This document shows, piece by piece, positions 1 to 64,000 of a stretch of DNA of 64,000 nt. The stretch covers positions 1,488,001-1,552,000 of the forward strand of contig CP004371.1 of NCBI GenBank assembly GCA_000597885.1, written 5' to 3'. Within the stretch, counting starts at the first letter, position 1; each line of letters starts with the position of its first letter. The stretch comes from Flammeovirgaceae bacterium 311 (lineage in GTDB: Bacteria > Bacteroidota > Bacteroidia > Cytophagales > Cyclobacteriaceae). The translations under genes and the position numbers were made by a program. The notes under the pieces are model-generated. The model was not told the DNA's origin. It did not search any database and was given only the letters and a program-made list of their open reading frames with translations.

Positions 1-69
1 AGCTTTTGCTCCGGCTAGTTTTTTTCGGAGTTGAATACTTTTCTTAAGCAGACTACCTAATATCGCCAT
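1..69 (-). CDS. 5' end of an unidentified gene, cut by the left edge
   Basis: On the minus strand an ATG at 69-67 opens 23 codons that run to the window edge without a stop. The peptide begins MAILGSLLKKSIQLRKKLAG, a short hydrophobic stretch followed by a basic amphipathic helix, which reads like a genuine protein N terminus. The start resembles what I recall for Bacteroidota GH3-family (auxin-promoter-like) proteins, but 23 residues are too few for an assignment. It would be transcribed divergently from the gene at 201. Only the coding character and the good start context support it. Confidence 0.45.
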   Translation of the reverse strand, partial: MAILGSLLKKSIQLRKKLAGAKA

Positions 70-200
70 AGAATCTTTATTAGCGGTTTGAGCCCACGGC
101 ACATTTTGTAAACGAAAACCTCAAACCGTAGTAATTAAAATAGATGCCTGTTCAGTAGTTTCAGGCTACTATTACAGAATACTGATAAATTTATTAATGC

Positions 201-878
201 ATGAATATACAGGAAAACATACAAAGGTTTAAAAATATCCTGAACAACGAAAATGTTACCCTGATTGCGGTGAGTAAAACACACCCTTTTGAGCTTGTAT
301 TAGAAGCCTATAGCGAGGGTGTGAAAAATTTTGGCGAAAACAAAGTGCAGGAAATGGTTGATAAATTTGAGCAGTTGCCAAAAGACATCAACTGGCATAT
401 GATTGGCCATTTACAGCGTAACAAGGTTAAATATATAGCCTCTTTCGTTCACCTGATCCATTCGGTAGACAGCGAGCGGCTGTTGCAGGAAATCGATAAA
501 CAGGGCCAGAAAGTGGGGCGTGTGATCAACTGCCTGCTGCAGGTACATATTGCCAAAGAAGAAACCAAGTTTGGTTTATCAGAAGAAGAACTGTTTGCCC
601 TGCTCAATAATCCGGAAATACAGCAGCTCAGGCATGTGCAAATTACAGGTTTGATGGGCATGGCTACCAACACAGGAGATGGGGAGCTGATCCGCCAGGA
701 ATTCCGATACCTGAAAAGCCTTTTTGAGCAGATCAAACTTAATTACCAGTTGGGAAATATAACCATGCACGAACTAAGCATGGGCATGAGCAGCGACTAC
801 ACCATAGCCCTTGAAGAAGGCACCACCATGGTACGGGTGGGTAGCGCCATTTTCGGCAGTAGGGATTATGATGTTTAA
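201..878 (+). CDS. yggS: YggS/PROSC family pyridoxal-phosphate homeostasis protein
   Basis: A 225-residue single-domain protein of the YggS (YBL036C/PLPBP) family, which binds pyridoxal 5'-phosphate and helps keep vitamin B6 and amino-acid pools in balance; no catalytic reaction is firmly established for the family. The PLP lysine is Lys26 in LIAVSKTHP. Further family signatures are FGENKVQE, WHMIGHLQRNK, HSVDSERLL, GLMGMA and LSMGMSSDYTIALEEGTTMVRVG near the C terminus, the last containing the phosphate-binding residues. Length is normal and the protein is expected to be cytosolic. It stands alone: the next gene is 120 bp downstream, behind a stretch of short repeats. Confidence 0.95.
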   Translation: MNIQENIQRFKNILNNENVTLIAVSKTHPFELVLEAYSEGVKNFGENKVQEMVDKFEQLPKDINWHMIGHLQRNKVKYIASFVHLIHSVDSERLLQEIDKQGQKVGRVINCLLQVHIAKEETKFGLSEEELFALLNNPEIQQLRHVQITGLMGMATNTGDGELIRQEFRYLKSLFEQIKLNYQLGNITMHELSMGMSSDYTIALEEGTTMVRVGSAIFGSRDYDV

Positions 879-879
879 T

Positions 880-988
880 GTGCTAATTTGCTAATGTGCG
901 TTCCGCCGCTGCGGTTCATATGCTAATTTCAAGGGAGGCTGCTAATTTTTACTCTCAGATCTCATGTTACCTGATACCTGATACCTTT
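880..988. repeat. Short direct repeats between yggS and the DUF423 gene
   Basis: The spacer holds four copies or near-copies of TGCTAATTT (about 881, 889, 921 and 940) and then a tandem ACCTGATACCTGATACC (about 968-984). No ORF or hairpin accounts for them. The repeats are rich in TAA and TGA in several frames. They look like spacer microrepeats rather than a mobile element, since no terminal inverted repeats or target duplications are visible. Confidence 0.6.
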
Positions 989-998
989 TAAATAAAAT

Positions 999-1373
999 AT
1001 GCATAAAATTTTTCTACAGGCGGGGGCTTTGCTGGCGGGATTAGCGGTGGCACTGGGTGCTTTTGGGGCTCACGGACTGCGCAATGTACTGCAGCAGACA
1101 GGGCGTACTGCCAATTTTGAAACCGCTGCACAATACCAGCTGTACCACGCCCTTGCAATACTGCTGGTAGGCGTTTTGCTGATCCACTATCCCCATCGGC
1201 AGCTGGTCTGGGCAGGCTGGTGTTTTATTATAGGAATATTTTTCTTTTCTGGCTCTCTTTATATTTTAAGCCTTACCAACGTAACCAAATGGGGTGCGGT
1301 AACACCCATCGGCGGTCTGGCTTTTCTGGCAGGCTGGGTGCTTTTGCTTATTGCCTTTTTCCGTAATGCATAA
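999..1373 (+). CDS. DUF423 family small membrane protein (YgdD-like)
   Basis: A 124-residue integral membrane protein with four predicted helices (about residues 5-22, 45-62, 70-90 and 100-120), the standard size for DUF423. Typical motifs are the glycine-rich first helix GLAVALGAFGAHGL, YQLYHALAILLVG, FSGSLYIL and TPIGGLAFLAGW. The molecular function of the family is unknown; it sits in the inner membrane. The ATG follows an A/T-rich stretch, as is usual here. A strong hairpin lies five bases after the stop, so the gene is probably transcribed alone. Confidence 0.93.
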   Translation: MHKIFLQAGALLAGLAVALGAFGAHGLRNVLQQTGRTANFETAAQYQLYHALAILLVGVLLIHYPHRQLVWAGWCFIIGIFFFSGSLYILSLTNVTKWGAVTPIGGLAFLAGWVLLLIAFFRNA

Positions 1374-1377
1374 AAAA

Positions 1378-1405
1378 AGCCCCTTGCTCAAAGAGCAGAG
1401 GGGCT
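1378..1405. terminator. Bidirectional rho-independent terminator
   Basis: AGCCCCTTGCTC pairs with GAGCAGAGGGGCT (12 base pairs with one bulged G) around an AAA loop. It is preceded by seven A and followed shortly by seven T, so it can stop transcripts of the DUF423 gene (+) and of the DUF1573 gene (-), which converge on it. Confidence 0.9.
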
Positions 1406-1427
1406 ACAATTTTTTTCCGGCTAAGTA

Positions 1428-1841
1428 TTAACGTCCGGCAGCGTTGTTTGGCACAATGTTACCAACCATTTTCACTTGTTCCTGAGCGTTTACAGCGTTA
1501 GAAACAATGGTAACTACTTTGTTCTGAACACCCATTTTACCGGCACTGTTAAAGGTAACTTTGATTTGTGCGGTTTTTCCAGGAGCCAGGGGCTCTTTAG
1601 GCCATTCAGAGGCAGTACATCCGCAGGTAGTCAACACATTAGACAGTACCAGTGGCGCTGTTCCTGTATTTTTAAAGGCAAAGATGTGCTCTACCTTTTC
1701 TCCCTGCTTAATATCGCCAAAGTTAAACTCTGTTTCCTCAAATGTAATTTGTGGGCCGTTCACGGCTGCATCTTTCTGCTGCTGTGCAAAAGCTGCTACA
1801 ACAAAAAGCATCATCAGGAGACTTAGTGCTAATTTTTTCAT
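1428..1841 (-). CDS. Exported DUF1573 domain protein
   Basis: A 137-residue protein with a cleavable signal peptide (KK, a hydrophobic run, then FVVAAFAQQ; cleavage near residue 20). The mature part is one DUF1573 domain, an immunoglobulin/ASPM-like beta-sandwich: FEETEFNFGDIKQGEKVEH, FAFKNTGTAPLVL, the hallmark TTCGCTASEWPK, and KVTFNSAGKMG. The family is common in Bacteroidota and is thought to be periplasmic or surface-exposed, but its role is not established. It converges with the DUF423 gene and is downstream of the helicase gene on the same strand, 57 bp away. Confidence 0.92.
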   Translation of the reverse strand: MKKLALSLLMMLFVVAAFAQQQKDAAVNGPQITFEETEFNFGDIKQGEKVEHIFAFKNTGTAPLVLSNVLTTCGCTASEWPKEPLAPGKTAQIKVTFNSAGKMGVQNKVVTIVSNAVNAQEQVKMVGNIVPNNAAGR

Positions 1842-1898
1842 GTTTATTCGCTTTGAAATATTGTGCTAATTAAAACGTGCATAATCTATTAACAAATA

Positions 1899-3299
1899 TC
1901 AGCAAAAAAAATTCTTATTAAAATTTATCAGGTATAACTCTTTTGTAGATCTTGTTATGGCGGTGTACAGCCAGCGAACCCACTCTACACCAGTGTTTTC
2001 TTCTGTAAGGTACCCCTGCTCAACAAACACCGCCTCCCACTGCCCGCCCTGTGCTTTGTGGCAGGTCAGTGCATAGGCAAATTTTACCTGCAGGGCATTT
2101 AAATAAGGATCATTACGCAGCGCCTCTTTCAGTTCTTTTCCCTGCAAATCAGCATAATCCTGTCGAACAGCATTGTAAAGCTTTTTATTGTCTTCAGGAT
2201 TTAATGCCGGATGCGGAGCGTGTAAGCTATCCAGGATCAGCATGGCATCAAATGTGGGCATATCCGGATAGTCTGGCAGGCGCAGCATTACATTAGCAAA
2301 TCTTAGGCCATGCATCTCATCAAAAGAAATTATTTTGGTTACTTCAGCAAAATCTCCGTTAGCCAGAAACCCGGCAGGAGAATCATCGGGCAGCCAGGTA
2401 TAATTATTTTTGGCAATCATGATCAGATCGCCGGCATCCAGCTCGCTTTCGCTGAAATGAATGGCCCGCCTGATGTACTGGTTATATTGCACCGCTGCTT
2501 TATTGGATCGGCAAATGATCAGGCTGTGTTCTTCACCATACTTGTTATAAGCATACCGCAGGCCATCCTCCAGGCGTTCGCTGGTCATACGAAAGGTATC
2601 GTCGAAGCTGGTGGTATGCAGCTGAACATCAGGTTTTTCCTTTTGCAACTCCTGTCTTAGGTTGGTAGCGTTAAACAGGATGCCGCTGGTTTTCTCCTGC
2701 CGCACCACCTCTGTGAGCTGTACCTCCTCTACAGTAAGGCGGTGGTACTGCCTAAGATAAGCTGCATTCAGGGCCGGGCTTGTTGCCTGGTGTACGGGGG
2801 GCAGCTGAGCATCATCGCCAATGAGCATGATCTTGTTTCCCTCTCCCGAATACACAAAATTTACCAGGTCTTTCAGCAGCCCATATCCCCCTCCTGTGGG
2901 AGCGTCGGATAGCATGGAGGCTTCATCCACAATAAAAACCGTATTCTTAGAGTAATTTTTTTGCAGATCGCTGCCCTGGTACTCGCTGTTCTCTTCGCTA
3001 AACTGGTGCTTATAAATAATTTTATGGATTGTAAAAGCCTGCCGTTTGGCATAGCCAGACATTACCTTGGCTGCCCGGCCTGTTGGTGCCACCAGCATAT
3101 ATCGATACCCAAAGCGGGGCAGTACCTGTACCAGTGCACTTACCGCAGTTGTTTTGCCGGTACCGGCATATCCACGGAGCAATAAAGTATGCCGGTCCTC
3201 ATGCTGCAAGAGAAAATGATCCAGCTGATGGAACAGCCGCATCTGCCCTTCTGTAGGCGTATGCTGAAATCGCTGAAGCATTAAATCCGAAGGAAGCAT
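1899..3299 (-). CDS. RecD-like superfamily 1 DNA helicase (ATP-dependent exoDNAse-like)
   Basis: A 466-residue SF1B helicase. Walker A is GYAGTGKTT at residues 43-51, motif II is VFIVDEASM (DEAS at 125-128), motif III is GDDAQLPPVH near 161-170, and the C-terminal UvrD_C_2 segment has ALTCHKAQGGQWEAVF and WLYTAITRSTKELYL. It is shorter than RecD2 and lacks its long N-terminal extension, so it fits the compact AAA/RecD-like family widespread in Bacteroidota, probably a 5'-to-3' DNA helicase acting in repair. No recB or recC genes lie nearby. The start codon is the ATG at 3299. Confidence 0.9.
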   Translation of the reverse strand: MLPSDLMLQRFQHTPTEGQMRLFHQLDHFLLQHEDRHTLLLRGYAGTGKTTAVSALVQVLPRFGYRYMLVAPTGRAAKVMSGYAKRQAFTIHKIIYKHQFSEENSEYQGSDLQKNYSKNTVFIVDEASMLSDAPTGGGYGLLKDLVNFVYSGEGNKIMLIGDDAQLPPVHQATSPALNAAYLRQYHRLTVEEVQLTEVVRQEKTSGILFNATNLRQELQKEKPDVQLHTTSFDDTFRMTSERLEDGLRYAYNKYGEEHSLIICRSNKAAVQYNQYIRRAIHFSESELDAGDLIMIAKNNYTWLPDDSPAGFLANGDFAEVTKIISFDEMHGLRFANVMLRLPDYPDMPTFDAMLILDSLHAPHPALNPEDNKKLYNAVRQDYADLQGKELKEALRNDPYLNALQVKFAYALTCHKAQGGQWEAVFVEQGYLTEENTGVEWVRWLYTAITRSTKELYLINFNKNFFC

Positions 3300-3392
3300 T
3301 GAGATGGTATTGGGTATTTAATATAAAGTATTTGGTGCAAGGGGGTCTGCTGAAGCTGAATATGGTACAAAGAGGCTGCATTATTCACTCAT

Positions 3393-3842
3393 TTAATGAG
3401 GAAACACCGTCGCCATGGAGGTGGTTGCTTTGGCGATCAGGCGGCGCTGTGGTTCTTTGCCTTCTTCTTCAATTACGTCCCAAACCTCTGCTTCGCAGAA
3501 ATTAATTTTACGGCCCTGCTTCAGCACCCAGCCTATGGCATGAAGTTTTTGCCCCACAGCAGGCAAAAAATAAGAAACTTTAATTTCGGCTGTAACCACA
3601 TGCTGGTCTTCCGGCACCAGGGTATAAGCGGCAAAACCTGCTGTAATATCAGCAAGTGTGGCAATAAGTCCGCCGTGGGCATAGCCTTTCTGCTGCTTAT
3701 GCTTTTGCTCCAGTGTAAGCCAGCCTTCTGTTCTGCCTTCGGCAATCACCTGCAGATCAAAACCGATCAGGTGCATAAAATGCTGGCGCTCCAAAAAATT
3801 TTTAACTCTTTTCTCGAAATGGGGGTTGTTGGTTTGGATCAT
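3393..3842 (-). CDS. PaaI-family hotdog-fold thioesterase
   Basis: About 149 residues from the ATG at 3842 (MIQTNNPHFEKR). A longer reading from 3899 would overlap the next gene's start and adds only unconserved residues. The hotdog core is visible: GYAHGGLIATLADITAGFAA carries the HGG motif and the catalytic-site Asp, followed by VVTAEIKVSYFLPAVG and LHAIGWVLKQGRKINFCEAEV, as in acyl-CoA thioesterases of the PaaI/YbgC class. It probably hydrolyses acyl-CoA thioesters in the cytosol; the substrate is unknown. It is divergent from the Nudix gene at 3887, with only 44 bp between the two starts. Confidence 0.88.
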   Translation of the reverse strand: MIQTNNPHFEKRVKNFLERQHFMHLIGFDLQVIAEGRTEGWLTLEQKHKQQKGYAHGGLIATLADITAGFAAYTLVPEDQHVVTAEIKVSYFLPAVGQKLHAIGWVLKQGRKINFCEAEVWDVIEEEGKEPQRRLIAKATTSMATVFPH

Positions 3843-3886
3843 CCGTCGTTTTTTCACAAATATACGCAGTTGGGGCTGCACCGTAC

Positions 3887-4378
3887 ATGGATTTAGCAAA
3901 ACAGGTAGAGAAACTATACGGCCACCGCCTTCGGCTCAGGGTATGCGGCATCTGCATTGAAGATGAAAAGCTGCTGCTGGTACATCACAAGGGTATTGGT
4001 GACGAGGGCGATCTCTGGTCGCCTCCGGGCGGAGGGCTGGAATACGGCAGCACCGCACCTGAAAACTTAAAGCGGGAGTTTCTGGAGGAAACAGGTCTGC
4101 ACATCGTTGTGGAAGATCAGATTTTTGTGCACGAGTATCTGCGCCCCCCTCTGCATACCTTAGAGGTTTTTTATATAGTAAAAGTACTGGGTGGTACTTT
4201 ATACACGGGTTATGATCCGGAATCAGAAAATGAAGCTCAGCTTATTCAGCACGTAAGCTTTCTTAGCTGGGAGGAGATCAATCAAAAGCGGCCTGCGCAA
4301 CTACATCAAATATTAAAGCACAGTTCTTCGCTCCAAGACTTGTTATGCAAGCGCGGGTATTATAAATTTAACGTTTAG
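3887..4378 (+). CDS. Nudix hydrolase
   Basis: A 163-residue single Nudix domain protein that should cleave a nucleoside-diphosphate-linked substrate. The Nudix box begins at GGGLEYGS and continues through LKREFLEETGL (about residues 45-68). The REFLEETG half with the metal-binding glutamates is intact, but the first Glu of the consensus GX5EX7REUXEEXGU is replaced by Thr (GLEYGST). A YRHRLRLRVCGICIEDEKLLLV beta strand precedes the box. The substrate cannot be read from sequence. The gene stands between a divergent thioesterase gene and the coaD unit. Confidence 0.88.
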   Translation: MDLAKQVEKLYGHRLRLRVCGICIEDEKLLLVHHKGIGDEGDLWSPPGGGLEYGSTAPENLKREFLEETGLHIVVEDQIFVHEYLRPPLHTLEVFYIVKVLGGTLYTGYDPESENEAQLIQHVSFLSWEEINQKRPAQLHQILKHSSSLQDLLCKRGYYKFNV

Positions 4379-4447
4379 AAGTTGTTTAAACTTAAACAAT
4401 ATTTATTTTTCCTGTAAAATCTTTATACTTGCACAAAACCTATTAAA

Positions 4448-5035
4448 ATGACACCTACCAAAATCTTCTCGATTTTACTTTTCTTAGTAGCCATAGGATT
4501 AGGCTACTTCCTGGTAGATTCTATCAAATATCGTATTGATGAAAGTAATCGTGTAGCCAGAAATGAAGCACGTGTTATTGAAAAGCTAAAAATGATCCGT
4601 GATGCGGAAACAGCTTATCTAACGGTGCATGGCAGGTATACCGATAACTGGGACAGCCTGATTAACTTTATTCAGACAGGTAGAATACCTAACGTTGTAA
4701 AACGCGAAACGGTAATCCCACTTTCTTATGGTGCTGACAGTGTATACGTAGAGTATGACACCCTGGGCTATTCAAGCGTTCGTGATTCTATTTTCAGCCC
4801 TCAGAGATATCCTAACTTTAATCCTCAGACGCTGCCAGTAATACCAGACAGCGACGGTCAGCGTTTTGAACTGTTTGCCGGCACTGTAACCAGGCCTAAC
4901 GGGGCTACCGTAAATGTGTTTGAGGCCAAAGACGTTTATGTACTGAACAAAGACCGGCTGAAGGAAACACACCCTTATGGTCCTTTACGTGTTGGCTCTC
5001 AAAACGAACCTAGTACGCAAGGTAACTGGGAATAA
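4448..5035 (+). CDS. Membrane-anchored hypothetical protein, first gene of the coaD unit
   Basis: A 195-residue protein with one N-terminal transmembrane helix (IFSILLFLVAIGLGYFLVD, about residues 6-24), a basic/polar helix (ARNEARVIEKLKMIRDAETAY) and an extracytoplasmic domain. The layout (N-terminal hydrophobic helix, then ETAYLTVHGRYTDNWDSLINF) recalls the core of pseudopilin-like proteins, but no prepilin peptidase cleavage site is obvious. I know of no assigned function. A -7-like TATACTTG lies at 4424-4431, with no clear -33 element. The DUF3822 gene starts five bases after the stop, so the two are probably translated from one mRNA. Confidence 0.75.
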   Translation: MTPTKIFSILLFLVAIGLGYFLVDSIKYRIDESNRVARNEARVIEKLKMIRDAETAYLTVHGRYTDNWDSLINFIQTGRIPNVVKRETVIPLSYGADSVYVEYDTLGYSSVRDSIFSPQRYPNFNPQTLPVIPDSDGQRFELFAGTVTRPNGATVNVFEAKDVYVLNKDRLKETHPYGPLRVGSQNEPSTQGNWE

Positions 5036-5040
5036 AAAAA

Positions 5041-5925
5041 TTGAACGCAACTTCTGCATACTTCTCGCTTGATCTAAAGATCAAAGACACCCGCTTCAGC
5101 ATTGATAACCTGCAGGACTACAGCCTGCTGCTGCAAGCGGGTGAACGCGAGTTTCAGCTTGCAGTGATCGATGTTAAGTCAAACCGCTGTTTGCTGCTGG
5201 AGCACTACAACTTTATTAGTGTTAGCAATACAGCAGAATACCAGCAACTCATCGAATCTCTGTTCGAGGATCATCACCTGCTCATGGCAGGTTTCTGGCA
5301 TTCGGTGAGGTTTTCTGTTAAGCATACTAATTTTAGCATGGTCCCGGCTGCCCTTTTCGATAAGGAGCAGCCGGAAACTTATTTACGGCTAACAACGCCG
5401 CAGCTGGCATTGCATACGCCCCTTTACTACCGGCATCTTAAAAATAGCATTGTTACAGTTTTTACTGCAGAACAAAATTTGCTGGATTGGCTGAACAAGC
5501 GTTACGCAAATCTTAAAGTGCAGGTGCTTCACCACATCAGTGCTTTTATAGAGGGCATTCTTCACAAGCCCGATCATAACATCCAGCGGGAGTTATTTCT
5601 GATGCTTGAAAATGGCATGCTGTCTGTGGTGATCACCCATGAGGCAAAGCTGCAGTATGCCAATATTTTCCGCTGCAATGCCCCTGCAGACCTGCTGCGT
5701 TACCTGATGATGGTGATACAGCATTTTCAGCTGGACCAGCTAACAACTAAAATTCAGCTTTGGGGTAATGTAGATGAAAACTCAGCCTGGTTCAGGGAAA
5801 TACAGCCTTACTTTGGCAACCTCTCCTTTGGAGGGCGCCCACCTTACTTAAGCTTCGGCTACATGTTTGATGAGGTTTCGGAATCGCGCTTTTACGATCT
5901 GCTAAGCCAACACCTTTGCGAATAA
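5041..5925 (+). CDS. DUF3822 family protein
   Basis: A 294-residue protein of the Bacteroidota family DUF3822, thought to have an actin/ASKHA-like fold; its function is not established. Features include LDLKIKDTRFSIDNLQDYSL at the N terminus (split motif LQDYSLLLQ), VRFSVKHTNFSMVPAALFD, and the C-terminal GNLSFGGRPPYLSFGYMFDE. The start is TTG: the first in-frame ATG comes only about 80 residues later and would remove conserved sequence. The 5-base spacing from the preceding gene and the TAATG overlap with coaD indicate translational coupling of the three-gene unit. Confidence 0.85.
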   Translation: MNATSAYFSLDLKIKDTRFSIDNLQDYSLLLQAGEREFQLAVIDVKSNRCLLLEHYNFISVSNTAEYQQLIESLFEDHHLLMAGFWHSVRFSVKHTNFSMVPAALFDKEQPETYLRLTTPQLALHTPLYYRHLKNSIVTVFTAEQNLLDWLNKRYANLKVQVLHHISAFIEGILHKPDHNIQRELFLMLENGMLSVVITHEAKLQYANIFRCNAPADLLRYLMMVIQHFQLDQLTTKIQLWGNVDENSAWFREIQPYFGNLSFGGRPPYLSFGYMFDEVSESRFYDLLSQHLCE

Positions 5926-6392
5926 TGGAGAAACGTGTAGCTCTTTTTCCCGGCTCTTTCGATCCTTTCACAAAAGGCCACTACGATATAGTGGAAAGAG
6001 GATTAAAGCTCTTCGACGAGATTATTATTGCCATTGGCTATAACAGCAGCAAGCAAACGCGCTATTTTGCCATAGATGCCATGGTAGAGAGCATCAACAG
6101 CAGTTTTACCCATGAGCCCAGGGTGAGTGTAATCACCTATAGTGAGTTAACAGCCAGCCTGGCAGAACGATTGGGTGCAATGTACCTGCTAAGGGGCCTG
6201 CGCAATACCACTGATTTTGAGTATGAAAACTCTGTATCGCAGGTAAACCGTTACCTGTATCCGGGGCTGGAAACTGTTTTCCTGATTACTTCTCCCTCCT
6301 ATGCCGCCATTAGCTCCACCATTATCCGGGAGGTGCATAAGTACGGTGGCAACGTTCAGGAATTTTTGCCTTACCCGCTCACAAAAACATAA
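5925..6392 (+). CDS. coaD: Phosphopantetheine adenylyltransferase
   Basis: A 155-residue enzyme that transfers AMP from ATP to 4'-phosphopantetheine, giving dephospho-CoA in coenzyme A synthesis. The nucleotidyltransferase signature GSFDPFTKGH (residues 10-19, with the TxGH form of the motif) and the C-terminal SSTIIREVHKYGG (ISSTxxRE-like) are complete, and LLRGLRNTTDFEYEN supplies the Arg-rich substrate loop. The ATG at 5925 shares a base with the upstream TAA (TAATG). An in-frame TTG three codons earlier is less likely. A terminator follows at once. Confidence 0.96.
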   Translation: MEKRVALFPGSFDPFTKGHYDIVERGLKLFDEIIIAIGYNSSKQTRYFAIDAMVESINSSFTHEPRVSVITYSELTASLAERLGAMYLLRGLRNTTDFEYENSVSQVNRYLYPGLETVFLITSPSYAAISSTIIREVHKYGGNVQEFLPYPLTKT

Positions 6393-6394
6393 AA

Positions 6395-6428
6395 ACAGCC
6401 CATCTCATAGGATGGGCTGTTTTTTTTA
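6395..6428. terminator. Bidirectional rho-independent terminator after coaD
   Basis: A perfect 10-bp stem, ACAGCCCATC (6395-6404) with GATGGGCTGT (6411-6420), around a 6-base loop. It is flanked by A5 on the left and T8 on the right, so it can end coaD (+) and the Nudix gene on the minus strand. Confidence 0.93.
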
Positions 6429-6454
6429 TCTCTTCATCTGTTTTCCAGAAGTAC

Positions 6455-7141
6455 TTAGATCAGCTTGGTGCTAAGGCTGTAGTATCTTTTGATCACATGC
6501 CTGATGCTGCGGAAAGAATTTACCATCGCCACCTGCGCATCACGACCTCCCATCCAGCGAACATCTGTGATGCCCTCATCCAGCTGAGGCTTCATATTTT
6601 TGTCGTTGATACACTCCATGCGGTACCAGTGCGTTTTTTTAAGGTGCTTCTTGCCATTGCGTATATAAGTGTGCCAGGTGTGGGTAATTTTGTCCCCTAC
6701 CTTTGCTTTTACATTACATTCCTCTTCCACCTCACGCAAAGCGCCCTTACGCTTTCCTTCGCCCTTATCGAGTTTGCCTTTGGGCAGGTCCCATTTATTC
6801 TTGCGGTAAATCAGTAAGATCTGATCATCCTTCTCAACGATGCCCCCGCCTGCTTTTACGATCTTAAACTGCTTTTTTACAGCTTTCTTGATGCTTTTGT
6901 ATTCGCCGGGAACAACACTAAAGGTAATGCTGTCAAGCGCTCGGAAATCTTTTTCATGCATCATGTTAATAAGCGCCTGCACCTGAACAAGGGTAGCACC
7001 TTTAACAAGCACATCATCGATCAGTTTTTTACTGTCGATATTTGTAGAGCGTGCGTCAAGCACAACATCGTAAATCTTATGTTCCAGTTCATCCGACGCC
7101 TTGGCCAGATTAACGGAAATGTCATTGATGAAAATTTTCAT
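6455..7141 (-). CDS. Nudix hydrolase with N-terminal extension
   Basis: A 228-residue protein. Residues 1-95 form a distinct N-terminal region of alternating helices and strands without a recognisable domain; residues about 96-228 are a Nudix domain. The box GKLDKGEGKRKGALREVEEE (122-141) keeps the first Glu and the REVEEE metal-binding core, though the final consensus Gly is Asn. WDLPKG and THWYRMEC resemble diadenosine-polyphosphate or NTP-type Nudix enzymes. This two-part form is common in Bacteroidota; the substrate is unknown. It is divergent from pyrE, 96 bp between starts, and converges on the coaD terminator. Confidence 0.88.
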   Translation of the reverse strand: MKIFINDISVNLAKASDELEHKIYDVVLDARSTNIDSKKLIDDVLVKGATLVQVQALINMMHEKDFRALDSITFSVVPGEYKSIKKAVKKQFKIVKAGGGIVEKDDQILLIYRKNKWDLPKGKLDKGEGKRKGALREVEEECNVKAKVGDKITHTWHTYIRNGKKHLKKTHWYRMECINDKNMKPQLDEGITDVRWMGGRDAQVAMVNSFRSIRHVIKRYYSLSTKLI

Positions 7142-7237
7142 GTAGCCAGTGCTATCGAGCCTGAAAGAAAAAAACTTTTAATGGATTCTACAACCAAAAT
7201 GTAGAGTAAGTTACAAGCATTGCATTAAATTCGCAGC

Positions 7238-7888
7238 ATGAGCCTAGCTGAAGATCCTAAACAAATTAGCCGGCAAACAGCCAGCCTGCTGCTGAAAATC
7301 GGTGCAATACGCCTGCGGCCGGAGCAACCCTTTACCTGGGCTTCCGGCTGGAAATCACCTATCTACTGCGACAATCGACTTTCTTTGTCATATCCGGATG
7401 TTCGCACTTTTATCAAACGTGCTTTAACGCAACTGGTTACCCGTGAGCACCCGCATGTTGAAGCTATAGCCGGAGTAGCAACTGCCGGCATCCCACAGGG
7501 AGCCCTGGTAGCCGATGCCCTGAACCTGCCATTTGCCTATGTACGCTCAAGCCCTAAAGGCCATGGCATGGAAAACCTGATCGAAGGAGATCTGCCCCAG
7601 GGAAGAAAAGTAGTGGTGATAGAAGATCTGATATCGACGGGTGGCAGTTCTCTGAAAGCTGCCGAAGCACTGCAAAAACATGGCTGCCAGGTGCTGGGCA
7701 TGGTAAGCATCTTTACCTATGGTTTTGATATAGCCAAACAGAATTTTGCTGCAGCCGGCATTCCGCTGCACAGCCTAAGTAATTACCAGCTGCTGGTGGA
7801 AGAAGCACAAAACATGGGCATGATTGGTGCCTCCGAACTGGAATCTCTGCAGGAGTGGCGCCGTCAGCCGGATCAGTGGGGAAAGTAA
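7238..7888 (+). CDS. pyrE: Orotate phosphoribosyltransferase
   Basis: A 216-residue cytosolic enzyme that joins orotate to PRPP to give orotidine 5'-monophosphate in pyrimidine synthesis. Landmarks are FTWASGWKSPIYCDNR near residues 32-47, GVATAGIPQGALVADAL, YVRSSPKGHG (the flexible catalytic loop) and the PRPP-binding motif VVVIEDLISTGGS near residues 126-138. Length is typical. The gene appears monocistronic; no other pyrimidine gene lies in the window. Confidence 0.96.
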   Translation: MSLAEDPKQISRQTASLLLKIGAIRLRPEQPFTWASGWKSPIYCDNRLSLSYPDVRTFIKRALTQLVTREHPHVEAIAGVATAGIPQGALVADALNLPFAYVRSSPKGHGMENLIEGDLPQGRKVVVIEDLISTGGSSLKAAEALQKHGCQVLGMVSIFTYGFDIAKQNFAAAGIPLHSLSNYQLLVEEAQNMGMIGASELESLQEWRRQPDQWGK

Positions 7889-7960
7889 ATTAATGAAAGA
7901 ATAATAGAATTATTGAACAACGGAATAATATGGACGGGTTGCAATTGTCTGCTTTAAACT

Positions 7961-8743
7961 TCAGGCTATTCCAAACCCTTCCTGGATGCCTAATCCAAAA
8001 AGGGCGAAGTCATAACGAACAGGGTCTTGTGGGTCCAGACTGCGCAGATTTGCAGTAAGCTCCAGGGCTGTTTTCCAGCTACTGTCTTTGCGTGTAATCA
8101 GGCCCAGGCTCCGTGCCACACGCTCTACATGCACATCGCAGGGGCATACCAGCTGATGCGGAGATATGTTCTCCCACAGACCAAAATCCACCCCATTACT
8201 GTCTTTGCGTACCATCCAGCGCAGGTACATATTCAGCCGTTTGCAGGCAGAGTTTCTTGCAGGGGTAGCAACATGTTTCCTTGTTCTGTGGGGTGCCTCG
8301 GGCAGGTTAAAGAACAGTTCATGAAAATGTACCAGTCCACCCTCTACAGTTGTCGCTCCAGGCTGCATGCCTTTCAGAAAGGCCTCTTCCAGGGAATTGT
8401 GCTGTCTGTAATACCAGGTTAAAAAATAGACGAAGTAAAGGAGATCAGTATCATTGAAAGTGCGATGACAGAAGCCCTGCAGCCGCTTCAGGTCCTGCTC
8501 GCTATGGTGCAGCATAAAATCATGCGGGGCACCATCCATGAGTGCCATCAGCTGCCTGCATTTGCTTAAGATCATGCTGCGCCTGCCCCAGCCCAGGGTA
8601 GCAGCAAAAAAACCGCTTATTTCAATATCCTGTAATTTGCTGAAAGAATGAGGGATGGCAATGGGATCTTCCGGAATAAAGGAAGGCTGGTTGTAAAGAG
8701 TGGCCTTCTCATCCAGAAATTGCTTCAGCTCCTTTTTTTTCAT
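7961..8743 (-). CDS. TIGR02757 family (DUF2400) protein
   Basis: A 260-residue protein of the TIGR02757 family, found across Bacteroidota and some other phyla and without a proven activity. Family features are FIPEDPIAIPHSF near the N terminus, FAATLGWGRRSMI, CHRTFNDTDLLYF, LNMYLRWMVRKD, and the C-terminal PCDVHVERVARSLGL; the last two resemble the helix-hairpin-helix glycosylase/endonuclease III fold, which suggests DNA-related work, as inference only. The gene is 14 bp downstream of the membrane-protein gene at 8758, so both likely share a transcript. Confidence 0.9.
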   Translation of the reverse strand: MKKKELKQFLDEKATLYNQPSFIPEDPIAIPHSFSKLQDIEISGFFAATLGWGRRSMILSKCRQLMALMDGAPHDFMLHHSEQDLKRLQGFCHRTFNDTDLLYFVYFLTWYYRQHNSLEEAFLKGMQPGATTVEGGLVHFHELFFNLPEAPHRTRKHVATPARNSACKRLNMYLRWMVRKDSNGVDFGLWENISPHQLVCPCDVHVERVARSLGLITRKDSSWKTALELTANLRSLDPQDPVRYDFALFGLGIQEGFGIA

Positions 8744-8757
8744 AGCCGCTCTATGGT

Positions 8758-9303
8758 TCAGGGCAGCTGTTCTGCATCAATCAGCAGATGTTTTTCCTGC
8801 TGTTCTTCCTTCCAGCGTACCTCTATGGTATCATGATTATGCTCCTTTACCTCCCAGTAAAAGGTTGGCATGGTAGCAATTACAACAGGCTCTTCCAAGC
8901 CCGGCCTTACATACACCAGCTCAAACTGCTCCAGCTCATGTTCGGCAATAGAAGGCCAGCGCTGCAGGATAAAGCCCTCTCCGATGGGCACAGCAAAATC
9001 GCTCCAGTAGCTTTGCTGCAGGTCTGCAAGCGCCGGTGAAGAACGATAATGGTAAAGTACCGGCCCAAACTGAACCTCATGCACAGCTTTTCTGCTTAGG
9101 TATAAACCATGATGGCTGGTAAAAGGCTGCCAGCCCTCTTTACCCGTATCTGCTGCTTCATCCGTATAGACAGGTTTGGCAAACAGCCTGGAAATGGCCG
9201 AAATAACACTCACCAATCCTATAAAGAGAAGGGAGAACAAAGTGATGAAAGGGTAAAAAATGACAAAAAGCACTTGCCAGGCTTTTTTATAAAAGGTACT
9301 CAT
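8758..9303 (-). CDS. Hypothetical protein with N-terminal membrane anchor
   Basis: About 181 residues from the ATG at 9303; the longer reading begins with TTG at 9318. One long hydrophobic segment (VLFVIFYPFITLFSLLFIGL and following residues, about 10-40) is followed by a soluble domain rich in Trp, Tyr and Glu. No recognised domain. The segment could form one long helix or a hairpin of two. It precedes the TIGR02757 gene by 14 bp on the same strand. Confidence 0.7.
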   Translation of the reverse strand: MSTFYKKAWQVLFVIFYPFITLFSLLFIGLVSVISAISRLFAKPVYTDEAADTGKEGWQPFTSHHGLYLSRKAVHEVQFGPVLYHYRSSPALADLQQSYWSDFAVPIGEGFILQRWPSIAEHELEQFELVYVRPGLEEPVVIATMPTFYWEVKEHNHDTIEVRWKEEQQEKHLLIDAEQLP

Positions 9304-9369
9304 GGGCTGAAAAGGCAAATATATGTATGCTAGGAACAGTTAATGTAAAAAATGGTTCCCATAAAACAA

Positions 9370-9394
9370 AAAGCCCCACCATGGGCGGGGCTTT
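9370..9394 (-). terminator. Terminator after the LysM gene
   Basis: On the minus strand AAAGCCCC pairs with GGGGCTTT around a short loop and is followed by TTTGTTTTAT. It lies about 18 bases beyond the stop codon of the LysM gene. Confidence 0.8.
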
Positions 9395-9411
9395 GCTGTA
9401 AGTGCTGTATT

Positions 9412-10560
9412 TTAAGGTACGTAGGTTAGGCGTACGGGTACTTTATCGCTGTAGGCACCAAGCTTTTCATAAGCCTTACGGCTAAGCTTGATAAGTACCT
9501 TGTCGTTTGGTGCTGTCTGAGGAAGTTTGCCCACTACCCGTACAAATACACTAAGGTTATTCATTTCGTTATGCACCTGCATAATGGTGCCAATAGGTGC
9601 GGTACGGTGCAGGGCCAGGTATTTCTTGGTATTAAGGGAGTCTTCAATGGTCATGGCCATGCCCATTTCAGTGATTTTACGAACGCTGCCCTTTTCCATG
9701 GTAGAGGTCTCAAGCTCTTCCTGAGACTGATCTCCCACCTGGGCGATGGCTATGGGATTGGTGTTATAACCATACTCCTTCGGCCTTTCTTCTTCCACTC
9801 CGTTACGTACTACCCTGTCGGTACTCTTCCGTGGCAATCCTTTGGCAATGCCTACCACCAGTTTCTGTCCAATGCCCAGGTTATCAGTAGAAAGCAGGTT
9901 CCACTCCCGGATTTGACCAACATTGGTATCATACATTTTAGCAATGCTGTAAAGAGTTTCCTGCTCCTCTACGGTATGCACAATTTTGCCAGAAAAATCG
10001 ATCCTGGCCTGCTGCTGTGCAGGAGTAGGTGCCGGTGTGGCATTGGTACTGGCACTGGTGTTACTGGCAGGCCTGCTGGTAGAAGATGGTGTAGTACCTG
10101 CAGTGGCAGTGTTCCCGGCAGCAGCGGCTGGTTTACTCACCCGCAGGCGATCTCCGGGGCTGATGGCATTACCGGCAATATTATTCCACTGCTTAAGCTC
10201 TTCGATACCAATATTGTACAGACGGCTGATGCTGTAAAGGGTTTCTTTAGGCTCAACCGTATGGAACCTTCCCGATGCTGCAGTAGCTGCAGGGTTTGGT
10301 TTGGTGTAGGGTACTTTAATGATAGCACCCACTTTAAGCCCTGTTTCAGTTTCAGGATTTACCCTTACCAGGTCGGCAACGGCAATGTTGTACTTGTTGG
10401 CAATACCAAAAAGAGTTTCTTTTGGTTCTACCCGGTACAGGACATAAGTTTTCCCATTTACAACTTCTGTACCTACAGAATCCTTCAGGGTCAGCACGGT
10501 GGCTTGCGCTACCAGCATGCTTCCCAACCAAAGTATAAAAAAGGCAGTAAGTCTTTTCAT
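9412..10560 (-). CDS. Exported three-LysM protein with RlpA-like double-psi barrel domain
   Basis: About 382 residues from the ATG at 10560 (MKRLTAFFILWLGSMLVAQA, a good signal peptide). An in-frame ATG at 10578 overlaps the stop of the preceding gene as ATGA and could be the coupled start; however GAGGGGAG five bases before 10560 favours the shorter form. Three LysM modules follow (YVLYRVEPKETLFGIANKYN, FHTVEPKETLYSISRLYN, VHTVEEQETLYSIAKMYD), then a Ser/Thr/Pro/Ala linker, and a C-terminal segment (LALHRTAPIGTIMQVHN, VFVRVVGKLP) like the RlpA double-psi barrel. It should bind peptidoglycan; whether the barrel is a lytic transglycosylase is unclear. Confidence 0.88.
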   Translation of the reverse strand: MKRLTAFFILWLGSMLVAQATVLTLKDSVGTEVVNGKTYVLYRVEPKETLFGIANKYNIAVADLVRVNPETETGLKVGAIIKVPYTKPNPAATAASGRFHTVEPKETLYSISRLYNIGIEELKQWNNIAGNAISPGDRLRVSKPAAAAGNTATAGTTPSSTSRPASNTSASTNATPAPTPAQQQARIDFSGKIVHTVEEQETLYSIAKMYDTNVGQIREWNLLSTDNLGIGQKLVVGIAKGLPRKSTDRVVRNGVEEERPKEYGYNTNPIAIAQVGDQSQEELETSTMEKGSVRKITEMGMAMTIEDSLNTKKYLALHRTAPIGTIMQVHNEMNNLSVFVRVVGKLPQTAPNDKVLIKLSRKAYEKLGAYSDKVPVRLTYVP

Positions 10561-10574
10561 ATGCTCCCCTCTGT

Positions 10575-11453
10575 TCATTGTAGGTTATAGCCTTTTAAAC
10601 ATGAACTGTTTTCTATAAAAAATAATTGCTGATTCCACACCATAAAGGTTTCTGAGCCGGGCCTAAGCAAGTCGGTTGCCATTGCTTGCTGTAAAAGCAG
10701 GCTTCCTTCCGCATCAAAGACTGTGATCATATTTGTCAGCTTTTCTCCATCTGCAGTATAGAAAGAAATTGCCATTTTATCAAAAACATGTAAGTATTCA
10801 CAGCTTTTTAGCGCCTCAGCCTGCAGGTACATTTCCAGGAAATCTGCCACAGTTTTAAAATGGTTTTCCCCTTCCTCAAAAACAGCTGGTAATAACAGCT
10901 CATCCCTGTTGTTTGTATCTGTACCAGCTGCCGCTTCCAGTATTTTTACTTCCGCTATATTCAGCTCACGGATACTACCCGTCACCAAATGAATGGCTGC
11001 CCAGCCCTCTTCTTCTCCCTCTCCGGTCTTTCCTACGCATTCTTCGGCTGTAAAGAATACATGCCGGAAGTTATTTACCGCCCACAGCACTTCCTGGCTT
11101 TGCCCCGCAAGGGCAACTGTAGTTACCTCTGCCGGGTTCTCCAGATCATCAAACTGCTGAAACAGGAGCAAGCCTCCATGGCAGGCCACCAGGTTGGTAA
11201 GCAATCCTCCCTCCAGGGTTAATCCTTCAAAAATTACCTTATCTTGCAAAGGTTGCAGGTAGGAAAAGCTTGCCTCCTGTAACTGGTTTCTTACCTCAAG
11301 CGCCAGGCTCCTGTTTCTCAGATCTGCCTTAATCTGCCAGATTCTGCCTGGGGCCTGATAAGAAAAGCTAAGGGGCAATTGTTGCGGCAAGGCTTTTTGA
11401 GTAAATTTCTGTAAAATTAGTCTATTTACGCGCCAAAAAAAATGATTTCCCAA
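10575..11453 (-). CDS. DUF4905 family protein
   Basis: A 292-residue protein matching my recollection of DUF4905, a Bacteroidota family of unknown role: alternating beta strands such as APGRIWQIKADLRNRSLALE, LQDKVIFEGLTLEGG and YLHVFDKMAISFYTADGEK resemble a beta-propeller-like repeat. No signal peptide. The only start before the conserved part is TTG at 11453, or another TTG at about residue 22; the first would overlap the divergent nfeD start by 12 bp. Its stop overlaps an ATG of the LysM gene (ATGA), which indicates an operon. Confidence 0.75.
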   Translation of the reverse strand: MGNHFFWRVNRLILQKFTQKALPQQLPLSFSYQAPGRIWQIKADLRNRSLALEVRNQLQEASFSYLQPLQDKVIFEGLTLEGGLLTNLVACHGGLLLFQQFDDLENPAEVTTVALAGQSQEVLWAVNNFRHVFFTAEECVGKTGEGEEEGWAAIHLVTGSIRELNIAEVKILEAAAGTDTNNRDELLLPAVFEEGENHFKTVADFLEMYLQAEALKSCEYLHVFDKMAISFYTADGEKLTNMITVFDAEGSLLLQQAMATDLLRPGSETFMVWNQQLFFIENSSCLKGYNLQ

Positions 11454-12815
11454 AGCATAATACCACCGGTTTTAAAGAGTTTGCTTTTTTTGCTGCTATG
11501 CACTTCTCTGCTCACGGTGCAGGCACAAATTACTCCTCCAAATATACAAACAAGGGTGCTGGTGGTAAAAATTTCTTCTGAAATCGACCCGCGCACCAAC
11601 CGCTACACAGAACTGGCGCTGGAGGAGGCCACCAACTGGAATGCCGACATTATTATTCTGGAGCTTGATACCTATGGAGGCCTGGTAACAGATGCTGATG
11701 AGATCCGGACACGCCTGCTCGAGTATGAAATGCCCATCTGGACCTTCATCAACAAAGATGCCGCTTCTGCCGGTGCACTTATTGCCATTGCCACCGATTC
11801 TATATATATGGCGCCCGGCGCCAGCATTGGTGCCGCTACTGTGGTGAACCAGACCGGCGAGGCTGCCCCGGATAAATATCAGTCGTATATGCGTTCCATT
11901 ATGCGTTCTACAGCAGAAGCCAACGGACGTGACCCACTCATTGCCGAAGCCATGGTAGATGAAAATCTGGAAGTAGAAGGCGTGAGCAAGCAAGGTGAAG
12001 TGGTTACCTTCTCCACCTCAGAAGCCATTAAATGGGGCTTTGCCGAGGCACAGGTGAGAAGCATAGATGAAATTCTTGAACGCAACGGCATAACAGATTA
12101 TGAAATAAAAAACTATGAGCTTAGCACCACTGAAAAGATTGTCTCTATTTTTATCAACCCCTTTATCAGTGGGATTCTGATCCTTATCATTATTGGCGGG
12201 CTTTATTTTGAATTACAAACACCCGGCATTGGTTTCCCTCTGCTGGCCGCTGTGATTGCGCTTATCCTTTACCTGGTGCCTTATTACCTGAACGGATTAG
12301 CCGAACACTGGGAAATTCTGCTGTTTTTCGTTGGCATTGCACTCATCGCTGCAGAGATTTTTGTAATACCCGGTTTTGGCGTTGCCGGCATCAGTGGTTT
12401 TATCCTCACCCTGGGTTCGCTCATCCTCATCATGATCGGCAACGACTGGTTCGATTTTGAATTTGTGGCGGTATCGCAGGTATTCCAGGCCTTGCTTACG
12501 GCAGTAGCGGGTATGTTGGGGGGTGTGGTGCTGATTGTGTTTGGCGGTATACGTTTTGCCAATTCCAAGGCCTTTAGCAGGGTTGCGCTGGAAGGCGGGC
12601 AGGATCGGGATAAAGGTTACACCTCCTCCTTCAGGGATCAGTCTCTCATAGGCCAGACAGGAGTTTCTTATACAGTGTTACGCCCTTCCGGCAAGGTAAT
12701 GATTGCAGACAATATTTATGATGCCTTCACCCGCGGCGAATACATTGCCCAGGGCGAGCAAATTGTAGTAACTGAAGATACAGGCTCTACGTTAAGGGTA
12801 CGAAAAGCTATATGA
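11442..12815 (+). CDS. NfeD-family membrane serine protease
   Basis: A 457-residue protein: signal peptide (about 1-29), an N-terminal ClpP/SppA-like protease domain (residues 35-230) with LELDTYGGLV and the nucleophile Ser109 in KDAASAGALIA, four or five transmembrane helices (about 245-400), and a C-terminal NfeD OB-fold domain beginning SLIGQTGVSYTVLRPSGKVM. This is the long NfeD1b form, which in other bacteria pairs with a stomatin-like protein; no stomatin gene is present here. It acts at the cytoplasmic membrane, probably in membrane-protein quality control. The stop overlaps the kdsB start as ATGA. Confidence 0.92.
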   Translation: MISQSIIPPVLKSLLFLLLCTSLLTVQAQITPPNIQTRVLVVKISSEIDPRTNRYTELALEEATNWNADIIILELDTYGGLVTDADEIRTRLLEYEMPIWTFINKDAASAGALIAIATDSIYMAPGASIGAATVVNQTGEAAPDKYQSYMRSIMRSTAEANGRDPLIAEAMVDENLEVEGVSKQGEVVTFSTSEAIKWGFAEAQVRSIDEILERNGITDYEIKNYELSTTEKIVSIFINPFISGILILIIIGGLYFELQTPGIGFPLLAAVIALILYLVPYYLNGLAEHWEILLFFVGIALIAAEIFVIPGFGVAGISGFILTLGSLILIMIGNDWFDFEFVAVSQVFQALLTAVAGMLGGVVLIVFGGIRFANSKAFSRVALEGGQDRDKGYTSSFRDQSLIGQTGVSYTVLRPSGKVMIADNIYDAFTRGEYIAQGEQIVVTEDTGSTLRVRKAI

Positions 12816-13570
12816 AAATTCTGGGAATAATACCCGCCCGATGGGGCAGCAGTCGGTTTCCGGGTAAGGCACTGGCAGATATTGGCGGCATTCCGATGGT
12901 GGTGCGTGTTTGGCAGCAGGCTCAGCAATGTCCGCAGCTAAGCAAAGTTGTAATAGCAACAGACTATAACGAAATAGCCGAGGCTGCCACCAGGGCAGGC
13001 GCTGCTGTCTGCATGACCAACAGTCATCACCCCAGCGGTACCGATCGTTGCGCCGAAGCCCTGCAGCAACAGCAGGAGCAGTTCGACTATGTGATCAACA
13101 TACAGGGAGATGAGCCTTTTATCGATCCCAGGCAAATAAGCCTGCTGGCAGATCTACTGGATGGCGATACTCAGCTGGCTACCCTGATGAAACGCATTTG
13201 CCATGCTGATGACCTCCTTAGCCCAAATGTGGTAAAAGTGGTAACCGATCAGAAAGGACATGCACTTTATTTTAGCCGCGAACCTATCCCTCACCTGCGC
13301 AACGTGCCCCGCTCCGAATGGCTGGAACAGCACCTCTGGTTTAAACATATTGGCATTTATGCCTACCGCTCCGATATTTTACAGGAGATCACTAAACTGC
13401 CCCAGGGCTGGCTGGAGAACATAGAATCGCTGGAACAATTACGCTGGCTGGAAGCTGGTTACCGCATCCGCACTGCCGAAACACAGCTGGAAACTGCTGG
13501 AATTGATACCCCAGAAGACCTGGAGCGGGCCCTAAGAATGCTGCATGATAAGGCAGCGCATAAAGCCTGA
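12812..13570 (+). CDS. kdsB: 3-deoxy-manno-octulosonate cytidylyltransferase
   Basis: A 252-residue enzyme that activates Kdo to CMP-Kdo for lipopolysaccharide core assembly. The nucleotidyltransferase signature IPARWGSSRFPGKAL (residues 5-19) binds CTP; VINIQGDEPFIDP carries the metal-binding Asp, and HIGIYAYRSDIL and ESLEQLRWLEAGYRI are typical of the family. Length is standard. The 4-bp ATGA overlap with nfeD indicates translational coupling. It confirms that the organism has a Gram-negative outer membrane with Kdo. Confidence 0.96.
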   Translation: MKILGIIPARWGSSRFPGKALADIGGIPMVVRVWQQAQQCPQLSKVVIATDYNEIAEAATRAGAAVCMTNSHHPSGTDRCAEALQQQQEQFDYVINIQGDEPFIDPRQISLLADLLDGDTQLATLMKRICHADDLLSPNVVKVVTDQKGHALYFSREPIPHLRNVPRSEWLEQHLWFKHIGIYAYRSDILQEITKLPQGWLENIESLEQLRWLEAGYRIRTAETQLETAGIDTPEDLERALRMLHDKAAHKA

Positions 13571-13594
13571 TAGTATCCACCTGATTTTCAGAAA

Positions 13595-14143
13595 CTAAAA
13601 ACTTTTTCCAACACTCACTCCAACATTTATAAGCTGCAAATGGCTACTCCATCCGGGAGTATAATCCAGGGTAGGCATATATGCTGCTCTGAAAAAGAAG
13701 CCGCCAGCTGGCTTTTGGTACCTGTAGCCGATGCGAAAAGGAATCCGCGACCTTATTATATAAGATTTAAATTCATCATCTATTGCAGAACCAACAGAGC
13801 CTGACCATGGCACTAAAAAAGGTGTGTAGCCAACGCCTGCTTCAAGAAAATGCTTCGATTTGCCCAACAGTCCTATTAATTCTACCGGTATGGCTGCCTT
13901 TAGGTAGCTGCCAGATCCCATTCTCCAGGGAAGTGCACCAACACCTACTCTGGCAGCGGCTCTGATAATACCTTTTTGAAAGAACATGCGCTCATAGTTA
14001 ATGGAGTAGTACACACCATTCCCCAGGAGTTCCAGATAAACTGCATTGGTAGCTGTTACTGGTGTTGCTTCTTTTTGTGCCTCTGCCTGCATGCTGGGCA
14101 GCATGACAACCATCAACAGTAAAATCTTCGCAAAATTACCCAT
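13595..14143 (-). CDS. Exported beta-barrel-like hypothetical protein
   Basis: A 182-residue protein with a signal peptide (ILLLMVVMLPSMQAEAQ, cleavage near residue 22) and a mature part of short amphipathic strands: YLELLGNGVYYSINYERMF, IIRAAARVGVGALPW, HFLEAGVGYTPFLVPW, RIPFRIGYRYQKPAGGFFFR, and a C-terminal strand ending in Phe. This is the profile of a small outer-membrane barrel of eight strands. No function can be assigned. It converges with kdsB, 24 bp apart. Confidence 0.75.
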   Translation of the reverse strand: MGNFAKILLLMVVMLPSMQAEAQKEATPVTATNAVYLELLGNGVYYSINYERMFFQKGIIRAAARVGVGALPWRMGSGSYLKAAIPVELIGLLGKSKHFLEAGVGYTPFLVPWSGSVGSAIDDEFKSYIIRSRIPFRIGYRYQKPAGGFFFRAAYMPTLDYTPGWSSHLQLINVGVSVGKSF

Positions 14144-14309
14144 AGCTGTTGGTATTGGTATGTTAATAAAAAATGGATTAGATCCTAAAAAATCATTATT
14201 CCTGAAATGCTAGGCAAGGTTTTGATCTGAAGATAATTTATTGAAATATATTGTTATTGCACTAGATAAGCGAAAAATCTTTAATCAGCAGGCTCTATAA
14301 AAAAAGAAA

Positions 14310-14334
14310 ACCCGCTGGCGGCTGCTCAACGGGT
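14310..14334 (-). terminator. Probable terminator after the barrel gene at 14376
   Basis: On the minus strand AACCCG pairs with CGGGTT around a loop that holds further GC pairing, followed by TTTTCTTTTTTT. It is about 40 bases past the stop codon. The stem is short, so confidence is moderate. Confidence 0.6.
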
Positions 14335-14375
14335 CATTCTCAGTATTTAATGCTTACATATGATCTTAAACAGCC

Positions 14376-15431
14376 TTACTTACTAAAGGCCTCAACGTTG
14401 TTATTCATGTCGCTGCCATATACCGGGAAGCTGATTTTGATCAGCGCATAAAGCCCCTGCCCTTTTACGCCTGGGCGGTAGCCTAGTTCGCCATTGTACG
14501 CCCAGCTAAGGTTGCGGTTAAACTTACCATCTATACCTGCCCTGAAACCAAAGAAATTTTTTCCCAGATCGGCAGTGCTATAAGCTGCTGCTAATGGGTT
14601 AGTAGGATCAGGCCTGTAAAACACATCTTCGTAGCGGATGCTGCCTGCAAACAATACGTCAGCATACACGGTAAGGATAAGGTCTTTCACCAGGTCATCG
14701 TAGGTGCGGTCGGGGTTGATGGCAAAGTTTTTGATCCAGGCGTATGAGCCGCCTACATAACCGCCGTTTACCCGGGCTCCAATGAATGGGTTCAGGTCCG
14801 GGCCGGTTGGCTGGCCCTCCTGCCAGTCGTTTGGCAGTGCTGCACCTTCGGCAGTGTTTAGGCTAATTTTACCTGCATCATACATTCTGTCCAGGTCTAC
14901 CGTAGTCTGGTAGTAATAACCACCGCCACGAATACCAATAATCTTTCTTACCTTGGTTTGTACCTTAGACTTATCGGGAACCATTGATGCCCATTTAGCA
15001 CCCGCATAACGTTTGGAGTAAAGGTAGATCAGGCTTTCAACGTCCTGTTCTGTATCTTTCAGGTGGTAGGTACCACCTATTTCAGCAAAGCTGAATACAG
15101 TATGCCTGTTCTGAATTTCAATAGAATTGTTGAAGGCAACATTGCGCTGCAGATCGAGGTGACGGCTATAGGGCTTTCTGAAACTAGCCCTGAAGTCAGC
15201 CTTATCCTTCCAGTAATAGGTAGCCTCCATGCCGTAGCCAATGTTTGTATTGGTTCTGAACAACTCCGTATAAATTGGCTGAAAACCAATCCATAGTTTG
15301 TTGATTTCATAGGGAGCATCATAGATGGTCTCAAAGGTGAGAATCTTATCCTCATTGCGTCTACCCTGAGCAAAAAGCTGGCCTGCTGTTAATAACAGGG
15401 AAAGGGTAAGGAGCAGCGTATTTTTTTTCAC
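14376..15431 (-). CDS. Exported hypothetical outer-membrane protein
   Basis: A 351-residue protein with a clean signal peptide (KKNTLLLTLSLLLTAGQLFAQ). The mature chain is full of amphipathic beta strands with aromatic girdle residues: TNIGYGMEATYYWKDKADF, HTVFSFAEIGGTYHL, VRKIIGIRGGGYYYQTTVDL, NGGYVGGSYAWIKNF, FFGFRAGIDGKFNRNLSWAY, LYALIKISFPVYG. It is probably a 12- to 14-strand barrel or a porin-like protein. I do not recognise the family. It appears monocistronic, between a terminator and a 150-bp upstream region. Confidence 0.78.
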   Translation of the reverse strand: MKKNTLLLTLSLLLTAGQLFAQGRRNEDKILTFETIYDAPYEINKLWIGFQPIYTELFRTNTNIGYGMEATYYWKDKADFRASFRKPYSRHLDLQRNVAFNNSIEIQNRHTVFSFAEIGGTYHLKDTEQDVESLIYLYSKRYAGAKWASMVPDKSKVQTKVRKIIGIRGGGYYYQTTVDLDRMYDAGKISLNTAEGAALPNDWQEGQPTGPDLNPFIGARVNGGYVGGSYAWIKNFAINPDRTYDDLVKDLILTVYADVLFAGSIRYEDVFYRPDPTNPLAAAYSTADLGKNFFGFRAGIDGKFNRNLSWAYNGELGYRPGVKGQGLYALIKISFPVYGSDMNNNVEAFSK

Positions 15432-15554
15432 AGGAGATTATGGCTAGCGTTGTACAAGGCGTTTTGGTCTATTCAGGTTATAAATATACAAAGCGACTAT
15501 GTATGTGGCCCGTTAATGCAATATTTTCAAGCATTTTGCATTTTTCCGGGCTGC

Positions 15555-15586
15555 TTGCACATAAACAGAAGAATACGTAATTTTTG
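15555..15586 (+). promoter_or_regulatory. Predicted promoter of the DUF3667 gene
   Basis: TTG at 15555-15557, 21 bases, then AATTTTTG at 15579-15586, one base off the Bacteroidota -7 consensus TAnnTTTG. The start codon ATG begins at 15590, only three bases beyond, which places the predicted transcription start on or beside the A of the ATG. Confidence 0.5.
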
Positions 15587-15589
15587 GTA

Positions 15590-16615
15590 ATGAAGCATCT
15601 CCAAAAGCAACCTGCCTGCCTGAACTGCAACCGTCCTTTAAGCAGTTCCGACAACTTCTGCCCGGCCTGTGGCCAGGAAAACACAAAGCATACCATGAGC
15701 TTTGGCAGGTTTCTGCATGATTTCTTTAGTAATTATTTCTCATTCGATTCCAGGATCGGACGTAGTAGTGTGCCATTTCTGTTCAAGCCGGGCGCTCTTA
15801 CCAGGCGCTTCAACGAAGGTAAACGGACTAGTTATATAAATCCCCTTAAATTATACCTCATCATCAGCTTTGTCTTCTTCTTCATCCTGTCCCTGTTCAC
15901 CAATATGCTTGTTGAGGAGAATCAAATTTCGCTCTATGATGGCAAAACGCTTTCTTTTGGTACCAACCCACCTCCACAGGATGTAAAGAAAGTACAGGCA
16001 GCCATAGATTCTGCACAGGAAAAAATAGACAGTAAAGACTCTACCCTGGTAGAGCTGCCCAATGCGGCGGCTATTAGCAGCAGCCAGGAAGCCGGTTCTA
16101 AATTTATGAGACTGATGAGAGCACAGGAACTAACGGACGACCAGGTGATAGACAGTTTGAACATGGACAAAAAAAGCACTGTAGACAGGCTCCTGATTCA
16201 TCAGGGACGAAAGGTATTTCAGAAGGATATGGATATTTTCCTTCCCTATCTGATCAAAAACCTCTCGATCATGATGTTCCTCCTGTTACCTGTTTTTGCC
16301 TTTTTCCTCTATGTGCTTTTTTGGCGTAAAGAGAAGTACTACCTCAACCATGTAATACATGCCCTGCATCTTCACTCCTTCAGCTTTCTGATTCTGGCCC
16401 TGATGCTCTTTGCTGCCTTCTTCTCACGGTCGGGAATGCTGGCAGGGGCCGCATTCCTGATAGTTACCATCTATGCCTTCTTCTCCATCAAGAAGGTTTA
16501 CGGGCAGGGCTGGTGGCGTACACTAATGAAATTTAATATTCTGGGTTTTCTGTATTTTATGACGCTCCTGTTTGCAGTGATGGCAGAGGTAGCCATCTCC
16601 TTTGCGCTATTCTGA
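15590..16615 (+). CDS. DUF3667 zinc-ribbon membrane protein
   Basis: About 341 residues from the ATG at 15590; a TTG two codons upstream lies inside the promoter-like element. The N terminus is a zinc ribbon (CLNCNRPL...FCPACGQEN, CxxC-x16-CxxC type, residues about 10-33), then the DUF3667 region FGRFLHDFFSNYFSFDSR and PGALTRRFNEGKRTSYINPLKLYL, running into a first transmembrane helix. A soluble loop (about 110-210) separates it from four more helices. The family is common in Bacteroidota and its function is unknown. It converges on hemL, with the two coding regions overlapping by nine bases at their 3' ends. Confidence 0.9.
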   Translation: MKHLQKQPACLNCNRPLSSSDNFCPACGQENTKHTMSFGRFLHDFFSNYFSFDSRIGRSSVPFLFKPGALTRRFNEGKRTSYINPLKLYLIISFVFFFILSLFTNMLVEENQISLYDGKTLSFGTNPPPQDVKKVQAAIDSAQEKIDSKDSTLVELPNAAAISSSQEAGSKFMRLMRAQELTDDQVIDSLNMDKKSTVDRLLIHQGRKVFQKDMDIFLPYLIKNLSIMMFLLLPVFAFFLYVLFWRKEKYYLNHVIHALHLHSFSFLILALMLFAAFFSRSGMLAGAAFLIVTIYAFFSIKKVYGQGWWRTLMKFNILGFLYFMTLLFAVMAEVAISFALF

Positions 16616-17911
16616 TGCGTCTATAACAGCTTTCAGGCTGGCCAGGCTTGCCTCCTTCAGTTTGCTAATTTCCTTTTCGCCCAGGATGGCAGATACAAAA
16701 AGGGTTTCGAACTGCGAGGGAGCCAGGTAAACACCCTGTTCCAGCATTTTTCTGAAATAACGTCCAAACAAGGCTGTATCGCAGGTTTTAGCAGTGTCAT
16801 AGTCATATACTTCTGCCTCTGTAAAGAACAGGGAGTACATTGAACCAACCTGGTTGATGGTATAGCGCAGGCCCAGCTGCGACAGTACTTCCCTGAGATC
16901 ACTCACTATACGGTTGCTGCTTTGCTCAAGCTGCTGATACAGTTCGGGATGATCGTTGAGGTGGTGCAGCATGGCCAGACCTGCCGCCATAGCGATGGGA
17001 TTACCTGAAAGAGTGCCCGCCTGGTAAACAGGTCCTGCCGGAGAAATAAACTCCATGATATCGCGGCGGCCACCATAAGCGCCTACGGGCATGCCACCAC
17101 CAATGATCTTTCCAAGGGTTGTGAGGTCTGCCTGCACGCCAAAGCGCTCCTGCGCGCCTCCTTTGGCCAGGCGAAAGCCTGTCATCACCTCATCAAAAAT
17201 CAGAACAATACCTTCCTGATCACAAATCTTGCGCAGACCCTCCAGGTAACCTGGTTTTGGTGCAATACAGCCCATATTACCTACCACCGGTTCCAGAATA
17301 AGGGCTGCAATTTTACTTTTATTGCTGGCAGTCAGTGCTTCAACAGCCTGCAGATTATTGTAGGGAGCAATGAGGGTATCCTGTGCGGTACCGCGGGTTA
17401 CCCCGGGGCTATCGGGTGTGCCCATGGTGAGGGCGCCACTGCCGGCAGCTATCAGGAACGAATCACCATGGCCATGGTAACAGCCCTCCAACTTGATTAT
17501 TTTATCGCGGCCGGTAAAGCCACGTGCAAGCCTGATGGCCGACATGGTTGCTTCTGTTCCGCTGTTCACCATACGCACCTTTTCAATGGAGGGAACCATG
17601 GCTGTGATCAGTTCGGCCATTTCAATTTCCCGGGCGGTAGGTGCACCAAAGGAAAGTGAACGGGGCAGCGCCTCTATAATGGCCTGCTCTACTTTTTCGT
17701 TGGCATGCCCCAGGATCATAGGACCCCAGGAGTTGATCATGTCTATGTAGCTGTTACCATCTTCATCATAAAGATAGGCACCTTTGGCCTTTTGCATGAA
17801 AAGAGGCTGCCCCCCCACCGCTTTAAATGCCCGCACCGGGCTGTTTACACCGCCTGGTATCACAGCCCGGGCACGCTCAAAAAGCTGGTTACTCCTATCC
17901 TGATTCAGCAT
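16607..17911 (-). CDS. hemL: Glutamate-1-semialdehyde 2,1-aminomutase
   Basis: A 434-residue class III PLP aminotransferase that turns glutamate-1-semialdehyde into 5-aminolevulinate for haem synthesis by the C5 pathway. The PLP lysine is Lys268 in TLGKIIGGGMPVGAYGG. Other signatures are PGGVNSPVRAFKAVGG at the N terminus, MVNSGTEATMSAIRLARG, GCYHGHGDSFL and IFDEVMTGFR. Length is exactly that of the family. It follows the TPR/binding protein gene by 12 bp and is the last gene of the guaA unit. Confidence 0.96.
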   Translation of the reverse strand: MLNQDRSNQLFERARAVIPGGVNSPVRAFKAVGGQPLFMQKAKGAYLYDEDGNSYIDMINSWGPMILGHANEKVEQAIIEALPRSLSFGAPTAREIEMAELITAMVPSIEKVRMVNSGTEATMSAIRLARGFTGRDKIIKLEGCYHGHGDSFLIAAGSGALTMGTPDSPGVTRGTAQDTLIAPYNNLQAVEALTASNKSKIAALILEPVVGNMGCIAPKPGYLEGLRKICDQEGIVLIFDEVMTGFRLAKGGAQERFGVQADLTTLGKIIGGGMPVGAYGGRRDIMEFISPAGPVYQAGTLSGNPIAMAAGLAMLHHLNDHPELYQQLEQSSNRIVSDLREVLSQLGLRYTINQVGSMYSLFFTEAEVYDYDTAKTCDTALFGRYFRKMLEQGVYLAPSQFETLFVSAILGEKEISKLKEASLASLKAVIDASE

Positions 17912-17923
17912 AAAAAATTAGTC

Positions 17924-19633
17924 TTATTGATAAACGATTACCGGAGCAGAGTTCCGGAATTGTACAATGGGCACACACTGGTTATCACGATATGCCTGGT
18001 AGTTAAAGCCGGTGCACATTACACCATTATATACCTCCGGGCTGCCTTCGTTCTGGAACAGATTTCCGTAACGGCTCATCATACGCCCGAAATACATCAT
18101 CAGGTCATAGCCCAGGTAGGCATAGCGGCCGGGCATGGAATGTACACGCTCCAGGTATTTGTCTCTGAAAGTAAAGAAATCCGGATTGCCGTAATCAAGG
18201 TATTCCGGCGCCATCATATACACGCCCATCCGCTCCAGCTGATCGTTCGATACAAGGTTTTTCTTTACCCATGTTTCGTGGCCCAGCACGGCCAGCCTGT
18301 CTTTTCTGGAAGATATGGCATTCATGGCATTTGCAACAATACTTTCATCTTCCGAGGCAATGAACACATGGCCCAAACGCTCAGAAGAAAGACGGCCACC
18401 CGGCACCATATCTTCAGGTTGTGTGGAAGTAAGCAGTGCCCTTATGGAACCTTCGCTGCCGGCCCTGATCTTTTCCATTCTGATTTCAGTGAAACCTCTT
18501 TTCACCAGCTCCTGCCTGTAGGCGTTGGCCATAATGGTGTCCCTGTCTTTGGTACCATAAATAACGAGCGCACGTGGCGGCTGAAAGGTTCTGGCAGCAA
18601 AATCTGCTGCTTTACGGCCCTGGGTTTCCAGCGATGGCTTAAAAAGAAAAGCGTATGGATTATTTTGAATAATTTCCGGATTGGTAGAAATCGGGTTCAC
18701 CAGGTTTACGCCCCTGTTAAAAGCAAAATCGAGTGCAGCCTTGGTTGGGCCGGGGTAAAGCGGACCTACCAGCAGATCCATGCCCTGCATCTCCGGAGAG
18801 CGCAGAAAACGAACGGTGGTAAGGCTGTCTCTGCGGGTATCATAGGCATACAGATTGATCCTGATACCTTCCTCCTCCAGATCTTCCTTCGCCAGCTTCA
18901 TGCCCTCGTAAATATCCAGGGTAAAATAAATATCGCGCATGTTCTTTTCCGGCTGAAGGCTCTCCAGCAGAAATGGCATCATGACAGCAACATTATAGGA
19001 ATCTTTCAGCTCACTCTTGCCCGTTACCGGTTTGCTTACCAGATCTTTGTCCAGTTTATAGCGATTTACCAGCTGCGAAAGCAGCTGCTGGTCTTGCGAT
19101 ACAATAGGCTGGTTGCTGATTTTCCTGGCCAGTGCCTGTGCTACATAGCGGGCTTCCTGGTGCTGATTCAGAATGTGCTTAAGCTGGTCTATGGACGCAC
19201 CACGCTGCAGGTGAAAAAGGGCCATTTCTTCGGCATCGCCCTTTACACTACGGGTGCGGATTTTTTCTATGGCAGCAACAGCAGCTTCAAAGTTGTTTTC
19301 TTCAAACAGTACGCGTGCCTGCCAGTAGGTTACCTCTTCCTGCTTATCCCAGTCGGGGTACTTCTGCTGAATCTGGCGCAGCATTCCCCTGGCCTCATTG
19401 GTACGGCCCGCCCTGATGGCAGAAACCGAATAATACAAAGAAGCATAGGGAGCAAAACCACTCGCCTTTGGATCTGCCGCAACCTGGCGGAAAGTTTCCA
19501 TGGCCTGTACCCACTGTTCCTGCTGAAACAGATTTTTTGCCCGCAAATATTGCTGCTGTGCATCGTTTTTTTGCTGTGCAAAAAGAGGAGTGCCTATGAG
19601 GCACAGCGCCAAAATCAAGAGTGTGTATCGCAT
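17924..19633 (-). CDS. TPR and type-1 periplasmic-binding fold protein
   Basis: About 569 residues from the ATG at 19633 (MRYTLLILALCLIGTPLFAQ, signal peptide). A start at 19750 would overlap guaA by over 100 bp and lack a signal. Residues about 20-190 form TPR-like helical repeats (YLRAKNLFQQEQWVQAMETF, ASLYYSVSAIRAGRTNEARG); residues about 210-569 are a Leu/Ile/Val-binding-type domain (YNVAVMMPFLLESL, YEGMKLAKEDLEEEG, DLLVGPLYPGPT, VNPISTNPEIIQNNP, YAYLGYDLMMYFGRMM). The order TPR then binding protein matches LpoA-type activators of penicillin-binding proteins as well as some ABC-transport receptors; which one is open. It starts seven bases after guaA. Confidence 0.82.
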   Translation of the reverse strand: MRYTLLILALCLIGTPLFAQQKNDAQQQYLRAKNLFQQEQWVQAMETFRQVAADPKASGFAPYASLYYSVSAIRAGRTNEARGMLRQIQQKYPDWDKQEEVTYWQARVLFEENNFEAAVAAIEKIRTRSVKGDAEEMALFHLQRGASIDQLKHILNQHQEARYVAQALARKISNQPIVSQDQQLLSQLVNRYKLDKDLVSKPVTGKSELKDSYNVAVMMPFLLESLQPEKNMRDIYFTLDIYEGMKLAKEDLEEEGIRINLYAYDTRRDSLTTVRFLRSPEMQGMDLLVGPLYPGPTKAALDFAFNRGVNLVNPISTNPEIIQNNPYAFLFKPSLETQGRKAADFAARTFQPPRALVIYGTKDRDTIMANAYRQELVKRGFTEIRMEKIRAGSEGSIRALLTSTQPEDMVPGGRLSSERLGHVFIASEDESIVANAMNAISSRKDRLAVLGHETWVKKNLVSNDQLERMGVYMMAPEYLDYGNPDFFTFRDKYLERVHSMPGRYAYLGYDLMMYFGRMMSRYGNLFQNEGSPEVYNGVMCTGFNYQAYRDNQCVPIVQFRNSAPVIVYQ

Positions 19634-19640
19634 AATTATT

Positions 19641-21170
19641 TTATTCCCATTCAATAGTTGCCGGTGGCTTGGAGCTAATGTCATATACCACACGGTTAAC
19701 GCCTTTAACGCGGTTGATGATCTGGTTAGAAATCTCGCGCATAAACTCATACGGAAGCGGGTACCAGTCGGCCGTCATACCATCTACACTTGTTACAGCT
19801 CTTAGGGCAACAACCGATTCATAAGTGCGCTCATCTCCCATTACGCCTACAGACTGTACAGGAAGTAAAATGGCGCCCGCCTGCCAGATCTCGTCATACA
19901 GGCCAAATGCTTTTAGTCCTTTTACATAGAGGTCATCTACCTCCTGCAAAATCCGTACCTTTTCAGGCGTTATATCTCCCAGTATTCTGATGCCAAGGCC
20001 CGGACCCGGGAAAGGATGGCGACGCAGAATATTCTGATCCAGCCCCATGGTCTTACCCACCAGCCTTACCTCGTCTTTAAACAGGGAACGCAGGGGTTCT
20101 ACCACCTTCAGATTCATGAAATCGGGCAGGCCGCCTACATTGTGGTGAGATTTAATGGTAACAGAAGGGCCTGTGACTGAAACAGATTCAATCACATCCG
20201 GATAAATGGTGCCCTGCCCCAGCCAGCTTACGTTTTCAATACGGTGTGCCTCAGCATCGAACACCTCTATAAACGTACGGCCAATGGCTTTACGTTTATC
20301 TTCAGGATCTTTTAATCCTGAAAGCGCTGAATAGAACTGCTCGCTGGCATCCACCCCTTTTACGTTCAGGCCCATGTGCTGGTACTGGTCCAGCACATCC
20401 TGGAATTCGTTTTTGCGCAGCAGGCCATTATTTACAAAAATGCAGTACAGGTTTTGGCCAATAGCCTTATGAATAAGCATGGCCGCTACAGAAGAGTCGA
20501 CCCCGCCACTTAGACCCAGCACTACCTTATCGTTACCCAGTTGCTGACGAAGGCTTTCTACCGTTTCTTCTATGAAAGTACGGGGTGTCCAGTCCTGATT
20601 ACAATCGCATATGTGCACCACAAAATTGCGCAGAACAGTTTTACCCTCCAGTGAATGGGTTACCTCCGGATGAAACTGAATACCGTAGGTAGGCTCTCCC
20701 TTTAATTTATAGGCAGCAACCTGTACGGAGGGAGTGCTGGCAATCAACTCAAACTCGTCAGGCAGGCGCTGAATGGTATCGCCATGCGACATCCACACCT
20801 GTGAGTTAACTGTAATTTCTTTGAGCAAATCGATCTTATCGTTTACCATATTCAAATGGGCACGGCCGTACTCCCGCACATTAGAGGGCTCTACATAGCC
20901 ACCGCTTTTGTGCACCATCAGCTGTGCGCCATAGCATACACCAAGAATGGGTACCTGGCCGCGGTAAGGGCTTAGGTCCAGATCTGGAGCGTTGCCCTGG
21001 TTTACAGAACAGGGGCTGCCACTTAAAATGATCCCTTTGATATCGGGCGTAAGTTCCGGGGCATCGGTAAATGGATGGATTTCGCAGTAAACGTTTAGTT
21101 CGCGCACCCTGCGGGCAATCAGCTGGGTGTATTGCGAGCCGAAATCGAGAATGAGGATTTGCTCTTGCAT
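19641..21170 (-). CDS. guaA: GMP synthase (glutamine-hydrolysing)
   Basis: A 509-residue enzyme that aminates XMP to GMP. The N-terminal class I glutaminase has Cys79 in [10 protein letters not shown] and the His/Glu pair in QFHPEVTHS (about 166-174); the ATP pyrophosphatase domain carries the P-loop [13 protein letters not shown] (about 219-231); the C-terminal dimerisation domain ends with the conserved KPPATIEWE. Length is typical. It leads a three-gene minus-strand unit with the TPR/binding protein and hemL. A promoter-like TATTTTTG ends five bases before the ATG, so the 5' untranslated region would be nearly absent. Confidence 0.97.
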
Positions 21171-21175
21171 GTTTA

Positions 21176-21207
21176 CAAAAATAGGGTTTCGGTTGGTTTA
21201 TTGCCAA
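21176..21207 (-). promoter_or_regulatory. Predicted guaA promoter
   Basis: On the minus strand: TTG (21207-21205), 21 bases, then TATTTTTG (21183-21176), an exact TAnnTTTG. The guaA ATG starts at 21170, five bases beyond. With the usual -7 position the transcript would begin about two bases before the ATG. Confidence 0.65.
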
Positions 21208-21310
21208 GCATGCAGCAGCTAAGTTTTGGCAATAATCAACAGGCTGCAAACTATTGCTCAAAATCTGGCACGGAGTTTGGTTTTACTCTTCTGAAATAAC
21301 TCTTCTCGAC

Positions 21311-21625
21311 ATGAAAAAATTACTTAAGATTGGTGTGGCCGGCCTTTTTGTGCTGGTAGCACTCCTTTTTTCAGAAAGTAGCAGTGCCTATGCTCAACAC
21401 AGGGTTAATGACCACCACCACAGCGACTATCACCATAAAAAGGGCGGACCTCCAGCCCATGGTTACCGGCACAAACATGAGCATAAGAAGAATAAGCATG
21501 ATAAACACTGTTGCCACTACGATAGCAGAAGCAGGCAGCACAGCCATCATGAGGATGTATATGCTAAAAGAAGGCCCCAGGCAAACTTACCCAAACGCAC
21601 CGTGGTAATTGTACATACCCATTAA
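21311..21625 (+). CDS. Small histidine-rich exported protein
   Basis: 104 residues from the ATG at 21311; a longer reading from 21254 only prefixes unconserved sequence before a clear signal peptide (KKLLKIGVAGLFVLVALLFS, then SSAYAQ). The mature part of about 75 residues carries 18 His, with clusters DHHHSDYHH, RHKHEHKKNKHDKHCCH and RQHSHHED, plus many Lys and Arg. No domain is recognised. The composition suggests metal (Zn, Ni, Cu) or haem binding in the periplasm, or a charge-rich surface protein; that is inference. It is divergent from guaA and has its own downstream region to a terminator at 21707. Confidence 0.78.
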   Translation: MKKLLKIGVAGLFVLVALLFSESSSAYAQHRVNDHHHSDYHHKKGGPPAHGYRHKHEHKKNKHDKHCCHYDSRSRQHSHHEDVYAKRRPQANLPKRTVVIVHTH

Positions 21626-21706
21626 ATGAGAGAGGGCATTCCGCCCCATAAAATATTAAAGAACTGATGGATGAGGAAAGTGAGTAAAGGTTGAATGTGA
21701 AAATGG

Positions 21707-21741
21707 AAAGCCCCCTGGCAATTGCCGGGGGGCTTTTTTTT
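21707..21741. terminator. Bidirectional terminator between the His-rich gene and the SIMPL gene
   Basis: A 14-bp near-continuous stem: AAAGCCCCCTGGCA (21707-21720) pairs with TGCCGGGGGGCTTT (21723-21736), with one G-T wobble. T tract on the right and A-rich flank on the left. It lies between the convergent genes ending at 21625 (+) and 21759 (-). Confidence 0.9.
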
Positions 21742-21758
21742 ATCAGGAGCTGAAAATT

Positions 21759-22520
21759 TTACGGTTCCAGACTCCATATAACCATGATCTGGTCTGTCAT
21801 CTCTATGTCCTGAATGTCAGTTTGCGGGAAATCAGCACTTTGCTTTTGTACCATCATATTTGCTGATCTGGCTTCTGCCATCTCGTAAGGTCTGTTGGTT
21901 TGCTGAGTATAATCGATCTTGCGTATGGCACCCAACCTGATATTGGCAGAACGGGCAATGACAGATGCTTTTTCGCGTGCATCCTGTATAGCTTTTCTGA
22001 TCAGTTCTTCTTTTACCTGCTGCTGTAGCTTATCCGACAGACCAAATGAAAACTGAAAGGTTACCCCCTCCTGTGTGCCCGCAAATACGTTGGTGAGCTT
22101 GGTCATGCGCTGCTGGTCTAAGGCAAAGCGCACTTCCATGGTCTGGCTGGCGGTATAACCATTGCGGAACATACGTCCATCGCGCCACTCATTATTTTCA
22201 TTCAGGTAGAACTGGCTGGTTTTAATTTCATCTTTCCGGAAGCCTGCCTCCTGCAGCTTTTTCAGGAGTTGCTCTACCCGCTCGGTCACCACCTGCACGG
22301 AACGGCCAGCTTCTGTATTGGTGTTTTGCACCTGAATCATCACCAGTGTCTGGTCTGGCTGCACCCGCATACGGCCCTGCCCCTGTACCTCCAGTACACT
22401 CTGGTTTGCATTCGCCGGCTGGGGAGTTTGTGGGTTAGTTTGTGCGCTGGCAAAATAAGAAAAGCCTGCAACGGCTAACAGCGAAAGTATTGATCCGAAT
22501 CCTAATGTTTTGGTGCTCAT
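21759..22520 (-). CDS. SIMPL domain (DUF541) exported protein
   Basis: A 253-residue protein with a signal peptide (ILSLLAVAGFSYFASAQ, cleavage near residue 27) and one SIMPL/DUF541 domain: VLEVQGQGRMRVQPDQTLV at its start, VQNTNTEAGRSVQVVTERVEQL, YTASQTMEVRFALDQQRM, and AIQDAREKASVIARSANIRLG. The family includes BP26 of Brucella, which forms channel-like oligomers, and mammalian SIMPL; the bacterial role is unclear. It lies 72 bp downstream of hisB on the same strand without a visible terminator between, so it may be read through from the his operon. Confidence 0.92.
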   Translation of the reverse strand: MSTKTLGFGSILSLLAVAGFSYFASAQTNPQTPQPANANQSVLEVQGQGRMRVQPDQTLVMIQVQNTNTEAGRSVQVVTERVEQLLKKLQEAGFRKDEIKTSQFYLNENNEWRDGRMFRNGYTASQTMEVRFALDQQRMTKLTNVFAGTQEGVTFQFSFGLSDKLQQQVKEELIRKAIQDAREKASVIARSANIRLGAIRKIDYTQQTNRPYEMAEARSANMMVQKQSADFPQTDIQDIEMTDQIMVIWSLEP

Positions 22521-22592
22521 AATTTGCTTTTATAGAAAAACGGACAAATGGGTAAATCTGGTTTAAGCAATACAGAATATTTACTATTTCCC

Positions 22593-23693
22593 CTACAACA
22601 TCCCTTTTGTGCTGGGTAAATTGTGGAGGCTGTTCACATCACGCTTTACTGCCATCCGTATGGAGCGGGCCAGTCCTTTAAAGATGGCTTCTATTTTATG
22701 ATGTTCGTTCTGCCCTTCGCATTTAATATTGAGGTTGCAGCGGGCGCCGTCGGTAAATGATTTAAAGAAATGATAAAACATTTCTGTTGGCACATCTCCT
22801 ACTTTTTCGCGCTTAAAATCTGCCTCCCATACCAGCCATGGGCGTCCCCCAAAATCAAGTGCCACCTGCGCCAGGGCATCGTCCATCACCAGGGAAAATC
22901 CGTAACGCTCCATTCCCCGCTTATCAAACAGGGCTTTGGCAAATGCCTCCCCCAGGGCTATGGCAGTATCTTCTATGGTGTGGTGCTCATCTACCTCCAG
23001 ATCTCCGTTTACACGCAAATAAATGCTGATGCCGCTATGCCTGGCGAGCTGGTCCAGCATGTGATCAAAGAAATGAAGCCCGGTCTTTATATCACTTTTC
23101 CCCTGCTCGTCCAGGGTGAGCTGCAGGTTAATCTGGGTTTCGCGGGTATTCCGCACCACACTGGCCTTGCGCAGGGGCAGCAGGAGGTGATGGGTAATTT
23201 CTTTCCAGCTGATGCTGCTAAGTTCTGCACCCTCTGCAGGCTCCGTTCCGATGAATATTGCCTTGGTACCCAGATTTTTAGCCAGCTGCACATCTGTTTT
23301 TCTGTCTCCAATCACATAAGAGTTTGCCAGATCCCATTCCTCGTTCAGGTACTGCCTCATCATGCCAATACCTGGTTTGCGTGTTTCCAGGCCTTCACGT
23401 TCAAAGCTGCGGTCTATCAGAATATCATCAAAAACAACTCCTTCGCCCGCCAGTGTTTTAAGCATTTTATTGTGGGCAGGCCAAAATGTATCTTCAGGAA
23501 AACTATCCGTTCCCAAACCATCCTGGTTGGTAACCATTACAAAGCTGTAATCAGTTAATTCCCGCAACTGGCGTAAGGCACCAATGGCACCGGGCAGGAA
23601 TTCCAGTTTTTCCAGTGAATCTACCTGAAAATCCTGAGGCGGCTCTGCGATAATAGTGCCGTCACGATCTATGAATAAAGCCTTTTTTTTCAT
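22593..23693 (-). CDS. hisB: Bifunctional histidinol-phosphatase / imidazoleglycerol-phosphate dehydratase
   Basis: A 366-residue fusion catalysing two steps of histidine synthesis. The N-terminal HAD-type phosphatase (about 1-165) has the DxD nucleophile in FIDRDGTII (Asp9, Asp11), MVTNQDGLG and the zinc-loop region, then [14 protein letters not shown]. The C-terminal dehydratase (about 175-366) has the metal-binding histidine motifs [31 protein letters not shown], and [12 protein letters not shown]. Length matches Enterobacteria and Bacteroidota fusions. It is the last histidine gene of this cluster, 63 bp after hisC; no hisH, hisA, hisF or hisI follows. Confidence 0.97.
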
Positions 23694-23756
23694 GGTTGTA
23701 GTTGGGTATGAGGTATGGGGTTTTGCGTTGCAGATATGCAGCCAATACCTTTTTAA

Positions 23757-24824
23757 TTATGCCTGCTGTTTTAGCTTTTCAGGAAAGGTCGCCATCGCCT
23801 CCAGGAGCTGTTCGTTCTCGTCTGGAGTTCCTATGGTAATGCGGAGGCATTCTTCGCACAGCTGTACCCGTGAGCGATCGCGTACCACAATCCCTTTATC
23901 CAGCAGGAACTGGTACATAGCTCGTGCTTCCTGTACTTTAACAAGCAAAAAATTAGCATCGCTGGGATACACCTTTTCTACCACAGAAAGCCCTGTGAGC
24001 CCTTTTGCCAGCTGCCCGCGCTCATAGAGGGTGAGTGAAACCTGGCGTTTCATTTTATCGCGGTTTGTGATGGCCCTAAGGGCATGCTCCTGAGTCAGCA
24101 GACTGATGTTATAGGGGGGCTTGATCTTATTCAGGATATCAATCAGTTCTCTTGAGGCAAATGCCATGCCCAGGCGCAGGGCAGCCAGGCCCCAGGCTTT
24201 GCTGAAGGTTTGCAACACCACCAGGTTAGGAAACTCTTCCAGTCTGCAGGTCCAGGAATCTTCCTTACAGTAATCAATATAGGCCTCATCTACCACTACC
24301 AATCCCGTAAAATCCTTCAGAATCTGCTCAACGGCAGCTTTTTCCATCAGGTTAGCAGTTGGGTTGTTGGGTGAGCAGATAAACAATATTTTGCTGTTGG
24401 CATTGGCCTGCTGCAGCACTGCACTGGCATCCAGGCTAAAATCAGGGCGGAGCAGCACCTCTCTTACCTCTACTGCATTAATGTTTGCACTAACGCTGTA
24501 CATGCCATACGTAGGCGGCAGTATGATGATATGGTCTTCGCCAGGCCTGCAAAAGGCGCGGATGAGCAGGTCAATGGGTTCGTCGGAGCCATTGCCCAGG
24601 AATATCTGATCGGCAGGCACCTCTTTGAGGCGGGCCAGCATGCGCTTTACCCGGCGCTGGTGCGGATCGGGATAGCGGTTAAAATTATCGGCAGTGGCAG
24701 AACCAAAACTATTCTCATTGGCATCCAGAAACACATTGGCTTTTCCAGAAAACTCATCCCGTGCAGATGAATAGGGTGAAAGCTCCAGCAGGTGTGGGCG
24801 CAAAAGTTTCTGTAGACTAAACAT
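23757..24824 (-). CDS. hisC: Histidinol-phosphate aminotransferase
   Basis: A 355-residue class I/II PLP aminotransferase converting imidazole-acetol phosphate to histidinol phosphate. Visible motifs: LDANENSFGS and NRYPDPHQRRVK near the N terminus, FLGNGSDEPIDLLIRAFC, FICSPNNPTANLM, VVVDEAYIDY, and the PLP lysine in LQTFSKAWGLAALRLGMA (about residue 210). The start ATG at 24824 lies inside the 3' end of hisD (8-bp overlap), so the pair is translationally coupled. Confidence 0.96.
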   Translation of the reverse strand: MFSLQKLLRPHLLELSPYSSARDEFSGKANVFLDANENSFGSATADNFNRYPDPHQRRVKRMLARLKEVPADQIFLGNGSDEPIDLLIRAFCRPGEDHIIILPPTYGMYSVSANINAVEVREVLLRPDFSLDASAVLQQANANSKILFICSPNNPTANLMEKAAVEQILKDFTGLVVVDEAYIDYCKEDSWTCRLEEFPNLVVLQTFSKAWGLAALRLGMAFASRELIDILNKIKPPYNISLLTQEHALRAITNRDKMKRQVSLTLYERGQLAKGLTGLSVVEKVYPSDANFLLVKVQEARAMYQFLLDKGIVVRDRSRVQLCEECLRITIGTPDENEQLLEAMATFPEKLKQQA

Positions 24825-26109
24825 TTTCTTTGAGGGTATTTAAACGTACGGTAACAGCATATGCGTGAGCGTGCAGGTGCTCGGCCTCTGCCATTACCTG
24901 CACAACGGGGCCAAGGCGCCTCAGGCCCTCTGCGCTAAGCTCCTGAAAAGTAATTTTCTTCACAAAGCTATCTAATGATACCCCGCTGTAAGCCCTGGCA
25001 AAACCACTGGTAGGCAGGGTATGGTTGGTACCGGAGGCATAGTCGCCTGCAGATTCCGGGGTAAGATGGCCCATAAAAACAGAGCCCGCATTTCCCACCA
25101 TGTCTGCCACCTCTGCTGCATTTTCCACTGCCAATATCAGGTGTTCGGCGGCATATTCATTCAGGAAGTCCACTGCATCTTCCAGTTTTTTCAGAATAAT
25201 CAGCTTGCTGTTTGCCAGTGCAGCAGTGGCCATTTCCTTTCTGGGAAGTTCTTTCAGCTGCTTTTCAAGCTCTAAATTAACGGCTTCGGCCAGCAGGGGA
25301 TCAGCAGTTACAAGCATGGCCTGACTATCGGCTCCGTGCTCGGCCTGGGAGAGTAGATCTGCAGCAATAAAGGCTGGGTTTGCAGTTGCATCGGCAAGTA
25401 TTGCTACTTCAGAAGGGCCTGCAGGCATGTCGATGGCAATACCCTTTTGCGCGGCAACCAGCTTGGCAGCTGTTACATACTGGTTCCCTGGTCCAAAAAT
25501 CTTATCGACCTTAGGGATCGTTTCTGTGCCATACATCATGGCAGCAATGGCCTGTGCGCCACCTGTTTTATAAATCTTAGTGATTCCCAGCAGGTTTGCT
25601 GTATATAAAATGGCCGGATGCACCTGACCGCTACGGTTAGGAGGTGTACACAAAACCAATTCTTTACAGCCTGCAATACGTGCGGGTACGCCCAGCATTA
25701 ATACAGTAGAGAAAAGCGGGGCAGTACCTCCGGGAATGTACAGGCCTACCCTCTCAATGGGCACACTTTTACGAATACAGCGCACACCGGGCTGTGTTTC
25801 TACCACCAGTGGCTCCTGTAGCTGTGCCCTGTGGAATTTATCGATGTTGATGATGGCTTGTTCAATGGCGCTTTTAAGATCTTCATCTACTTCTGCTGCT
25901 GAAGCTTTTAACTCTTCAGGGGTAACTGCAAGACTTTCCAGATGCACCAGGTCAAATTCCAGCGCAAATTTGATGAGGGCATTGTCGCCATTACGTTTCA
26001 CCTTTTCCATGATTGGCTTTACAATCTTGCGCACTTTTTTAAGCTTTACGCTCGGGCGCTGCTGGTATTTAGCCCAATCTTCTCTTGGCGGATTTTTTAC
26101 AATTTCCAT
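24817..26109 (-). CDS. hisD: Histidinol dehydrogenase
   Basis: A 430-residue NAD- and zinc-dependent enzyme making the last two oxidations of histidine synthesis. Motifs include [79 protein letters not shown] (zinc and catalytic residues) and [17 protein letters not shown]. Length is standard. It lies 40 bp downstream of hisG and overlaps hisC by eight bases. Confidence 0.97.
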
Positions 26110-26149
26110 AAGACCCTTGGCGGTTAATGGCTTTAGCTTGAAGTTGAAA

Positions 26150-27007
26150 TTATAATATCATTTTTTCAATAGGAACCACCAGAATCCCTTCGGCGCCGGC
26201 TTCTTTCAGCTGGTCAATCACCTCCCAGAATTCATCTTCCTGTATTACCGAATGAACAGAATTCCATCCTTTTTCTGCCAGCGGCAGCACCGTTGGGCTA
26301 CGCATTCCCGGTAGTATGTTAATAATGTTTTGCAGCGCTGCCTCCGGAGCATTCAGCAGAATATACTTATTTTTCTGCCCTTTTTGCACAGCGTTGATCC
26401 GAAACAACAGTTTATCCAGTAATTGTTGCTTTTCCTGCGATAGTTGCCTGTTTCTGATCAGTACCGCTTCTGATTTATAAATGGATTCCACTTCTTTCAG
26501 GCCATTCATGAAAAGGGTACTGCCAGAGCTTACAATATCGCATATGGCATCAGCCAGGCCTATGCTCGGGGCAATTTCAACAGAACCACTGATTACGTGG
26601 ATGTTGGCTTTTACGCCCTGCTCCTGCAGATAATCTGCCAGTATTTTTGGGTAGGAGGTAGCGATATTCCCTCCCTGTAAGTCCTGTACACTATTATATT
26701 CTATGTGCTTTGGCACGGCCAGCGAAAGGCGGCATTTGGAAAAGCCAAGTTTTTTAGCCACTTCTACCTGCCTGCCGGTTTCGTACCATACGTTTTCTCC
26801 CACTATACCCAGATCAGCTACCCCGTCTTCTACATAACCTGGTATATCATCATCGCGCAAAAAGAGAAATTCAATGGGAAAATTGGCTGCCTCGCTTTTT
26901 AGGGTGCGCATGCCATTGTTCACTTTAATGCCACACTCTTTTATGAGGTTGAGCGAGTCTTCACTTAACCTGCCACTTTTCTGAATGGCTATACGTAATT
27001 TTTCCAT
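26150..27007 (-). CDS. hisG: ATP phosphoribosyltransferase, long form
   Basis: A 285-residue enzyme for the first, committed step of histidine synthesis (ATP plus PRPP). It is the long HisG_L form: the catalytic bilobal region (LRIAIQKSGRLSEDSLNLI, FLRDDDIPGYVEDGVADLGI, ISGSVEIAPSIGLADAICDI with the PRPP loop) is followed by a C-terminal regulatory domain of about 75 residues (YILLNAPEAALQNIINILPG, PTVLPLAEKGWNSVHSVI) that binds histidine, so no hisZ is needed. It is preceded by the histidine leader and attenuator, 90 bases between the leader stop and this ATG. Confidence 0.97.
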   Translation of the reverse strand: MEKLRIAIQKSGRLSEDSLNLIKECGIKVNNGMRTLKSEAANFPIEFLFLRDDDIPGYVEDGVADLGIVGENVWYETGRQVEVAKKLGFSKCRLSLAVPKHIEYNSVQDLQGGNIATSYPKILADYLQEQGVKANIHVISGSVEIAPSIGLADAICDIVSSGSTLFMNGLKEVESIYKSEAVLIRNRQLSQEKQQLLDKLLFRINAVQKGQKNKYILLNAPEAALQNIINILPGMRSPTVLPLAEKGWNSVHSVIQEDEFWEVIDQLKEAGAEGILVVPIEKMIL

Positions 27008-27097
27008 AATATGCCGGAAGGCCTGTTGAGCCTGCTTGGAAGAAGATTGCTAAAAGAAAGAAGAAAAAAAGGAAAGGCTTTGCCTGGAGCGCCTGGT
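27008..27097 (-). promoter_or_regulatory. Candidate his attenuator between leader ORF and hisG
   Basis: In the transcript, GCCUG (27103-27099, at the leader stop) can pair with CAGGC (27095-27091), or with an upstream CAGGC inside the leader (27124-27120). A second CAGGC copy (27086-27082) makes an AGGC-AAA-GCCU hairpin (27085-27075), followed at once by a pyrimidine tract with seven U (27070-27064). So three or four short elements can pair in exclusive ways and the last is followed by U, the layout of a transcription attenuator. The terminator stem is only four to five pairs, so folding work is needed to decide which form is the antiterminator. Confidence 0.65.
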
Positions 27098-27181
27098 TCA
27101 GGCATGATGGTGGTGCACTGCCTGCCAATGATGGGGAGCAGTTAAAAAATGACAATGATGATGATGTAGCAAAGCGATCAT
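27098..27181 (-). CDS. hisL: Histidine operon leader peptide
   Basis: A 27-codon ORF starting with ATG at 27181 and ending TGA at 27098. The predicted peptide contains 11 His: four in a row at residues 6-9, one at 11, two at 17-18 and four at 23-26 (MIALLHHHHCHFL, then TAPHHWQAVHHHHA). Such density directly upstream of hisG is diagnostic of a ribosome-mediated attenuation leader: low charged tRNA-His would stall translation and change RNA folding downstream. The sequence is unrelated to enterobacterial HisL except for the His codons. A TAnnTTTG element ends six bases before the ATG, so the leader seems to be translated from the very 5' end of the mRNA. Confidence 0.9.
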   Translation of the reverse strand: MIALLHHHHCHFLTAPHHWQAVHHHHA

Positions 27182-27187
27182 GTCCGG

Positions 27188-27217
27188 CAAAAATAACTAA
27201 GTTTTTGGAATGTGCAA
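27188..27217 (-). promoter_or_regulatory. Predicted his operon promoter
   Basis: On the minus strand TTG (27217-27215), 19 bases, then TATTTTTG (27195-27188): an exact match to TAnnTTTG with consensus spacing. It lies between the dps terminator and the leader ATG at 27181. The predicted start of transcription is about 27184-27185, three bases before the leader. Confidence 0.75.
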
Positions 27218-27220
27218 GAA

Positions 27221-27247
27221 AAAAAGCATCCGCCTGCCGGCGGATGC
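27221..27247 (-). terminator. Terminator after dps
   Basis: GCATCCGCC (27226-27234) pairs perfectly with GGCGGATGC (27239-27247), loop of four. On the minus strand the stem is followed by T7. It ends dps nine bases after its stop codon and insulates the his promoter. Confidence 0.92.
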
Positions 27248-27255
27248 ACAAAGGT

Positions 27256-27804
27256 CTATACTTTAGCTTTAGACTTCTTTTCTGTATTCAAAGCAGTGTT
27301 GTCATCGCTGCTATTCATGCCCACCTTTTTTGGCTTGTTCTTTTCCAGATAGGAAGAAAGCATCCAGCAGTTTTTCTCCAGATCGCCAATGTAGCTCCCC
27401 AGCATGTCGATGGTACCTTCATCTTCTGCCTCTGCCGCTGCTTTTGTAACATTGCGACCCAGCCTGATAAGTGTGGAGAAGTCGTTCAGGATCTCCTGTA
27501 CCATTTCTGTTTCGTCCAGGTTGCCTGAAATTTCCTTGATCTGCGAAATTTTCAGGTATTCCGAGAGCTGGCTGATCGGCTTTACCCGCAGGGTTAAGAT
27601 GCGTTCTGCGATATCATCTATCTTAGTATTCGCATCTGTGTAAAACTGTTCGAATTTTTCATGCAGCACAAAAAAATCCTGACTCCTGAGGTTCCAGTGA
27701 AAGTTGCGTAATTTCTGATAATGCAGCTGGTAGGAAGCCAGAAGCTCATTCATGTGTTGGGCTACTATATCTACTTTCTTTCTATCGAGGTGTAAATAAT
27801 CCAT
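27256..27804 (-). CDS. dps: Dps-family ferritin-like DNA-protection protein
   Basis: A 182-residue four-helix protein of the Dps family, which oxidises and stores iron in a 12-subunit shell and protects DNA during stress. The inter-subunit ferroxidase ligands are visible in KLRNFHWNLRSQDFFVLHEK (first His and a second His) and FEQFYTDANTKIDDIAERIL (Asp and Glu). A further helix bundle covers FSTLIRLGRNVTKAAAEAE. The C-terminal tail (about 160-182) is Lys/Ser/Asn-rich and could contact DNA, as basic tails do in other Dps proteins. Confidence 0.93.
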   Translation of the reverse strand: MDYLHLDRKKVDIVAQHMNELLASYQLHYQKLRNFHWNLRSQDFFVLHEKFEQFYTDANTKIDDIAERILTLRVKPISQLSEYLKISQIKEISGNLDETEMVQEILNDFSTLIRLGRNVTKAAAEAEDEGTIDMLGSYIGDLEKNCWMLSSYLEKNKPKKVGMNSSDDNTALNTEKKSKAKV

Positions 27805-27918
27805 GGTAATACTTTTACAAATTGTTTATCATTTAACCCGGAAAGCAATACAAGGTTTAAGATAAACGCACATTAACTACTGATCTGAATGGAGCTATTC
27901 AGACTCTTGCTGCTCTTA

Positions 27919-28257
27919 TCAGCCGCCCGCTTTTTTGGCCTTGTAGTTCATTTGCTGTAGCAGGCCCAGCACCTTATCGCGGTTGTCGCCCTGAATGATG
28001 ATTTCTCCTTCTTTTGCTGAGCCACCCACCCCACATTTGTTCTTCAGGGTTTTTGCCAGGTCCTGCAGATCATCGTCTTTACCCACAAAACCAGTGATTA
28101 CGGTAGCCTGTTTACCACCCTTGAACCTGTCGAGCATTATCTTTAGGTTTTGCTGCTGTGGCGGCAGGGTTTCCTGTTGCCCGCCTCCCTCCTGCTGGTA
28201 AGCAAAATCAGGATTGGTGGAGTAGACAACACCCGTACGGTTTTTATTCTTTGCCAT
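27919..28257 (-). CDS. SUI1/eIF1-like translation factor (YciH family)
   Basis: A 112-residue protein whose C-terminal two thirds is a SUI1 domain: [60 protein letters not shown]. The N-terminal 35 residues are Gln-rich and look disordered. The family resembles eukaryotic eIF1 and E. coli YciH, which affects start-codon fidelity; in Bacteroidota its function has not, to my knowledge, been shown. It lies on the same strand between menA and dps, with gaps of over 100 bases on both sides. Confidence 0.93.
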
Positions 28258-28384
28258 TGTTAATATGTTATGTAAAGAGCAGACAGTTTGTACTATATAA
28301 ATAGCCTGGCTGATGGTATTGTTGGTACAGGATAAAATTCTATTGAAAATAATCTGTTAAACCTGCTGCAAAAAAACCGGAGTA

Positions 28385-29293
28385 CTAGTGGGCTAAAAGA
28401 TGGCCTATACCAAACAGGAGTACAAAAAACAGCGTGCTTAAAGCCAGTTGTTTAAGATATGGATCCAGTGCCGATGCTTCTTTGTTGCGGAATACAGCCC
28501 TTAAATTTACAATAAACAGGGGCAAACTTATTACAAAAAGAAACTGCCAGGGAGAACGATACTCGAGCAACACAAAGGCCAGGGCTGCTAAAAAACCTGC
28601 TATTAGTAAAAAAGCATGGTAGCTTACAGCTTTCTCTCTGCCTATTCTTACCGGAATGGAAAATTTGCCGGCCAGCCTGTCTGATTCAATATCCCTGATA
28701 TTATTTACATTAAGAACACCGGCAGAATACAGCCCGCTGCTGGCAGCAGGCAGGAGGAGTTCCCAGGTGAGCCAGCCGGCATGCAGGTAAAAAGTACCCA
28801 GCACCCCCACCAGGCCAAAGAAAATAAATACACTGATATCTCCCAGCCCTGCATAACCATATGGTCTGCTACCGGAGGTATAGGTAATAGCTGCTGCAAT
28901 AGCCAACAGACCCAGGCCCAGAAAGAAAAAGAATACCTCCATTACAAAGCCCACCGAAACATAAAGCAGATAGAGTCCGCTGCACAAAGAGAGCAGGCCT
29001 GCCACAATCATAGCGGTACGCATGGCTCTGGGAGTAATCAAGCCAGCCTGTACAGCCCGCTGAGGACCCTGTCGCTGAGCACTGTCTGCACCATGAATAC
29101 TATCGCCGTAATCGTTAGCCAGGTTGGAAAGCACCTGCAGGAAAATAGTAGTAACAGATGCCCACACCACCACATCCCAGTTAAAGGCTCCATAATAGGC
29201 AGCCAGAAAACTACCTAACCATATACTGGAAAGTGCCAGTGGTAAAGTTCGTGGACGAGCCGCCGATACCCAGGCTGATGCGGAGCTACTCAT
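28385..29293 (-). CDS. menA: 1,4-dihydroxy-2-naphthoate prenyltransferase
   Basis: About 302 residues from the ATG at 29293 (MSSSASAWVSAARPRTL); the TTG nine codons earlier is unlikely. A UbiA-type membrane enzyme with eight or nine helices that attaches the prenyl chain to DHNA to make demethylmenaquinone. The two Asp-rich motifs are NLANDYGDSIHGAD (about residues 55-68) and NNIRDIESDRLAGK (about 176-189). ARPRTLPLALSSIWLGS is typical of MenA. It implies a menaquinone respiratory chain; no other men gene is in the window. Confidence 0.95.
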   Translation of the reverse strand: MSSSASAWVSAARPRTLPLALSSIWLGSFLAAYYGAFNWDVVVWASVTTIFLQVLSNLANDYGDSIHGADSAQRQGPQRAVQAGLITPRAMRTAMIVAGLLSLCSGLYLLYVSVGFVMEVFFFFLGLGLLAIAAAITYTSGSRPYGYAGLGDISVFIFFGLVGVLGTFYLHAGWLTWELLLPAASSGLYSAGVLNVNNIRDIESDRLAGKFSIPVRIGREKAVSYHAFLLIAGFLAALAFVLLEYRSPWQFLFVISLPLFIVNLRAVFRNKEASALDPYLKQLALSTLFFVLLFGIGHLLAH

Positions 29294-29372
29294 GTAGGTA
29301 TAAAACAAGCCCTGCGGCAAGACTGTCAGAATAGCCCTGCCAGCTAACCACAGGAATGATGATTAAACTAAT

Positions 29373-29960
29373 CTATAATTGTGAGATGATCGGATCATCC
29401 ATCGGGTTGACGCCGCTGGGATAGAAGCCAATTACTTTACCATTTTCATCCAACAGATATTTGGAAAAGTTCCACTTGGGCTCTTCGCCAGACTGCTCCT
29501 TCAGCCACTGGTAAAGCGGATGCTGATCTGATCCTACCACTGATATTTTTTCGAACATGGGAAAGCTTACCCCATAGTTCTTCTGGCAGAAAGCGGCGAT
29601 CTGCTCACTGGAGCCTGGCTCCTGTCCGCCAAAGTTATTAGCAGGAAAGCCCAGCACCACTACCTTGTTGCCATGCTGCTCGTGCAGGCTTTGCAGGTCT
29701 TTAAATTGTGGTGTGTAGCCGCATTCGGAAGCGGTATTTACCACCAGCACTTTTTTGCCTTTAAAACGCGAAAAATCAATTTCCTCACCACTTAGGGAGT
29801 TCATTTTGAAATCATAAAAATTCTTTGCCATAGCATTGTTAGTTTGTTCCTGCTGATCGGCAGCAGCATCCTTACTGGTTTCAATTTGTTTGCCGGTTTG
29901 CGAACAGGCAGCACCAGCAAAGAGCAACAGCAGCAAGTAAAAAGTGTTCATCTTTATCAT
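29373..29960 (-). CDS. Glutathione-peroxidase-family lipoprotein
   Basis: A 195-residue thiol peroxidase. The N terminus is a lipoprotein signal with lipobox AGAAC (Cys about residue 19), so the enzyme is probably anchored to a periplasmic or outer membrane face. The catalytic triad residues can be seen: Cys in NTASECGYTPQF, Gln in GFPANNFGGQEPG and Trp in KWNFSKYLL. The active site is ordinary Cys (TGC/TGT), not selenocysteine. Such bacterial enzymes generally use thioredoxin rather than glutathione. It follows argS by 34 bp. Confidence 0.93.
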   Translation of the reverse strand: MIKMNTFYLLLLLFAGAACSQTGKQIETSKDAAADQQEQTNNAMAKNFYDFKMNSLSGEEIDFSRFKGKKVLVVNTASECGYTPQFKDLQSLHEQHGNKVVVLGFPANNFGGQEPGSSEQIAAFCQKNYGVSFPMFEKISVVGSDQHPLYQWLKEQSGEEPKWNFSKYLLDENGKVIGFYPSGVNPMDDPIISQL

Positions 29961-29994
29961 ATATGCATTCCCGGACTAAATATCTGCTTTTAAA

Positions 29995-31785
29995 TTACAT
30001 GCGCTCCGGCACTTCTATGCCCAGCAGGCTGGTACTGTGCCTTAGGGTGCGGGCCACAGCGGCCGAAAGGGCGATCCGGAAATCTCTCAGCTGCTCGTCT
30101 TCTGCATTAAACACCGAAACCTCTGTATAGAAGCGGTTAAATTCTTTTGCCAGGTCGTAGGCATACTGGGCAATGATGGAGGGCGCATATTCTTCTCCTG
30201 CCACCCGTACCTTTTCTGTGTACAGGCTTAGCTGGTAAATTACCTCACGCTCCGTTGCGTGTATTGCCTCCTGCTTATTGATTTCCAGCGCTTTATAGTC
30301 TATATCCATTTCCTCTGCCCGGCGCAACAGGGAGGAGATCCGTGCATGCGTGTACTGTATGAACGGTCCTGTGTTCCCCTGAAAGTCAATGGACTCCTGC
30401 GGATCGAACATCATGCGCTTTTTAGGGTCTACCCGCAGCAGGTAGTATTTAAGCGCACCAAGTGCCAGCATGGCAAAAAGCTTTTTGGCTTCTTCCGGCT
30501 CCATGCCTTCTACTTTGCCCAGCTCACGGGTATAGTTTTCGGCAGTATCTTCCATTTCCTGCACAAGGTCGTCAGCATCTACTACAGTACCTTCGCGGCT
30601 TTTCATTTTACCGCTGGGCAAATCCACCATGCCGTAGCTAAGGTGGTAGTTGCCGGGCGCATAAGGCCTGCCAAGCTTTTCCATGATCAGAAACAGCACC
30701 TTAAAGTGGTAATCCTGCTCATTTCCTACCACCACAATCGATTTATCCATGCCAAACTCTTTGTACTTAAGATCGGCAGTTCCCATATCCTGTGTAATGT
30801 AAACAGAGGTGCCATCGGAACGCAGCACCAGTTTTTCGTCCAGGCCGTCGCTGCTCAGGTCAATCCACACGGAGCCATTCTCTTTCTTAAAGAAAATACC
30901 TTTTTCCAGCCCTTCCTCTACAATGTCTTTGCCCAGCAAATAGGTGTCAGACTCGTGGTAAAATTTATCGAACTCCACGCCTATTTTCTGGTAGGTCTGC
31001 TCAAAGCCTTTGTATACCCAGGCATTCATGGTTTTCCAGAGGTCTACTACCTGAGGATCGCCGGCTTCCCACTGGCGCAGCATTTCCTGTGCCTCCTGCA
31101 GCAAAGCTGCTTTGGTTTTGGCTTCTTCCTTCTCTACGCCCTGGGCTACCAGTTCTTCTATTTGTGTGCGGTAGTGCTTATCGAACTCCACATAATATTT
31201 ACCAACCAGGTGATCTCCTTTAATGCCGCTGCTTTCGGGTGTTTCTCCCTGCCCCCATTTCTGGTAGGCCAGCATTGATTTACAGATGTGGATGCCCCGG
31301 TCGTTTACAAGATTCACCATGCTTACCCCGTAACCGGCTGCTTTCAGGATCTGCGAAACGGAATAGCCCAGGAAGTTATTCCGCAGGTGCCCCAGGTGCA
31401 GGGGCTTATTGGTGTTGGGGGAGCTGTATTCCACCACTACCTTTTTGCCATTGGGTGCATGCTGGCCCCAGGTCTCCTCTCCGGCTATGGTAGCAAAAAG
31501 CTGCAGCCATGCCCTATCCGCAATCTCCAGGTTCAGAAAGCCTTTTACCACATTAAAGCCACTGACCAGACCACTTTGCTGCTGCAGGTACTGCCCCAGC
31601 TCCTGGCCGGTTTGCTCCGGGCCTTTTTTGCTTATGCGCGCATAGGGAAAGGTTACAAAGGTGTAAGTACCTTCAAATTCTTTGCGGGTTGGCTGAAGTT
31701 TTAGCTCCTGGAGATCTGGTGTATGCTGATAAAGTGCTGTAAAAGCCTTTTGTATGCTGCTGATAAGTTCCTGTTCAATATTCAT
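29995..31785 (-). CDS. argS: Arginyl-tRNA synthetase
   Basis: About 596 residues from the ATG at 31785 (MNIEQELISSIQKAF). An upstream reading from 31851 runs through the terminator hairpin of the arginase gene and is rejected. Class I synthetase: the HIGH motif is HLGH in NKPLHLGHLRNNFLG, and the KMSKS loop appears as GKMKSREGTV, a variant seen in this family. An N-terminal tRNA-binding domain and a C-terminal anticodon-binding domain (SLYTEKVRVAGEEYAPS, VARTLRHSTSLLGIEVPERM) are present. TATTTTTG at 31824-31817 may be its -7 element, but I see no matching TTG. Confidence 0.96.
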   Translation of the reverse strand: MNIEQELISSIQKAFTALYQHTPDLQELKLQPTRKEFEGTYTFVTFPYARISKKGPEQTGQELGQYLQQQSGLVSGFNVVKGFLNLEIADRAWLQLFATIAGEETWGQHAPNGKKVVVEYSSPNTNKPLHLGHLRNNFLGYSVSQILKAAGYGVSMVNLVNDRGIHICKSMLAYQKWGQGETPESSGIKGDHLVGKYYVEFDKHYRTQIEELVAQGVEKEEAKTKAALLQEAQEMLRQWEAGDPQVVDLWKTMNAWVYKGFEQTYQKIGVEFDKFYHESDTYLLGKDIVEEGLEKGIFFKKENGSVWIDLSSDGLDEKLVLRSDGTSVYITQDMGTADLKYKEFGMDKSIVVVGNEQDYHFKVLFLIMEKLGRPYAPGNYHLSYGMVDLPSGKMKSREGTVVDADDLVQEMEDTAENYTRELGKVEGMEPEEAKKLFAMLALGALKYYLLRVDPKKRMMFDPQESIDFQGNTGPFIQYTHARISSLLRRAEEMDIDYKALEINKQEAIHATEREVIYQLSLYTEKVRVAGEEYAPSIIAQYAYDLAKEFNRFYTEVSVFNAEDEQLRDFRIALSAAVARTLRHSTSLLGIEVPERM

Positions 31786-31832
31786 TGGTGAAAAGCTAAG
31801 CTTTTTGGGTAACGGGCAAAAATAATGAAAAA

Positions 31833-31853
31833 GGGTGGAACCTCGCCCCACCC
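31833..31853 (-). terminator. Terminator after the arginase gene
   Basis: On the minus strand GGGTGG pairs with CCACCC around a nine-base loop and is followed by TTTTTCATT. It is about 30 bases beyond the arginase stop and just before the -7-like element of argS. Confidence 0.75.
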
Positions 31854-31884
31854 CTATTCTGTAATTTATATCCTTTTATAACTC

Positions 31885-32856
31885 TTATAACGCTACGTCT
31901 ACCAGTTTTCCGTTAGAGGCACGGGCGTTTATAGCGTGCTCCATTATTTCAAAGGCAGTTACGGCCATTTTGTTCAGGTTATCCAGTGTTGGATTTATCT
32001 CTACCATCTCCCAGCAAACTACTTTTGGCTGCATGATCAGAGAATGGTTCAGCGCTCTGCCCTCTTCTGCCGTTAGTCCCTGAGGTACCGGTGTTCCGGT
32101 GCCGGTACTTATTTCAGGATCCAGGCTATCTACATCAAAAGATATGTAGATGGCATCACAATTATTTAATACCTCCATTATCTCGCCTACGACCGCTGCT
32201 ACACCTTTAGTCCGCACCTCCTCAACTGAAAAGTTGCGGATACCATGGCGGTTAATAATTGCCTTCTCGGGCTCCTCGAAGGAGCGCATGCCAATAAATA
32301 CAATATCCGAAGGATCTATTTTAGCACCCTCCACACCAATATTTTTGCATTTATTCCACTCTTCTACTGTTTCAGTCTGTGGATAATTTACCTGGCATTC
32401 TTTATTATCGATGCCGGTTACAACAGATAACGGCATGCCGTGAACATTACCAGAGGGGGTGGTATAGGGCGTATGCAGGTCGGCATGAGCATCTATCCAG
32501 ATCACCCCGATGCGTTTATGGGGCATCTGCATCTTTATGCCTGCAATGGTACCAGCTGCCGTAGAGTGATCGCCGGCCAGCACAACGGGAAAACAACCTT
32601 CTGCAAGTGTGTTTTTTACGGCACCAGCGGTGTGCTCCAGTATTTGTCTAACCTGCGGGATGCGTTTTGCGTAAGGGTGTAATATATCTTCAAATAACTG
32701 TTCATTGAGCGTGGGAACGGCCAGGCATGGATATTTTTTAAAGAAATCGGATCCTTTGGCAAGGGAAGCAGCTTTTAAAGCTCCTATACCAAGACTGGCA
32801 CCGCGTGTGCCAGCTCCTAACTCAGAAGCTACCTCTATGAATTTTATCCTTTCCAT
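31885..32856 (-). CDS. Arginase-family ureohydrolase, probably arginase
   Basis: A 323-residue binuclear manganese enzyme. The ligand motifs are complete: LAGDHSTAAG, WIDAHADLHTP (DAHAD) and SFDVDSLDPEISTGTGTP. GNVHGMPLS and the closing PTLDNLNKMAVTAFEIM match arginases (arginine to ornithine and urea) better than agmatinases, but the family boundary is not sharp and agmatinase remains possible because a likely arginine decarboxylase is divergent next door. About 68 bp separate the two starts, so the pair could be co-regulated. Confidence 0.88.
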   Translation of the reverse strand: MERIKFIEVASELGAGTRGASLGIGALKAASLAKGSDFFKKYPCLAVPTLNEQLFEDILHPYAKRIPQVRQILEHTAGAVKNTLAEGCFPVVLAGDHSTAAGTIAGIKMQMPHKRIGVIWIDAHADLHTPYTTPSGNVHGMPLSVVTGIDNKECQVNYPQTETVEEWNKCKNIGVEGAKIDPSDIVFIGMRSFEEPEKAIINRHGIRNFSVEEVRTKGVAAVVGEIMEVLNNCDAIYISFDVDSLDPEISTGTGTPVPQGLTAEEGRALNHSLIMQPKVVCWEMVEINPTLDNLNKMAVTAFEIMEHAINARASNGKLVDVAL

Positions 32857-32923
32857 ATTGTATTAGCCAGTTATTTATTCAAATTTTAGGACGTAAACTT
32901 AATTACCGCACGAAACCAGGAGA

Positions 32924-34321
32924 ATGAGAAGCTACGCTGACCTAATTCATCAGACATTTTACTTTCCAACAGAAGAATTTCGCGTTGAAAACGGAGAGTT
33001 GATTTTCAACGATGTGCCTTTAATGCCCATCATAGAGCAATATGGTACACCCATGAAGCTTACCTACCTACCCAAAATCGGGAGGAACATTCAGCAGGCT
33101 AAGCAACTGTTTGCCAAGGCAATTGAAAAGCATAATTATAAAGGGCAATACACTTATTGCTATTGTACCAAATCTTCCCATTTCAGTTTTGTGGTAGAAG
33201 AAGCGTTAAAGAACGACATCCATCTGGAGACTTCTTCGGCCTTCGATATGCCCATTATTAAAAGGCTATATGAAAGAGGGAAGATTAACAAAGATACATT
33301 AATTGTCTGTAATGGCTATAAAAGAGACCGCTACAGCAAGCATATTTCTGACTTTTTGAACGAAGGATTCCATAATTGCATCCCGGTGCTGGACAATATG
33401 ATGGAGTTCCAGTACCTCGAGAAATGGGTGAACGTTCCCTATAAAGTAGGCATACGCGTGGCTGCAGATGAAGAGCCAAATTTTGACTTTTATACCTCCC
33501 GACTGGGTATTCGGTACAACGATGTAATCAACTTTTATAAAGAAGTGATCAGCCAGAGCCCTAAAGCCAAGCTGAAAATGCTTCACTACTTTATCAATAC
33601 CGGTATCAAGGATACTGTTTACTACTGGAGTGAACTAAGTAAGTTTGTACAGATGTATTGTGATCTGCGCAAGATCTGTCCTGACCTGGATACCATCGAT
33701 ATAGGCGGTGGCTTCCCCATCAAAACATCGCTGCATTTCGACTACAATTATGAGTACATGATCGATCAGATCGTGATGAACATCAAGGAAATGTGCCGGG
33801 AAAATGACGTACCGGAACCGCACATCATCACTGAATTTGGCAGCTATACCGTAGGCGAAAGCGGTGCTACCATTTACTCGGTGCTGGGCCAGAAACTGCA
33901 GAACGATAAGGAGCTTTGGTACATGATCGATGGCTCTTTTATTACCCAGCTGCCCGATGTATGGGGCTTGAACCAGAAGTTTCTGATGCTTGCCATCAAT
34001 CATTGGAACAACCGCTTCCAGAAGGTAAACCTTGGCGGGCTTACCTGCGACAGCCAGGATTTCTATGCTTCTGAGGCACATACTTCCGAAGTATACCTTC
34101 CTAAAATTGAAGAAGGCCAGATGCTCTACATGGGTATGTTCCATACCGGGGCCTACCAGGAAACGCTGGGTGGCTACGGTGGCGTTCAGCACTGCCTGAT
34201 TCCTGCTCCGCAGCATATTGTAATCGACAGAGATGAGAATGGCAGGATCACCCACCAGGTTTTCTCTACTGAACAGGATAGCGAGAGCATGATGCAGATA
34301 CTAGGCTACGGCAAAAAATAA
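32924..34321 (+). CDS. PLP-dependent decarboxylase of fold type III, probably arginine decarboxylase
   Basis: A 465-residue enzyme of the alanine-racemase-like (fold III) decarboxylases. The PLP lysine is in YCYCTKSSHFSFV; HYFINTGI, IDIGGGFPI and ITEFGSYTVGESG supply further cofactor contacts; GMFHTGAYQETLGG lies near the C terminus. Compared with diaminopimelate decarboxylase it has the Bacteroidota-type changes seen in proteins annotated as arginine decarboxylase; agmatine would be the product. The substrate is inferred, in part from the neighbouring arginase. An AGGAG lies just before the ATG. A strong terminator follows. Confidence 0.83.
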   Translation: MRSYADLIHQTFYFPTEEFRVENGELIFNDVPLMPIIEQYGTPMKLTYLPKIGRNIQQAKQLFAKAIEKHNYKGQYTYCYCTKSSHFSFVVEEALKNDIHLETSSAFDMPIIKRLYERGKINKDTLIVCNGYKRDRYSKHISDFLNEGFHNCIPVLDNMMEFQYLEKWVNVPYKVGIRVAADEEPNFDFYTSRLGIRYNDVINFYKEVISQSPKAKLKMLHYFINTGIKDTVYYWSELSKFVQMYCDLRKICPDLDTIDIGGGFPIKTSLHFDYNYEYMIDQIVMNIKEMCRENDVPEPHIITEFGSYTVGESGATIYSVLGQKLQNDKELWYMIDGSFITQLPDVWGLNQKFLMLAINHWNNRFQKVNLGGLTCDSQDFYASEAHTSEVYLPKIEEGQMLYMGMFHTGAYQETLGGYGGVQHCLIPAPQHIVIDRDENGRITHQVFSTEQDSESMMQILGYGKK

Positions 34322-34333
34322 CTAAGCAAAGAC

Positions 34334-34372
34334 AAAAGAAGAGCCCCATTAAATTAATAGGGCTCTTCTTTT
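34334..34372 (+). terminator. Terminator after the decarboxylase gene
   Basis: A 13-bp stem: AAAAGAAGAGCCC (34334-34346) with GGGCTCTTCTTTT (34360-34372), loop of 13, followed by more T. The symmetry of A and T flanks lets it act in both directions. Confidence 0.92.
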
Positions 34373-34420
34373 TTTGCAAGTGCTTTAAGTGCATGTGAAT
34401 GAAATGTACCGGAGGGTTAT

Positions 34421-35170
34421 TTATTCTTCGGCACCAGGCCTGTCTCTGAGCTTCAGGAAATTTCTGTAGTTAAAAGTTTTACGCGGAATGCGATAGGTTA
34501 CATTTACCCCCATGGTGATAAAGTTGTCATTTAGCCTGTTACTAAAAGCCTTTGCCACACCGGCATCTAAATAATCAGTTCCGGTCAGGTAGTAGGCAAG
34601 TTCCAGTCCCATCTTAAAAAAACTGCTAAGCCTGTATTCAGCCCCCAGGCCAAGTGGTGCTACAAATGCTGTTTTACTAAAATCGGGATTACCGGAAAAC
34701 CCTTCACCGGAATCTGAATTTCTTGGGTCAATGTAAAGCAAGCCTGCTCCGGCAAGTGCATAAAAATTCCAGTTCATGGTAAGCTCATCAAATTCACTGA
34801 CTGGAAAGAGGCTGTGTTTGACTGCCAGAAATCCTCCGAAATTATTGCTGGCCATGCCTCCTCCACCTAAATCTGTGGGCGAAGTACAGCTCATACGATA
34901 ATAGCTTGTCCTGGCTAACAGATTAATGTATTGCGTTAGCTGGTAGCCTACCCCCAGGGAAACGTGCGGGTTCAAAAAATAATTTTGGTCTTCCCACTCT
35001 GCCATGGTACAGGTATTACCATCGAGCGCTGTAAAGCCTACATTAATCTGGGCACTAAAATTGCTCTTATGCGGGTGTACGTATCTGTCAAAATAACTTT
35101 TTTCCGGAGTGGGCTGACCAAACGCATATAAATTAATCAGCATGCCTAAAAACAAAAGTGTATAACGCAT
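34421..35170 (-). CDS. Exported barrel-like hypothetical protein
   Basis: A 249-residue protein with a signal peptide (YTLLFLGMLINLYAFGQ). The mature part has the alternating-strand pattern of an outer-membrane barrel: FSAQINVGFTALDG, VSLGVGYQLTQYINLLART, FGGFLAVKHSLF, MNWNFYALAGAGLLYID, FVAPLGLGAEYRLSSFFKMG, FITMGVNVTYRIP. It has about eight to ten strands. The tail RDRPGAEE is charged, so the chain does not end in an aromatic residue. Function unknown; it converges on the decarboxylase gene. Confidence 0.75.
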   Translation of the reverse strand: MRYTLLFLGMLINLYAFGQPTPEKSYFDRYVHPHKSNFSAQINVGFTALDGNTCTMAEWEDQNYFLNPHVSLGVGYQLTQYINLLARTSYYRMSCTSPTDLGGGGMASNNFGGFLAVKHSLFPVSEFDELTMNWNFYALAGAGLLYIDPRNSDSGEGFSGNPDFSKTAFVAPLGLGAEYRLSSFFKMGLELAYYLTGTDYLDAGVAKAFSNRLNDNFITMGVNVTYRIPRKTFNYRNFLKLRDRPGAEE

Positions 35171-35223
35171 AGCTATAATATCTACAGAAGATAAAAAAGT
35201 TAATATACCAGTATACGAGCTGA

Positions 35224-35252
35224 TTGGGCTTTGGATACGGTTGCTAAATTTG
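35224..35252 (+). promoter_or_regulatory. Predicted promoter of the lipoprotein gene at 35324
   Basis: TTG at 35224-35226, 18 bases, then TAAATTTG at 35245-35252, an exact TAnnTTTG. The predicted start of transcription is about 70 bases before the gene's ATG. Confidence 0.5.
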
Positions 35253-35323
35253 CTAAAGTAACCCAGACTTTTTGATCCTGAAACACAAAAAACATTTTTT
35301 AAAAGACTAACCCAGTTGCAATA

Positions 35324-36247
35324 ATGCCTTTTTCAAAAATGCTGAACAAATGGTGCTGCATTCCTGCACTTTGCCTTCTCCTTGCCAGTTGCACGGCTCC
35401 CAGATCGATCATTAATTCCGGAAAAGTAACAACTCCCGGACAATTTAAAGTAGGATTTAATTATGGTGGTAACATAGCCACAGAACCCTTAAGCCAGCTG
35501 GATGATATTGCTAGAGCCACAGTAGATGCAGTTGTTAACAGAGACTCTGTTTTTTTCGATGAACAAATTGATGTTTTTGCACAGGCGCTTACTGCCTATG
35601 CCGTAGACCCTGTAGGTCCTGCTTTTGATGTTTATGTAAGGTATGGCATTGCCCCCCGCTTCGATGCCGGCTACAAATATGCTTCTGGCGCACATGTAAT
35701 AGATGGCATGTACCAGTTTATGGGTTCTACCGGAACACCTGAAAACCCCGGAGCCGAAGGATTGTATGGCAGCATTGGGCTCCAGTATTCCGGCCAGAGC
35801 CTTAACATTGGTGACCAGTTTTACCTCAGAAGGATCAATAACCTGTTAAAATTTAGTGCTACCCGGCGCGACCTGGTAGTACCGCTTATCTTCAGTAAAT
35901 CTTTTGGCCCTGAAGAACAAATTGGCAGCATTGCCTTTGGTGTTGTTTATAACCATACGTTCATTAATTATGGTTTTGAACCGGGAAGGGTTTTCAGGCG
36001 TGTGGGGGGTAACCGAGTTGAAAGAATCGAAAGTCTTTCAGAAAGCAACAATTTCTCCTCTTTCGGTGCATTTATCAATGCGCGCATCGGGTTAAAATTT
36101 ATTTATATACTGCCTGCACTTACCCTTTACTACCAGGATTACGGTACCTACCGGCTGCTTGAGGGTAGAGAGTACAGTTTATCTGGCGTAACCATTATTC
36201 CTTCCATTGGCCTGCAGGCTAGGTTTGGCGGCAGAAACAGAAGATAG
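35324..36247 (+). CDS. Lipoprotein with barrel-like strands
   Basis: A 307-residue protein. The N terminus is a lipoprotein signal with lipobox LLASC (Cys about residue 23); a second ATG at 35339 would still leave it intact. The mature part has strands such as FKVGFNYGGNIAT, YGIAPRFDAGYKYASGAH, LYGSIGLQYSGQSL, SIAFGVVYNHTFINYGF, FGAFINARIGLKFIYILPAL and VTIIPSIGLQARFGG. A lipid anchor with a porin-like mature chain is unusual; it may be a lipidated outer-membrane barrel. No family recognised. Confidence 0.75.
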   Translation: MPFSKMLNKWCCIPALCLLLASCTAPRSIINSGKVTTPGQFKVGFNYGGNIATEPLSQLDDIARATVDAVVNRDSVFFDEQIDVFAQALTAYAVDPVGPAFDVYVRYGIAPRFDAGYKYASGAHVIDGMYQFMGSTGTPENPGAEGLYGSIGLQYSGQSLNIGDQFYLRRINNLLKFSATRRDLVVPLIFSKSFGPEEQIGSIAFGVVYNHTFINYGFEPGRVFRRVGGNRVERIESLSESNNFSSFGAFINARIGLKFIYILPALTLYYQDYGTYRLLEGREYSLSGVTIIPSIGLQARFGGRNRR

Positions 36248-36264
36248 CGTCTAGAAACAACAGA

Positions 36265-36302
36265 TAAAAAAGGGAATGGGCTTTAGCAGCCATTCCCTTT
36301 TT
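36265..36302. terminator. Bidirectional terminator between the lipoprotein and BNR genes
   Basis: A 14-bp stem: AAAAAAGGGAATGG (36265-36278) with CCATTCCCTTTTTT (36289-36302), ten-base loop. It lies between genes that converge from 36247 (+) and 36326 (-). Confidence 0.92.
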
Positions 36303-36325
36303 CATTCCAAAACCTGAACAGTTTA

Positions 36326-39300
36326 TTATAACCCGATAGGTTCGTATTTTCTGGTAATGGTAATCTGCTCTGTTTGCTTCACAAAATTGTTCCAGTCGTT
36401 CTGGAAGAAATTATTTACTTCCTGCAAATAGGCCTGTACTTCCCTGCCCAGATGAGCCACTACCATTTTTTGTCCTTCAGTTGGAGCACCTGTTACAGGG
36501 GTAGGCTTGGCAAACACACCACTCACCGATCCAAAAGGTGAGTTGAAGTAGCTGGATGCCTCTCCTATTTTTACACTAAGCAGAGCAGGATCTTCAAAAA
36601 TACCCTGTACATCCTCTGCAGGGATTACCTTTTGCAGCAGCTGGTCTAACTGCTTTTTCATAAGCTCTCCCTGCAGCTGCATGGCTGTTTTTTCCTGGCC
36701 TTCCAGCTTCTCTACCACTGCATCCACACTTTCCTTGGCTTCCTGCAGGTTGGTTACTGCCTGGGTTACTCCTTGTACATAATTAGAGAATTCATCCAGC
36801 AGGGCATAGGTTTGCTGCAGACTTTCAGCATCCAGCTCAAGGCGAGGATCTGCCTTAACCTGTACCTTGCTGCTTGCAACAGCATCGCCGTTGATCACCT
36901 TTACTGTATACTCGCCCGGTCTTACCAACCTGGCCGCTTCCAGTGGCTGATTTTCTTTTCGTTTAGGCGCACCCGGCATCTGGATGGCATCATGCTCCAG
37001 CGACCAGAAGAACCGGTTCATGCCCGGCTCTGTCTTTACCTGCATGTGGCGGATTACCTTACCGGCAGCATCTGATACCTCTATGTAAAGGGTATCTTTT
37101 TTGGCAGCTGATTGCAGCTCTTTTACAGAGAATGTTACCTGGGCACCAAAGGGCTGGTTCTCACCCTGGTACATGGCATCGCCATGAAAGCGGGTGCCGC
37201 CTGCTTCGCGGTAGCTCACCAGGTATGCATCCGGAATAGGGTATACGTGTACCGCCTCATCCAGCACCTTAGTACCCTGCTGTGCAATTTCCCTAAGCGG
37301 ACGGATATCATCCAGTATCCACATAGACCGGCCAAAGGTAGCAATAGCCAGATCATGCTCCCGCGGATGAATCACCATGTCCATGGTAGAAACATTGGGA
37401 TAACCAGCCGTCCATTGTGCCCAGCTGGCACCGGCATCTACACTTACATATAAACCACCTTCTGTACCTAAAAACATCAGCTTTGGCTCCACGGTATCCT
37501 GTATAAAGCTTAAAGTGTAGCCATTTACTTTTGCTGCACTTACCAGGTTTTTCCAGCTTTTACCATAATCGGTGGTATGGTAGAGGTAAGGGGCCAGGTT
37601 GTTTCTGCGGTAGTCGTTTACCACCACAAAAGCTTCTCCTTCCCTGTGCTTCGATGCAGTGATCTGCGGCACCCAGGCTCCTTTGGGATAGCCCTTAATA
37701 TTACCTGCAACATTCTTCCAGCTTTTACCGCCATCCTGTGTGAGCTGAATATTGCCATCGTCGGTACCCACCCAGATCACACCCTGTTTCAGGCTGCTTG
37801 GTGCAATGGCCATGATGGTAGTGTGGTTTTCAGCACCCGTTATATCGTAGGTAAGGCCTCCTGTTCTGTTTTGCTTCTGTTTTTCTGGGTCGTTGGTGGT
37901 TAAATCCGGGGAAATAATCTGCCAGCTCCGCCCTTCGTCGGATGATTTGTGCAGGTACTGGCTGCCATAATATATGGTTTTAGGGTTATGCGGATCCTGG
38001 GCTATGGCTGCATTCCAGTTAAAGCGCAGGAATTCACCATCTGGGTGCACCGGCTTGATAAACCTGGAAGCACCCGTTTCATAATCCAGGCGCATGAGGT
38101 TACCGCCCTGCCACATGCCGTAGCCGTAGCGGGTGTTGTCCTGGTCGGTTACTACATCAAAGCCATCACCAAAGGCAATTTCCTCCCAGTAGCTGTTGCG
38201 TATACCGCTGGTACGCCATACCTTGCTCGGACCACGGAAAGTGCCATTATCCTGGGTACCTCCCATTACATTGTAAGGGGTATCCATGTCTACTGCAATG
38301 TGGTAAAACTGTGTTACCGGCAGGTTTTCGACATAGCGCCAGCTTTTGCCCCTGTCTCTGGAAATAGCCAGACCACCATCATTTCCATTGATGATCAAAT
38401 TGGGGTTTTGGGGGTGTATCCACCAGAAGTGATGGTCACCATGAATGCGGTCCCAGCCAAGCAGTGTTGTAAAGGTTTTACCTCCATCCTCACTTACTGT
38501 AACATTGGAAAATACGTTGTAGAGCCTGTTCTCATTTTCAGGATCCACCGCCAGATCGGCATAATAGAACGGACGGTCACCTATATTTTTATCTGTTACT
38601 TTCTTCCAGCTAAAGCCGCCGTCTTCAGAACGGTAAAGTGCATTTTTCTTAGACTCCACCAGGGCATATACAATTTTTGGATTGCTCCTGGCAATGGCCA
38701 GACCTATTTTACCAAGCTCACCCTCCGGCAGCCCATCTTCTGCTGTTTTCTTTACCCATGTATTACCACCGTCGAGGGTCATGTAGAGGCCGGAACCCGG
38801 ACCTCCTGATTTGAAGTACCAGGGCCAGCGGCGATACTCCCACATGTTTACCAGCATTTTATTGGGGTTGGCCGGATCTACAACCAGATCGGCAGCCCCT
38901 GTTCTTTCATTTACATAGAGAATTTTTTCCCAGCTTTTTCCGCCATCGGTGGTGCGATACACACCTCTGTCACTGGTATCGCCCCAGGCAGTGCCCAGTG
39001 CCGCCACATACACTACTTCCGGGTTGTTCCTGTTGATAATGATGCGGTGAATGTTGCTGGTAGCCTCCAGTCCCAGGTGCTGCCAGCTGCGCCCGCCATC
39101 GATGCTCTTGTACACACCGTTACCATTGCTCTGGCTATTACGGGGATTGCCCTCGCCGGTGCCCACCCAGATTACCTGTGGGTTTGTCTGGTCAATGGCA
39201 ACAGCGCCAATGGATGCTGCTTTTTCTTTATCGAAAATCGGTTGCCAGCTAACGCCACCTCCTTCACTTTTCCAGAGGCCACCGGAGGCGGTACCTGCAT

Positions 39301-39490
39301 AAATAATATTAGGGTCACTATGAACGGCGTCTATGGCCGTAACCCGCCCACTAGTTGCGGCAGGGCCTATGTTTCTGGGCTTCATATTTTTGAAGCGTGC
39401 CATATCGAGCTGCTGCGCTTCCGTAACTGAAACAGATAAAAACAACAACATTAGCAATGCCAGGCAGCTCTTCCGGATATCTTTCTGCAT
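36326..39490 (-). CDS. Large exported BNR/VPS10-like beta-propeller protein
   Basis: A 1054-residue protein with a signal peptide (CLALLMLLFLSVSVTEAQ). Residues about 30-740 hold many BNR/Asp-box repeats of the form SxDGGxTW: GLWKSEGGGVSWQ, GVYKSIDGGRSW, GVYRTTDGGKSW, LYMTLDGGNTW, LYRSEDGGFSW, VTVSEDGGKTF, LAISRDRGKSW, LHKSSDEGRSW, IQLTQDGGKSW and LYVSVDAGASW. They should form two propellers as in sortilin-type glycosyl hydrolase-like proteins. The C-terminal 300 residues are a beta domain (FSVKELQSAAKKDTLYIE) and a helical region. No T9SS sorting domain is visible. A TTG-N21-TATCTTTTG element is upstream (39554-39522). Function unknown. Confidence 0.88.
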   Translation of the reverse strand: MQKDIRKSCLALLMLLFLSVSVTEAQQLDMARFKNMKPRNIGPAATSGRVTAIDAVHSDPNIIYAGTASGGLWKSEGGGVSWQPIFDKEKAASIGAVAIDQTNPQVIWVGTGEGNPRNSQSNGNGVYKSIDGGRSWQHLGLEATSNIHRIIINRNNPEVVYVAALGTAWGDTSDRGVYRTTDGGKSWEKILYVNERTGAADLVVDPANPNKMLVNMWEYRRWPWYFKSGGPGSGLYMTLDGGNTWVKKTAEDGLPEGELGKIGLAIARSNPKIVYALVESKKNALYRSEDGGFSWKKVTDKNIGDRPFYYADLAVDPENENRLYNVFSNVTVSEDGGKTFTTLLGWDRIHGDHHFWWIHPQNPNLIINGNDGGLAISRDRGKSWRYVENLPVTQFYHIAVDMDTPYNVMGGTQDNGTFRGPSKVWRTSGIRNSYWEEIAFGDGFDVVTDQDNTRYGYGMWQGGNLMRLDYETGASRFIKPVHPDGEFLRFNWNAAIAQDPHNPKTIYYGSQYLHKSSDEGRSWQIISPDLTTNDPEKQKQNRTGGLTYDITGAENHTTIMAIAPSSLKQGVIWVGTDDGNIQLTQDGGKSWKNVAGNIKGYPKGAWVPQITASKHREGEAFVVVNDYRRNNLAPYLYHTTDYGKSWKNLVSAAKVNGYTLSFIQDTVEPKLMFLGTEGGLYVSVDAGASWAQWTAGYPNVSTMDMVIHPREHDLAIATFGRSMWILDDIRPLREIAQQGTKVLDEAVHVYPIPDAYLVSYREAGGTRFHGDAMYQGENQPFGAQVTFSVKELQSAAKKDTLYIEVSDAAGKVIRHMQVKTEPGMNRFFWSLEHDAIQMPGAPKRKENQPLEAARLVRPGEYTVKVINGDAVASSKVQVKADPRLELDAESLQQTYALLDEFSNYVQGVTQAVTNLQEAKESVDAVVEKLEGQEKTAMQLQGELMKKQLDQLLQKVIPAEDVQGIFEDPALLSVKIGEASSYFNSPFGSVSGVFAKPTPVTGAPTEGQKMVVAHLGREVQAYLQEVNNFFQNDWNNFVKQTEQITITRKYEPIGL

Positions 39491-39819
39491 AAAGGGAATT
39501 TTGGTAATAATGAAAAATCTGCAAAAGATATCCAGTATTACAGGAATATAGCAACAGTGCCGGGTGAATTTATCCCATAACTCAGGATTTATTAAAGTTT
39601 AACCACTGATAAGGAGTGGTTTTGCCTTACAAGTGTGCACAATCTGCAAGGTGTGGGCTAACAGCTGTGGTTCAGAGCACTAAGAAGAGCGAAACTCACG
39701 TTCTCCTCTAGTGTAGTGCCAAAGCAGCCTTTTAACTTAGATTAACTTTCCGGAAAGGGGCCAAAATTGAACAAACTACATACTTTTTGCTATTTTTGAG
39801 CCTAAGCTATTTCTGTGCC
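39491..39819. other. Intergenic region between the divergent BNR and glycosyltransferase genes
   Basis: No ORF is supported here. It holds a likely minus-strand promoter for the BNR gene (39522-39554), a small inverted repeat AACCACT...AGTGGTT (39601-39621) of unknown role, and the plus-strand promoter at 39767-39798. The middle part (about 39622-39760) shows nothing that I recognise. Confidence 0.5.
39767..39798 (+). promoter_or_regulatory. Predicted promoter of the glycosyltransferase gene
   Basis: TTG at 39767-39769, 21 bases, then TATTTTTG at 39791-39798, an exact TAnnTTTG. Because the TTG codon at 39787 lies partly inside the element, the GTG at 39820 is the better start for the gene downstream. 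Confidence 0.65.
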
Positions 39820-40569
39820 GTGTCGGATAGTCTGGTAATCATACCCACTTACAATGAGATCGAGAATATAGAAGCCATGATCAGGCGTGTATTTACCCTG
39901 CCCAAGGCTTTTCATGTTCTTATTATAGATGATGGTTCGCCCGACGGAACAGCGCAGCGGGTACTGGAGCTTCAGCTGGAGTATCCTGATTCCTTATACC
40001 TGCTGCAGCGGCCGGGCAAACTGGGACTGGGTACTGCCTATATCATGGGCTTCCGCTGGGCACTTGACCGGCGTTATAATTACATTTTTGAAATGGATGC
40101 CGACTTCAGCCATAATCCAATGGACCTGCTGCGGCTATACGATGCCTGTGCCGGCGAAGGCCATGATATGGCCATTGGATCGCGCTATGTTAAAGGCGTA
40201 AATGTGGTAAACTGGCCTATGTCGCGGGTACTGATGTCGTATTTTGCCTCCCTGTATGTTCGTTTCATTACAGGTTTGCCCATCCACGACAGCACCGCCG
40301 GCTTTAAGTGCTACACCCGCAGGGTTTTAGAAACCATAGATCTTGCCAATATTAAATTTGTAGGCTATGCCTTTCAGATAGAGATGAAATTCACCACCTG
40401 GAAGTGGGGTTTCAGCATCAAAGAGGTACCCATCATTTTCACCGACCGCGATAAGGGCGTCAGTAAAATGTCGCGCCACATCTTTAAAGAAGCCATCTTC
40501 GGCATTATTTACATGAAGCTGAAGTCATTCTTCAAAAGCTACCAGCCGAGGGAGTTGGTGAATGAGTGA
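39820..40569 (+). CDS. Polyprenol monophosphomannose synthase-like GT2 glycosyltransferase
   Basis: About 249 residues from GTG at 39820 (reads V/M-SDSLVIIPTYNE). GT-A fold family 2 motifs: IIPTYNEIENIEAMI, LIIDDGSPDGTA (DDGS), EMDADFSHNPMDL (the DxD-type metal site), GSRYVKG, DSTAGFKCYTRRVL and FQIEMKFTTWKWGFSIKEVP. It resembles DPM1/Ppm1 catalytic subunits, which transfer mannose from GDP-mannose to a polyprenyl phosphate; the actual sugar is not proven. No C-terminal membrane helix is present, so it probably works peripherally at the cytoplasmic membrane. It converges on the permease gene. Confidence 0.88.
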   Translation: MSDSLVIIPTYNEIENIEAMIRRVFTLPKAFHVLIIDDGSPDGTAQRVLELQLEYPDSLYLLQRPGKLGLGTAYIMGFRWALDRRYNYIFEMDADFSHNPMDLLRLYDACAGEGHDMAIGSRYVKGVNVVNWPMSRVLMSYFASLYVRFITGLPIHDSTAGFKCYTRRVLETIDLANIKFVGYAFQIEMKFTTWKWGFSIKEVPIIFTDRDKGVSKMSRHIFKEAIFGIIYMKLKSFFKSYQPRELVNE

Positions 40570-40708
40570 TTGAGTAAATGAGTGAATATTGCCGTTTGGT
40601 ATATTTTAAGCTCTAACAAGCCATTTATGGTTCTGCTTTGTAATTGCTAAATGTTTGATATTCCAAGAAGACCCATCATTCACTAATTCACTCATTCACT
40701 CATTTTCA
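40558..40708. repeat. Inverted octamer microrepeats between convergent genes
   Basis: Left arm at about 40558-40590 is made of degenerate GAGTGAAT-type units in tandem; right arm at about 40676-40706 is the reverse complement of the same unit repeated (ATTCACTC). The arms could pair imperfectly over about 28 bases. The left arm includes the stop codon of the glycosyltransferase and the right arm abuts the stop of the permease. It may act as a bidirectional terminator-like structure, but it lacks a GC-rich stem. Confidence 0.65.
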
Positions 40709-41926
40709 TCAGTCAAACTTGATCGCCTTGATCGGCTGAATGCGGGAGATGATAGTGGCCGGAATGAGCAGAATGAGCATCACCAGCACAAAGATCAGTA
40801 CATTCAGCCCGATGATGATGGGCCAGTCCCAGAGAATGGGAACCGTGTCCATATAGTAGTTGTCTTTATCGAGCGGAATAATCCTGAACTGCTGCTGAAC
40901 AAAGCCAAAGCCAATGGCTATGATATTACCCCACATGATGCCCTTCAGTACCATCAGCATGCCATTGGTGATAAAGATACGGCGTAGCTGACCATGAGAG
41001 GCTCCCATTGCCATAAGGGTGCCAATCATGGGGGTGCGCTCCATAATCAGGATAAGCAGAATTGACACCATATTGAAGCAGGCCACAAACAGGATTAGGG
41101 CCAGAAATATCACCACGTTCCGGTTAAGCAGGTTGAGCCACTCAAAAATCTGAATATTACGATCGGTTACCTTTTCAACATAGTAACTATAGTTGGTCAG
41201 CTCGTACAACATCTCCTGGGCTTTGTCCATTTCATTAAAGTCTTTAATATAGACTTCAAGTCCGCCGGTGAGGGTGTCATTCCAGTTATTGAGCTGCCGT
41301 ACCAGGTCTATATCTCCGATGATGAGCGATTCATCATAATCTTCCATACCCGTGGCATAAATACCTACCACATTAAGCCTTCTGAATCGGGGCGGATTCT
41401 GCACAAAATACATGATCACATCTTTTCCCACCTCCAGCCTTAGCTGGTCTGCAATTCGCTGGCTCACCACCACCTGGGTGGAAGCAGCCGTATCTGCCAT
41501 ACTAGGAAAAGTACCCTCCAGCATATTTGGCATAAACCTTTCCCTGTCAAAACTTTTCCCTACGCCCTTCAGCAGTACCCCCAGCACCTCATCCTGGGTC
41601 TTTAGCAAGCCAGGCTTATAAGCAAACTGCTGCACATGCTCCAGGTAGGGAAACTTCTCCGGATTTTGATAAAAATCTAATTTGTTGGAGATAGGGTTTT
41701 CGGCATACATATTGCCGAATGTATAACGGGTTACTTGCAGATGACCGCCAAAACTCACTACTTTGTCTGTAATAGTCTGCTGAAAACCCTTCAGGATCAG
41801 AAACGACACAATCATTACTGCCAGGCCCAGCGCAATACTCGCCACTGCTATTTTATGTATCAGCGAGGAGAAGGAGCGCTTGTTGGCATTGCTGATGCGC
41901 GAAGAAATAAAGTATGATAGGTTCAA
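40709..41926 (-). CDS. LolC/LolE-type ABC transporter permease (FtsX/MacB core)
   Basis: A 405-residue membrane protein with one N-terminal helix (IAVASIALGLAVMIVSFLIL, about 26-45), a large periplasmic MacB_PCD-like domain (about 50-260) and three C-terminal helices (about 275-300, 325-350 and 370-395) forming the FtsX domain. SYFISSRISNANKRSFSS and ILIMERTPMIGTLMAMGAS match lipoprotein-releasing permeases LolC/E. The partner ATPase is not next to it. It most likely helps move lipoproteins out of the cytoplasmic membrane; other MacB-like roles are possible. Confidence 0.88.
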   Translation of the reverse strand: MNLSYFISSRISNANKRSFSSLIHKIAVASIALGLAVMIVSFLILKGFQQTITDKVVSFGGHLQVTRYTFGNMYAENPISNKLDFYQNPEKFPYLEHVQQFAYKPGLLKTQDEVLGVLLKGVGKSFDRERFMPNMLEGTFPSMADTAASTQVVVSQRIADQLRLEVGKDVIMYFVQNPPRFRRLNVVGIYATGMEDYDESLIIGDIDLVRQLNNWNDTLTGGLEVYIKDFNEMDKAQEMLYELTNYSYYVEKVTDRNIQIFEWLNLLNRNVVIFLALILFVACFNMVSILLILIMERTPMIGTLMAMGASHGQLRRIFITNGMLMVLKGIMWGNIIAIGFGFVQQQFRIIPLDKDNYYMDTVPILWDWPIIIGLNVLIFVLVMLILLIPATIISRIQPIKAIKFD

Positions 41927-41968
41927 GCCCGAGCAGGTTTTTATAAGTTAACTATATCAAAAGGCACA

Positions 41969-43267
41969 ATGATGCAGCAAATAGAATTGTTTGGCAAATT
42001 TTGCAGGTTTTTTCTGCAGCAGGCGCTACTGCTAATCTTTATATTACCGGCAAGTGCACTGGCTTCCTGCCAGAATAACACTGCGCAAAGCCTTGCAAAT
42101 AGCCCCCGCACAGATACTGTACCCGCAGCTGCAGAAACTGCTACACCAACTACAACGGCAAGTTTGCTGCTTGGTGCAGAAAGAACAGATTTTTATTTAC
42201 CCTTTCTGAAAGACAAACGCGTTGGCCTGATTGTTAACCACACCTCGCTGGTGCCGCAGGCAAATGGCGAAGTGGTACACCTGGTAGACCTGCTGCTGAA
42301 GCAGGGCGTAAAGGTACAAAAAGTATTTGCCCCGGAGCATGGTTTCAGGGGCACTGCCGATGCCGGGGAAAAAGTCTCCAGCACTACCGATCCTACCACC
42401 GGCCTACCGGTAGTATCTCTTTATGGCAACAACAAAAAACCTACACCCGAGCAACTGCAGGATGTAGATCTGCTCCTGTTCGACATACAGGATGTGGGGG
42501 CGCGTTTCTATACCTACATCAGCACCATGCATTATGCCATGGAAGCAGCTGCCGAACAAGGCAAGGAAATAGTGGTAATGGACCGGCCAAACCCCCTGGG
42601 ACACATCATCGACGGACCAGTACTCAATCCTAAATTCCGCTCTTTTGTAGGCATGCACACCATACCCGTTGTGCACGGACTCACCGTGGCAGAACTGGCC
42701 CAGATGATCAACGGCGAGGGCTGGCTGGCCGGCGAAAGAAAAGCTAATCTTACGGTGGTGCCTATGGAGAACTACACCCACAACACACCCTACGAACTGC
42801 CTGTTCGCCCCTCTCCAAACCTGCCAAATCAGCAATCCATCTTACTGTACCCCAGCCTCTGCTTTTTTGAGGGTACGCCCATCAGCCTGGGCCGGGGCAC
42901 ACCCTTTCCCTTTCAGGTAATTGGCTATCCCGATCAGCGCTTTGGCAGCTTTACCTATACGCCCCAGCCTATGCCTGGCGCTAAAAACCCACCGCTGGAG
43001 GGAAAGCAGTGCTGGGGAACAGACCTAAGGAATGTTACGCCTCCGGATAAACTGGACCTTAGTTATGTGATCAGTTATTATAAACTGTTTCCTGAAAAGG
43101 ATCAGTTTCTAAAGCCATTCTTCAATACCCTGGCGGGCACCGATCAGCTGGCAGCGCAAATAAAGCAGGGACTTACTGAAAACCAGATACGGGCAAGCTG
43201 GCAGCCGGAGCTGGAAAGCTATAAAAGTAAGCGAACCAGATACCTGCTCTATCCTGATGCACAGTAA
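41969..43267 (+). CDS. DUF1343/NamZ-type exo-N-acetylmuramidase lipoprotein
   Basis: A 432-residue protein with a lipoprotein signal (lipobox ALASC, Cys about residue 34). The rest is a DUF1343 domain, the family that includes NamZ, an exo-beta-N-acetylmuramidase of cell-wall recycling (GH171). Motifs: GLIVNHTSLVPQANG, VFAPEHGFRG (catalytic-site region), LLFDIQDVGARFYTYI, VMDRPNPLG, FEGTPISLGRGTPFPFQ. Anchoring to an envelope membrane would place it where muropeptides are available. The end overlaps the GNAT gene by 11 bp, which points to an operon with GNAT-fmt-folA. Confidence 0.9.
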   Translation: MMQQIELFGKFCRFFLQQALLLIFILPASALASCQNNTAQSLANSPRTDTVPAAAETATPTTTASLLLGAERTDFYLPFLKDKRVGLIVNHTSLVPQANGEVVHLVDLLLKQGVKVQKVFAPEHGFRGTADAGEKVSSTTDPTTGLPVVSLYGNNKKPTPEQLQDVDLLLFDIQDVGARFYTYISTMHYAMEAAAEQGKEIVVMDRPNPLGHIIDGPVLNPKFRSFVGMHTIPVVHGLTVAELAQMINGEGWLAGERKANLTVVPMENYTHNTPYELPVRPSPNLPNQQSILLYPSLCFFEGTPISLGRGTPFPFQVIGYPDQRFGSFTYTPQPMPGAKNPPLEGKQCWGTDLRNVTPPDKLDLSYVISYYKLFPEKDQFLKPFFNTLAGTDQLAAQIKQGLTENQIRASWQPELESYKSKRTRYLLYPDAQ

Positions 43268-43802
43268 GAAGCCTGTATTCCGGACAAAACGGTTACTGGT
43301 GCGCCAGTTCTCACAGGCAGACCTGCTGCCTTACAGGGCACTGGAGGGCAATCCTACGGTAATGCGTTTCATAACCGGCAGGCCCAGGACACCGGCAGAA
43401 AGCAGGGAGCGGCTCAACAACCTGATTGAGCGCTACCAAATGGAACCACAGTCCGGCATTTGGGCAGTAGTACTGCAGGGGAGCCAGGAATACATAGGTA
43501 CGGCATCGCTCTTTACCCTGCCAAACAGCCCTTACCTGCAGATTGGCTATAAACTCAAGCCCGAAGCCCAGGGCAAAGGCTATGCAACTGAAATTGCTGA
43601 AGGTCTGCTCTATCATTCCTTCTTTAAAGCCGGCTTGCAAAAGGTAGTAGCGGTTACCCATCCGCAAAACAAGGCTTCGCAGCGGGTTTTAAAAAAGCTG
43701 GGCATGCAGCCCTGTGGATTCCTCCGGGCCTATGACATGATGCTCACTTACTTTAGCCTTGAAAAAGGGCAATACCTTGAGCGTTTGCGCAAAAGAGGGT
43801 AG
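43257..43802 (+). CDS. GNAT-family N-acetyltransferase (RimJ/RimL-like)
   Basis: A 181-residue GNAT enzyme that should move an acetyl group from acetyl-CoA to an amine. The start FRTKRLLVRQFSQADLL and the acetyl-CoA loop LKPEAQGKGYATEIAEGLL (QxxGxG/A type) are clear, followed by VTHPQNKASQRVLKKLGM, typical of the RimJ/RimL subgroup that acetylates protein N termini or small molecules. It overlaps the NamZ-type gene by 11 bp and is 20 bp before fmt. Confidence 0.9.
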   Translation: MHSKKPVFRTKRLLVRQFSQADLLPYRALEGNPTVMRFITGRPRTPAESRERLNNLIERYQMEPQSGIWAVVLQGSQEYIGTASLFTLPNSPYLQIGYKLKPEAQGKGYATEIAEGLLYHSFFKAGLQKVVAVTHPQNKASQRVLKKLGMQPCGFLRAYDMMLTYFSLEKGQYLERLRKRG

Positions 43803-43822
43803 CTTTACTCTAAATCATTTTT

Positions 43823-44743
43823 ATGGCTGATTTACGCATTGTTTTCATGGGCACGCCAGAGTTTGCCGTGCCAAGCTTGCAGATACTGGTAGAGCAGGGT
43901 TTTAATATCGTTGGGGTTATCACTGCACCAGACAAACCCAGGGGGCGTGGCCAGAAAGTGGTACCATCGCCGGTAAAGGCTTATGCCGAAAGCCAGGGCC
44001 TGCGTATATTACAACCCACCAATCTTAAATCACCTCAGTTTCTGGAGGAGCTGCGCAGCCTGCAGGCCAACCTGCAGATAGTAGTTGCATTCCGGATGCT
44101 GCCCGAAGTGGTGTGGGCAATGCCGGAGAAAGGCACATTTAACCTGCATGCTTCTTTGTTGCCGCAATACCGGGGTGCAGCCCCCATTAACTGGGCCATC
44201 ATCAATGGCGAAACCGAAACAGGCATCACCACTTTTTTTCTGAAGCACGAAATAGACACCGGGTCCATCATCTTCCAGGAGCGCGAACCCATCAGGATCG
44301 ATGATACCGTTGGCACCCTTTACGAGCGGCTGATGCAAAAAGGCTCCTGGCTGGTGCTGCGGACGGTGCAGGCCATTGCTGCCGATACGGCCCCCAGCCA
44401 GCCACAGCAGGAAAGCGGAGTACTTAAACATGCTCCTAAAATCTTCAGGGAAACCTGCCAGATAGACTGGCATAAGCCTGCCCAGCAGCTTTATAATTTT
44501 ATAAGAGGCCTAAGCCCCTACCCGGCTGCCTGGACGGAGCTGCAGGGAAAAGTACTGAAGGTGTACAAAGCCAGCCTAACCGGAAAGCCAGCACCCGATA
44601 AAGCCCCCGGAGAGTGGGTGAGCGATGGCAAAACCTTGCTGGCCTGCAAAGCTGCCGATGAGCTGATAACAATTGAAGAGCTGCAGCTGGAAGGAAAAAA
44701 ACGCATGACCACCGAAGAATTTTTACGAGGATTTCAACTATGA
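43823..44743 (+). CDS. fmt: Methionyl-tRNA formyltransferase
   Basis: A 306-residue enzyme that formylates Met-tRNAfMet for translation initiation. N-terminal Rossmann-like domain: IVFMGTPEFAVPSLQIL, APDKPRGRGQKV, and the catalytic segment NLHASLLPQYRGAAPINWAI (Asn, His and, further on, Asp in HEIDTG). The C-terminal OB-like domain follows from about residue 205 (CQIDWHKPAQQLYNFIRGLS). Length is normal. Its stop overlaps the folA start as ATGA. No def gene is adjacent. Confidence 0.96.
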   Translation: MADLRIVFMGTPEFAVPSLQILVEQGFNIVGVITAPDKPRGRGQKVVPSPVKAYAESQGLRILQPTNLKSPQFLEELRSLQANLQIVVAFRMLPEVVWAMPEKGTFNLHASLLPQYRGAAPINWAIINGETETGITTFFLKHEIDTGSIIFQEREPIRIDDTVGTLYERLMQKGSWLVLRTVQAIAADTAPSQPQQESGVLKHAPKIFRETCQIDWHKPAQQLYNFIRGLSPYPAAWTELQGKVLKVYKASLTGKPAPDKAPGEWVSDGKTLLACKAADELITIEELQLEGKKRMTTEEFLRGFQL

Positions 44744-45237
44744 TACGTTCTATAATAGTAGCCCGCGCTGATAATGGCGTTATCGGAAAAGACAATGGTC
44801 TGATCTGGCACATGCCCCATGACCTTAAATTTTTTAAAGACACCACCAGCGGACATTACGTGATCATGGGCCGCAAGAGCTACGAAGCCATTAACAAGCC
44901 GCTCCCTAACCGCCTGAACATTATTGTTACCCGCCAGCAGGACTATTTCAAAGAAAACTGCCTGGTACTCCACAGCCTGGAGAAAGCACTGCAGCTGGCA
45001 GAGAATCAACAGCAGCAGGAGGCTTTCATTTTAGGTGGAGGAGAAATCTACCGCCAGGCACTTGATAATGGCTGGGTAGACAGGATCTACCTGACTGAAA
45101 TCAAAGACAGCTTTGAAGGCGACACCTATTTCCCGGAGCTGGACATGAGCCAGTGGGAGGAAACAAAACGGGAAGAATACCAGGCCGACCACCAGAATCC
45201 GCATGCTTATGCCTTTGTAACCCTGGAACGGAAATAA
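44740..45237 (+). CDS. folA: Dihydrofolate reductase
   Basis: A 165-residue NADPH-dependent reductase of dihydrofolate. Signature IVARADNGVIGKDNGLIWHM (substrate- and cofactor-binding loop), PHDLKFFKDTT (Asp/Glu at the active site), VIMGRKSYEAI, and FILGGGEIYRQAL for the NADPH phosphates. Standard length. Four-base ATGA overlap with fmt means translational coupling; both serve one-carbon metabolism. thyA is not in the window. Confidence 0.96.
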   Translation: MIRSIIVARADNGVIGKDNGLIWHMPHDLKFFKDTTSGHYVIMGRKSYEAINKPLPNRLNIIVTRQQDYFKENCLVLHSLEKALQLAENQQQQEAFILGGGEIYRQALDNGWVDRIYLTEIKDSFEGDTYFPELDMSQWEETKREEYQADHQNPHAYAFVTLERK

Positions 45238-45321
45238 AACAGCTAAGAAGTAATTCTTCCACTGTGGCTGGATTTTACTTTTTGAAGCCTGTTCCAGTCA
45301 GGCTGATGGAAAAAATAAATT

Positions 45322-45359
45322 AAAAAAGCCAGCACCTTTCATAAAGTGCTGGCTTTTTT
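45322..45359. terminator. Bidirectional terminator between folA and the aldehyde dehydrogenase gene
   Basis: A 14-bp stem: AAAAAAGCCAGCAC (45322-45335) with GTGCTGGCTTTTTT (45346-45359), ten-base loop. It lies between convergent genes ending at 45237 (+) and 45390 (-). Confidence 0.93.
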
Positions 45360-45389
45360 ATGCTTTTGATGGTTAACAAACAGATAGTT

Positions 45390-47063
45390 CTAAACTGCTG
45401 CTTTCGCTGGCTCGCGGAAGCCTACCCAGGTAAATCTCTTCACCACATATTCAGGGTTTGTAAAGCTTGCATTTCCTGCAGGGTTACCGCCGGTAACATG
45501 AAAATCAGAAAAACCTGCATTTTGATTTACATAAATGCCACCCGTAAGGTTAAAGCTTACCGGCGTAGCTGCCAGCCCCATCTGATCGGCAATGGTCTCT
45601 TTCAGGTTATCGTCTGTTACATAGGCACCACAGCTTATCGCTCCATGTTGTTTTGCAAGATCACGCGCCAGCTGAATGCTCTGGTCGGTACTTTCAGTTT
45701 TAATAAGCAATACCACCGGACCAAATAGTTCTTTGCTGTATACTGCCTTATCAGCTGCCTCTACCTGCAATACCACTGGCGATGCAGTGCGTGCTTTAGG
45801 AAACATAGGGTTCTCTACGGGGCGTGACTCCAGTAAAACCTTACCAGGCAGCTTTGCCGTTTCGCTAAGCCTGTCGCTCGTACGTTTGTTCTGGATGGCT
45901 CCTAGTACGTGCGGGGCTGCTTTGGGATTATTAACCAGGCTGTTGATGGCTCCTGTAAATTTCTCTGCAAAGGCATCAAAGCTAAGATTGCCTTCTGGTG
46001 TTTTGATTCCATCGGCAGGCACAAAGAAATTCTGCGGGGCAGTACACATCTGGCCGCTGTAGAGCATTACACTAAAGGCCAGGTTCTGTGCAACCTCATC
46101 CGGATTTTCCATCGAATCCAGGATAACAGAGTTAACGCCCGTCTTTTCTGTGAATACTGCTTTGCCCTTCAGGTTTTCCAGGTAATTACCAAAATCGGAG
46201 CCACCGGTATAATCAATCAGCACTACATCTGGATGTTCGGCGAGTTCTTTTGTAATCTGCTCTCCTAAAGTATCAGGAGCCAGCTGCACAATGTGCGGAT
46301 CCAGTCCTTCCTGCTTCAGCACTTTCTGTAGCTCGGCCACTACAATGGCCATAGGCAATATAGCCATAGGATGTGGTTTAACGATTGCGGGATTGCCGGT
46401 AACAAGGCTGGCATAGAGGCCCGGCACCGAATTCCAGGTAGGGAAAGTAGAGCAACCCACCACCAGGCCTACGCCTTTCGGTACTGCCCGCCACTGCTTG
46501 TCGAGCGTAATGTTGAAATTACCCATGGGCTTGTCCCAGGTAACAGCACGTGGTACCCGCTGCAGCTCTTCGTAACCAGTGGCGATGGCTTCCAGTGCCC
46601 TGTCGGCAGCATGTGGGCCACTAGCCTGAAAAGCCATCATATAGCCCTGCCCGGAGGTATGCATGGTGGCATAGGCTATTTCAAAGAAGCGCCCTTTTAT
46701 TCTCTCAAGCGACTCTATCAAAATGGCAGCACGGTCTTCAGCAGAAACTTTTCTCCACTGATCAAATGCTTTAGAGGCTCTGCCAACCAGCTGCTCAATG
46801 CTGGCAGCAGGGTAGCTGACACCCAGGGGCTCCAGCGTATAGGGAGATTCCTCCTCTCCTACCCAGTCATTGCCGGATTCCTGCAGTAGTTCTTCAAATT
46901 TCTTACCCAAGTGAGCCTTAAACTGCTGCTGTCCGTCGGCATCGGCAGTTTCGCCATAGACTTTTGGGGATGGATTTTCCGGGTAAAGCGCAAAAAAGTC
47001 GCGTTTATGCAATGCTTCCACGGCATTATCCAAAATTGATCTGTGTTTTTCAAAAAGTGACAT
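45390..47063 (-). CDS. paaN: PaaN-type aldehyde dehydrogenase
   Basis: A 557-residue enzyme of the aldehyde dehydrogenase superfamily, closest to PaaN of the phenylacetate pathway, which oxidises the ring-opened aldehyde or handles related aldehydes. The catalytic Cys is in YSGQMCTAPQNFFVP; VVGCSTFPTWNSVPGLYASL and NPAIVKPHP lie in the NAD(P)-binding region; YTGGSDFGNYLE replaces the usual FTGS motif. No other paa gene is nearby, so in this organism it may act outside phenylacetate breakdown. The C-terminal YVVKRFTWVGFREPA is characteristic of the group. Confidence 0.87.
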   Translation of the reverse strand: MSLFEKHRSILDNAVEALHKRDFFALYPENPSPKVYGETADADGQQQFKAHLGKKFEELLQESGNDWVGEEESPYTLEPLGVSYPAASIEQLVGRASKAFDQWRKVSAEDRAAILIESLERIKGRFFEIAYATMHTSGQGYMMAFQASGPHAADRALEAIATGYEELQRVPRAVTWDKPMGNFNITLDKQWRAVPKGVGLVVGCSTFPTWNSVPGLYASLVTGNPAIVKPHPMAILPMAIVVAELQKVLKQEGLDPHIVQLAPDTLGEQITKELAEHPDVVLIDYTGGSDFGNYLENLKGKAVFTEKTGVNSVILDSMENPDEVAQNLAFSVMLYSGQMCTAPQNFFVPADGIKTPEGNLSFDAFAEKFTGAINSLVNNPKAAPHVLGAIQNKRTSDRLSETAKLPGKVLLESRPVENPMFPKARTASPVVLQVEAADKAVYSKELFGPVVLLIKTESTDQSIQLARDLAKQHGAISCGAYVTDDNLKETIADQMGLAATPVSFNLTGGIYVNQNAGFSDFHVTGGNPAGNASFTNPEYVVKRFTWVGFREPAKAAV

Positions 47064-47208
47064 GTAATAAATGATTTAATCCTTAAACGAAAAATTTCTA
47101 TTTGATACCCTGTTTATAATCCTTACACGCTGGTCGAAATGGCAATTATGCAAAAGCTGGGGGAATATATAGCTTCAGTTACTTGCTAATGCTTAATACC
47201 TCTCGACC

Positions 47209-50200
47209 ATGACTACTTACCAAAGATTACTCCTTTTTTTACTGCTGATGCTGCCGCTGTTCAGCTGGGCCCAGAAGCCTAAAAAAGCTGAATATGAAGC
47301 TGGAACAATTGTTTTCAAATTAAAGTCTGCTCCAGCCTCAACGTATAATAACCGTTACGATACTTCTGCAATGCCAGACGAAATTGCAGAAAAACTTAAG
47401 AAAAAAGTAGGCGCCCTTACAGTTGCTCAGCCTTTTGCTGCGGTTAAAAATGCGAAAAATCCGAAAAATGTACAAAGGCAAGTTTCATCTGCTCTGGATG
47501 GCATTTTTAAAATGCAACTGCCCGAAGGCCTAAGTGTTGAAGAAGTAATTGAAATTCTGAAGCAGGATCCCGATATACAATATGCGGAACCCTACTACCT
47601 GCCACAGTTACTGGATGTTCCCAATGATCCTAATTATATCCACCAATCCCAACTTCAAATTGTAAAAGCAGCACAAGCCTGGGATATTCAAAAAGGCAGC
47701 AGAGATGTAGTGATTGCTATTATCGATACTGGTGTTGATTATTTACATCCCGATCTGGTAGACAACTTATATCTTAACGAAAAGGATCCTGTTGATGGTA
47801 TAGATAACGATGGAGATGGCTTTATTGACAATTACTATGGCTGGGACTTTGCCAACTATGACAATAATCCAATGGCCGATGGCAGCTCTCATGGTACCGT
47901 AGTGGCCGGCTCCTGTGCAGCAACTACTAATAACGGAATTGGGGTGGCCGGTTCGGGCTACAACAGCCGCTTTATGCCCATCAAAGTATTTACCACCAAA
48001 GGCAGCCGGTTTGTAAATGGATATGAGGCCATTGTTTATGCAGCTAACATGGGCTGCAAAATCATTAACTTAAGCTGGGGTGCAGATAGCGCACCTTCTG
48101 AATATGTACAGGATATCATCCGCTATGCGGTACTGGAAAAAGATGCAGTAGTGGTTGCCGCTGCAGGCAACACACACGCCAATCTCGACTTCTACCCTGC
48201 CTCTTATAATTACGTATTGTCTGTTTCTGGCAGTAACAGCACCGATGATAAAGATAAAGATGCTACCTGGAGCCGTTATGTGGATTTGCTATCACCCATG
48301 ATCAACCATTCCACTGAAAATGGTAACCGCTATGTTACCACCGGGGGCACCTCATTTGCTGCTCCAACTGTTTCGGGTGCAGCGGCGCTGGTACGGGCTA
48401 AATACCCGGAGCTAACTGCCTTACAGGTAATTGAGCGTTTACGCAGAACCACAGATGATGTTTATGCCAATGGCAAAAATGCAGCTTATGTGGAACGGCT
48501 TGGCACCGGCAGACTGAACATGTTCTCTGCACTTCAGGCAGAAGCTGGCCCTTCTGTACGCATGGATAAGTTTGAATACAACAATGGCTATGGCAAATAT
48601 GCATTCCATAAAGACACCGTTCGTTTTATCATGGATTTTACCAACTACCTGGATCCCACATCAGATGTAGAGGTAAAGTTAATCTCAGAATCTCCCTACG
48701 CCACTGTGCTGAAAGACAAGGTGACATTAGGGTCTTTGAATACGCTGCAAACTGCTACAAATACAAAAAATCCTTTCCAGGTATATCTACATCCAGATCT
48801 GCCTGCTTTAACCTTCCTGACCTTTAAACTGGAGTTTACTAATAACAAAGGCTACAAAGATTATCAATATTTTCAGTTACGGTCCAGTGGCCTGTATATT
48901 GACTTTAAAGTTGATGACCTTACCCTTACCGTTGCCTCCAATGGTAACCTGGGCTACAACTATGATTATAACCTTCAGGGCCTGGGGCTGCGTTACCAGA
49001 ATGCTCCTCTGGCGCATAACATGGGGCTTGTAATTGCTCAAAACCCTAAAGCAGTTGCCAATAATGCAATATACTACACCCTGCCTGCAGTGAGAGATCA
49101 GGACTTCAGAACAAAAGACCGCTTAAGACTTTACAACAACTCTCCGGCAAGTGTAGATGCTCGCTCTAGTTTTGAAGTGATCGTGAAAGACAGCACCAGG
49201 CTGAACCTCCTGGTAGACCAGCGAATCCTGGGCTGGAGCGATCCTTCCAGAGATGCGTCAGTGGTGATAGAATATCGCGTTATTAACCGGGCAGATACTG
49301 CCTATAAAAATCTGCACGTAGCACTGTTTGCCGACTTTAACCTGGGTGACTTTTTCATGAACAGAGCCGGTCTGGGTATTGATCAAAAACTTGGTTATAC
49401 CTACGATGCAGCAACAGGAAGGTATGCGGGCATAGCGCTCCTCTCTGATCAGCAGCTCCTTTACCACGCTGTGGATCTGAGCACCCGTAACAGCAACACA
49501 GCAGAGATTGATGAGTATATCAGCCGCAGGCAAAAGTTTAATTTTATCAGCAAGGGAATCAGCAAGGAAGAAGCCGGGGTCTATGGCAGCGGAAACGATG
49601 TTGCCAAGTTTTTGGGGGGCACCATCGGAGAATTAGCCGCCAAAAGTTCAGAGAAAGTAGTATTTGCTATGGTTACCTCCTCCAGCCTGGAAGGACTGGA
49701 AAAAGCGGTAGAAAAAGCTCGTGAGCAATACTTAGCCTATAGAAAAACACCACCCCTCATTGCCAGGGTTCAAACCTGCACAGGTGTGCAAACACAAATA
49801 TCTCCCAAAGAAGGCAATCAGTTCCGCTATTTCTCTGATGTTGAGGCAACGAAGGCTATAGCAGAAGGTGAAACTTTTACATTTGAGCCTCTCTCTAAGG
49901 ATACCACCATCTATGCCGTGAATATTAATGATGTCTGGGCAAGCGATATTGAAAGAATCGAGGTGCTGGTAAGCAGACCCGAAGCAAACTTCAGTATGTC
50001 GGCAGATACCCTGTACCTGAACAACGGCGAGACTGAGTCTATTCTCTTTACTGACATTAGCCCAAAGGCAAAAGAATGGGAATGGGATTTTGGCAACGGC
50101 TCTGTGAGCAACGAAGCTTCTGCCACTGTGCAATACACTACTGAAGGTACCTACCTGGTAGAAATGAAGATAACTACTGAAGCAGGCTGTGTCAATACCA

Positions 50201-51456
50201 TCCAACAGAAAGTGGTGGTGATTCGCAAAGAAGACGTGCCCAACATACCGGCAATTCAGGTGTGTATGAACGAAAGCGCGTTATTAGCCGATACTGAAGG
50301 TCGTTTGATTAATGTATACAATGATGCGGAGAAAAAGCAATTGCTTTATTCTGGCAACCAGTTCACTACATCAGTGTTAACAACCAACAGGCAATACTAT
50401 GTTTCTGCTGGCACAGGTTTACAGGAGAGCAAAGCATTACCTGTTCTGGTGCAGGTGTATAGTGCAAACCTGCTCATTTCGCATCAGCAGCTAACAGATA
50501 CTGACAGCCAGTACGCTGTGAAGCTAACAGCTCAGCTGGAATCAGATGCATCGCCAACCCATATTCAGTGGTATGCAGAGAATAACCTGATTGGAGAAGG
50601 CGAACACATTATTTATGCCTACGATGCAAAAACTACCGCTCCCACCCTGCAGGTTGTGGTGGCATTCAGCAATGGATGCAGCCAACAGTTCTCACAGCAG
50701 CTTCAATTAGTAGCATCCGCTAAACCAGTCGTATTGAATGTGGTTACCTGCAAAGGAGCAATGGCGGTTCTGGAACCTAAGCAGGAGGGTATTTATTATT
50801 TCTATGCCGATGCCCAACTGCAAGAACTTTTGGTTAAAGGACGTACTTACACAGTGCCCGCTCTTACTGCCTCACAAACTTTTTACGTGACCAACCTCCA
50901 AGGAGGTCTGGAAAGCGAAGCGGTAAGTGTTAATGTAAATGCACCGGAAGGTTTTGCTACCTTTGAGGCAGCGGAAAATCAGCAGGCACACACAGCCCAC
51001 AGCCCTGTAAAATTCAAAAACACCAGCCAGCAGCTTACCATTGGCTGGGAATGGAACTTTGGCGATGGCCATACAAGCACAAGAGAGAACCCGGAGCATA
51101 CCTACCTGGCCCCGGGAAGCTATACGGTAAGCCTGACTGCAACAAGTATTTTCGGTTGTACTGAAACAACAGAGCAGGTGGTGGTGATCGAAGCTCCCAA
51201 TGGACTTGTTGACGCTACAAACCGCCTGCAGCTATATCCCAACCCAACAGAAGGTACCGTACACCTGCAAATGCCGGAAAATATGCAGCCAAATGCCAGT
51301 ATTGTAATCTTCAGTGCCTCCGGTAAACAGCTTCTGCAGCAGCAGGCCTCTGCCGGCACCGCAGAGCTAAACCTGGAAGCTTATCCTAAAGGAATGTACC
51401 TGATCCGGCTGATCAACGGCCGGCAGGTATGGCAGAACCGGGTGGTATTACAGTAA
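47209..51456 (+). CDS. Secreted subtilisin-like protease with PKD domains and T9SS sorting signal
   Basis: A 1415-residue secreted S8 peptidase. Signal peptide (YQRLLLFLLLMLPLFSWAQ), a propeptide-like region (about 25-140), then the catalytic domain (about 150-450) with Asp173 in IIDTGVDY, His228 in GSSHGTVVAG and Ser382 in GGTSFAAPTVSG. A calcium-like DGIDNDGDGFID segment (196-207) sits inside it. Middle beta-rich regions are unassigned. Two PKD domains are seen: EWEWDFGNGSVSNEAS with YLVEMKITTEAGC (about 940-1005), and GWEWNFGDGHTSTREN with YTVSLTATSIFGC (about 1255-1325). The last 75 residues (LYPNPTEG, ASGKQLLQ, GMYLIRLINGRQVWQNRVV) are a type A type IX sorting domain. Confidence 0.94.
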   Translation: MTTYQRLLLFLLLMLPLFSWAQKPKKAEYEAGTIVFKLKSAPASTYNNRYDTSAMPDEIAEKLKKKVGALTVAQPFAAVKNAKNPKNVQRQVSSALDGIFKMQLPEGLSVEEVIEILKQDPDIQYAEPYYLPQLLDVPNDPNYIHQSQLQIVKAAQAWDIQKGSRDVVIAIIDTGVDYLHPDLVDNLYLNEKDPVDGIDNDGDGFIDNYYGWDFANYDNNPMADGSSHGTVVAGSCAATTNNGIGVAGSGYNSRFMPIKVFTTKGSRFVNGYEAIVYAANMGCKIINLSWGADSAPSEYVQDIIRYAVLEKDAVVVAAAGNTHANLDFYPASYNYVLSVSGSNSTDDKDKDATWSRYVDLLSPMINHSTENGNRYVTTGGTSFAAPTVSGAAALVRAKYPELTALQVIERLRRTTDDVYANGKNAAYVERLGTGRLNMFSALQAEAGPSVRMDKFEYNNGYGKYAFHKDTVRFIMDFTNYLDPTSDVEVKLISESPYATVLKDKVTLGSLNTLQTATNTKNPFQVYLHPDLPALTFLTFKLEFTNNKGYKDYQYFQLRSSGLYIDFKVDDLTLTVASNGNLGYNYDYNLQGLGLRYQNAPLAHNMGLVIAQNPKAVANNAIYYTLPAVRDQDFRTKDRLRLYNNSPASVDARSSFEVIVKDSTRLNLLVDQRILGWSDPSRDASVVIEYRVINRADTAYKNLHVALFADFNLGDFFMNRAGLGIDQKLGYTYDAATGRYAGIALLSDQQLLYHAVDLSTRNSNTAEIDEYISRRQKFNFISKGISKEEAGVYGSGNDVAKFLGGTIGELAAKSSEKVVFAMVTSSSLEGLEKAVEKAREQYLAYRKTPPLIARVQTCTGVQTQISPKEGNQFRYFSDVEATKAIAEGETFTFEPLSKDTTIYAVNINDVWASDIERIEVLVSRPEANFSMSADTLYLNNGETESILFTDISPKAKEWEWDFGNGSVSNEASATVQYTTEGTYLVEMKITTEAGCVNTIQQKVVVIRKEDVPNIPAIQVCMNESALLADTEGRLINVYNDAEKKQLLYSGNQFTTSVLTTNRQYYVSAGTGLQESKALPVLVQVYSANLLISHQQLTDTDSQYAVKLTAQLESDASPTHIQWYAENNLIGEGEHIIYAYDAKTTAPTLQVVVAFSNGCSQQFSQQLQLVASAKPVVLNVVTCKGAMAVLEPKQEGIYYFYADAQLQELLVKGRTYTVPALTASQTFYVTNLQGGLESEAVSVNVNAPEGFATFEAAENQQAHTAHSPVKFKNTSQQLTIGWEWNFGDGHTSTRENPEHTYLAPGSYTVSLTATSIFGCTETTEQVVVIEAPNGLVDATNRLQLYPNPTEGTVHLQMPENMQPNASIVIFSASGKQLLQQQASAGTAELNLEAYPKGMYLIRLINGRQVWQNRVVLQ

Positions 51457-51458
51457 TA

Positions 51459-51486
51459 AAAAAAACCGGCATAAGCCGGTTTTTTT
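51459..51486. terminator. Terminator between the subtilase and DUF4197 genes
   Basis: ACCGGC (51465-51470) pairs with GCCGGT (51475-51480) across ATAA, extended by A and T runs on either side to about 12 pairs. It lies between two convergent genes and can serve both. Confidence 0.9.
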
Positions 51487-51493
51487 GTGTGAG

Positions 51494-52228
51494 TTACTGC
51501 TTGGAGAAGACCCGGCGTAAGAGCTCGGTGGTACGGGCTACAGGATTTTCACGGATGTTTTTCTCTTCTTCTGCCACCAGTAAAAATAGACCTTCTATCG
51601 CCTTGTCGGTAGCATATGCCTCCAGATCCGGATTTACCCTTTGTACTCCCGGTATCTTGTTATAGGTATTCACCAGATCGCCATAGTAACGGGTAGCATT
51701 TACATTCTGTAAAGACTGCGAAACAATGGGTTGAAAGCGGGATTTCAGCTCGCCGCTGGTGGTGCGCATCAGGTATTGGGTGGCAGCATCATCCTGTCCG
51801 CGGAGAATGTTCCAGGCATCCTGGATAGTCATGCTTTTGATGGCAGCAACAAAAACCGGTTTGGCTTCTTTTGCTGCCTCTTCGGCACCACGGTTCAGGG
51901 AAAGCACAAACTTATCTACTTCGCTGCCCAGGCCAATCTGGCGCAGGCGCTGCTCTACCTTTTGCACCTCAGGCGGAAAAGGGATTCTCAAGCGTGGATT
52001 TCCGTAGTAGCCATCAACCTGTGCTGCCTGCTGGGCACCTTTGCTGATGCCAACCGTCAATGCTTCTTTCAGTCCCTGTGCCACTTCTGTGGTAGTAACC
52101 TCCTGATTTTGCCCCAGGGCATCGTTAACACCGCCTATGGCCTGATTGATCTGTTGCGTGGTACAGCCTGCGTTCATCAGTAAGATGGCACCCAGGCCTG
52201 CTGTTATAATTTGCTTTCTCATGGTCAT
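51494..52228 (-). CDS. DUF4197 lipoprotein
   Basis: A 244-residue protein with a lipoprotein signal (lipobox MNAGC, Cys about residue 22) and one DUF4197 domain: VTTTEVAQGLKEALTVGISK, VDGYYGNPRLRIPFPPEVQK, LSLNRGAEEAAKEAKPVF, AWNILRGQDDAATQYLMR, and the closing YATDKAIEGLFLLVAEEEKN, the usual family signature. It is all-helical, periplasmic or envelope-bound; no function is established for the family. It is divergent from the CinA gene, 81 bp between starts. Confidence 0.93.
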   Translation of the reverse strand: MTMRKQIITAGLGAILLMNAGCTTQQINQAIGGVNDALGQNQEVTTTEVAQGLKEALTVGISKGAQQAAQVDGYYGNPRLRIPFPPEVQKVEQRLRQIGLGSEVDKFVLSLNRGAEEAAKEAKPVFVAAIKSMTIQDAWNILRGQDDAATQYLMRTTSGELKSRFQPIVSQSLQNVNATRYYGDLVNTYNKIPGVQRVNPDLEAYATDKAIEGLFLLVAEEEKNIRENPVARTTELLRRVFSKQ

Positions 52229-52309
52229 TTCAATGGTTATGGAACAAATATGCCAGGGGTTGGTTATATTCCGGCCGTAATACTAAGAGCAAAAACGTTA
52301 CCAATCTTT

Positions 52310-53563
52310 ATGAATTTGCCACTTGCAGAGATAATCACCATCGGAGACGAAATCCTGTATGGCCAGATTACAGACACTAACTTCCAGTGGATCAGCCAAC
52401 AACTGGGGCTTGCAGGCTTTAAAGTAGTCAGAAAAACTTCTGTGGGTGATATACGGGAAGAAATCCTGTCAGCTTTTGCCGAGGCAGAAAAAAGAGCAGA
52501 TGCCATTATAATTACCGGCGGCCTTGGACCTACTGCCGATGACCTTACCCGCCCGGTGATGGCTGAGTATTTTGGCACAAGTTTAAGCATGCATGCAGCA
52601 ACCCTGGAGCACATTCGGCAGCTGTTTGATAAAAGAGGCTTTAACTTCACAGAACGCAACCAGTTGCAGGCCATGCTCCCGGAAAGCTGCACCCCTATTA
52701 CCAACAACTGGGGCACTGCTGCAGGCATGTGGTTTGAGCGGGAGGGAAAAATATTTATTTCAATGCCTGGTGTGCCGCATGAAATGAAAAACATGATGGA
52801 GCACAGCATACTGCCCCTGCTGAAGCAATATTTCAAAACACAGGTGCTCCACCACCGCACCATCAAAACATCTGGCATAGGCGAATCCTGGCTGGCCGAT
52901 GAAGTAAAAGAGTGGGAAGAAGCGCTGCCGCAGCACATAAAGCTTGCTTACCTGCCCCACCTGGGCATGGTAGACCTGCGCCTTACCGCCACCGGTACCC
53001 GGCTGGAGACACTAGAGCAGGAAGCAGAGGAGCAGATCAAAAAAGTGCTGCCGCGAATTGGCAGGTATGTGTATGGCTACGATACCGACACCCTCCCTTT
53101 TGCCATTGGCAATAAATTAAAAGAGAAAAAACTTACCATTGCTACGGCCGAAAGCTGTTCTACAGGTTTTATTGCTTACTCACTAGCTTCGGTGCCCGGT
53201 AGCTCTGCTTATTACCAGGGCAGCATTATTGCCTACCAGAACAGGCTAAAGACTAAGCTGTTACAGGTAGCAGAGGAAACCCTCCAAACCTATGGTGCTG
53301 TGAGTGAAGAGACCGTTCGGGAAATGGCCAGTGGGGTTAGGGAGCAATTAAATACAGATATCGGTATTTCTGCCAGCGGCATTGCCGGACCAACAGGAGG
53401 AACGCCGGATAAGCCCGTGGGCCTGATATGGATAGCAGTGGCAGGGCCTGCCAGTACACGTACTAAAAAGCTTCAGCTTACCCAGGACAGAGACCTGAAC
53501 ATACGTTATACAGCCGCTTATTTACTAACACTATTGTGGCAAACTTTAAACGAAATCGATTGA
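52310..53563 (+). CDS. cinA: CinA-family nicotinamide-nucleotide amidohydrolase-related protein
   Basis: About 417 residues from the ATG at 52310 (MNLPLAEIITIGDEILYGQ); an upstream start at 52211 would overlap the divergent gene and add unrelated residues. The N-terminal MoCF-like (COG1058) domain (about 1-170) has GDEILYGQITDTN and GGLGPTADDLTRP; the C-terminal CinA deamidase domain (about 265-417) has TIATAESCSTGF, YYQGSIIAYQNRLKT and SASGIAGPTGGTPDKPVG. It is expected to salvage NMN to nicotinate mononucleotide and to hydrolyse ADP-ribose. Length is full. A promoter for the following gene overlaps its stop codon. Confidence 0.93.
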   Translation: MNLPLAEIITIGDEILYGQITDTNFQWISQQLGLAGFKVVRKTSVGDIREEILSAFAEAEKRADAIIITGGLGPTADDLTRPVMAEYFGTSLSMHAATLEHIRQLFDKRGFNFTERNQLQAMLPESCTPITNNWGTAAGMWFEREGKIFISMPGVPHEMKNMMEHSILPLLKQYFKTQVLHHRTIKTSGIGESWLADEVKEWEEALPQHIKLAYLPHLGMVDLRLTATGTRLETLEQEAEEQIKKVLPRIGRYVYGYDTDTLPFAIGNKLKEKKLTIATAESCSTGFIAYSLASVPGSSAYYQGSIIAYQNRLKTKLLQVAEETLQTYGAVSEETVREMASGVREQLNTDIGISASGIAGPTGGTPDKPVGLIWIAVAGPASTRTKKLQLTQDRDLNIRYTAAYLLTLLWQTLNEID

Positions 53564-53588
53564 AAATTAGTGAAAAACAGTATTTTTG
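53560..53588 (+). promoter_or_regulatory. Predicted promoter of the E2 acyltransferase gene
   Basis: TTG at 53560-53562 (across the cinA stop), 18 bases, then TATTTTTG at 53581-53588, an exact TAnnTTTG. It predicts a 5' untranslated region of about 130 bases before the ATG at 53726. The region between is A/T-rich and shows no clear structure. Confidence 0.5.
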
Positions 53589-53725
53589 TACAGGTAGTTA
53601 GATTTTATATATTACAAAAACAGAATAATATCCAGTTCTTTTTTGTGAAATGTATTGATTAATGATCTATTTTTAAGGATATACCAAATAAAATTTTATC
53701 CTCTTAGCTTTTAACAAAGACACGC

Positions 53726-55057
53726 ATGGCAAGAGTAGAAATGGTGATGCCCAAGATGGGCGAAAGCATCATGGAAGGCACCATCCTCTCCTGGTTAAAA
53801 AAGGAAGGAGATCCTATCGAGCAGGACGAATCTGTACTGGAGGTAGCAACCGATAAGGTAGACACTGAAGTACCTGCCACACACGGTGGTGTACTTGAAA
53901 AAATTCTGGCTAAAGAGGGCGAAGTCGTACAGGTGGGCTCTCCTATTGCCATTATCAATACCAATGGTACAGCCAGTGCAGATGCTTCTCCTGCAGCAGT
54001 TACAGCGACACCTGTAGCGTCAACAGCTCCTGAACAGACCGCCAGCCCCACCCCGTCTGTAGCTAATACTGAAAACCAGATACCCTCCGGCGAACGTTTT
54101 TATTCTCCACTTGTACTCAATATAGCAAGGCAGGAAGGCATACCCATGCAGGAGCTGGAAAACCTGCCTGGCACAGGCAAAGAAGGCCGTGTTACTAAAA
54201 AAGATATCCTTGCTTTTGTAGAACAGCGGGAGGCACAGCCTCAGGCATCGGCACAGGCTGCTGCCCCACAGCAGCAACCGGCACAGGCAGGCTCTGTTAC
54301 CGCTGCACAGGCTCCGGCAGCACCAAAAGTTTCTATCTCTATCGGTGCCAACGATGAGATTATTGAAATGGACCGCATGCGCCGCATGATTGCTGAGCGC
54401 ATGGTTGATTCCAAGCGCATTTCGCCACACGTTACTTCTTTTGTGGAAGCCGATGTTACCAACATAGTGATCTGGCGGAACCGCATGAAGAATGAGTTCA
54501 AGAAGCGCGATGCCGGCAACCTTACATTCACCCCTATCTTTATCGAAGCAGTAGTGCGGGCAATCAAGGATTACCCTATGATCAATGTTTCGGTAGATGG
54601 CACCAACATCATCAAGCGCAGAGACATCAACATAGGCCTGGCCGTAGCCCTGCCTAGCGGCAACCTGATTGTACCGGTAATCCACCAGGCCGACCAGCTG
54701 AACCTGCTGGGTTTATCGAATAAAGTGAACGATCTTGCTAAAAGAGCACGTGATAATAAGCTCAAGCCGGATGAGCTTGCCGGCGGTACCTTTACTGTTT
54801 CTAATGTAGGTTCTTTTGGCAACGTTATGGGAACTCCTATAATTCTGCAGCCACAGGTAGCCATTCTGGCCCTGGGCGCTGTTCAGAAAAAGCCGGCAGT
54901 ACTGGAAACTGAACATGGCGATGTAATTGCCATCAGGCATAAAATGTTCCTCTCCCACTCTTATGATCATCGCGTGGTAGATGGATCTCTGGGTGGTATG
55001 TTTGTACGCAGGGTTGCCGATTACCTGGAACGATTTGATATCAATCGCCCTATATAA
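53726..55057 (+). CDS. Dihydrolipoamide acyltransferase (E2) of a 2-oxo acid dehydrogenase
   Basis: A 443-residue E2 component. One N-terminal lipoyl domain with Lys44 in VATDKVDTEVP, an Ala/Pro/Thr linker, an E3/E1-binding domain (YSPLVLNIARQEGIPMQELE and GTGKEGRVTKKDILAFVE, about 125-165), a second Ala/Gln/Pro linker, and the acyltransferase core ending in the catalytic SHSYDHRVVDGSLGG (His about 417). One lipoyl domain suits branched-chain or 2-oxoglutarate complexes better than pyruvate dehydrogenase, but the substrate is open. Neither E1 nor E3 genes flank it. A terminator follows. Confidence 0.92.
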   Translation: MARVEMVMPKMGESIMEGTILSWLKKEGDPIEQDESVLEVATDKVDTEVPATHGGVLEKILAKEGEVVQVGSPIAIINTNGTASADASPAAVTATPVASTAPEQTASPTPSVANTENQIPSGERFYSPLVLNIARQEGIPMQELENLPGTGKEGRVTKKDILAFVEQREAQPQASAQAAAPQQQPAQAGSVTAAQAPAAPKVSISIGANDEIIEMDRMRRMIAERMVDSKRISPHVTSFVEADVTNIVIWRNRMKNEFKKRDAGNLTFTPIFIEAVVRAIKDYPMINVSVDGTNIIKRRDINIGLAVALPSGNLIVPVIHQADQLNLLGLSNKVNDLAKRARDNKLKPDELAGGTFTVSNVGSFGNVMGTPIILQPQVAILALGAVQKKPAVLETEHGDVIAIRHKMFLSHSYDHRVVDGSLGGMFVRRVADYLERFDINRPI

Positions 55058-55078
55058 ACTTCGTTCACCAAAAATTAT

Positions 55079-55101
55079 AGCCCCTTACGGGGCTTTTTTT
55101 T
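55079..55101 (+). terminator. Terminator after the E2 gene
   Basis: AGCCCC (55079-55084) pairs with GGGGCT (55089-55094) around TTAC, followed by T8. A second possible stem (TTTTTTGGCTT with AAGCCAAAAAA, about 55095-55144) lies directly behind it and could reinforce termination. Confidence 0.88.
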
Positions 55102-55297
55102 GGCTTTTTATCTGGCATCTCCTGATGGTAATAAGCCAAAAAAGAGCTTTTTGATAAATTTCAGTACACATGATGCAACGGCGTTGCTATCAGTAAGTTA
55201 TTCCTGCAAATTTATTGTTACTTTATCGCTGCTTTTAGACCTACTTCTACAAAAATTGATATTTTTGTAATTGTCAAATTAAATACCTCCGCTTAAA

Positions 55298-57268
55298 ATG
55301 AGGCGACTCTGGCTGTATACTTTGGTTATGTGCTTGCCGTACTGGCTGGGAGCTACTCCTGTGGATAGCCTACAGCTGGCGTTTAGCAAAGCTACCAATG
55401 ACAGTGTACGCCTCCACCTTCTCAATGAATTAACCCATCATACGGCAGATCAGAACCCGCACCTCTCCATTGAATATGCACACCAGACCATTCATCTGGC
55501 CGAAAAACTTAACAGTACTTCCATAAAAAGAGAGGGAATTCATATTCTTGGCCTGAACCACTACCGGCTTGGCAATTACGACAAAACGCTGGAGTATTTC
55601 AGACAGGTGCTCCGGATGTTTGAAGAAGAACACGATATCAAAGGCATTGCGCGGCTGCACAACAACATAGGCATTATCTATGATGAACTAAACCAGTACG
55701 AAAAAGCACTTTCATATTATCACAAGGCCCTGGAAGTAAAACGCCTGCTGGGCGATAGCAGCGAAGTTGCCAGCACCCTCAGCAATATTGGCTTCGCCTA
55801 TCAGAAAATGGGTTTGCCCGATAAAGCCTATGCTTATCTGATGCAGGCACTCAGCATTGACCAAAGCATTGGGAACAGCAATGGGCTTATTTATACCTAT
55901 GAAAATCTTGGCCGCCTTTACGATGGCTTGAACAAGGCAGACTCTGCGCTTTATTTTTATAACAAGAGCCTAAGCCTGCTGGAGGGAACCGGCAGCCAGT
56001 ATGAGCTTGCAGCGGTACTGCAAAGTATCGGTTACGTATACCTGAAGCAGAAATCAACCGCAGAGGCACGCAAAGCATTTGAGCAGGCAATTGAGCAGGC
56101 AGAAAAGGTAAAAGCTAAAAAAGTTGTAAAAGACTGTTACAAAGGAATTGCCGAAGCCTACCGACAGGAAAAAAACTGGATGCTCGCTTATGAGTATTTT
56201 AAGGAGTACGAAGATCTGAAGGATTCTATATTCAGCGAAGAAAATTTTCAGAAAATAAGCGATATAGAATCTAACTACCAGATTCAGCAAAGAGAAAAAG
56301 AAATAGAATTATTGCGGAAAGACGCCCGTATTCAGGAGCTTAACCTTTCCAGAAACGAAATGGTAAGCTATTACCTGTACAGCGGCCTCTTCCTGTTCTT
56401 TCTGATGATCCTGTTTCTTTACCAGCAGTATAAAACCAAAAACAACAGCAATACACTTCTTAAAAGGCGCAATAATGAAATTGCTTTCCGCAATGCAGAA
56501 ATTACAGACAGCATCCGTTATGCCAAAACCATACAGGAAGCCTTGCTGCCACAGGAATCGGTTCTGAAACAGATCTTCCCTGAGTCTTTTCTGTACTGCG
56601 AGGCCAGAGATATTCTGAATGGTGATTTTTTCTGGATCCATGAGCAGGATGACTTTGTGGTATGGGCTGTGGTAGACTGTACCGGCCATGGAGTTCCCGG
56701 AGCGCTGATGACGGTACTTGCCCAAAACCTCTTAAGCCAGATAGTTACTTCTAAAAATAAGATTGAGCCTGCAGAGATACTGGCAGAATTACACATCAGC
56801 CTGCGTCATAATATGCAAAAAGGGCTGCAGGAAGAGCTTCCGCATGGCATGGACCTGGGCATATGCCTGTATGGCCGCAGCAGTGGTCAATTGATGTATG
56901 CCGGTGCCCGCAGGCCGCTATATGTGCTGGAAGATAATGAGCTGAAAGTATATCAAACCTCAAATCCTACTGTAGGGAATACCTATGCGCAGGTTACTGA
57001 TTTCCGCCAACTCACCTTACATCCGAAAGCCGGTAGCTGTGTGTATATTTTTACAGATGGCATAACAGATCAGTTTGGGGGACCTCAAAACAAAAAATTC
57101 CTGCACAACCGCCTGCAGGAGCTCGTCAGGTCTATGAAGGGTAAAAGCATGAAAGAACAGAAGGATATCCTTACCCGCGGCATTCAGGACTGGCGCCAAC
57201 AGGAGGAACAAACCGATGATAACCTGATGCTGGGCATATGCCTTCCGGGTCCGGCTGATGCTCAGTAA
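55298..57268 (+). CDS. TPR-sensor SpoIIE-type protein phosphatase
   Basis: A 656-residue membrane protein: signal-like N terminus (about 1-20), about six tetratricopeptide repeats (residues 40-310; LGLNHYRLGNYDKTLEYFRQ, LHNNIGIIYDELNQYEKALS, YENLGRLYDGLNKADSALYF, LQSIGYVYLKQKSTAEARKA), a coiled coil (about 315-350), one transmembrane helix (YLYSGLFLFFLMILFLY, about 355-372), and a cytosolic PP2C/SpoIIE domain (about 400-650) with DILNGDFFW, VVDCTGHGVPGALM, FTDGITDQFGG and TDDNLMLGI for metal binding. So a periplasmic TPR region would feed a cytosolic phosphatase, as in partner-switching anti-sigma control. No anti-sigma partner is adjacent. TATTTTTG lies at 55260-55267, without a clear TTG. 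Confidence 0.9.
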   Translation: MRRLWLYTLVMCLPYWLGATPVDSLQLAFSKATNDSVRLHLLNELTHHTADQNPHLSIEYAHQTIHLAEKLNSTSIKREGIHILGLNHYRLGNYDKTLEYFRQVLRMFEEEHDIKGIARLHNNIGIIYDELNQYEKALSYYHKALEVKRLLGDSSEVASTLSNIGFAYQKMGLPDKAYAYLMQALSIDQSIGNSNGLIYTYENLGRLYDGLNKADSALYFYNKSLSLLEGTGSQYELAAVLQSIGYVYLKQKSTAEARKAFEQAIEQAEKVKAKKVVKDCYKGIAEAYRQEKNWMLAYEYFKEYEDLKDSIFSEENFQKISDIESNYQIQQREKEIELLRKDARIQELNLSRNEMVSYYLYSGLFLFFLMILFLYQQYKTKNNSNTLLKRRNNEIAFRNAEITDSIRYAKTIQEALLPQESVLKQIFPESFLYCEARDILNGDFFWIHEQDDFVVWAVVDCTGHGVPGALMTVLAQNLLSQIVTSKNKIEPAEILAELHISLRHNMQKGLQEELPHGMDLGICLYGRSSGQLMYAGARRPLYVLEDNELKVYQTSNPTVGNTYAQVTDFRQLTLHPKAGSCVYIFTDGITDQFGGPQNKKFLHNRLQELVRSMKGKSMKEQKDILTRGIQDWRQQEEQTDDNLMLGICLPGPADAQ

Positions 57269-57342
57269 GCTGCTGCCTCCAAGCTGCAGGCCCGGGCGAG
57301 GCGGAGGCTGCCCTTTCAAATCCCTCCCCCATCATCTCCTTA

Positions 57343-58665
57343 CTACCACTCTAACCAAACAGCCAGCAGCTCTTCTATTGCACTATACACACAGTGTAAT
57401 TCATCCTTACTGATAACGTAAGGTGGCATGAGGTAAAGCACGTTTCCCAGTGGCCGCAGCAGTATATCTTTCTCTAAAAAATACTGGTAAAGTCTGTTTC
57501 GCCTGGAATTGTGATAGGAAGTGCCCTCTGCTGTTTTCAGCTCAATTGCCAAGAGGGTTCCCCTGTAGCGTATCTCCTTCACAGCAACATGGTTTCCTGC
57601 CTTTTCAGCAAAAAGCCGGTGCTGCTCTGCAATCATCCGGAGTTGTGCTGTACAAGCCTCTGCCAGTATCAGCTCCAGGCTGGCAAGGGCTGCCGCGCAT
57701 GCCAGCGGGTTTGCCGTATAAGAGTGCCCGTGATAAAAAGTTTTACCAGGATCGGCTTCCCGGAATACACTGGCTACGGCTTCGGTACAGGCCGTTACAC
57801 CCAGGGGCATAAAGCCACCCGTAATACCTTTGCTCATACAGATCAGGTCAGGGGCCTCCTGCAGGTAATGGCAGGCAAAAAGCTTGCCTGTGCGGCCAAA
57901 ACCAGTCATTACCTCATCTGCAATACACAATACCCCTGCCGCATGAGCAAGCGCCATGAGTTTATCGAGCACCTCAGGCTGGTACATGCGCATGCCTGCA
58001 GAGCCCTGCACCAGTGGTTCAAAAATAAATGCAGCTGTATCTCCCTCTTTCAGGAGAGCCTTAAATGTTACAATGGTTTCTGCTTCTTTTCCATTCTGCG
58101 GAAATGGAATAAAATCAACCTTAAACAGATGTTCTTCAAACGGACGGTTAAAACCACCACGTTCACCAACAGCCATCGCACCAAAAGTATCGCCATGGTA
58201 GGCCCCCTCAATGGCTATTATCCTGGAACGGGGCTGCTGCTGGTTATACCAGTACTGCAATGCCATTTTTAGGGCCACCTCTACCGAGGTGCTGCCATTA
58301 TCGCTATAGAATAGCAGTTGCTGCTTTCCCGGGAGCAGCGGCAGCAGCTGTTCTGCCAGCTTAACGGCACCGGGGTGGGTGAATCCGGCAAAAATAACCT
58401 GCTCCAGGATTTGAGCCTGTTTTGCAATAGCACCGGCGATATGGGGGTTTGCATGCCCGTGCAGGTTTACCCACCAGGAGGAGATGCCATCCAGAATTTT
58501 CCTGCCGTCATCCGTAAAGAGCCAAACGCCCTCCCCTTTTACAACCGGCAGTACCGGCATGGACGGCACCGGCACCAGGGAGCTGAAGGGATGCCAGATA
58601 TGATCCTGATCCCTCTTTTGAAGATCAGCTGAGTTGTTGTCTGAGTTCTGTTGCATAATGATCAA
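57343..58665 (-). CDS. bioA: Adenosylmethionine-8-amino-7-oxononanoate aminotransferase
   Basis: A 440-residue class III PLP aminotransferase that makes 7,8-diaminopelargonate with S-adenosylmethionine as amino donor. Signatures: RDQDHIWHPFSSL at the N terminus, LDGISSWWVNLHGHANPHI, YSDNGSTSVEVALKMALQYW, IEGAYHGDTFGAMAVG, IADEVMTGFGRTG, and the PLP lysine in MSKGITGGFMPLG (about residue 280). The start is ATG at 58665 or 58656; either overlaps bioD by more than 30 bp, and no later start before the conserved region is good. It is the last gene of bioF-bioD-bioA. Confidence 0.96.
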   Translation of the reverse strand: MIIMQQNSDNNSADLQKRDQDHIWHPFSSLVPVPSMPVLPVVKGEGVWLFTDDGRKILDGISSWWVNLHGHANPHIAGAIAKQAQILEQVIFAGFTHPGAVKLAEQLLPLLPGKQQLLFYSDNGSTSVEVALKMALQYWYNQQQPRSRIIAIEGAYHGDTFGAMAVGERGGFNRPFEEHLFKVDFIPFPQNGKEAETIVTFKALLKEGDTAAFIFEPLVQGSAGMRMYQPEVLDKLMALAHAAGVLCIADEVMTGFGRTGKLFACHYLQEAPDLICMSKGITGGFMPLGVTACTEAVASVFREADPGKTFYHGHSYTANPLACAAALASLELILAEACTAQLRMIAEQHRLFAEKAGNHVAVKEIRYRGTLLAIELKTAEGTSYHNSRRNRLYQYFLEKDILLRPLGNVLYLMPPYVISKDELHCVYSAIEELLAVWLEW

Positions 58666-59230
58666 TTATGGATGGCGTGAGCGTACTGTGGGGCTGCAGG
58701 TGCAATAATTTCCTGTAACCTGTGTGGTGCAGAATAATCCTCTCACTCTCCGGATTGGCAAGCCCGTTAAAAATAATACCTGCAACCGGATATCCTCTTT
58801 GCTGCAGCAGGTGCCAGGTTAACAGGGTATGGTTAATGCTCCCCAGGTATAAATTAGCAACCAGCACCAGCTGTGCCCCAAAGCGGGGCTGCAGGTCGAT
58901 CATAAACTGCTGGTCATTCAGGGGCACCAGACAACCGCCGGCACCTTCAATTACCAGGCTGTTGCTGGTAAGGGGTAGCTGTATCAATTCCGGAACAATC
59001 CTCTTTCCCTCTGCGCTGGCGGCTGCATGCGGCGATGCAGGCATGCTGAACCTATAGGCTTCAGGATGAACCACCACCCCCGGACACAGTGCCCGAACCG
59101 TTTCAGCATCGGCTGGTGCGCCGCTTTGAATAGGTTTCCAGTAATCGGCACCTAATGCGCTGCATAAAACAGCACTCACTACTGTTTTACCGCTATCGGT
59201 ACCTATGGCTGTTACAAAATATCTGTTCAT
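58625..59230 (-). CDS. bioD: Dethiobiotin synthetase
   Basis: A 201-residue enzyme forming the ureido ring of dethiobiotin from diaminopelargonate, CO2 and ATP. The P-loop is GTDSGKTVVSAVL (about residues 9-21), then YWKPIQSGAP with the substrate-binding Lys and IEGAGGCLVPLND with the Glu/Gly motif. Length is a little short but complete. It starts at an ATG that overlaps the bioF stop by four bases (ATGA) and runs into bioA, so the three genes are tightly packed and coupled. Confidence 0.95.
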   Translation of the reverse strand: MNRYFVTAIGTDSGKTVVSAVLCSALGADYWKPIQSGAPADAETVRALCPGVVVHPEAYRFSMPASPHAAASAEGKRIVPELIQLPLTSNSLVIEGAGGCLVPLNDQQFMIDLQPRFGAQLVLVANLYLGSINHTLLTWHLLQQRGYPVAGIIFNGLANPESERIILHHTGYRKLLHLQPHSTLTPSIIDHYATELRQQLS

Positions 59231-60369
59231 GCCAGCAGCTTATGCAGGAGATTGACCAAACGCTCTATTTCATCAGGTGTATTATACTGATGCAGGCAGA
59301 TACGCAGGCGCTCCTCACCTTCCGGCACCGTAGGAGCAAGTATGGGCCATACCATAAACTGCTCTGCCTGCAGACTGCGTGCAACCTTTACCACCCGTTC
59401 ATTTCCTGGAATCAGCACTGCCTGTATGGCGGTGCGGCTTGGCAGGAGACTCTTTTGTAAAAAATCGTCTTTTTCTTTCAGCAGATCATGAAACAGCTGT
59501 ATGTTCCGCTCCAGTTGCTGCATGAGACCGGGGTGCTGCATTCTGTATCGAACTGCTTCCCTGATGCCCAGTACAGAGTGTGCCGGCAAGGCAGTTGTAT
59601 AAATAAAGGTGCGGGAGTAATTCAGCAAAAACCGGATCAGCACGTCCCTGCCTGCTACACAGGCACCATGTACGCCCATGGCCTTTCCAAAGGTATGAAT
59701 GCGGGCCAGCACTTCATCCTGCAGCCCTTTTTCCACACACAAACCAGCACCGCCCGGACCCCAGAGTCCTGTGCTATGGGCTTCATCCACTACCAAACCT
59801 GCACTATATTCTTTGCAAAGCTCAACCAGCGCAGCAAGTGGTGCTTCATCCCCATCCATAGAGTATACAGACTCTACCACTACTATTACCTGGCCCTGTG
59901 CCCGGCGTATTTTCTGCCGGAGATGGTCTATATCGTTATGTTTGAAGGAAAACCGCTGTGCCGGAGAAAGGCGGCAGCCATCTTTGATGCAGGCATGGGC
60001 CAGTTCATCATAGATCACAGTATCTCCACGCAGCAAGAGCGAAGAAAGTAATCCCTGGTTGGCTGCATAACCAGAGTTATAAAGCAGGCAAACCTCGGCG
60101 TGCAGGTAACGGGCCAGCTCCTGCTCTACGCTGTCTGCCAAAGCCATGTTTCCGGTAATCAGCCGGGAGCCGGTGGCGCCATGCAAAGAAGCCGGGTATT
60201 CGTCACAAGCTTCCCTGATGTTGCGTGAAAGCTGCTGAGATCTGGCAAGGCCCAGGTAATCATTAGAAGCAAAATCTATTTCTGGCAGCTGTTTTGGCAA
60301 ATAACGCAGGCCTGCTTCCTGCTCTCTGCGCAACAACTGCTGGTTCATTCTATTCAGGATCTGATACAT
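59227..60369 (-). CDS. bioF: 8-amino-7-oxononanoate synthase
   Basis: About 380 residues from the ATG at 60369 (MYQILNRMNQQLLRREQ). A TTG at 60378 lies in the promoter element and is rejected. The enzyme joins pimeloyl thioester and alanine. Motifs: DFASNDYLGLARS, GATGSRLITGNM, VESVYSMDGDEAPL, VVDEAHSTGLWGPGGAG, and the PLP lysine in HTFGKAMGVHGAC (about residue 231). Related alpha-oxoamine synthases are excluded mainly by context: bioD and bioA follow directly. No bioC or bioH lies nearby. Confidence 0.94.
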   Translation of the reverse strand: MYQILNRMNQQLLRREQEAGLRYLPKQLPEIDFASNDYLGLARSQQLSRNIREACDEYPASLHGATGSRLITGNMALADSVEQELARYLHAEVCLLYNSGYAANQGLLSSLLLRGDTVIYDELAHACIKDGCRLSPAQRFSFKHNDIDHLRQKIRRAQGQVIVVVESVYSMDGDEAPLAALVELCKEYSAGLVVDEAHSTGLWGPGGAGLCVEKGLQDEVLARIHTFGKAMGVHGACVAGRDVLIRFLLNYSRTFIYTTALPAHSVLGIREAVRYRMQHPGLMQQLERNIQLFHDLLKEKDDFLQKSLLPSRTAIQAVLIPGNERVVKVARSLQAEQFMVWPILAPTVPEGEERLRICLHQYNTPDEIERLVNLLHKLLA

Positions 60370-60375
60370 AAGTTG

Positions 60376-60407
60376 CAAACTTAGCAGGGTCTGGCACAGA
60401 ATGGCAA
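60376..60407 (-). promoter_or_regulatory. Predicted bioF-bioD-bioA promoter
   Basis: On the minus strand TTG (60407-60405), 21 bases, then TAAGTTTG (60383-60376), an exact TAnnTTTG. The bioF ATG starts at 60369, six bases beyond, so the predicted transcript has a leader of about three bases. I see no BirA-type operator palindrome. Confidence 0.65.
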
Positions 60408-60469
60408 GTTTTTTGCGTTAAGCCTTTACATCAATGTCTTGTTTTTTTTATACCATTAATCTAAGTGCC

Positions 60470-61090
60470 ATGAAAAACATTTTTTTAGTGATTTCGCTCG
60501 TGTGCCTGCCATTCCTGGCTTCGGCCCAACTTGGAATTAAGGCAGGTGCCAACCTGGGTGTTGCGCAGGTAGAAGACCGCGATGTAGACTGGGATAATGA
60601 CGGCGTAACTGTAGGAATGCATGCCGGTACCTTTGTTCGTATGAACCTTGGCAGAATTTACCTGCAGCCCGAAGCTTATTATACCTTTGCACAGGCACAA
60701 CTGCGCAATCATGATATAGATGCCAATAAGTTATCGGTAGATTTTCACCGCCTGGATGTACCGGTTTTGCTTGGTTACAGAATAACTGACCACTTCAGAA
60801 TCAATGCAGGACCTTTTGCAAGTGTAAACATACGCGCCAATGCCTCGGGTGCCGAAAGAGATTGGAACAGTGAGGTAGATGATTATTACAATCGCACACA
60901 ATTTGGCTGGCAGGCAGGCATTGGCTTTGATATCTGGCGTTTTACGCTGGATACCCGCTACGAAACTACTGTAGGCAATCTTCGTGATTTTGATTTCAGT
61001 AACTCTACCTGGGACACCTATCTTCCTGACGAGCAAAAACAAAGGCAAATTGTTGTAAGCCTTGGATACAGATTTGGTAAGGCCAGGTAG
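60470..61090 (+). CDS. PorT-family outer-membrane beta-barrel protein
   Basis: About 206 residues from the ATG at 60470 (MKNIFLVISLVCLPFLASAQ, signal peptide); an upstream start at 60434 would spoil the signal. The mature chain begins LGIKAGANLGVAQVED and shows the eight-strand pattern of the outer_membrane_beta-barrel/PorT group: GMHAGTFVRMNLGRIYLQPE, FHRLDVPVLLGYRITDHF, INAGPFASVNIRAN, FGWQAGIGFDIWRFTLDTRY, and a final strand IVVSLGYRFGKAR. Probably an outer-membrane protein of unknown function. It separates bioFDA from bioB and is transcribed away from bioFDA. Confidence 0.85.
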   Translation: MKNIFLVISLVCLPFLASAQLGIKAGANLGVAQVEDRDVDWDNDGVTVGMHAGTFVRMNLGRIYLQPEAYYTFAQAQLRNHDIDANKLSVDFHRLDVPVLLGYRITDHFRINAGPFASVNIRANASGAERDWNSEVDDYYNRTQFGWQAGIGFDIWRFTLDTRYETTVGNLRDFDFSNSTWDTYLPDEQKQRQIVVSLGYRFGKAR

Positions 61091-61155
61091 GTAAATTGGA
61101 GCATGATCTTTTAAAGTGAACAATACCAAACTTATGAGAAGCTAATATTTTATGT

Positions 61156-61195
61156 ATTAAAACGGCCTCTGGAGATCTCCAGAGGCCGTTTTAAT
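61156..61195. terminator. Terminator formed by a perfect 40-bp palindrome
   Basis: Two 20-base arms without a spacer: ATTAAAACGGCCTCTGGAGA (61156-61175) and its exact reverse complement (61176-61195). In RNA the stem would be about 18 pairs with a tight loop. It ends in TTTTAATTA and follows the barrel gene's stop by 65 bases; it is symmetric, so it can also work on the minus strand beyond bioB. Confidence 0.85.
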
Positions 61196-61288
61196 TAGCA
61201 GTACAGTCTTTGCGATGGAGCGGAGCAGAAGAATTGGATCACCGAAGCGGCAATCTAGAACCTGCCCTTTGAACTTCAGACAACCCTG

Positions 61289-62299
61289 CTATACTCTTTG
61301 TGCCGAAGGTATCTGTTCCCATGTAACCGGTGCTTCTCCTTCTTTGAAGGCAGCTCTTGGCTTCAGGTTCAGGATCTGGAACATCTCCCCATCTGACAGC
61401 ACATCAGGATTTGGCGTGGTAAGCAGTTTATCACCGGCAAAAATAGAGTTGGCGCCTGCCATAAAGCACAAGGCCTGCTCTTCCAGCGTCATGCGCACGC
61501 GGCCTGCAGAAAGGCGCACCATGGCCTTAGGCATTAGAATACGGGCAGTGGCAATCATTCTGATCATGTCCCATACCGGCACCTTCGGCTGGTTTTCCAA
61601 GGGGGTACCCTCAACCGGTACCAGGGCATTCACCGGCACGCTTTCGGGGTGTTCGGGCAGGTTTACCAGGGTGTGCAGCATGCCTATACGGTCCTCTACC
61701 GCCTCGCCCATGCCTATGATACCGCCACTGCAGACTGATATGCCGCTTTTCCGTACATTTTCCAGGGTATTCAGACGGTCATTGTAGGTGCGGGTGCTGA
61801 TGATATCGCTATAGTGTTCCTCGCTGGTATCAAGGTTATGGTTATAAGCATACAGCCCTGCATGCTGCAGTTTTTGGGCCTGTTCTTCAGTTAGCATCCC
61901 CAGGGTGCAGCAAACCTCCATGCCCATGCCATTCACACCTTTTACCATTTCCAGCACCTTATCAAAATCGCGGTTATCGCGCACTTCGCGCCAGGCAGCT
62001 CCCATGCAAAAGCGAGTACTCCCTGCCTCTTTGGCCTCGCGTGCCTTGCCTATTACCTCCTCTACCTCCAGTAGCTTATGGACCTTAACATTGGTGTGGT
62101 AACGGGCCGCCTGCGGACAGTAAGAGCAGTCTTCGGGGCAGCCACCTGTTTTAATGGAAAGCAGGGTGCAAACTTGTACTTCCTGCGGATCATGGTGCTG
62201 GCGGTGCACCGTGGCAGCCTTGTACACCAGTTCCAGCAGAGGCTGGTGGTAAACAGCTTCTATATCTTTGCGAGTCCAGGTGTTGCGTATATCACTCAT
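61289..62299 (-). CDS. bioB: Biotin synthase
   Basis: About 336 residues from the ATG at 62299 ([20 protein letters not shown]). A reading from 62383 would run over the sppA terminator and is rejected. Radical-SAM enzyme that inserts sulfur into dethiobiotin. The [4Fe-4S] motif is [13 protein letters not shown] (CxxxCxxC, about residues 53-65), with further BioB features [48 protein letters not shown] and the C-terminal [17 protein letters not shown] (which holds the [2Fe-2S] ligand Arg region). It is about 850 bp from bioF on the same strand but in a separate unit. Confidence 0.96.
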
Positions 62300-62366
62300 A
62301 GAGGTTTCTGGTTTACGAAACCTGAAATAAGTGATAACGTGCCCAAATTGCAAATTGTATTGTGCA

Positions 62367-62398
62367 GAAAAAAGCCCTGGCATTATAATACCAGGGCT
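62367..62398 (-). terminator. Terminator after sppA
   Basis: On the minus strand AGCCCTGG (62398-62391) pairs with CCAGGGCT (62380-62373) around a ten-base A/T loop, followed by T7. It sits seven bases beyond the sppA stop and before the bioB upstream region. Confidence 0.88.
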
Positions 62399-62404
62399 GC
62401 TGTT

Positions 62405-64000
62405 TTATTCAATAACTAACTCGTAGGGAAGTCTGGCCTGTACGCCTTCAAAGCGCTGAAGCTTCTGAAACTGCTTTACATAAGGATAAAAAACACCGAA
62501 TTCTCTTTGGAGGGCTTTGGTTTCCATATCTTCTTCCAGGTTACCGAATAGCTCCTCCAGAAAACTTTTCTTTTCAGGATAGTATCTCAATCTGTAATTT
62601 CCCTCTTCCAGACCTGCTTTGCCTGCCGCAATTTTAACGGCATCATCTAATCCGCCCAGTATATCTACCAGACCACGGTCTTTTGCCTCAAGTCCTGACC
62701 ATACGCGGCCGGAAGCAACTTCTCTCAGTTGCTCTACAGACATGTTACGTCCTTCGGCAGCTTTACGGGTAAAACTGTCGTAACCCTCCTCCACAGAAAG
62801 CTGAATTATACTTCTTTCGTATGGGCTAAGAGGACGGGTCACTCTGTAGAGATTGGATAATTCTCCTGTTTGTACCACATCAGTAGTTATACCCAGCTTG
62901 TCTGTCATGAACTCCTGTGCATTGAAGAGCACACCAAATATACCAATAGAGCCGGTAATGGTGTTGGGCTGTGCCACAATGGTATCGCAGCCCATGGCCA
63001 TATAGTAACCTCCTGATGCAGCCAGATCTGACATGGAGGCAATAATTGGTTTAGTCTGGCTGGTGAGTATAACCTCGCGCCAGATCACATCTGAGGCCAG
63101 GGCGCTGCCACCTGGAGAGTTGATGCGCAACACCACAGCTTTTACCCTGTCATTCAGGCGTGCATCGCGTATCAGTTTGGCAAACTTATCAGATCCGATG
63201 CTTTCTTTGTCGCCACTACCACTTATAATATCTCCCGTAGCCACAATAACGGCAACACGGTCACTGCCGCTACCTCCGGGCTTGAATGCCTTACGGTATT
63301 TTTTGTAGCCAATGGTATTGATTTTTTCTGTATCATCCTCAATGCCCAGTATGTTTCTCATTTCAGCATGAATCTGATCCAGGTACCCCAGCTCATCTAC
63401 TATTTTGTATTTAAGGGCATCTTCGGCCCGGCGTACCAGCATTTCGTCAGAGATACGCTCCAGCTCATTTACCTCAATGTTTCTGCTCTGGCTAACCTCC
63501 CGCAGAAAAGTCTGGTAAATGTTGTTCAAAAAAGAATTTGTCTGCTCTCGGCTGGCTTCACTCATATCATTACGGATGAGAGGCTCCACTGCAGATTTAA
63601 ATTCGCCCACCCTGAAAATCTGCGGCTCAACCCCCAGTTTTTCAAGCGTGCCTTTTACAAACACCTGTTCCGATACCAGGCCATTCAGCTCAAGATTACC
63701 GGCAGGGTTCAGGTAAATTTTATCAGCAACAGATGCCAGGTAGTAATCTTTTTCGGTATACTGCTCATTATAAGCATAAATCCATTTGCCGCTTTCTTTG
63801 AAGCGCCCCAGCTCATCCCTGATTTCTTTAAGTGAAGCATAACCCGCCCTAACATATTGTGGTTGCAGTAAGATACCTTTGATGCGATCATCTTCCCTGG
63901 CATGCTTAATGGCATCAATCACCTCAATAAGACCAATATTACCTGCACTGATCCCCGGAATTGCATCCAGCGCCGATATATCATCGTCGTTGGCGCGTTC
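62405..64000 (-). CDS. sppA: Signal peptide peptidase SppA, 67K type (5' end outside the window)
   Basis: The reading frame is open to the right edge (codons 64000-63923 read ...RANDDDISALDAIPGISAGN), so about 531 C-terminal residues are present and the N terminus with its membrane helix is missing. It is the double-domain SppA: the N-terminal half has the catalytic Lys in YYLASVADKIYLNPAG and the C-terminal half the nucleophile Ser in SMSDLAASGGYYMAMGCD. VLRINSPGGSALASDVIWRE and NTITGSIGIFGVLF are also typical. It degrades remnant signal peptides on the periplasmic face of the cytoplasmic membrane. Total length would be about 590 residues. Confidence 0.95.
   Translation of the reverse strand, partial: ERANDDDISALDAIPGISAGNIGLIEVIDAIKHAREDDRIKGILLQPQYVRAGYASLKEIRDELGRFKESGKWIYAYNEQYTEKDYYLASVADKIYLNPAGNLELNGLVSEQVFVKGTLEKLGVEPQIFRVGEFKSAVEPLIRNDMSEASREQTNSFLNNIYQTFLREVSQSRNIEVNELERISDEMLVRRAEDALKYKIVDELGYLDQIHAEMRNILGIEDDTEKINTIGYKKYRKAFKPGGSGSDRVAVIVATGDIISGSGDKESIGSDKFAKLIRDARLNDRVKAVVLRINSPGGSALASDVIWREVILTSQTKPIIASMSDLAASGGYYMAMGCDTIVAQPNTITGSIGIFGVLFNAQEFMTDKLGITTDVVQTGELSNLYRVTRPLSPYERSIIQLSVEEGYDSFTRKAAEGRNMSVEQLREVASGRVWSGLEAKDRGLVDILGGLDDAVKIAAGKAGLEEGNYRLRYYPEKKSFLEELFGNLEEDMETKALQREFGVFYPYVKQFQKLQRFEGVQARLPYELVIE

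Follow-up and report, generated by a model that had tools for sequence, protein, structure and literature searches.

The hisGDCB operon and its leader

The window, by which we mean the whole stretch of 64,000 nucleotides of Flammeovirgaceae bacterium 311 that was analysed, carries histidine biosynthesis genes in the order hisG-hisD-hisC-hisB, with hisG at the head (Table 1). In front of hisG lies an ORF of 27 codons, 11 of them His codons arranged in runs of 4, 1, 2 and 4, and 90 bases separate its stop codon from the hisG ATG (27007, minus strand). The preliminary description of this DNA had reported a His-rich ORF of this length and composition at this distance from hisG, and its coordinates and runs were confirmed. 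When the 450 nt before hisG were shuffled 5000 times by mononucleotides, the top-scoring ATG ORF no longer than 60 codons reached a maximum of 9 His codons (mean 1.55), compared to the 11 observed. A short ORF with consecutive codons for the amino acid of the operon, conserved in relatives, is thus present, as in ribosome-mediated attenuators. A second His-rich ORF, of 123 amino acids with a TTG start, was seen elsewhere in the window (21254-21625, plus strand); by eye it has a signal peptide (HHHSDYHHKKGG...HKHEHKKNKHDKH), and it possibly encodes a metal-binding envelope protein.

The leader ATG is preceded by an exact match to TAnnTTTG, which we take to be the −7 promoter motif of Bacteroidota. 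Across the leader forms described below, this box occurs no more than 25 nt ahead of the leader ATG in 46 of 64 terminator-type loci, 46 of 58 type-B loci and all four window-group loci, and before the hisG ATG in none, one and none, respectively. Judging from the position of the box, the 5′ end of the RNA would fall within a few nucleotides of the leader ATG. The gene upstream of the leader is similar to dps, with E values of 9e-17 to 3e-12 that do not reach the curated cut-offs. A 9-bp stem with a T run, resembling a terminator, follows this dps-like gene and immediately precedes the leader promoter (27226-27247, minus strand); the scan that found it yields 1.1 such sites per shuffle.

Table 1 Features of the his operon and its leader region, in positions of the window
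Feature	Position	Strand	Remarks
Promoter −7 box, TATTTTTG, exact TAnnTTTG	27188..27195	-	6 nt before leader ATG
Leader peptide ORF, MIALLHHHHCHFLTAPHHWQAVHHHHA and stop	27098..27181	-	27 codons; similar leaders in relatives
GCUUUGC, 5′ strand of predicted long-range helix	27169..27175	-	Leader codons 3-5, shortly before first His run; probability 0.78
First His run, CAT four times	27155..27166	-	
HP0, ACUGCU:GGCAGU with CCA:UGG inside	27117..27142	-	His pair in loop; probability 0.98
Last His run, CAC CAC CAT CAT	27104..27115	-	
HP1, TGCCTG-AAC-CAGGCG	27090..27104	-	Overlaps leader stop (27100-27098); -6.4 kcal/mol, probability 0.89; same position as stop-codon hairpin of relatives
GCAAAGC, 3′ strand of predicted long-range helix	27077..27083	-	Just before pyrimidine tract; in all three Cesiribacter species
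C/U-rich, G-poor tract, candidate Rho-loading region	27038..27076	-	Includes U7 at 27070-27064; putative rut function
hisG	26150..27007	-	TIGR00070 and TIGR03455 above cut-off
hisD	24817..26109	-	NCBIfam name
hisC	23757..24824	-	NCBIfam name
hisB (bifunctional)	22593..23693	-	NCBIfam name

Conservation of the leader

A hisG gene was detected in 50 of 59 genomes, counting that of the window. Among these 50 upstream regions, the best His-rich segment (at least 3 His in 8 codons) lay in an ATG ORF in 37 and had no ATG in 3, and in the remaining 10 there was none. The window's HisG shares 96% identity with that of Cesiribacter sp. SM1 (L002) and 86% with that of C. andamanensis (L003), and both genomes are listed in the window's genus. 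In the order-level stretches (L076-L135), where hisG starts were placed from about 60 nt and some may be off, 15 of 60 contained an ATG ORF with 4 or more His among 8 codons, and many hisG genes of the order are without such a leader. His leaders are common again in the phylum-level sample, and the core pattern gave 28 matches in 242 genomes, 26 of them just before hisG. The two matches outside this context were taken as chance, one being inside a 407-aa open frame (L253) and the other just before a 514-aa frame and, by eye, in the end of another frame (L254).

The preliminary description had proposed a His-rich leader peptide before hisG and had named the His codons of relatives as the check on it. 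These codons, the promoter spacing and the position of the ORF are conserved in relatives and elsewhere in the phylum, and the lack of conservation that it had set against its own proposal was not seen.

Two forms of the leader

The leaders fall into two forms. In one, the leader is followed by a GC-rich hairpin and a U run, as in Chitinophaga-type loci, in others across the phylum and in some loci of the window's own family; the other form, to which the window belongs, mostly lacks this terminator. A strict terminator scan scored in 65 of 65 terminator-type loci and in 8 of 63 terminator-less loci, figures that describe the split and are no blind test, as the classes A, B and C were assigned by hand after crude terminator flags had been seen. 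It also scored in all 20 hand-picked terminator-type loci of the phylum, where the set used for the terminator and helix scans consisted of 26 loci hand-picked among 43 listed. Seven of the eight strict matches in the terminator-less form are the hairpin at the leader stop codon itself (HP1) standing before an A/U-rich stretch, and the eighth (L012) also overlaps the leader stop. Eight loci with odd or doubtful leaders (L011, L015, L039, L076, L084, L092, L105 and L129) were removed from B without a fixed rule, L153 was moved from A to B, and L155 was left out of A. In an earlier scan, matches within B had been confined to L084 and L105; with the eight restored, the strict count becomes 10 of 71.

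Between leader and hisG, none of the five window-group loci has an intrinsic terminator under the strict settings, and with the settings relaxed, L004 alone gives a match, located at its stop-codon hairpin. Loose settings score in 29 of the 63 terminator-less loci, 18 at the stop-codon hairpin and 11 elsewhere (about 6 expected from shuffles), so that the absence reported here is an absence of strong terminators and weak ones may be present. His leaders in the distant families f23 (L260, L262-L264) and f41 (L266, L269) gave no strict terminator in six loci, a loose one in three and a hairpin at or near the leader stop in three; these terminator-less loci may be separate cases, and they are not on the HisG tree described next.

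In a maximum-likelihood tree of HisG with 96 rows, a single branch separates 46 sequences with a terminator from 50 without (support 99/90; present in 100% of 200 bootstrap trees), with the hand-assigned labels used, Chitinophaga thinned, and loci holding only about 60 nt of hisG (L076-L135 and L255 on) excluded. When L011, L015 and L039 were added by a quick method, there was still one change, with support of 77. Since the tree is unrooted, it is the wide spread of the terminator form that suggests a loss of the terminator in the window's group.

The hairpin at the leader stop codon

In most terminator-less loci, HP1 begins at the last His codon or immediately behind it, and the stop codon is contained in the hairpin or overlapped by it. 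Its sequence varies, with ATTCCTC-GTAA-GAGGAAT in many loci, ATCTCTC-TTGA-GAGAGAT in Roseivirga, TGGCTCTCT-..-AGAGAGCCA in family f22 and TGCCTGAACCAGGCG in the window, and HHSS and HHLS leaders (ATTCCTC and ATCTCTC, respectively) have matching right arms. The mean folding z-score of HP1 is -2.8 in 58 type-B loci, 74% of which are below -2. The hairpin is weaker in the window group (mean z -1.15, n = 5), and one of its loci, L138, has no hairpin at the leader stop.

Pairs were counted in hairpins that follow the His codons and have a loop of 4 nt and 6 pairs or more, found in 40 loci of which 34 were distinct; a MAFFT alignment of a wider core (A1) was too gappy for this purpose. Eight loci whose hairpin is not HP1 (L024, L042, L046, L048, L062, L066, L105 and L150) were dropped for alignment A2 (26 rows), and five out of register in MAFFT (L027, L089, L096, L107 and L111) for A3 (21 rows). 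In these 21 loci, 98% of 147 cells are paired, a percentage biased by the choice of loci with an existing hairpin, and 13 cells are changed on both sides compared to 3.6 in shuffles, which is the useful figure; none of 500 shuffles was as high for either, and sliding the partner arm destroyed the pairing. A single set of six Roseivirga-type rows contributes twelve of the 13 doubly changed cells, in two adjacent pairs, and L036 contributes the remaining one; 38 of 500 shuffles also reached the observed three doubly changed pairs. The covariation of HP1 accordingly rests on few independent events.

HP0 often precedes the last His cluster, with z below -2 in 21% of 58 type-B loci, three of five window-group loci and none of 64 terminator-type loci. 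After the leader, a CATATCGCCC-like (ACATATCGCCC-like) motif is present in 25 of 62 terminator-less vs 7 of 64 terminator-type loci, 7-9 nt from HP1 in the 23 loci with a measured HP1; it is absent from Cesiribacter. With a loose pattern, a copy of the CATATYG-like motif was also seen near the start of the leader ORF in 23 of 62 terminator-less loci (for example L017, L034, L089 and L191), forming a direct repeat around the His codons.

A trp leader in the same genome

The window's own genome also has a leader before a trpE-like gene (L274). This leader, MKNRSVHMAWWWHTCKSCT and stop, with three Trp codons, occupies 2139-2080 on the minus strand and is followed at 2046-2021 (minus strand) by a terminator with an 11-bp hairpin and a T run, features that mark it, as read from its sequence, as a classical trp attenuator. 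It was found by reading the sequence and then checked, having been missed by the leader script. Because the trp leader has a terminator, intrinsic attenuation is available to this genome and the lack of a terminator is special to his. The ilvD and pheA loci of the genome showed no clear leader.

Probable sensing of histidine and possible outputs of the switch

The leader, its promoter box, their conservation, the stop-codon hairpin and the lack of a strong local terminator are established here. Following the known logic of such leaders, ribosomes would sense His-tRNA by stalling, and the comparative evidence argues strongly that the leader acts as a sensor of charged tRNA-His shortage in this way; it very probably senses histidine shortage. 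The alternative that the leader has no regulatory role, being a relic or encoding a small protein of its own, would fit the many hisG genes of the order that do without one. We consider it very improbable given the conserved His codons, promoter spacing and stop-codon hairpin, and given that the same genome places His codons before hisG and Trp codons before a trpE-like gene.

How the sensor acts on hisG is less certain. The preliminary description had proposed a local switch, with exclusive pairings of CAGGC and GCCUG elements and a last hairpin followed by seven U. The repeats are indeed present (between 27124 and 27021, CAGGC five times and GCCTG once, at 27103-27099), and a ribosome placed on the first His codon lifts the small hairpin from 0.19 to 0.78. 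Such a rise is opposite to what read-through under starvation would require, and the hairpin itself, AGGC-AAA-GCCT, has 4 bp and -2.9 kcal/mol, with UUCC between the stem and U7. Nor is it conserved within the genus: Cesiribacter sp. SM1 has an interrupted U7, and C. andamanensis has lost the hairpin. The pairing CAGGCA:TGCCTG in front of it (-7.3 alone) has a probability of 0.0 in the folded leader, where HP0 and HP1 win, and all five window-group loci are negative in the strict terminator scan. Of the earlier proposal, the sensor half therefore stands and the RNA switch does not; we consider the local switch very improbable as the output. A translational switch, in which the leader ribosome opens or closes the hisG start, has precedent in variants of other attenuators, according to passages of PMC9413887. 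Forced ribosome positions hardly alter access to the hisG start, with the difference in unpaired probability between a ribosome at the His codons and one at the stop averaging -0.006 in 57 type-B loci, of which none exceeded +0.1 and two fell below -0.1, and 0.011 in five window-group loci, and we consequently disfavour this output as improbable.

A long-range intrinsic terminator fares better and is still unlikely in our judgement. Here, GCUUUGC near the start of the leader and GCAAAGC ahead of the U-rich tract would form a helix that encloses HP0 and HP1 as branches; a ribosome on the first His run would cover GCUUUGC so that hisG is read, and one that runs on to the stop would permit the terminator. 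The predicted pairing probability is 0.78, 0.88 and 1.0 in the window (locus L001), L002 and L003, respectively, and 0.72, 0.76 and 1.0 with a ribosome at the stop; it drops to 0.0 in each of these three Cesiribacter species once a ribosome occupies the first His codon. The direction of this change fits the proposed logic, and GCAAAGC is kept in Cesiribacter while its neighbours differ. Among terminator-less loci, cognate pairs of leader start and downstream segment also beat mismatched ones, 11 of 67 being in the best 5% (3.4 expected, p = 0.022). Against this, the signal is small, with the same test giving 7 of 75 in the terminator type (3.8 expected, p = 0.068); the helix is unexceptional next to dinucleotide shuffles in L001 and L002 (z -0.7 each; -2.8 in L003) and is outranked by other pairings in the sister loci L004 and L138. 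Placing a ribosome on the last His run lowers the probability of the helix to 0.27 in L001 and leaves it at 0.82 in L002 and 0.99 in L003, and a 7-bp stem closing an 85-nt loop would be slow for a terminator. No compensatory changes in GCUUUGC:GCAAAGC were seen. As a rule for the whole class, a helix between leader start and downstream segment had weak support in the shuffle and mismatch tests.

Early termination by Rho is our leading candidate for the output, and we advance it tentatively. Rho sites are described in passages of PMC12121999 as rich in YC, unstructured and of high C:G ratio. The difference of C minus G between leader and hisG is 0.114 in terminator-less loci (n = 61; 0.109 with the dropped loci restored, n = 69), compared to 0.021 in the terminator type (n = 65) and 0.042 in other hisG upstream regions (n = 73), with Mann-Whitney p values of 3e-16 and 1e-8 that are uncorrected for kinship among these related loci. 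By the same measure, the 90-nt stretch ahead of hisG comes second among 28 genes of the window, and in type B the 45 nt immediately upstream of hisG are without structure (mean z -0.1, n = 58). C-rich, G-poor unstructured RNA in or after the leader and a rho gene in the genome, both features of Rho-dependent leader attenuators, are therefore found here, and C-rich, G-poor sequence is in itself weak evidence for Rho.

We propose that the RNA starts almost at the leader AUG, as the promoter box suggests, and that a ribosome translating the leader would stall on the His codons when charged tRNA-His is short. Where ribosomes have moved past, Rho would load on RNA that is C-rich and G-poor, both at the His codons and in the tract before hisG, and cause early termination; a ribosome held on the His codons would mask their part of the Rho site, presumably allowing RNA polymerase to continue into hisG. 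The His-codon segment has to lie within the Rho site for this logic, because a ribosome on the first His run leaves the tract behind the leader open. The explanation as a whole, a ribosome-sensed attenuator of hisGDCB whose output is other than a local hairpin-plus-U terminator and most likely Rho, is given a probability of about 0.45.

A wider version is possible and more doubtful, namely that a whole clade of Bacteroidota swapped the intrinsic terminator for Rho, with the His codons, single-stranded between two hairpins, forming part of the Rho-loading site and the waiting ribosome shielding the operon. If true, the system would attenuate in response to an amino-acid tRNA and do without a terminator hairpin. 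The sensor occurs across the phylum, and on one side of the HisG tree it is kept with the output hairpin missing, a natural experiment in the rewiring of a switch; the split forms offer a clear test for Rho-dependent amino-acid attenuation.

Comparison with known systems

Leader-peptide attenuation is a textbook form of RNA control, known mainly from Proteobacteria. The His leader of Enterobacterales and other Proteobacteria, RF00514, is like that of the window in having a short ORF with consecutive His codons just before hisG; the window differs in its promoter box almost at the AUG, its lack of a strong local terminator and its hairpin around the leader stop. At the gathering score, Rfam returned nothing relevant in the whole window, in five other his-leader loci or in the trp locus L274, and up to E 10 it again gave nothing relevant, the RF00514 covariance model being unmatched. 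The present results point to an RNA element without an Rfam match and to tiny ORFs below the usual gene-calling length. The abstract of Vitreschak et al. 2004 reportedly mentions candidate attenuators in Bacteroidetes/Chlorobi, and a his leader in Bacteroidota may already be in print.

No description of the present leader was found in the titles, abstract beginnings and passages of literature on leaders or attenuators in Bacteroidetes or before hisG. The nearest account concerns Flavobacterium psychrophilum, for which passages of PMC9723704 report a conserved element 5′ of hisG without an Rfam match and clues to leader-peptide attenuation before amino-acid operons. These passages give neither peptide nor structure for that element, and the f26 loci of our set, putatively Flavobacteriaceae, carry the terminator type. 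A His leader in bacilli is described in PMC2965389, whose passages contain no word beginning Bacteroid-, Flavobacter- or Cytophaga. For the trp leader of L274, the comparison is Bacteroid-trp (RF01692), which appears in the motif table of PMC2864571. The trp leader is like the his leader in its tandem codons for the amino acid of the pathway and unlike it in having a strong intrinsic terminator.

Control by a leader ORF that depends on Rho is known from tnaC, which senses free tryptophan and is like the present proposal in that translation of a short ORF affects termination by Rho. The same likeness holds for speF orf34 and toiL, as described in passages of PMC6386406 and PMC12121999, respectively. 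According to these passages, speF orf34 and toiL sense arginine or antibiotics, while the leader proposed here would sense charged tRNA-His before a biosynthetic operon, with Rho as the presumed terminating factor. The leader of the window thus resembles a leader-peptide attenuator in its working, and does so without the terminator that defines the classical kind.
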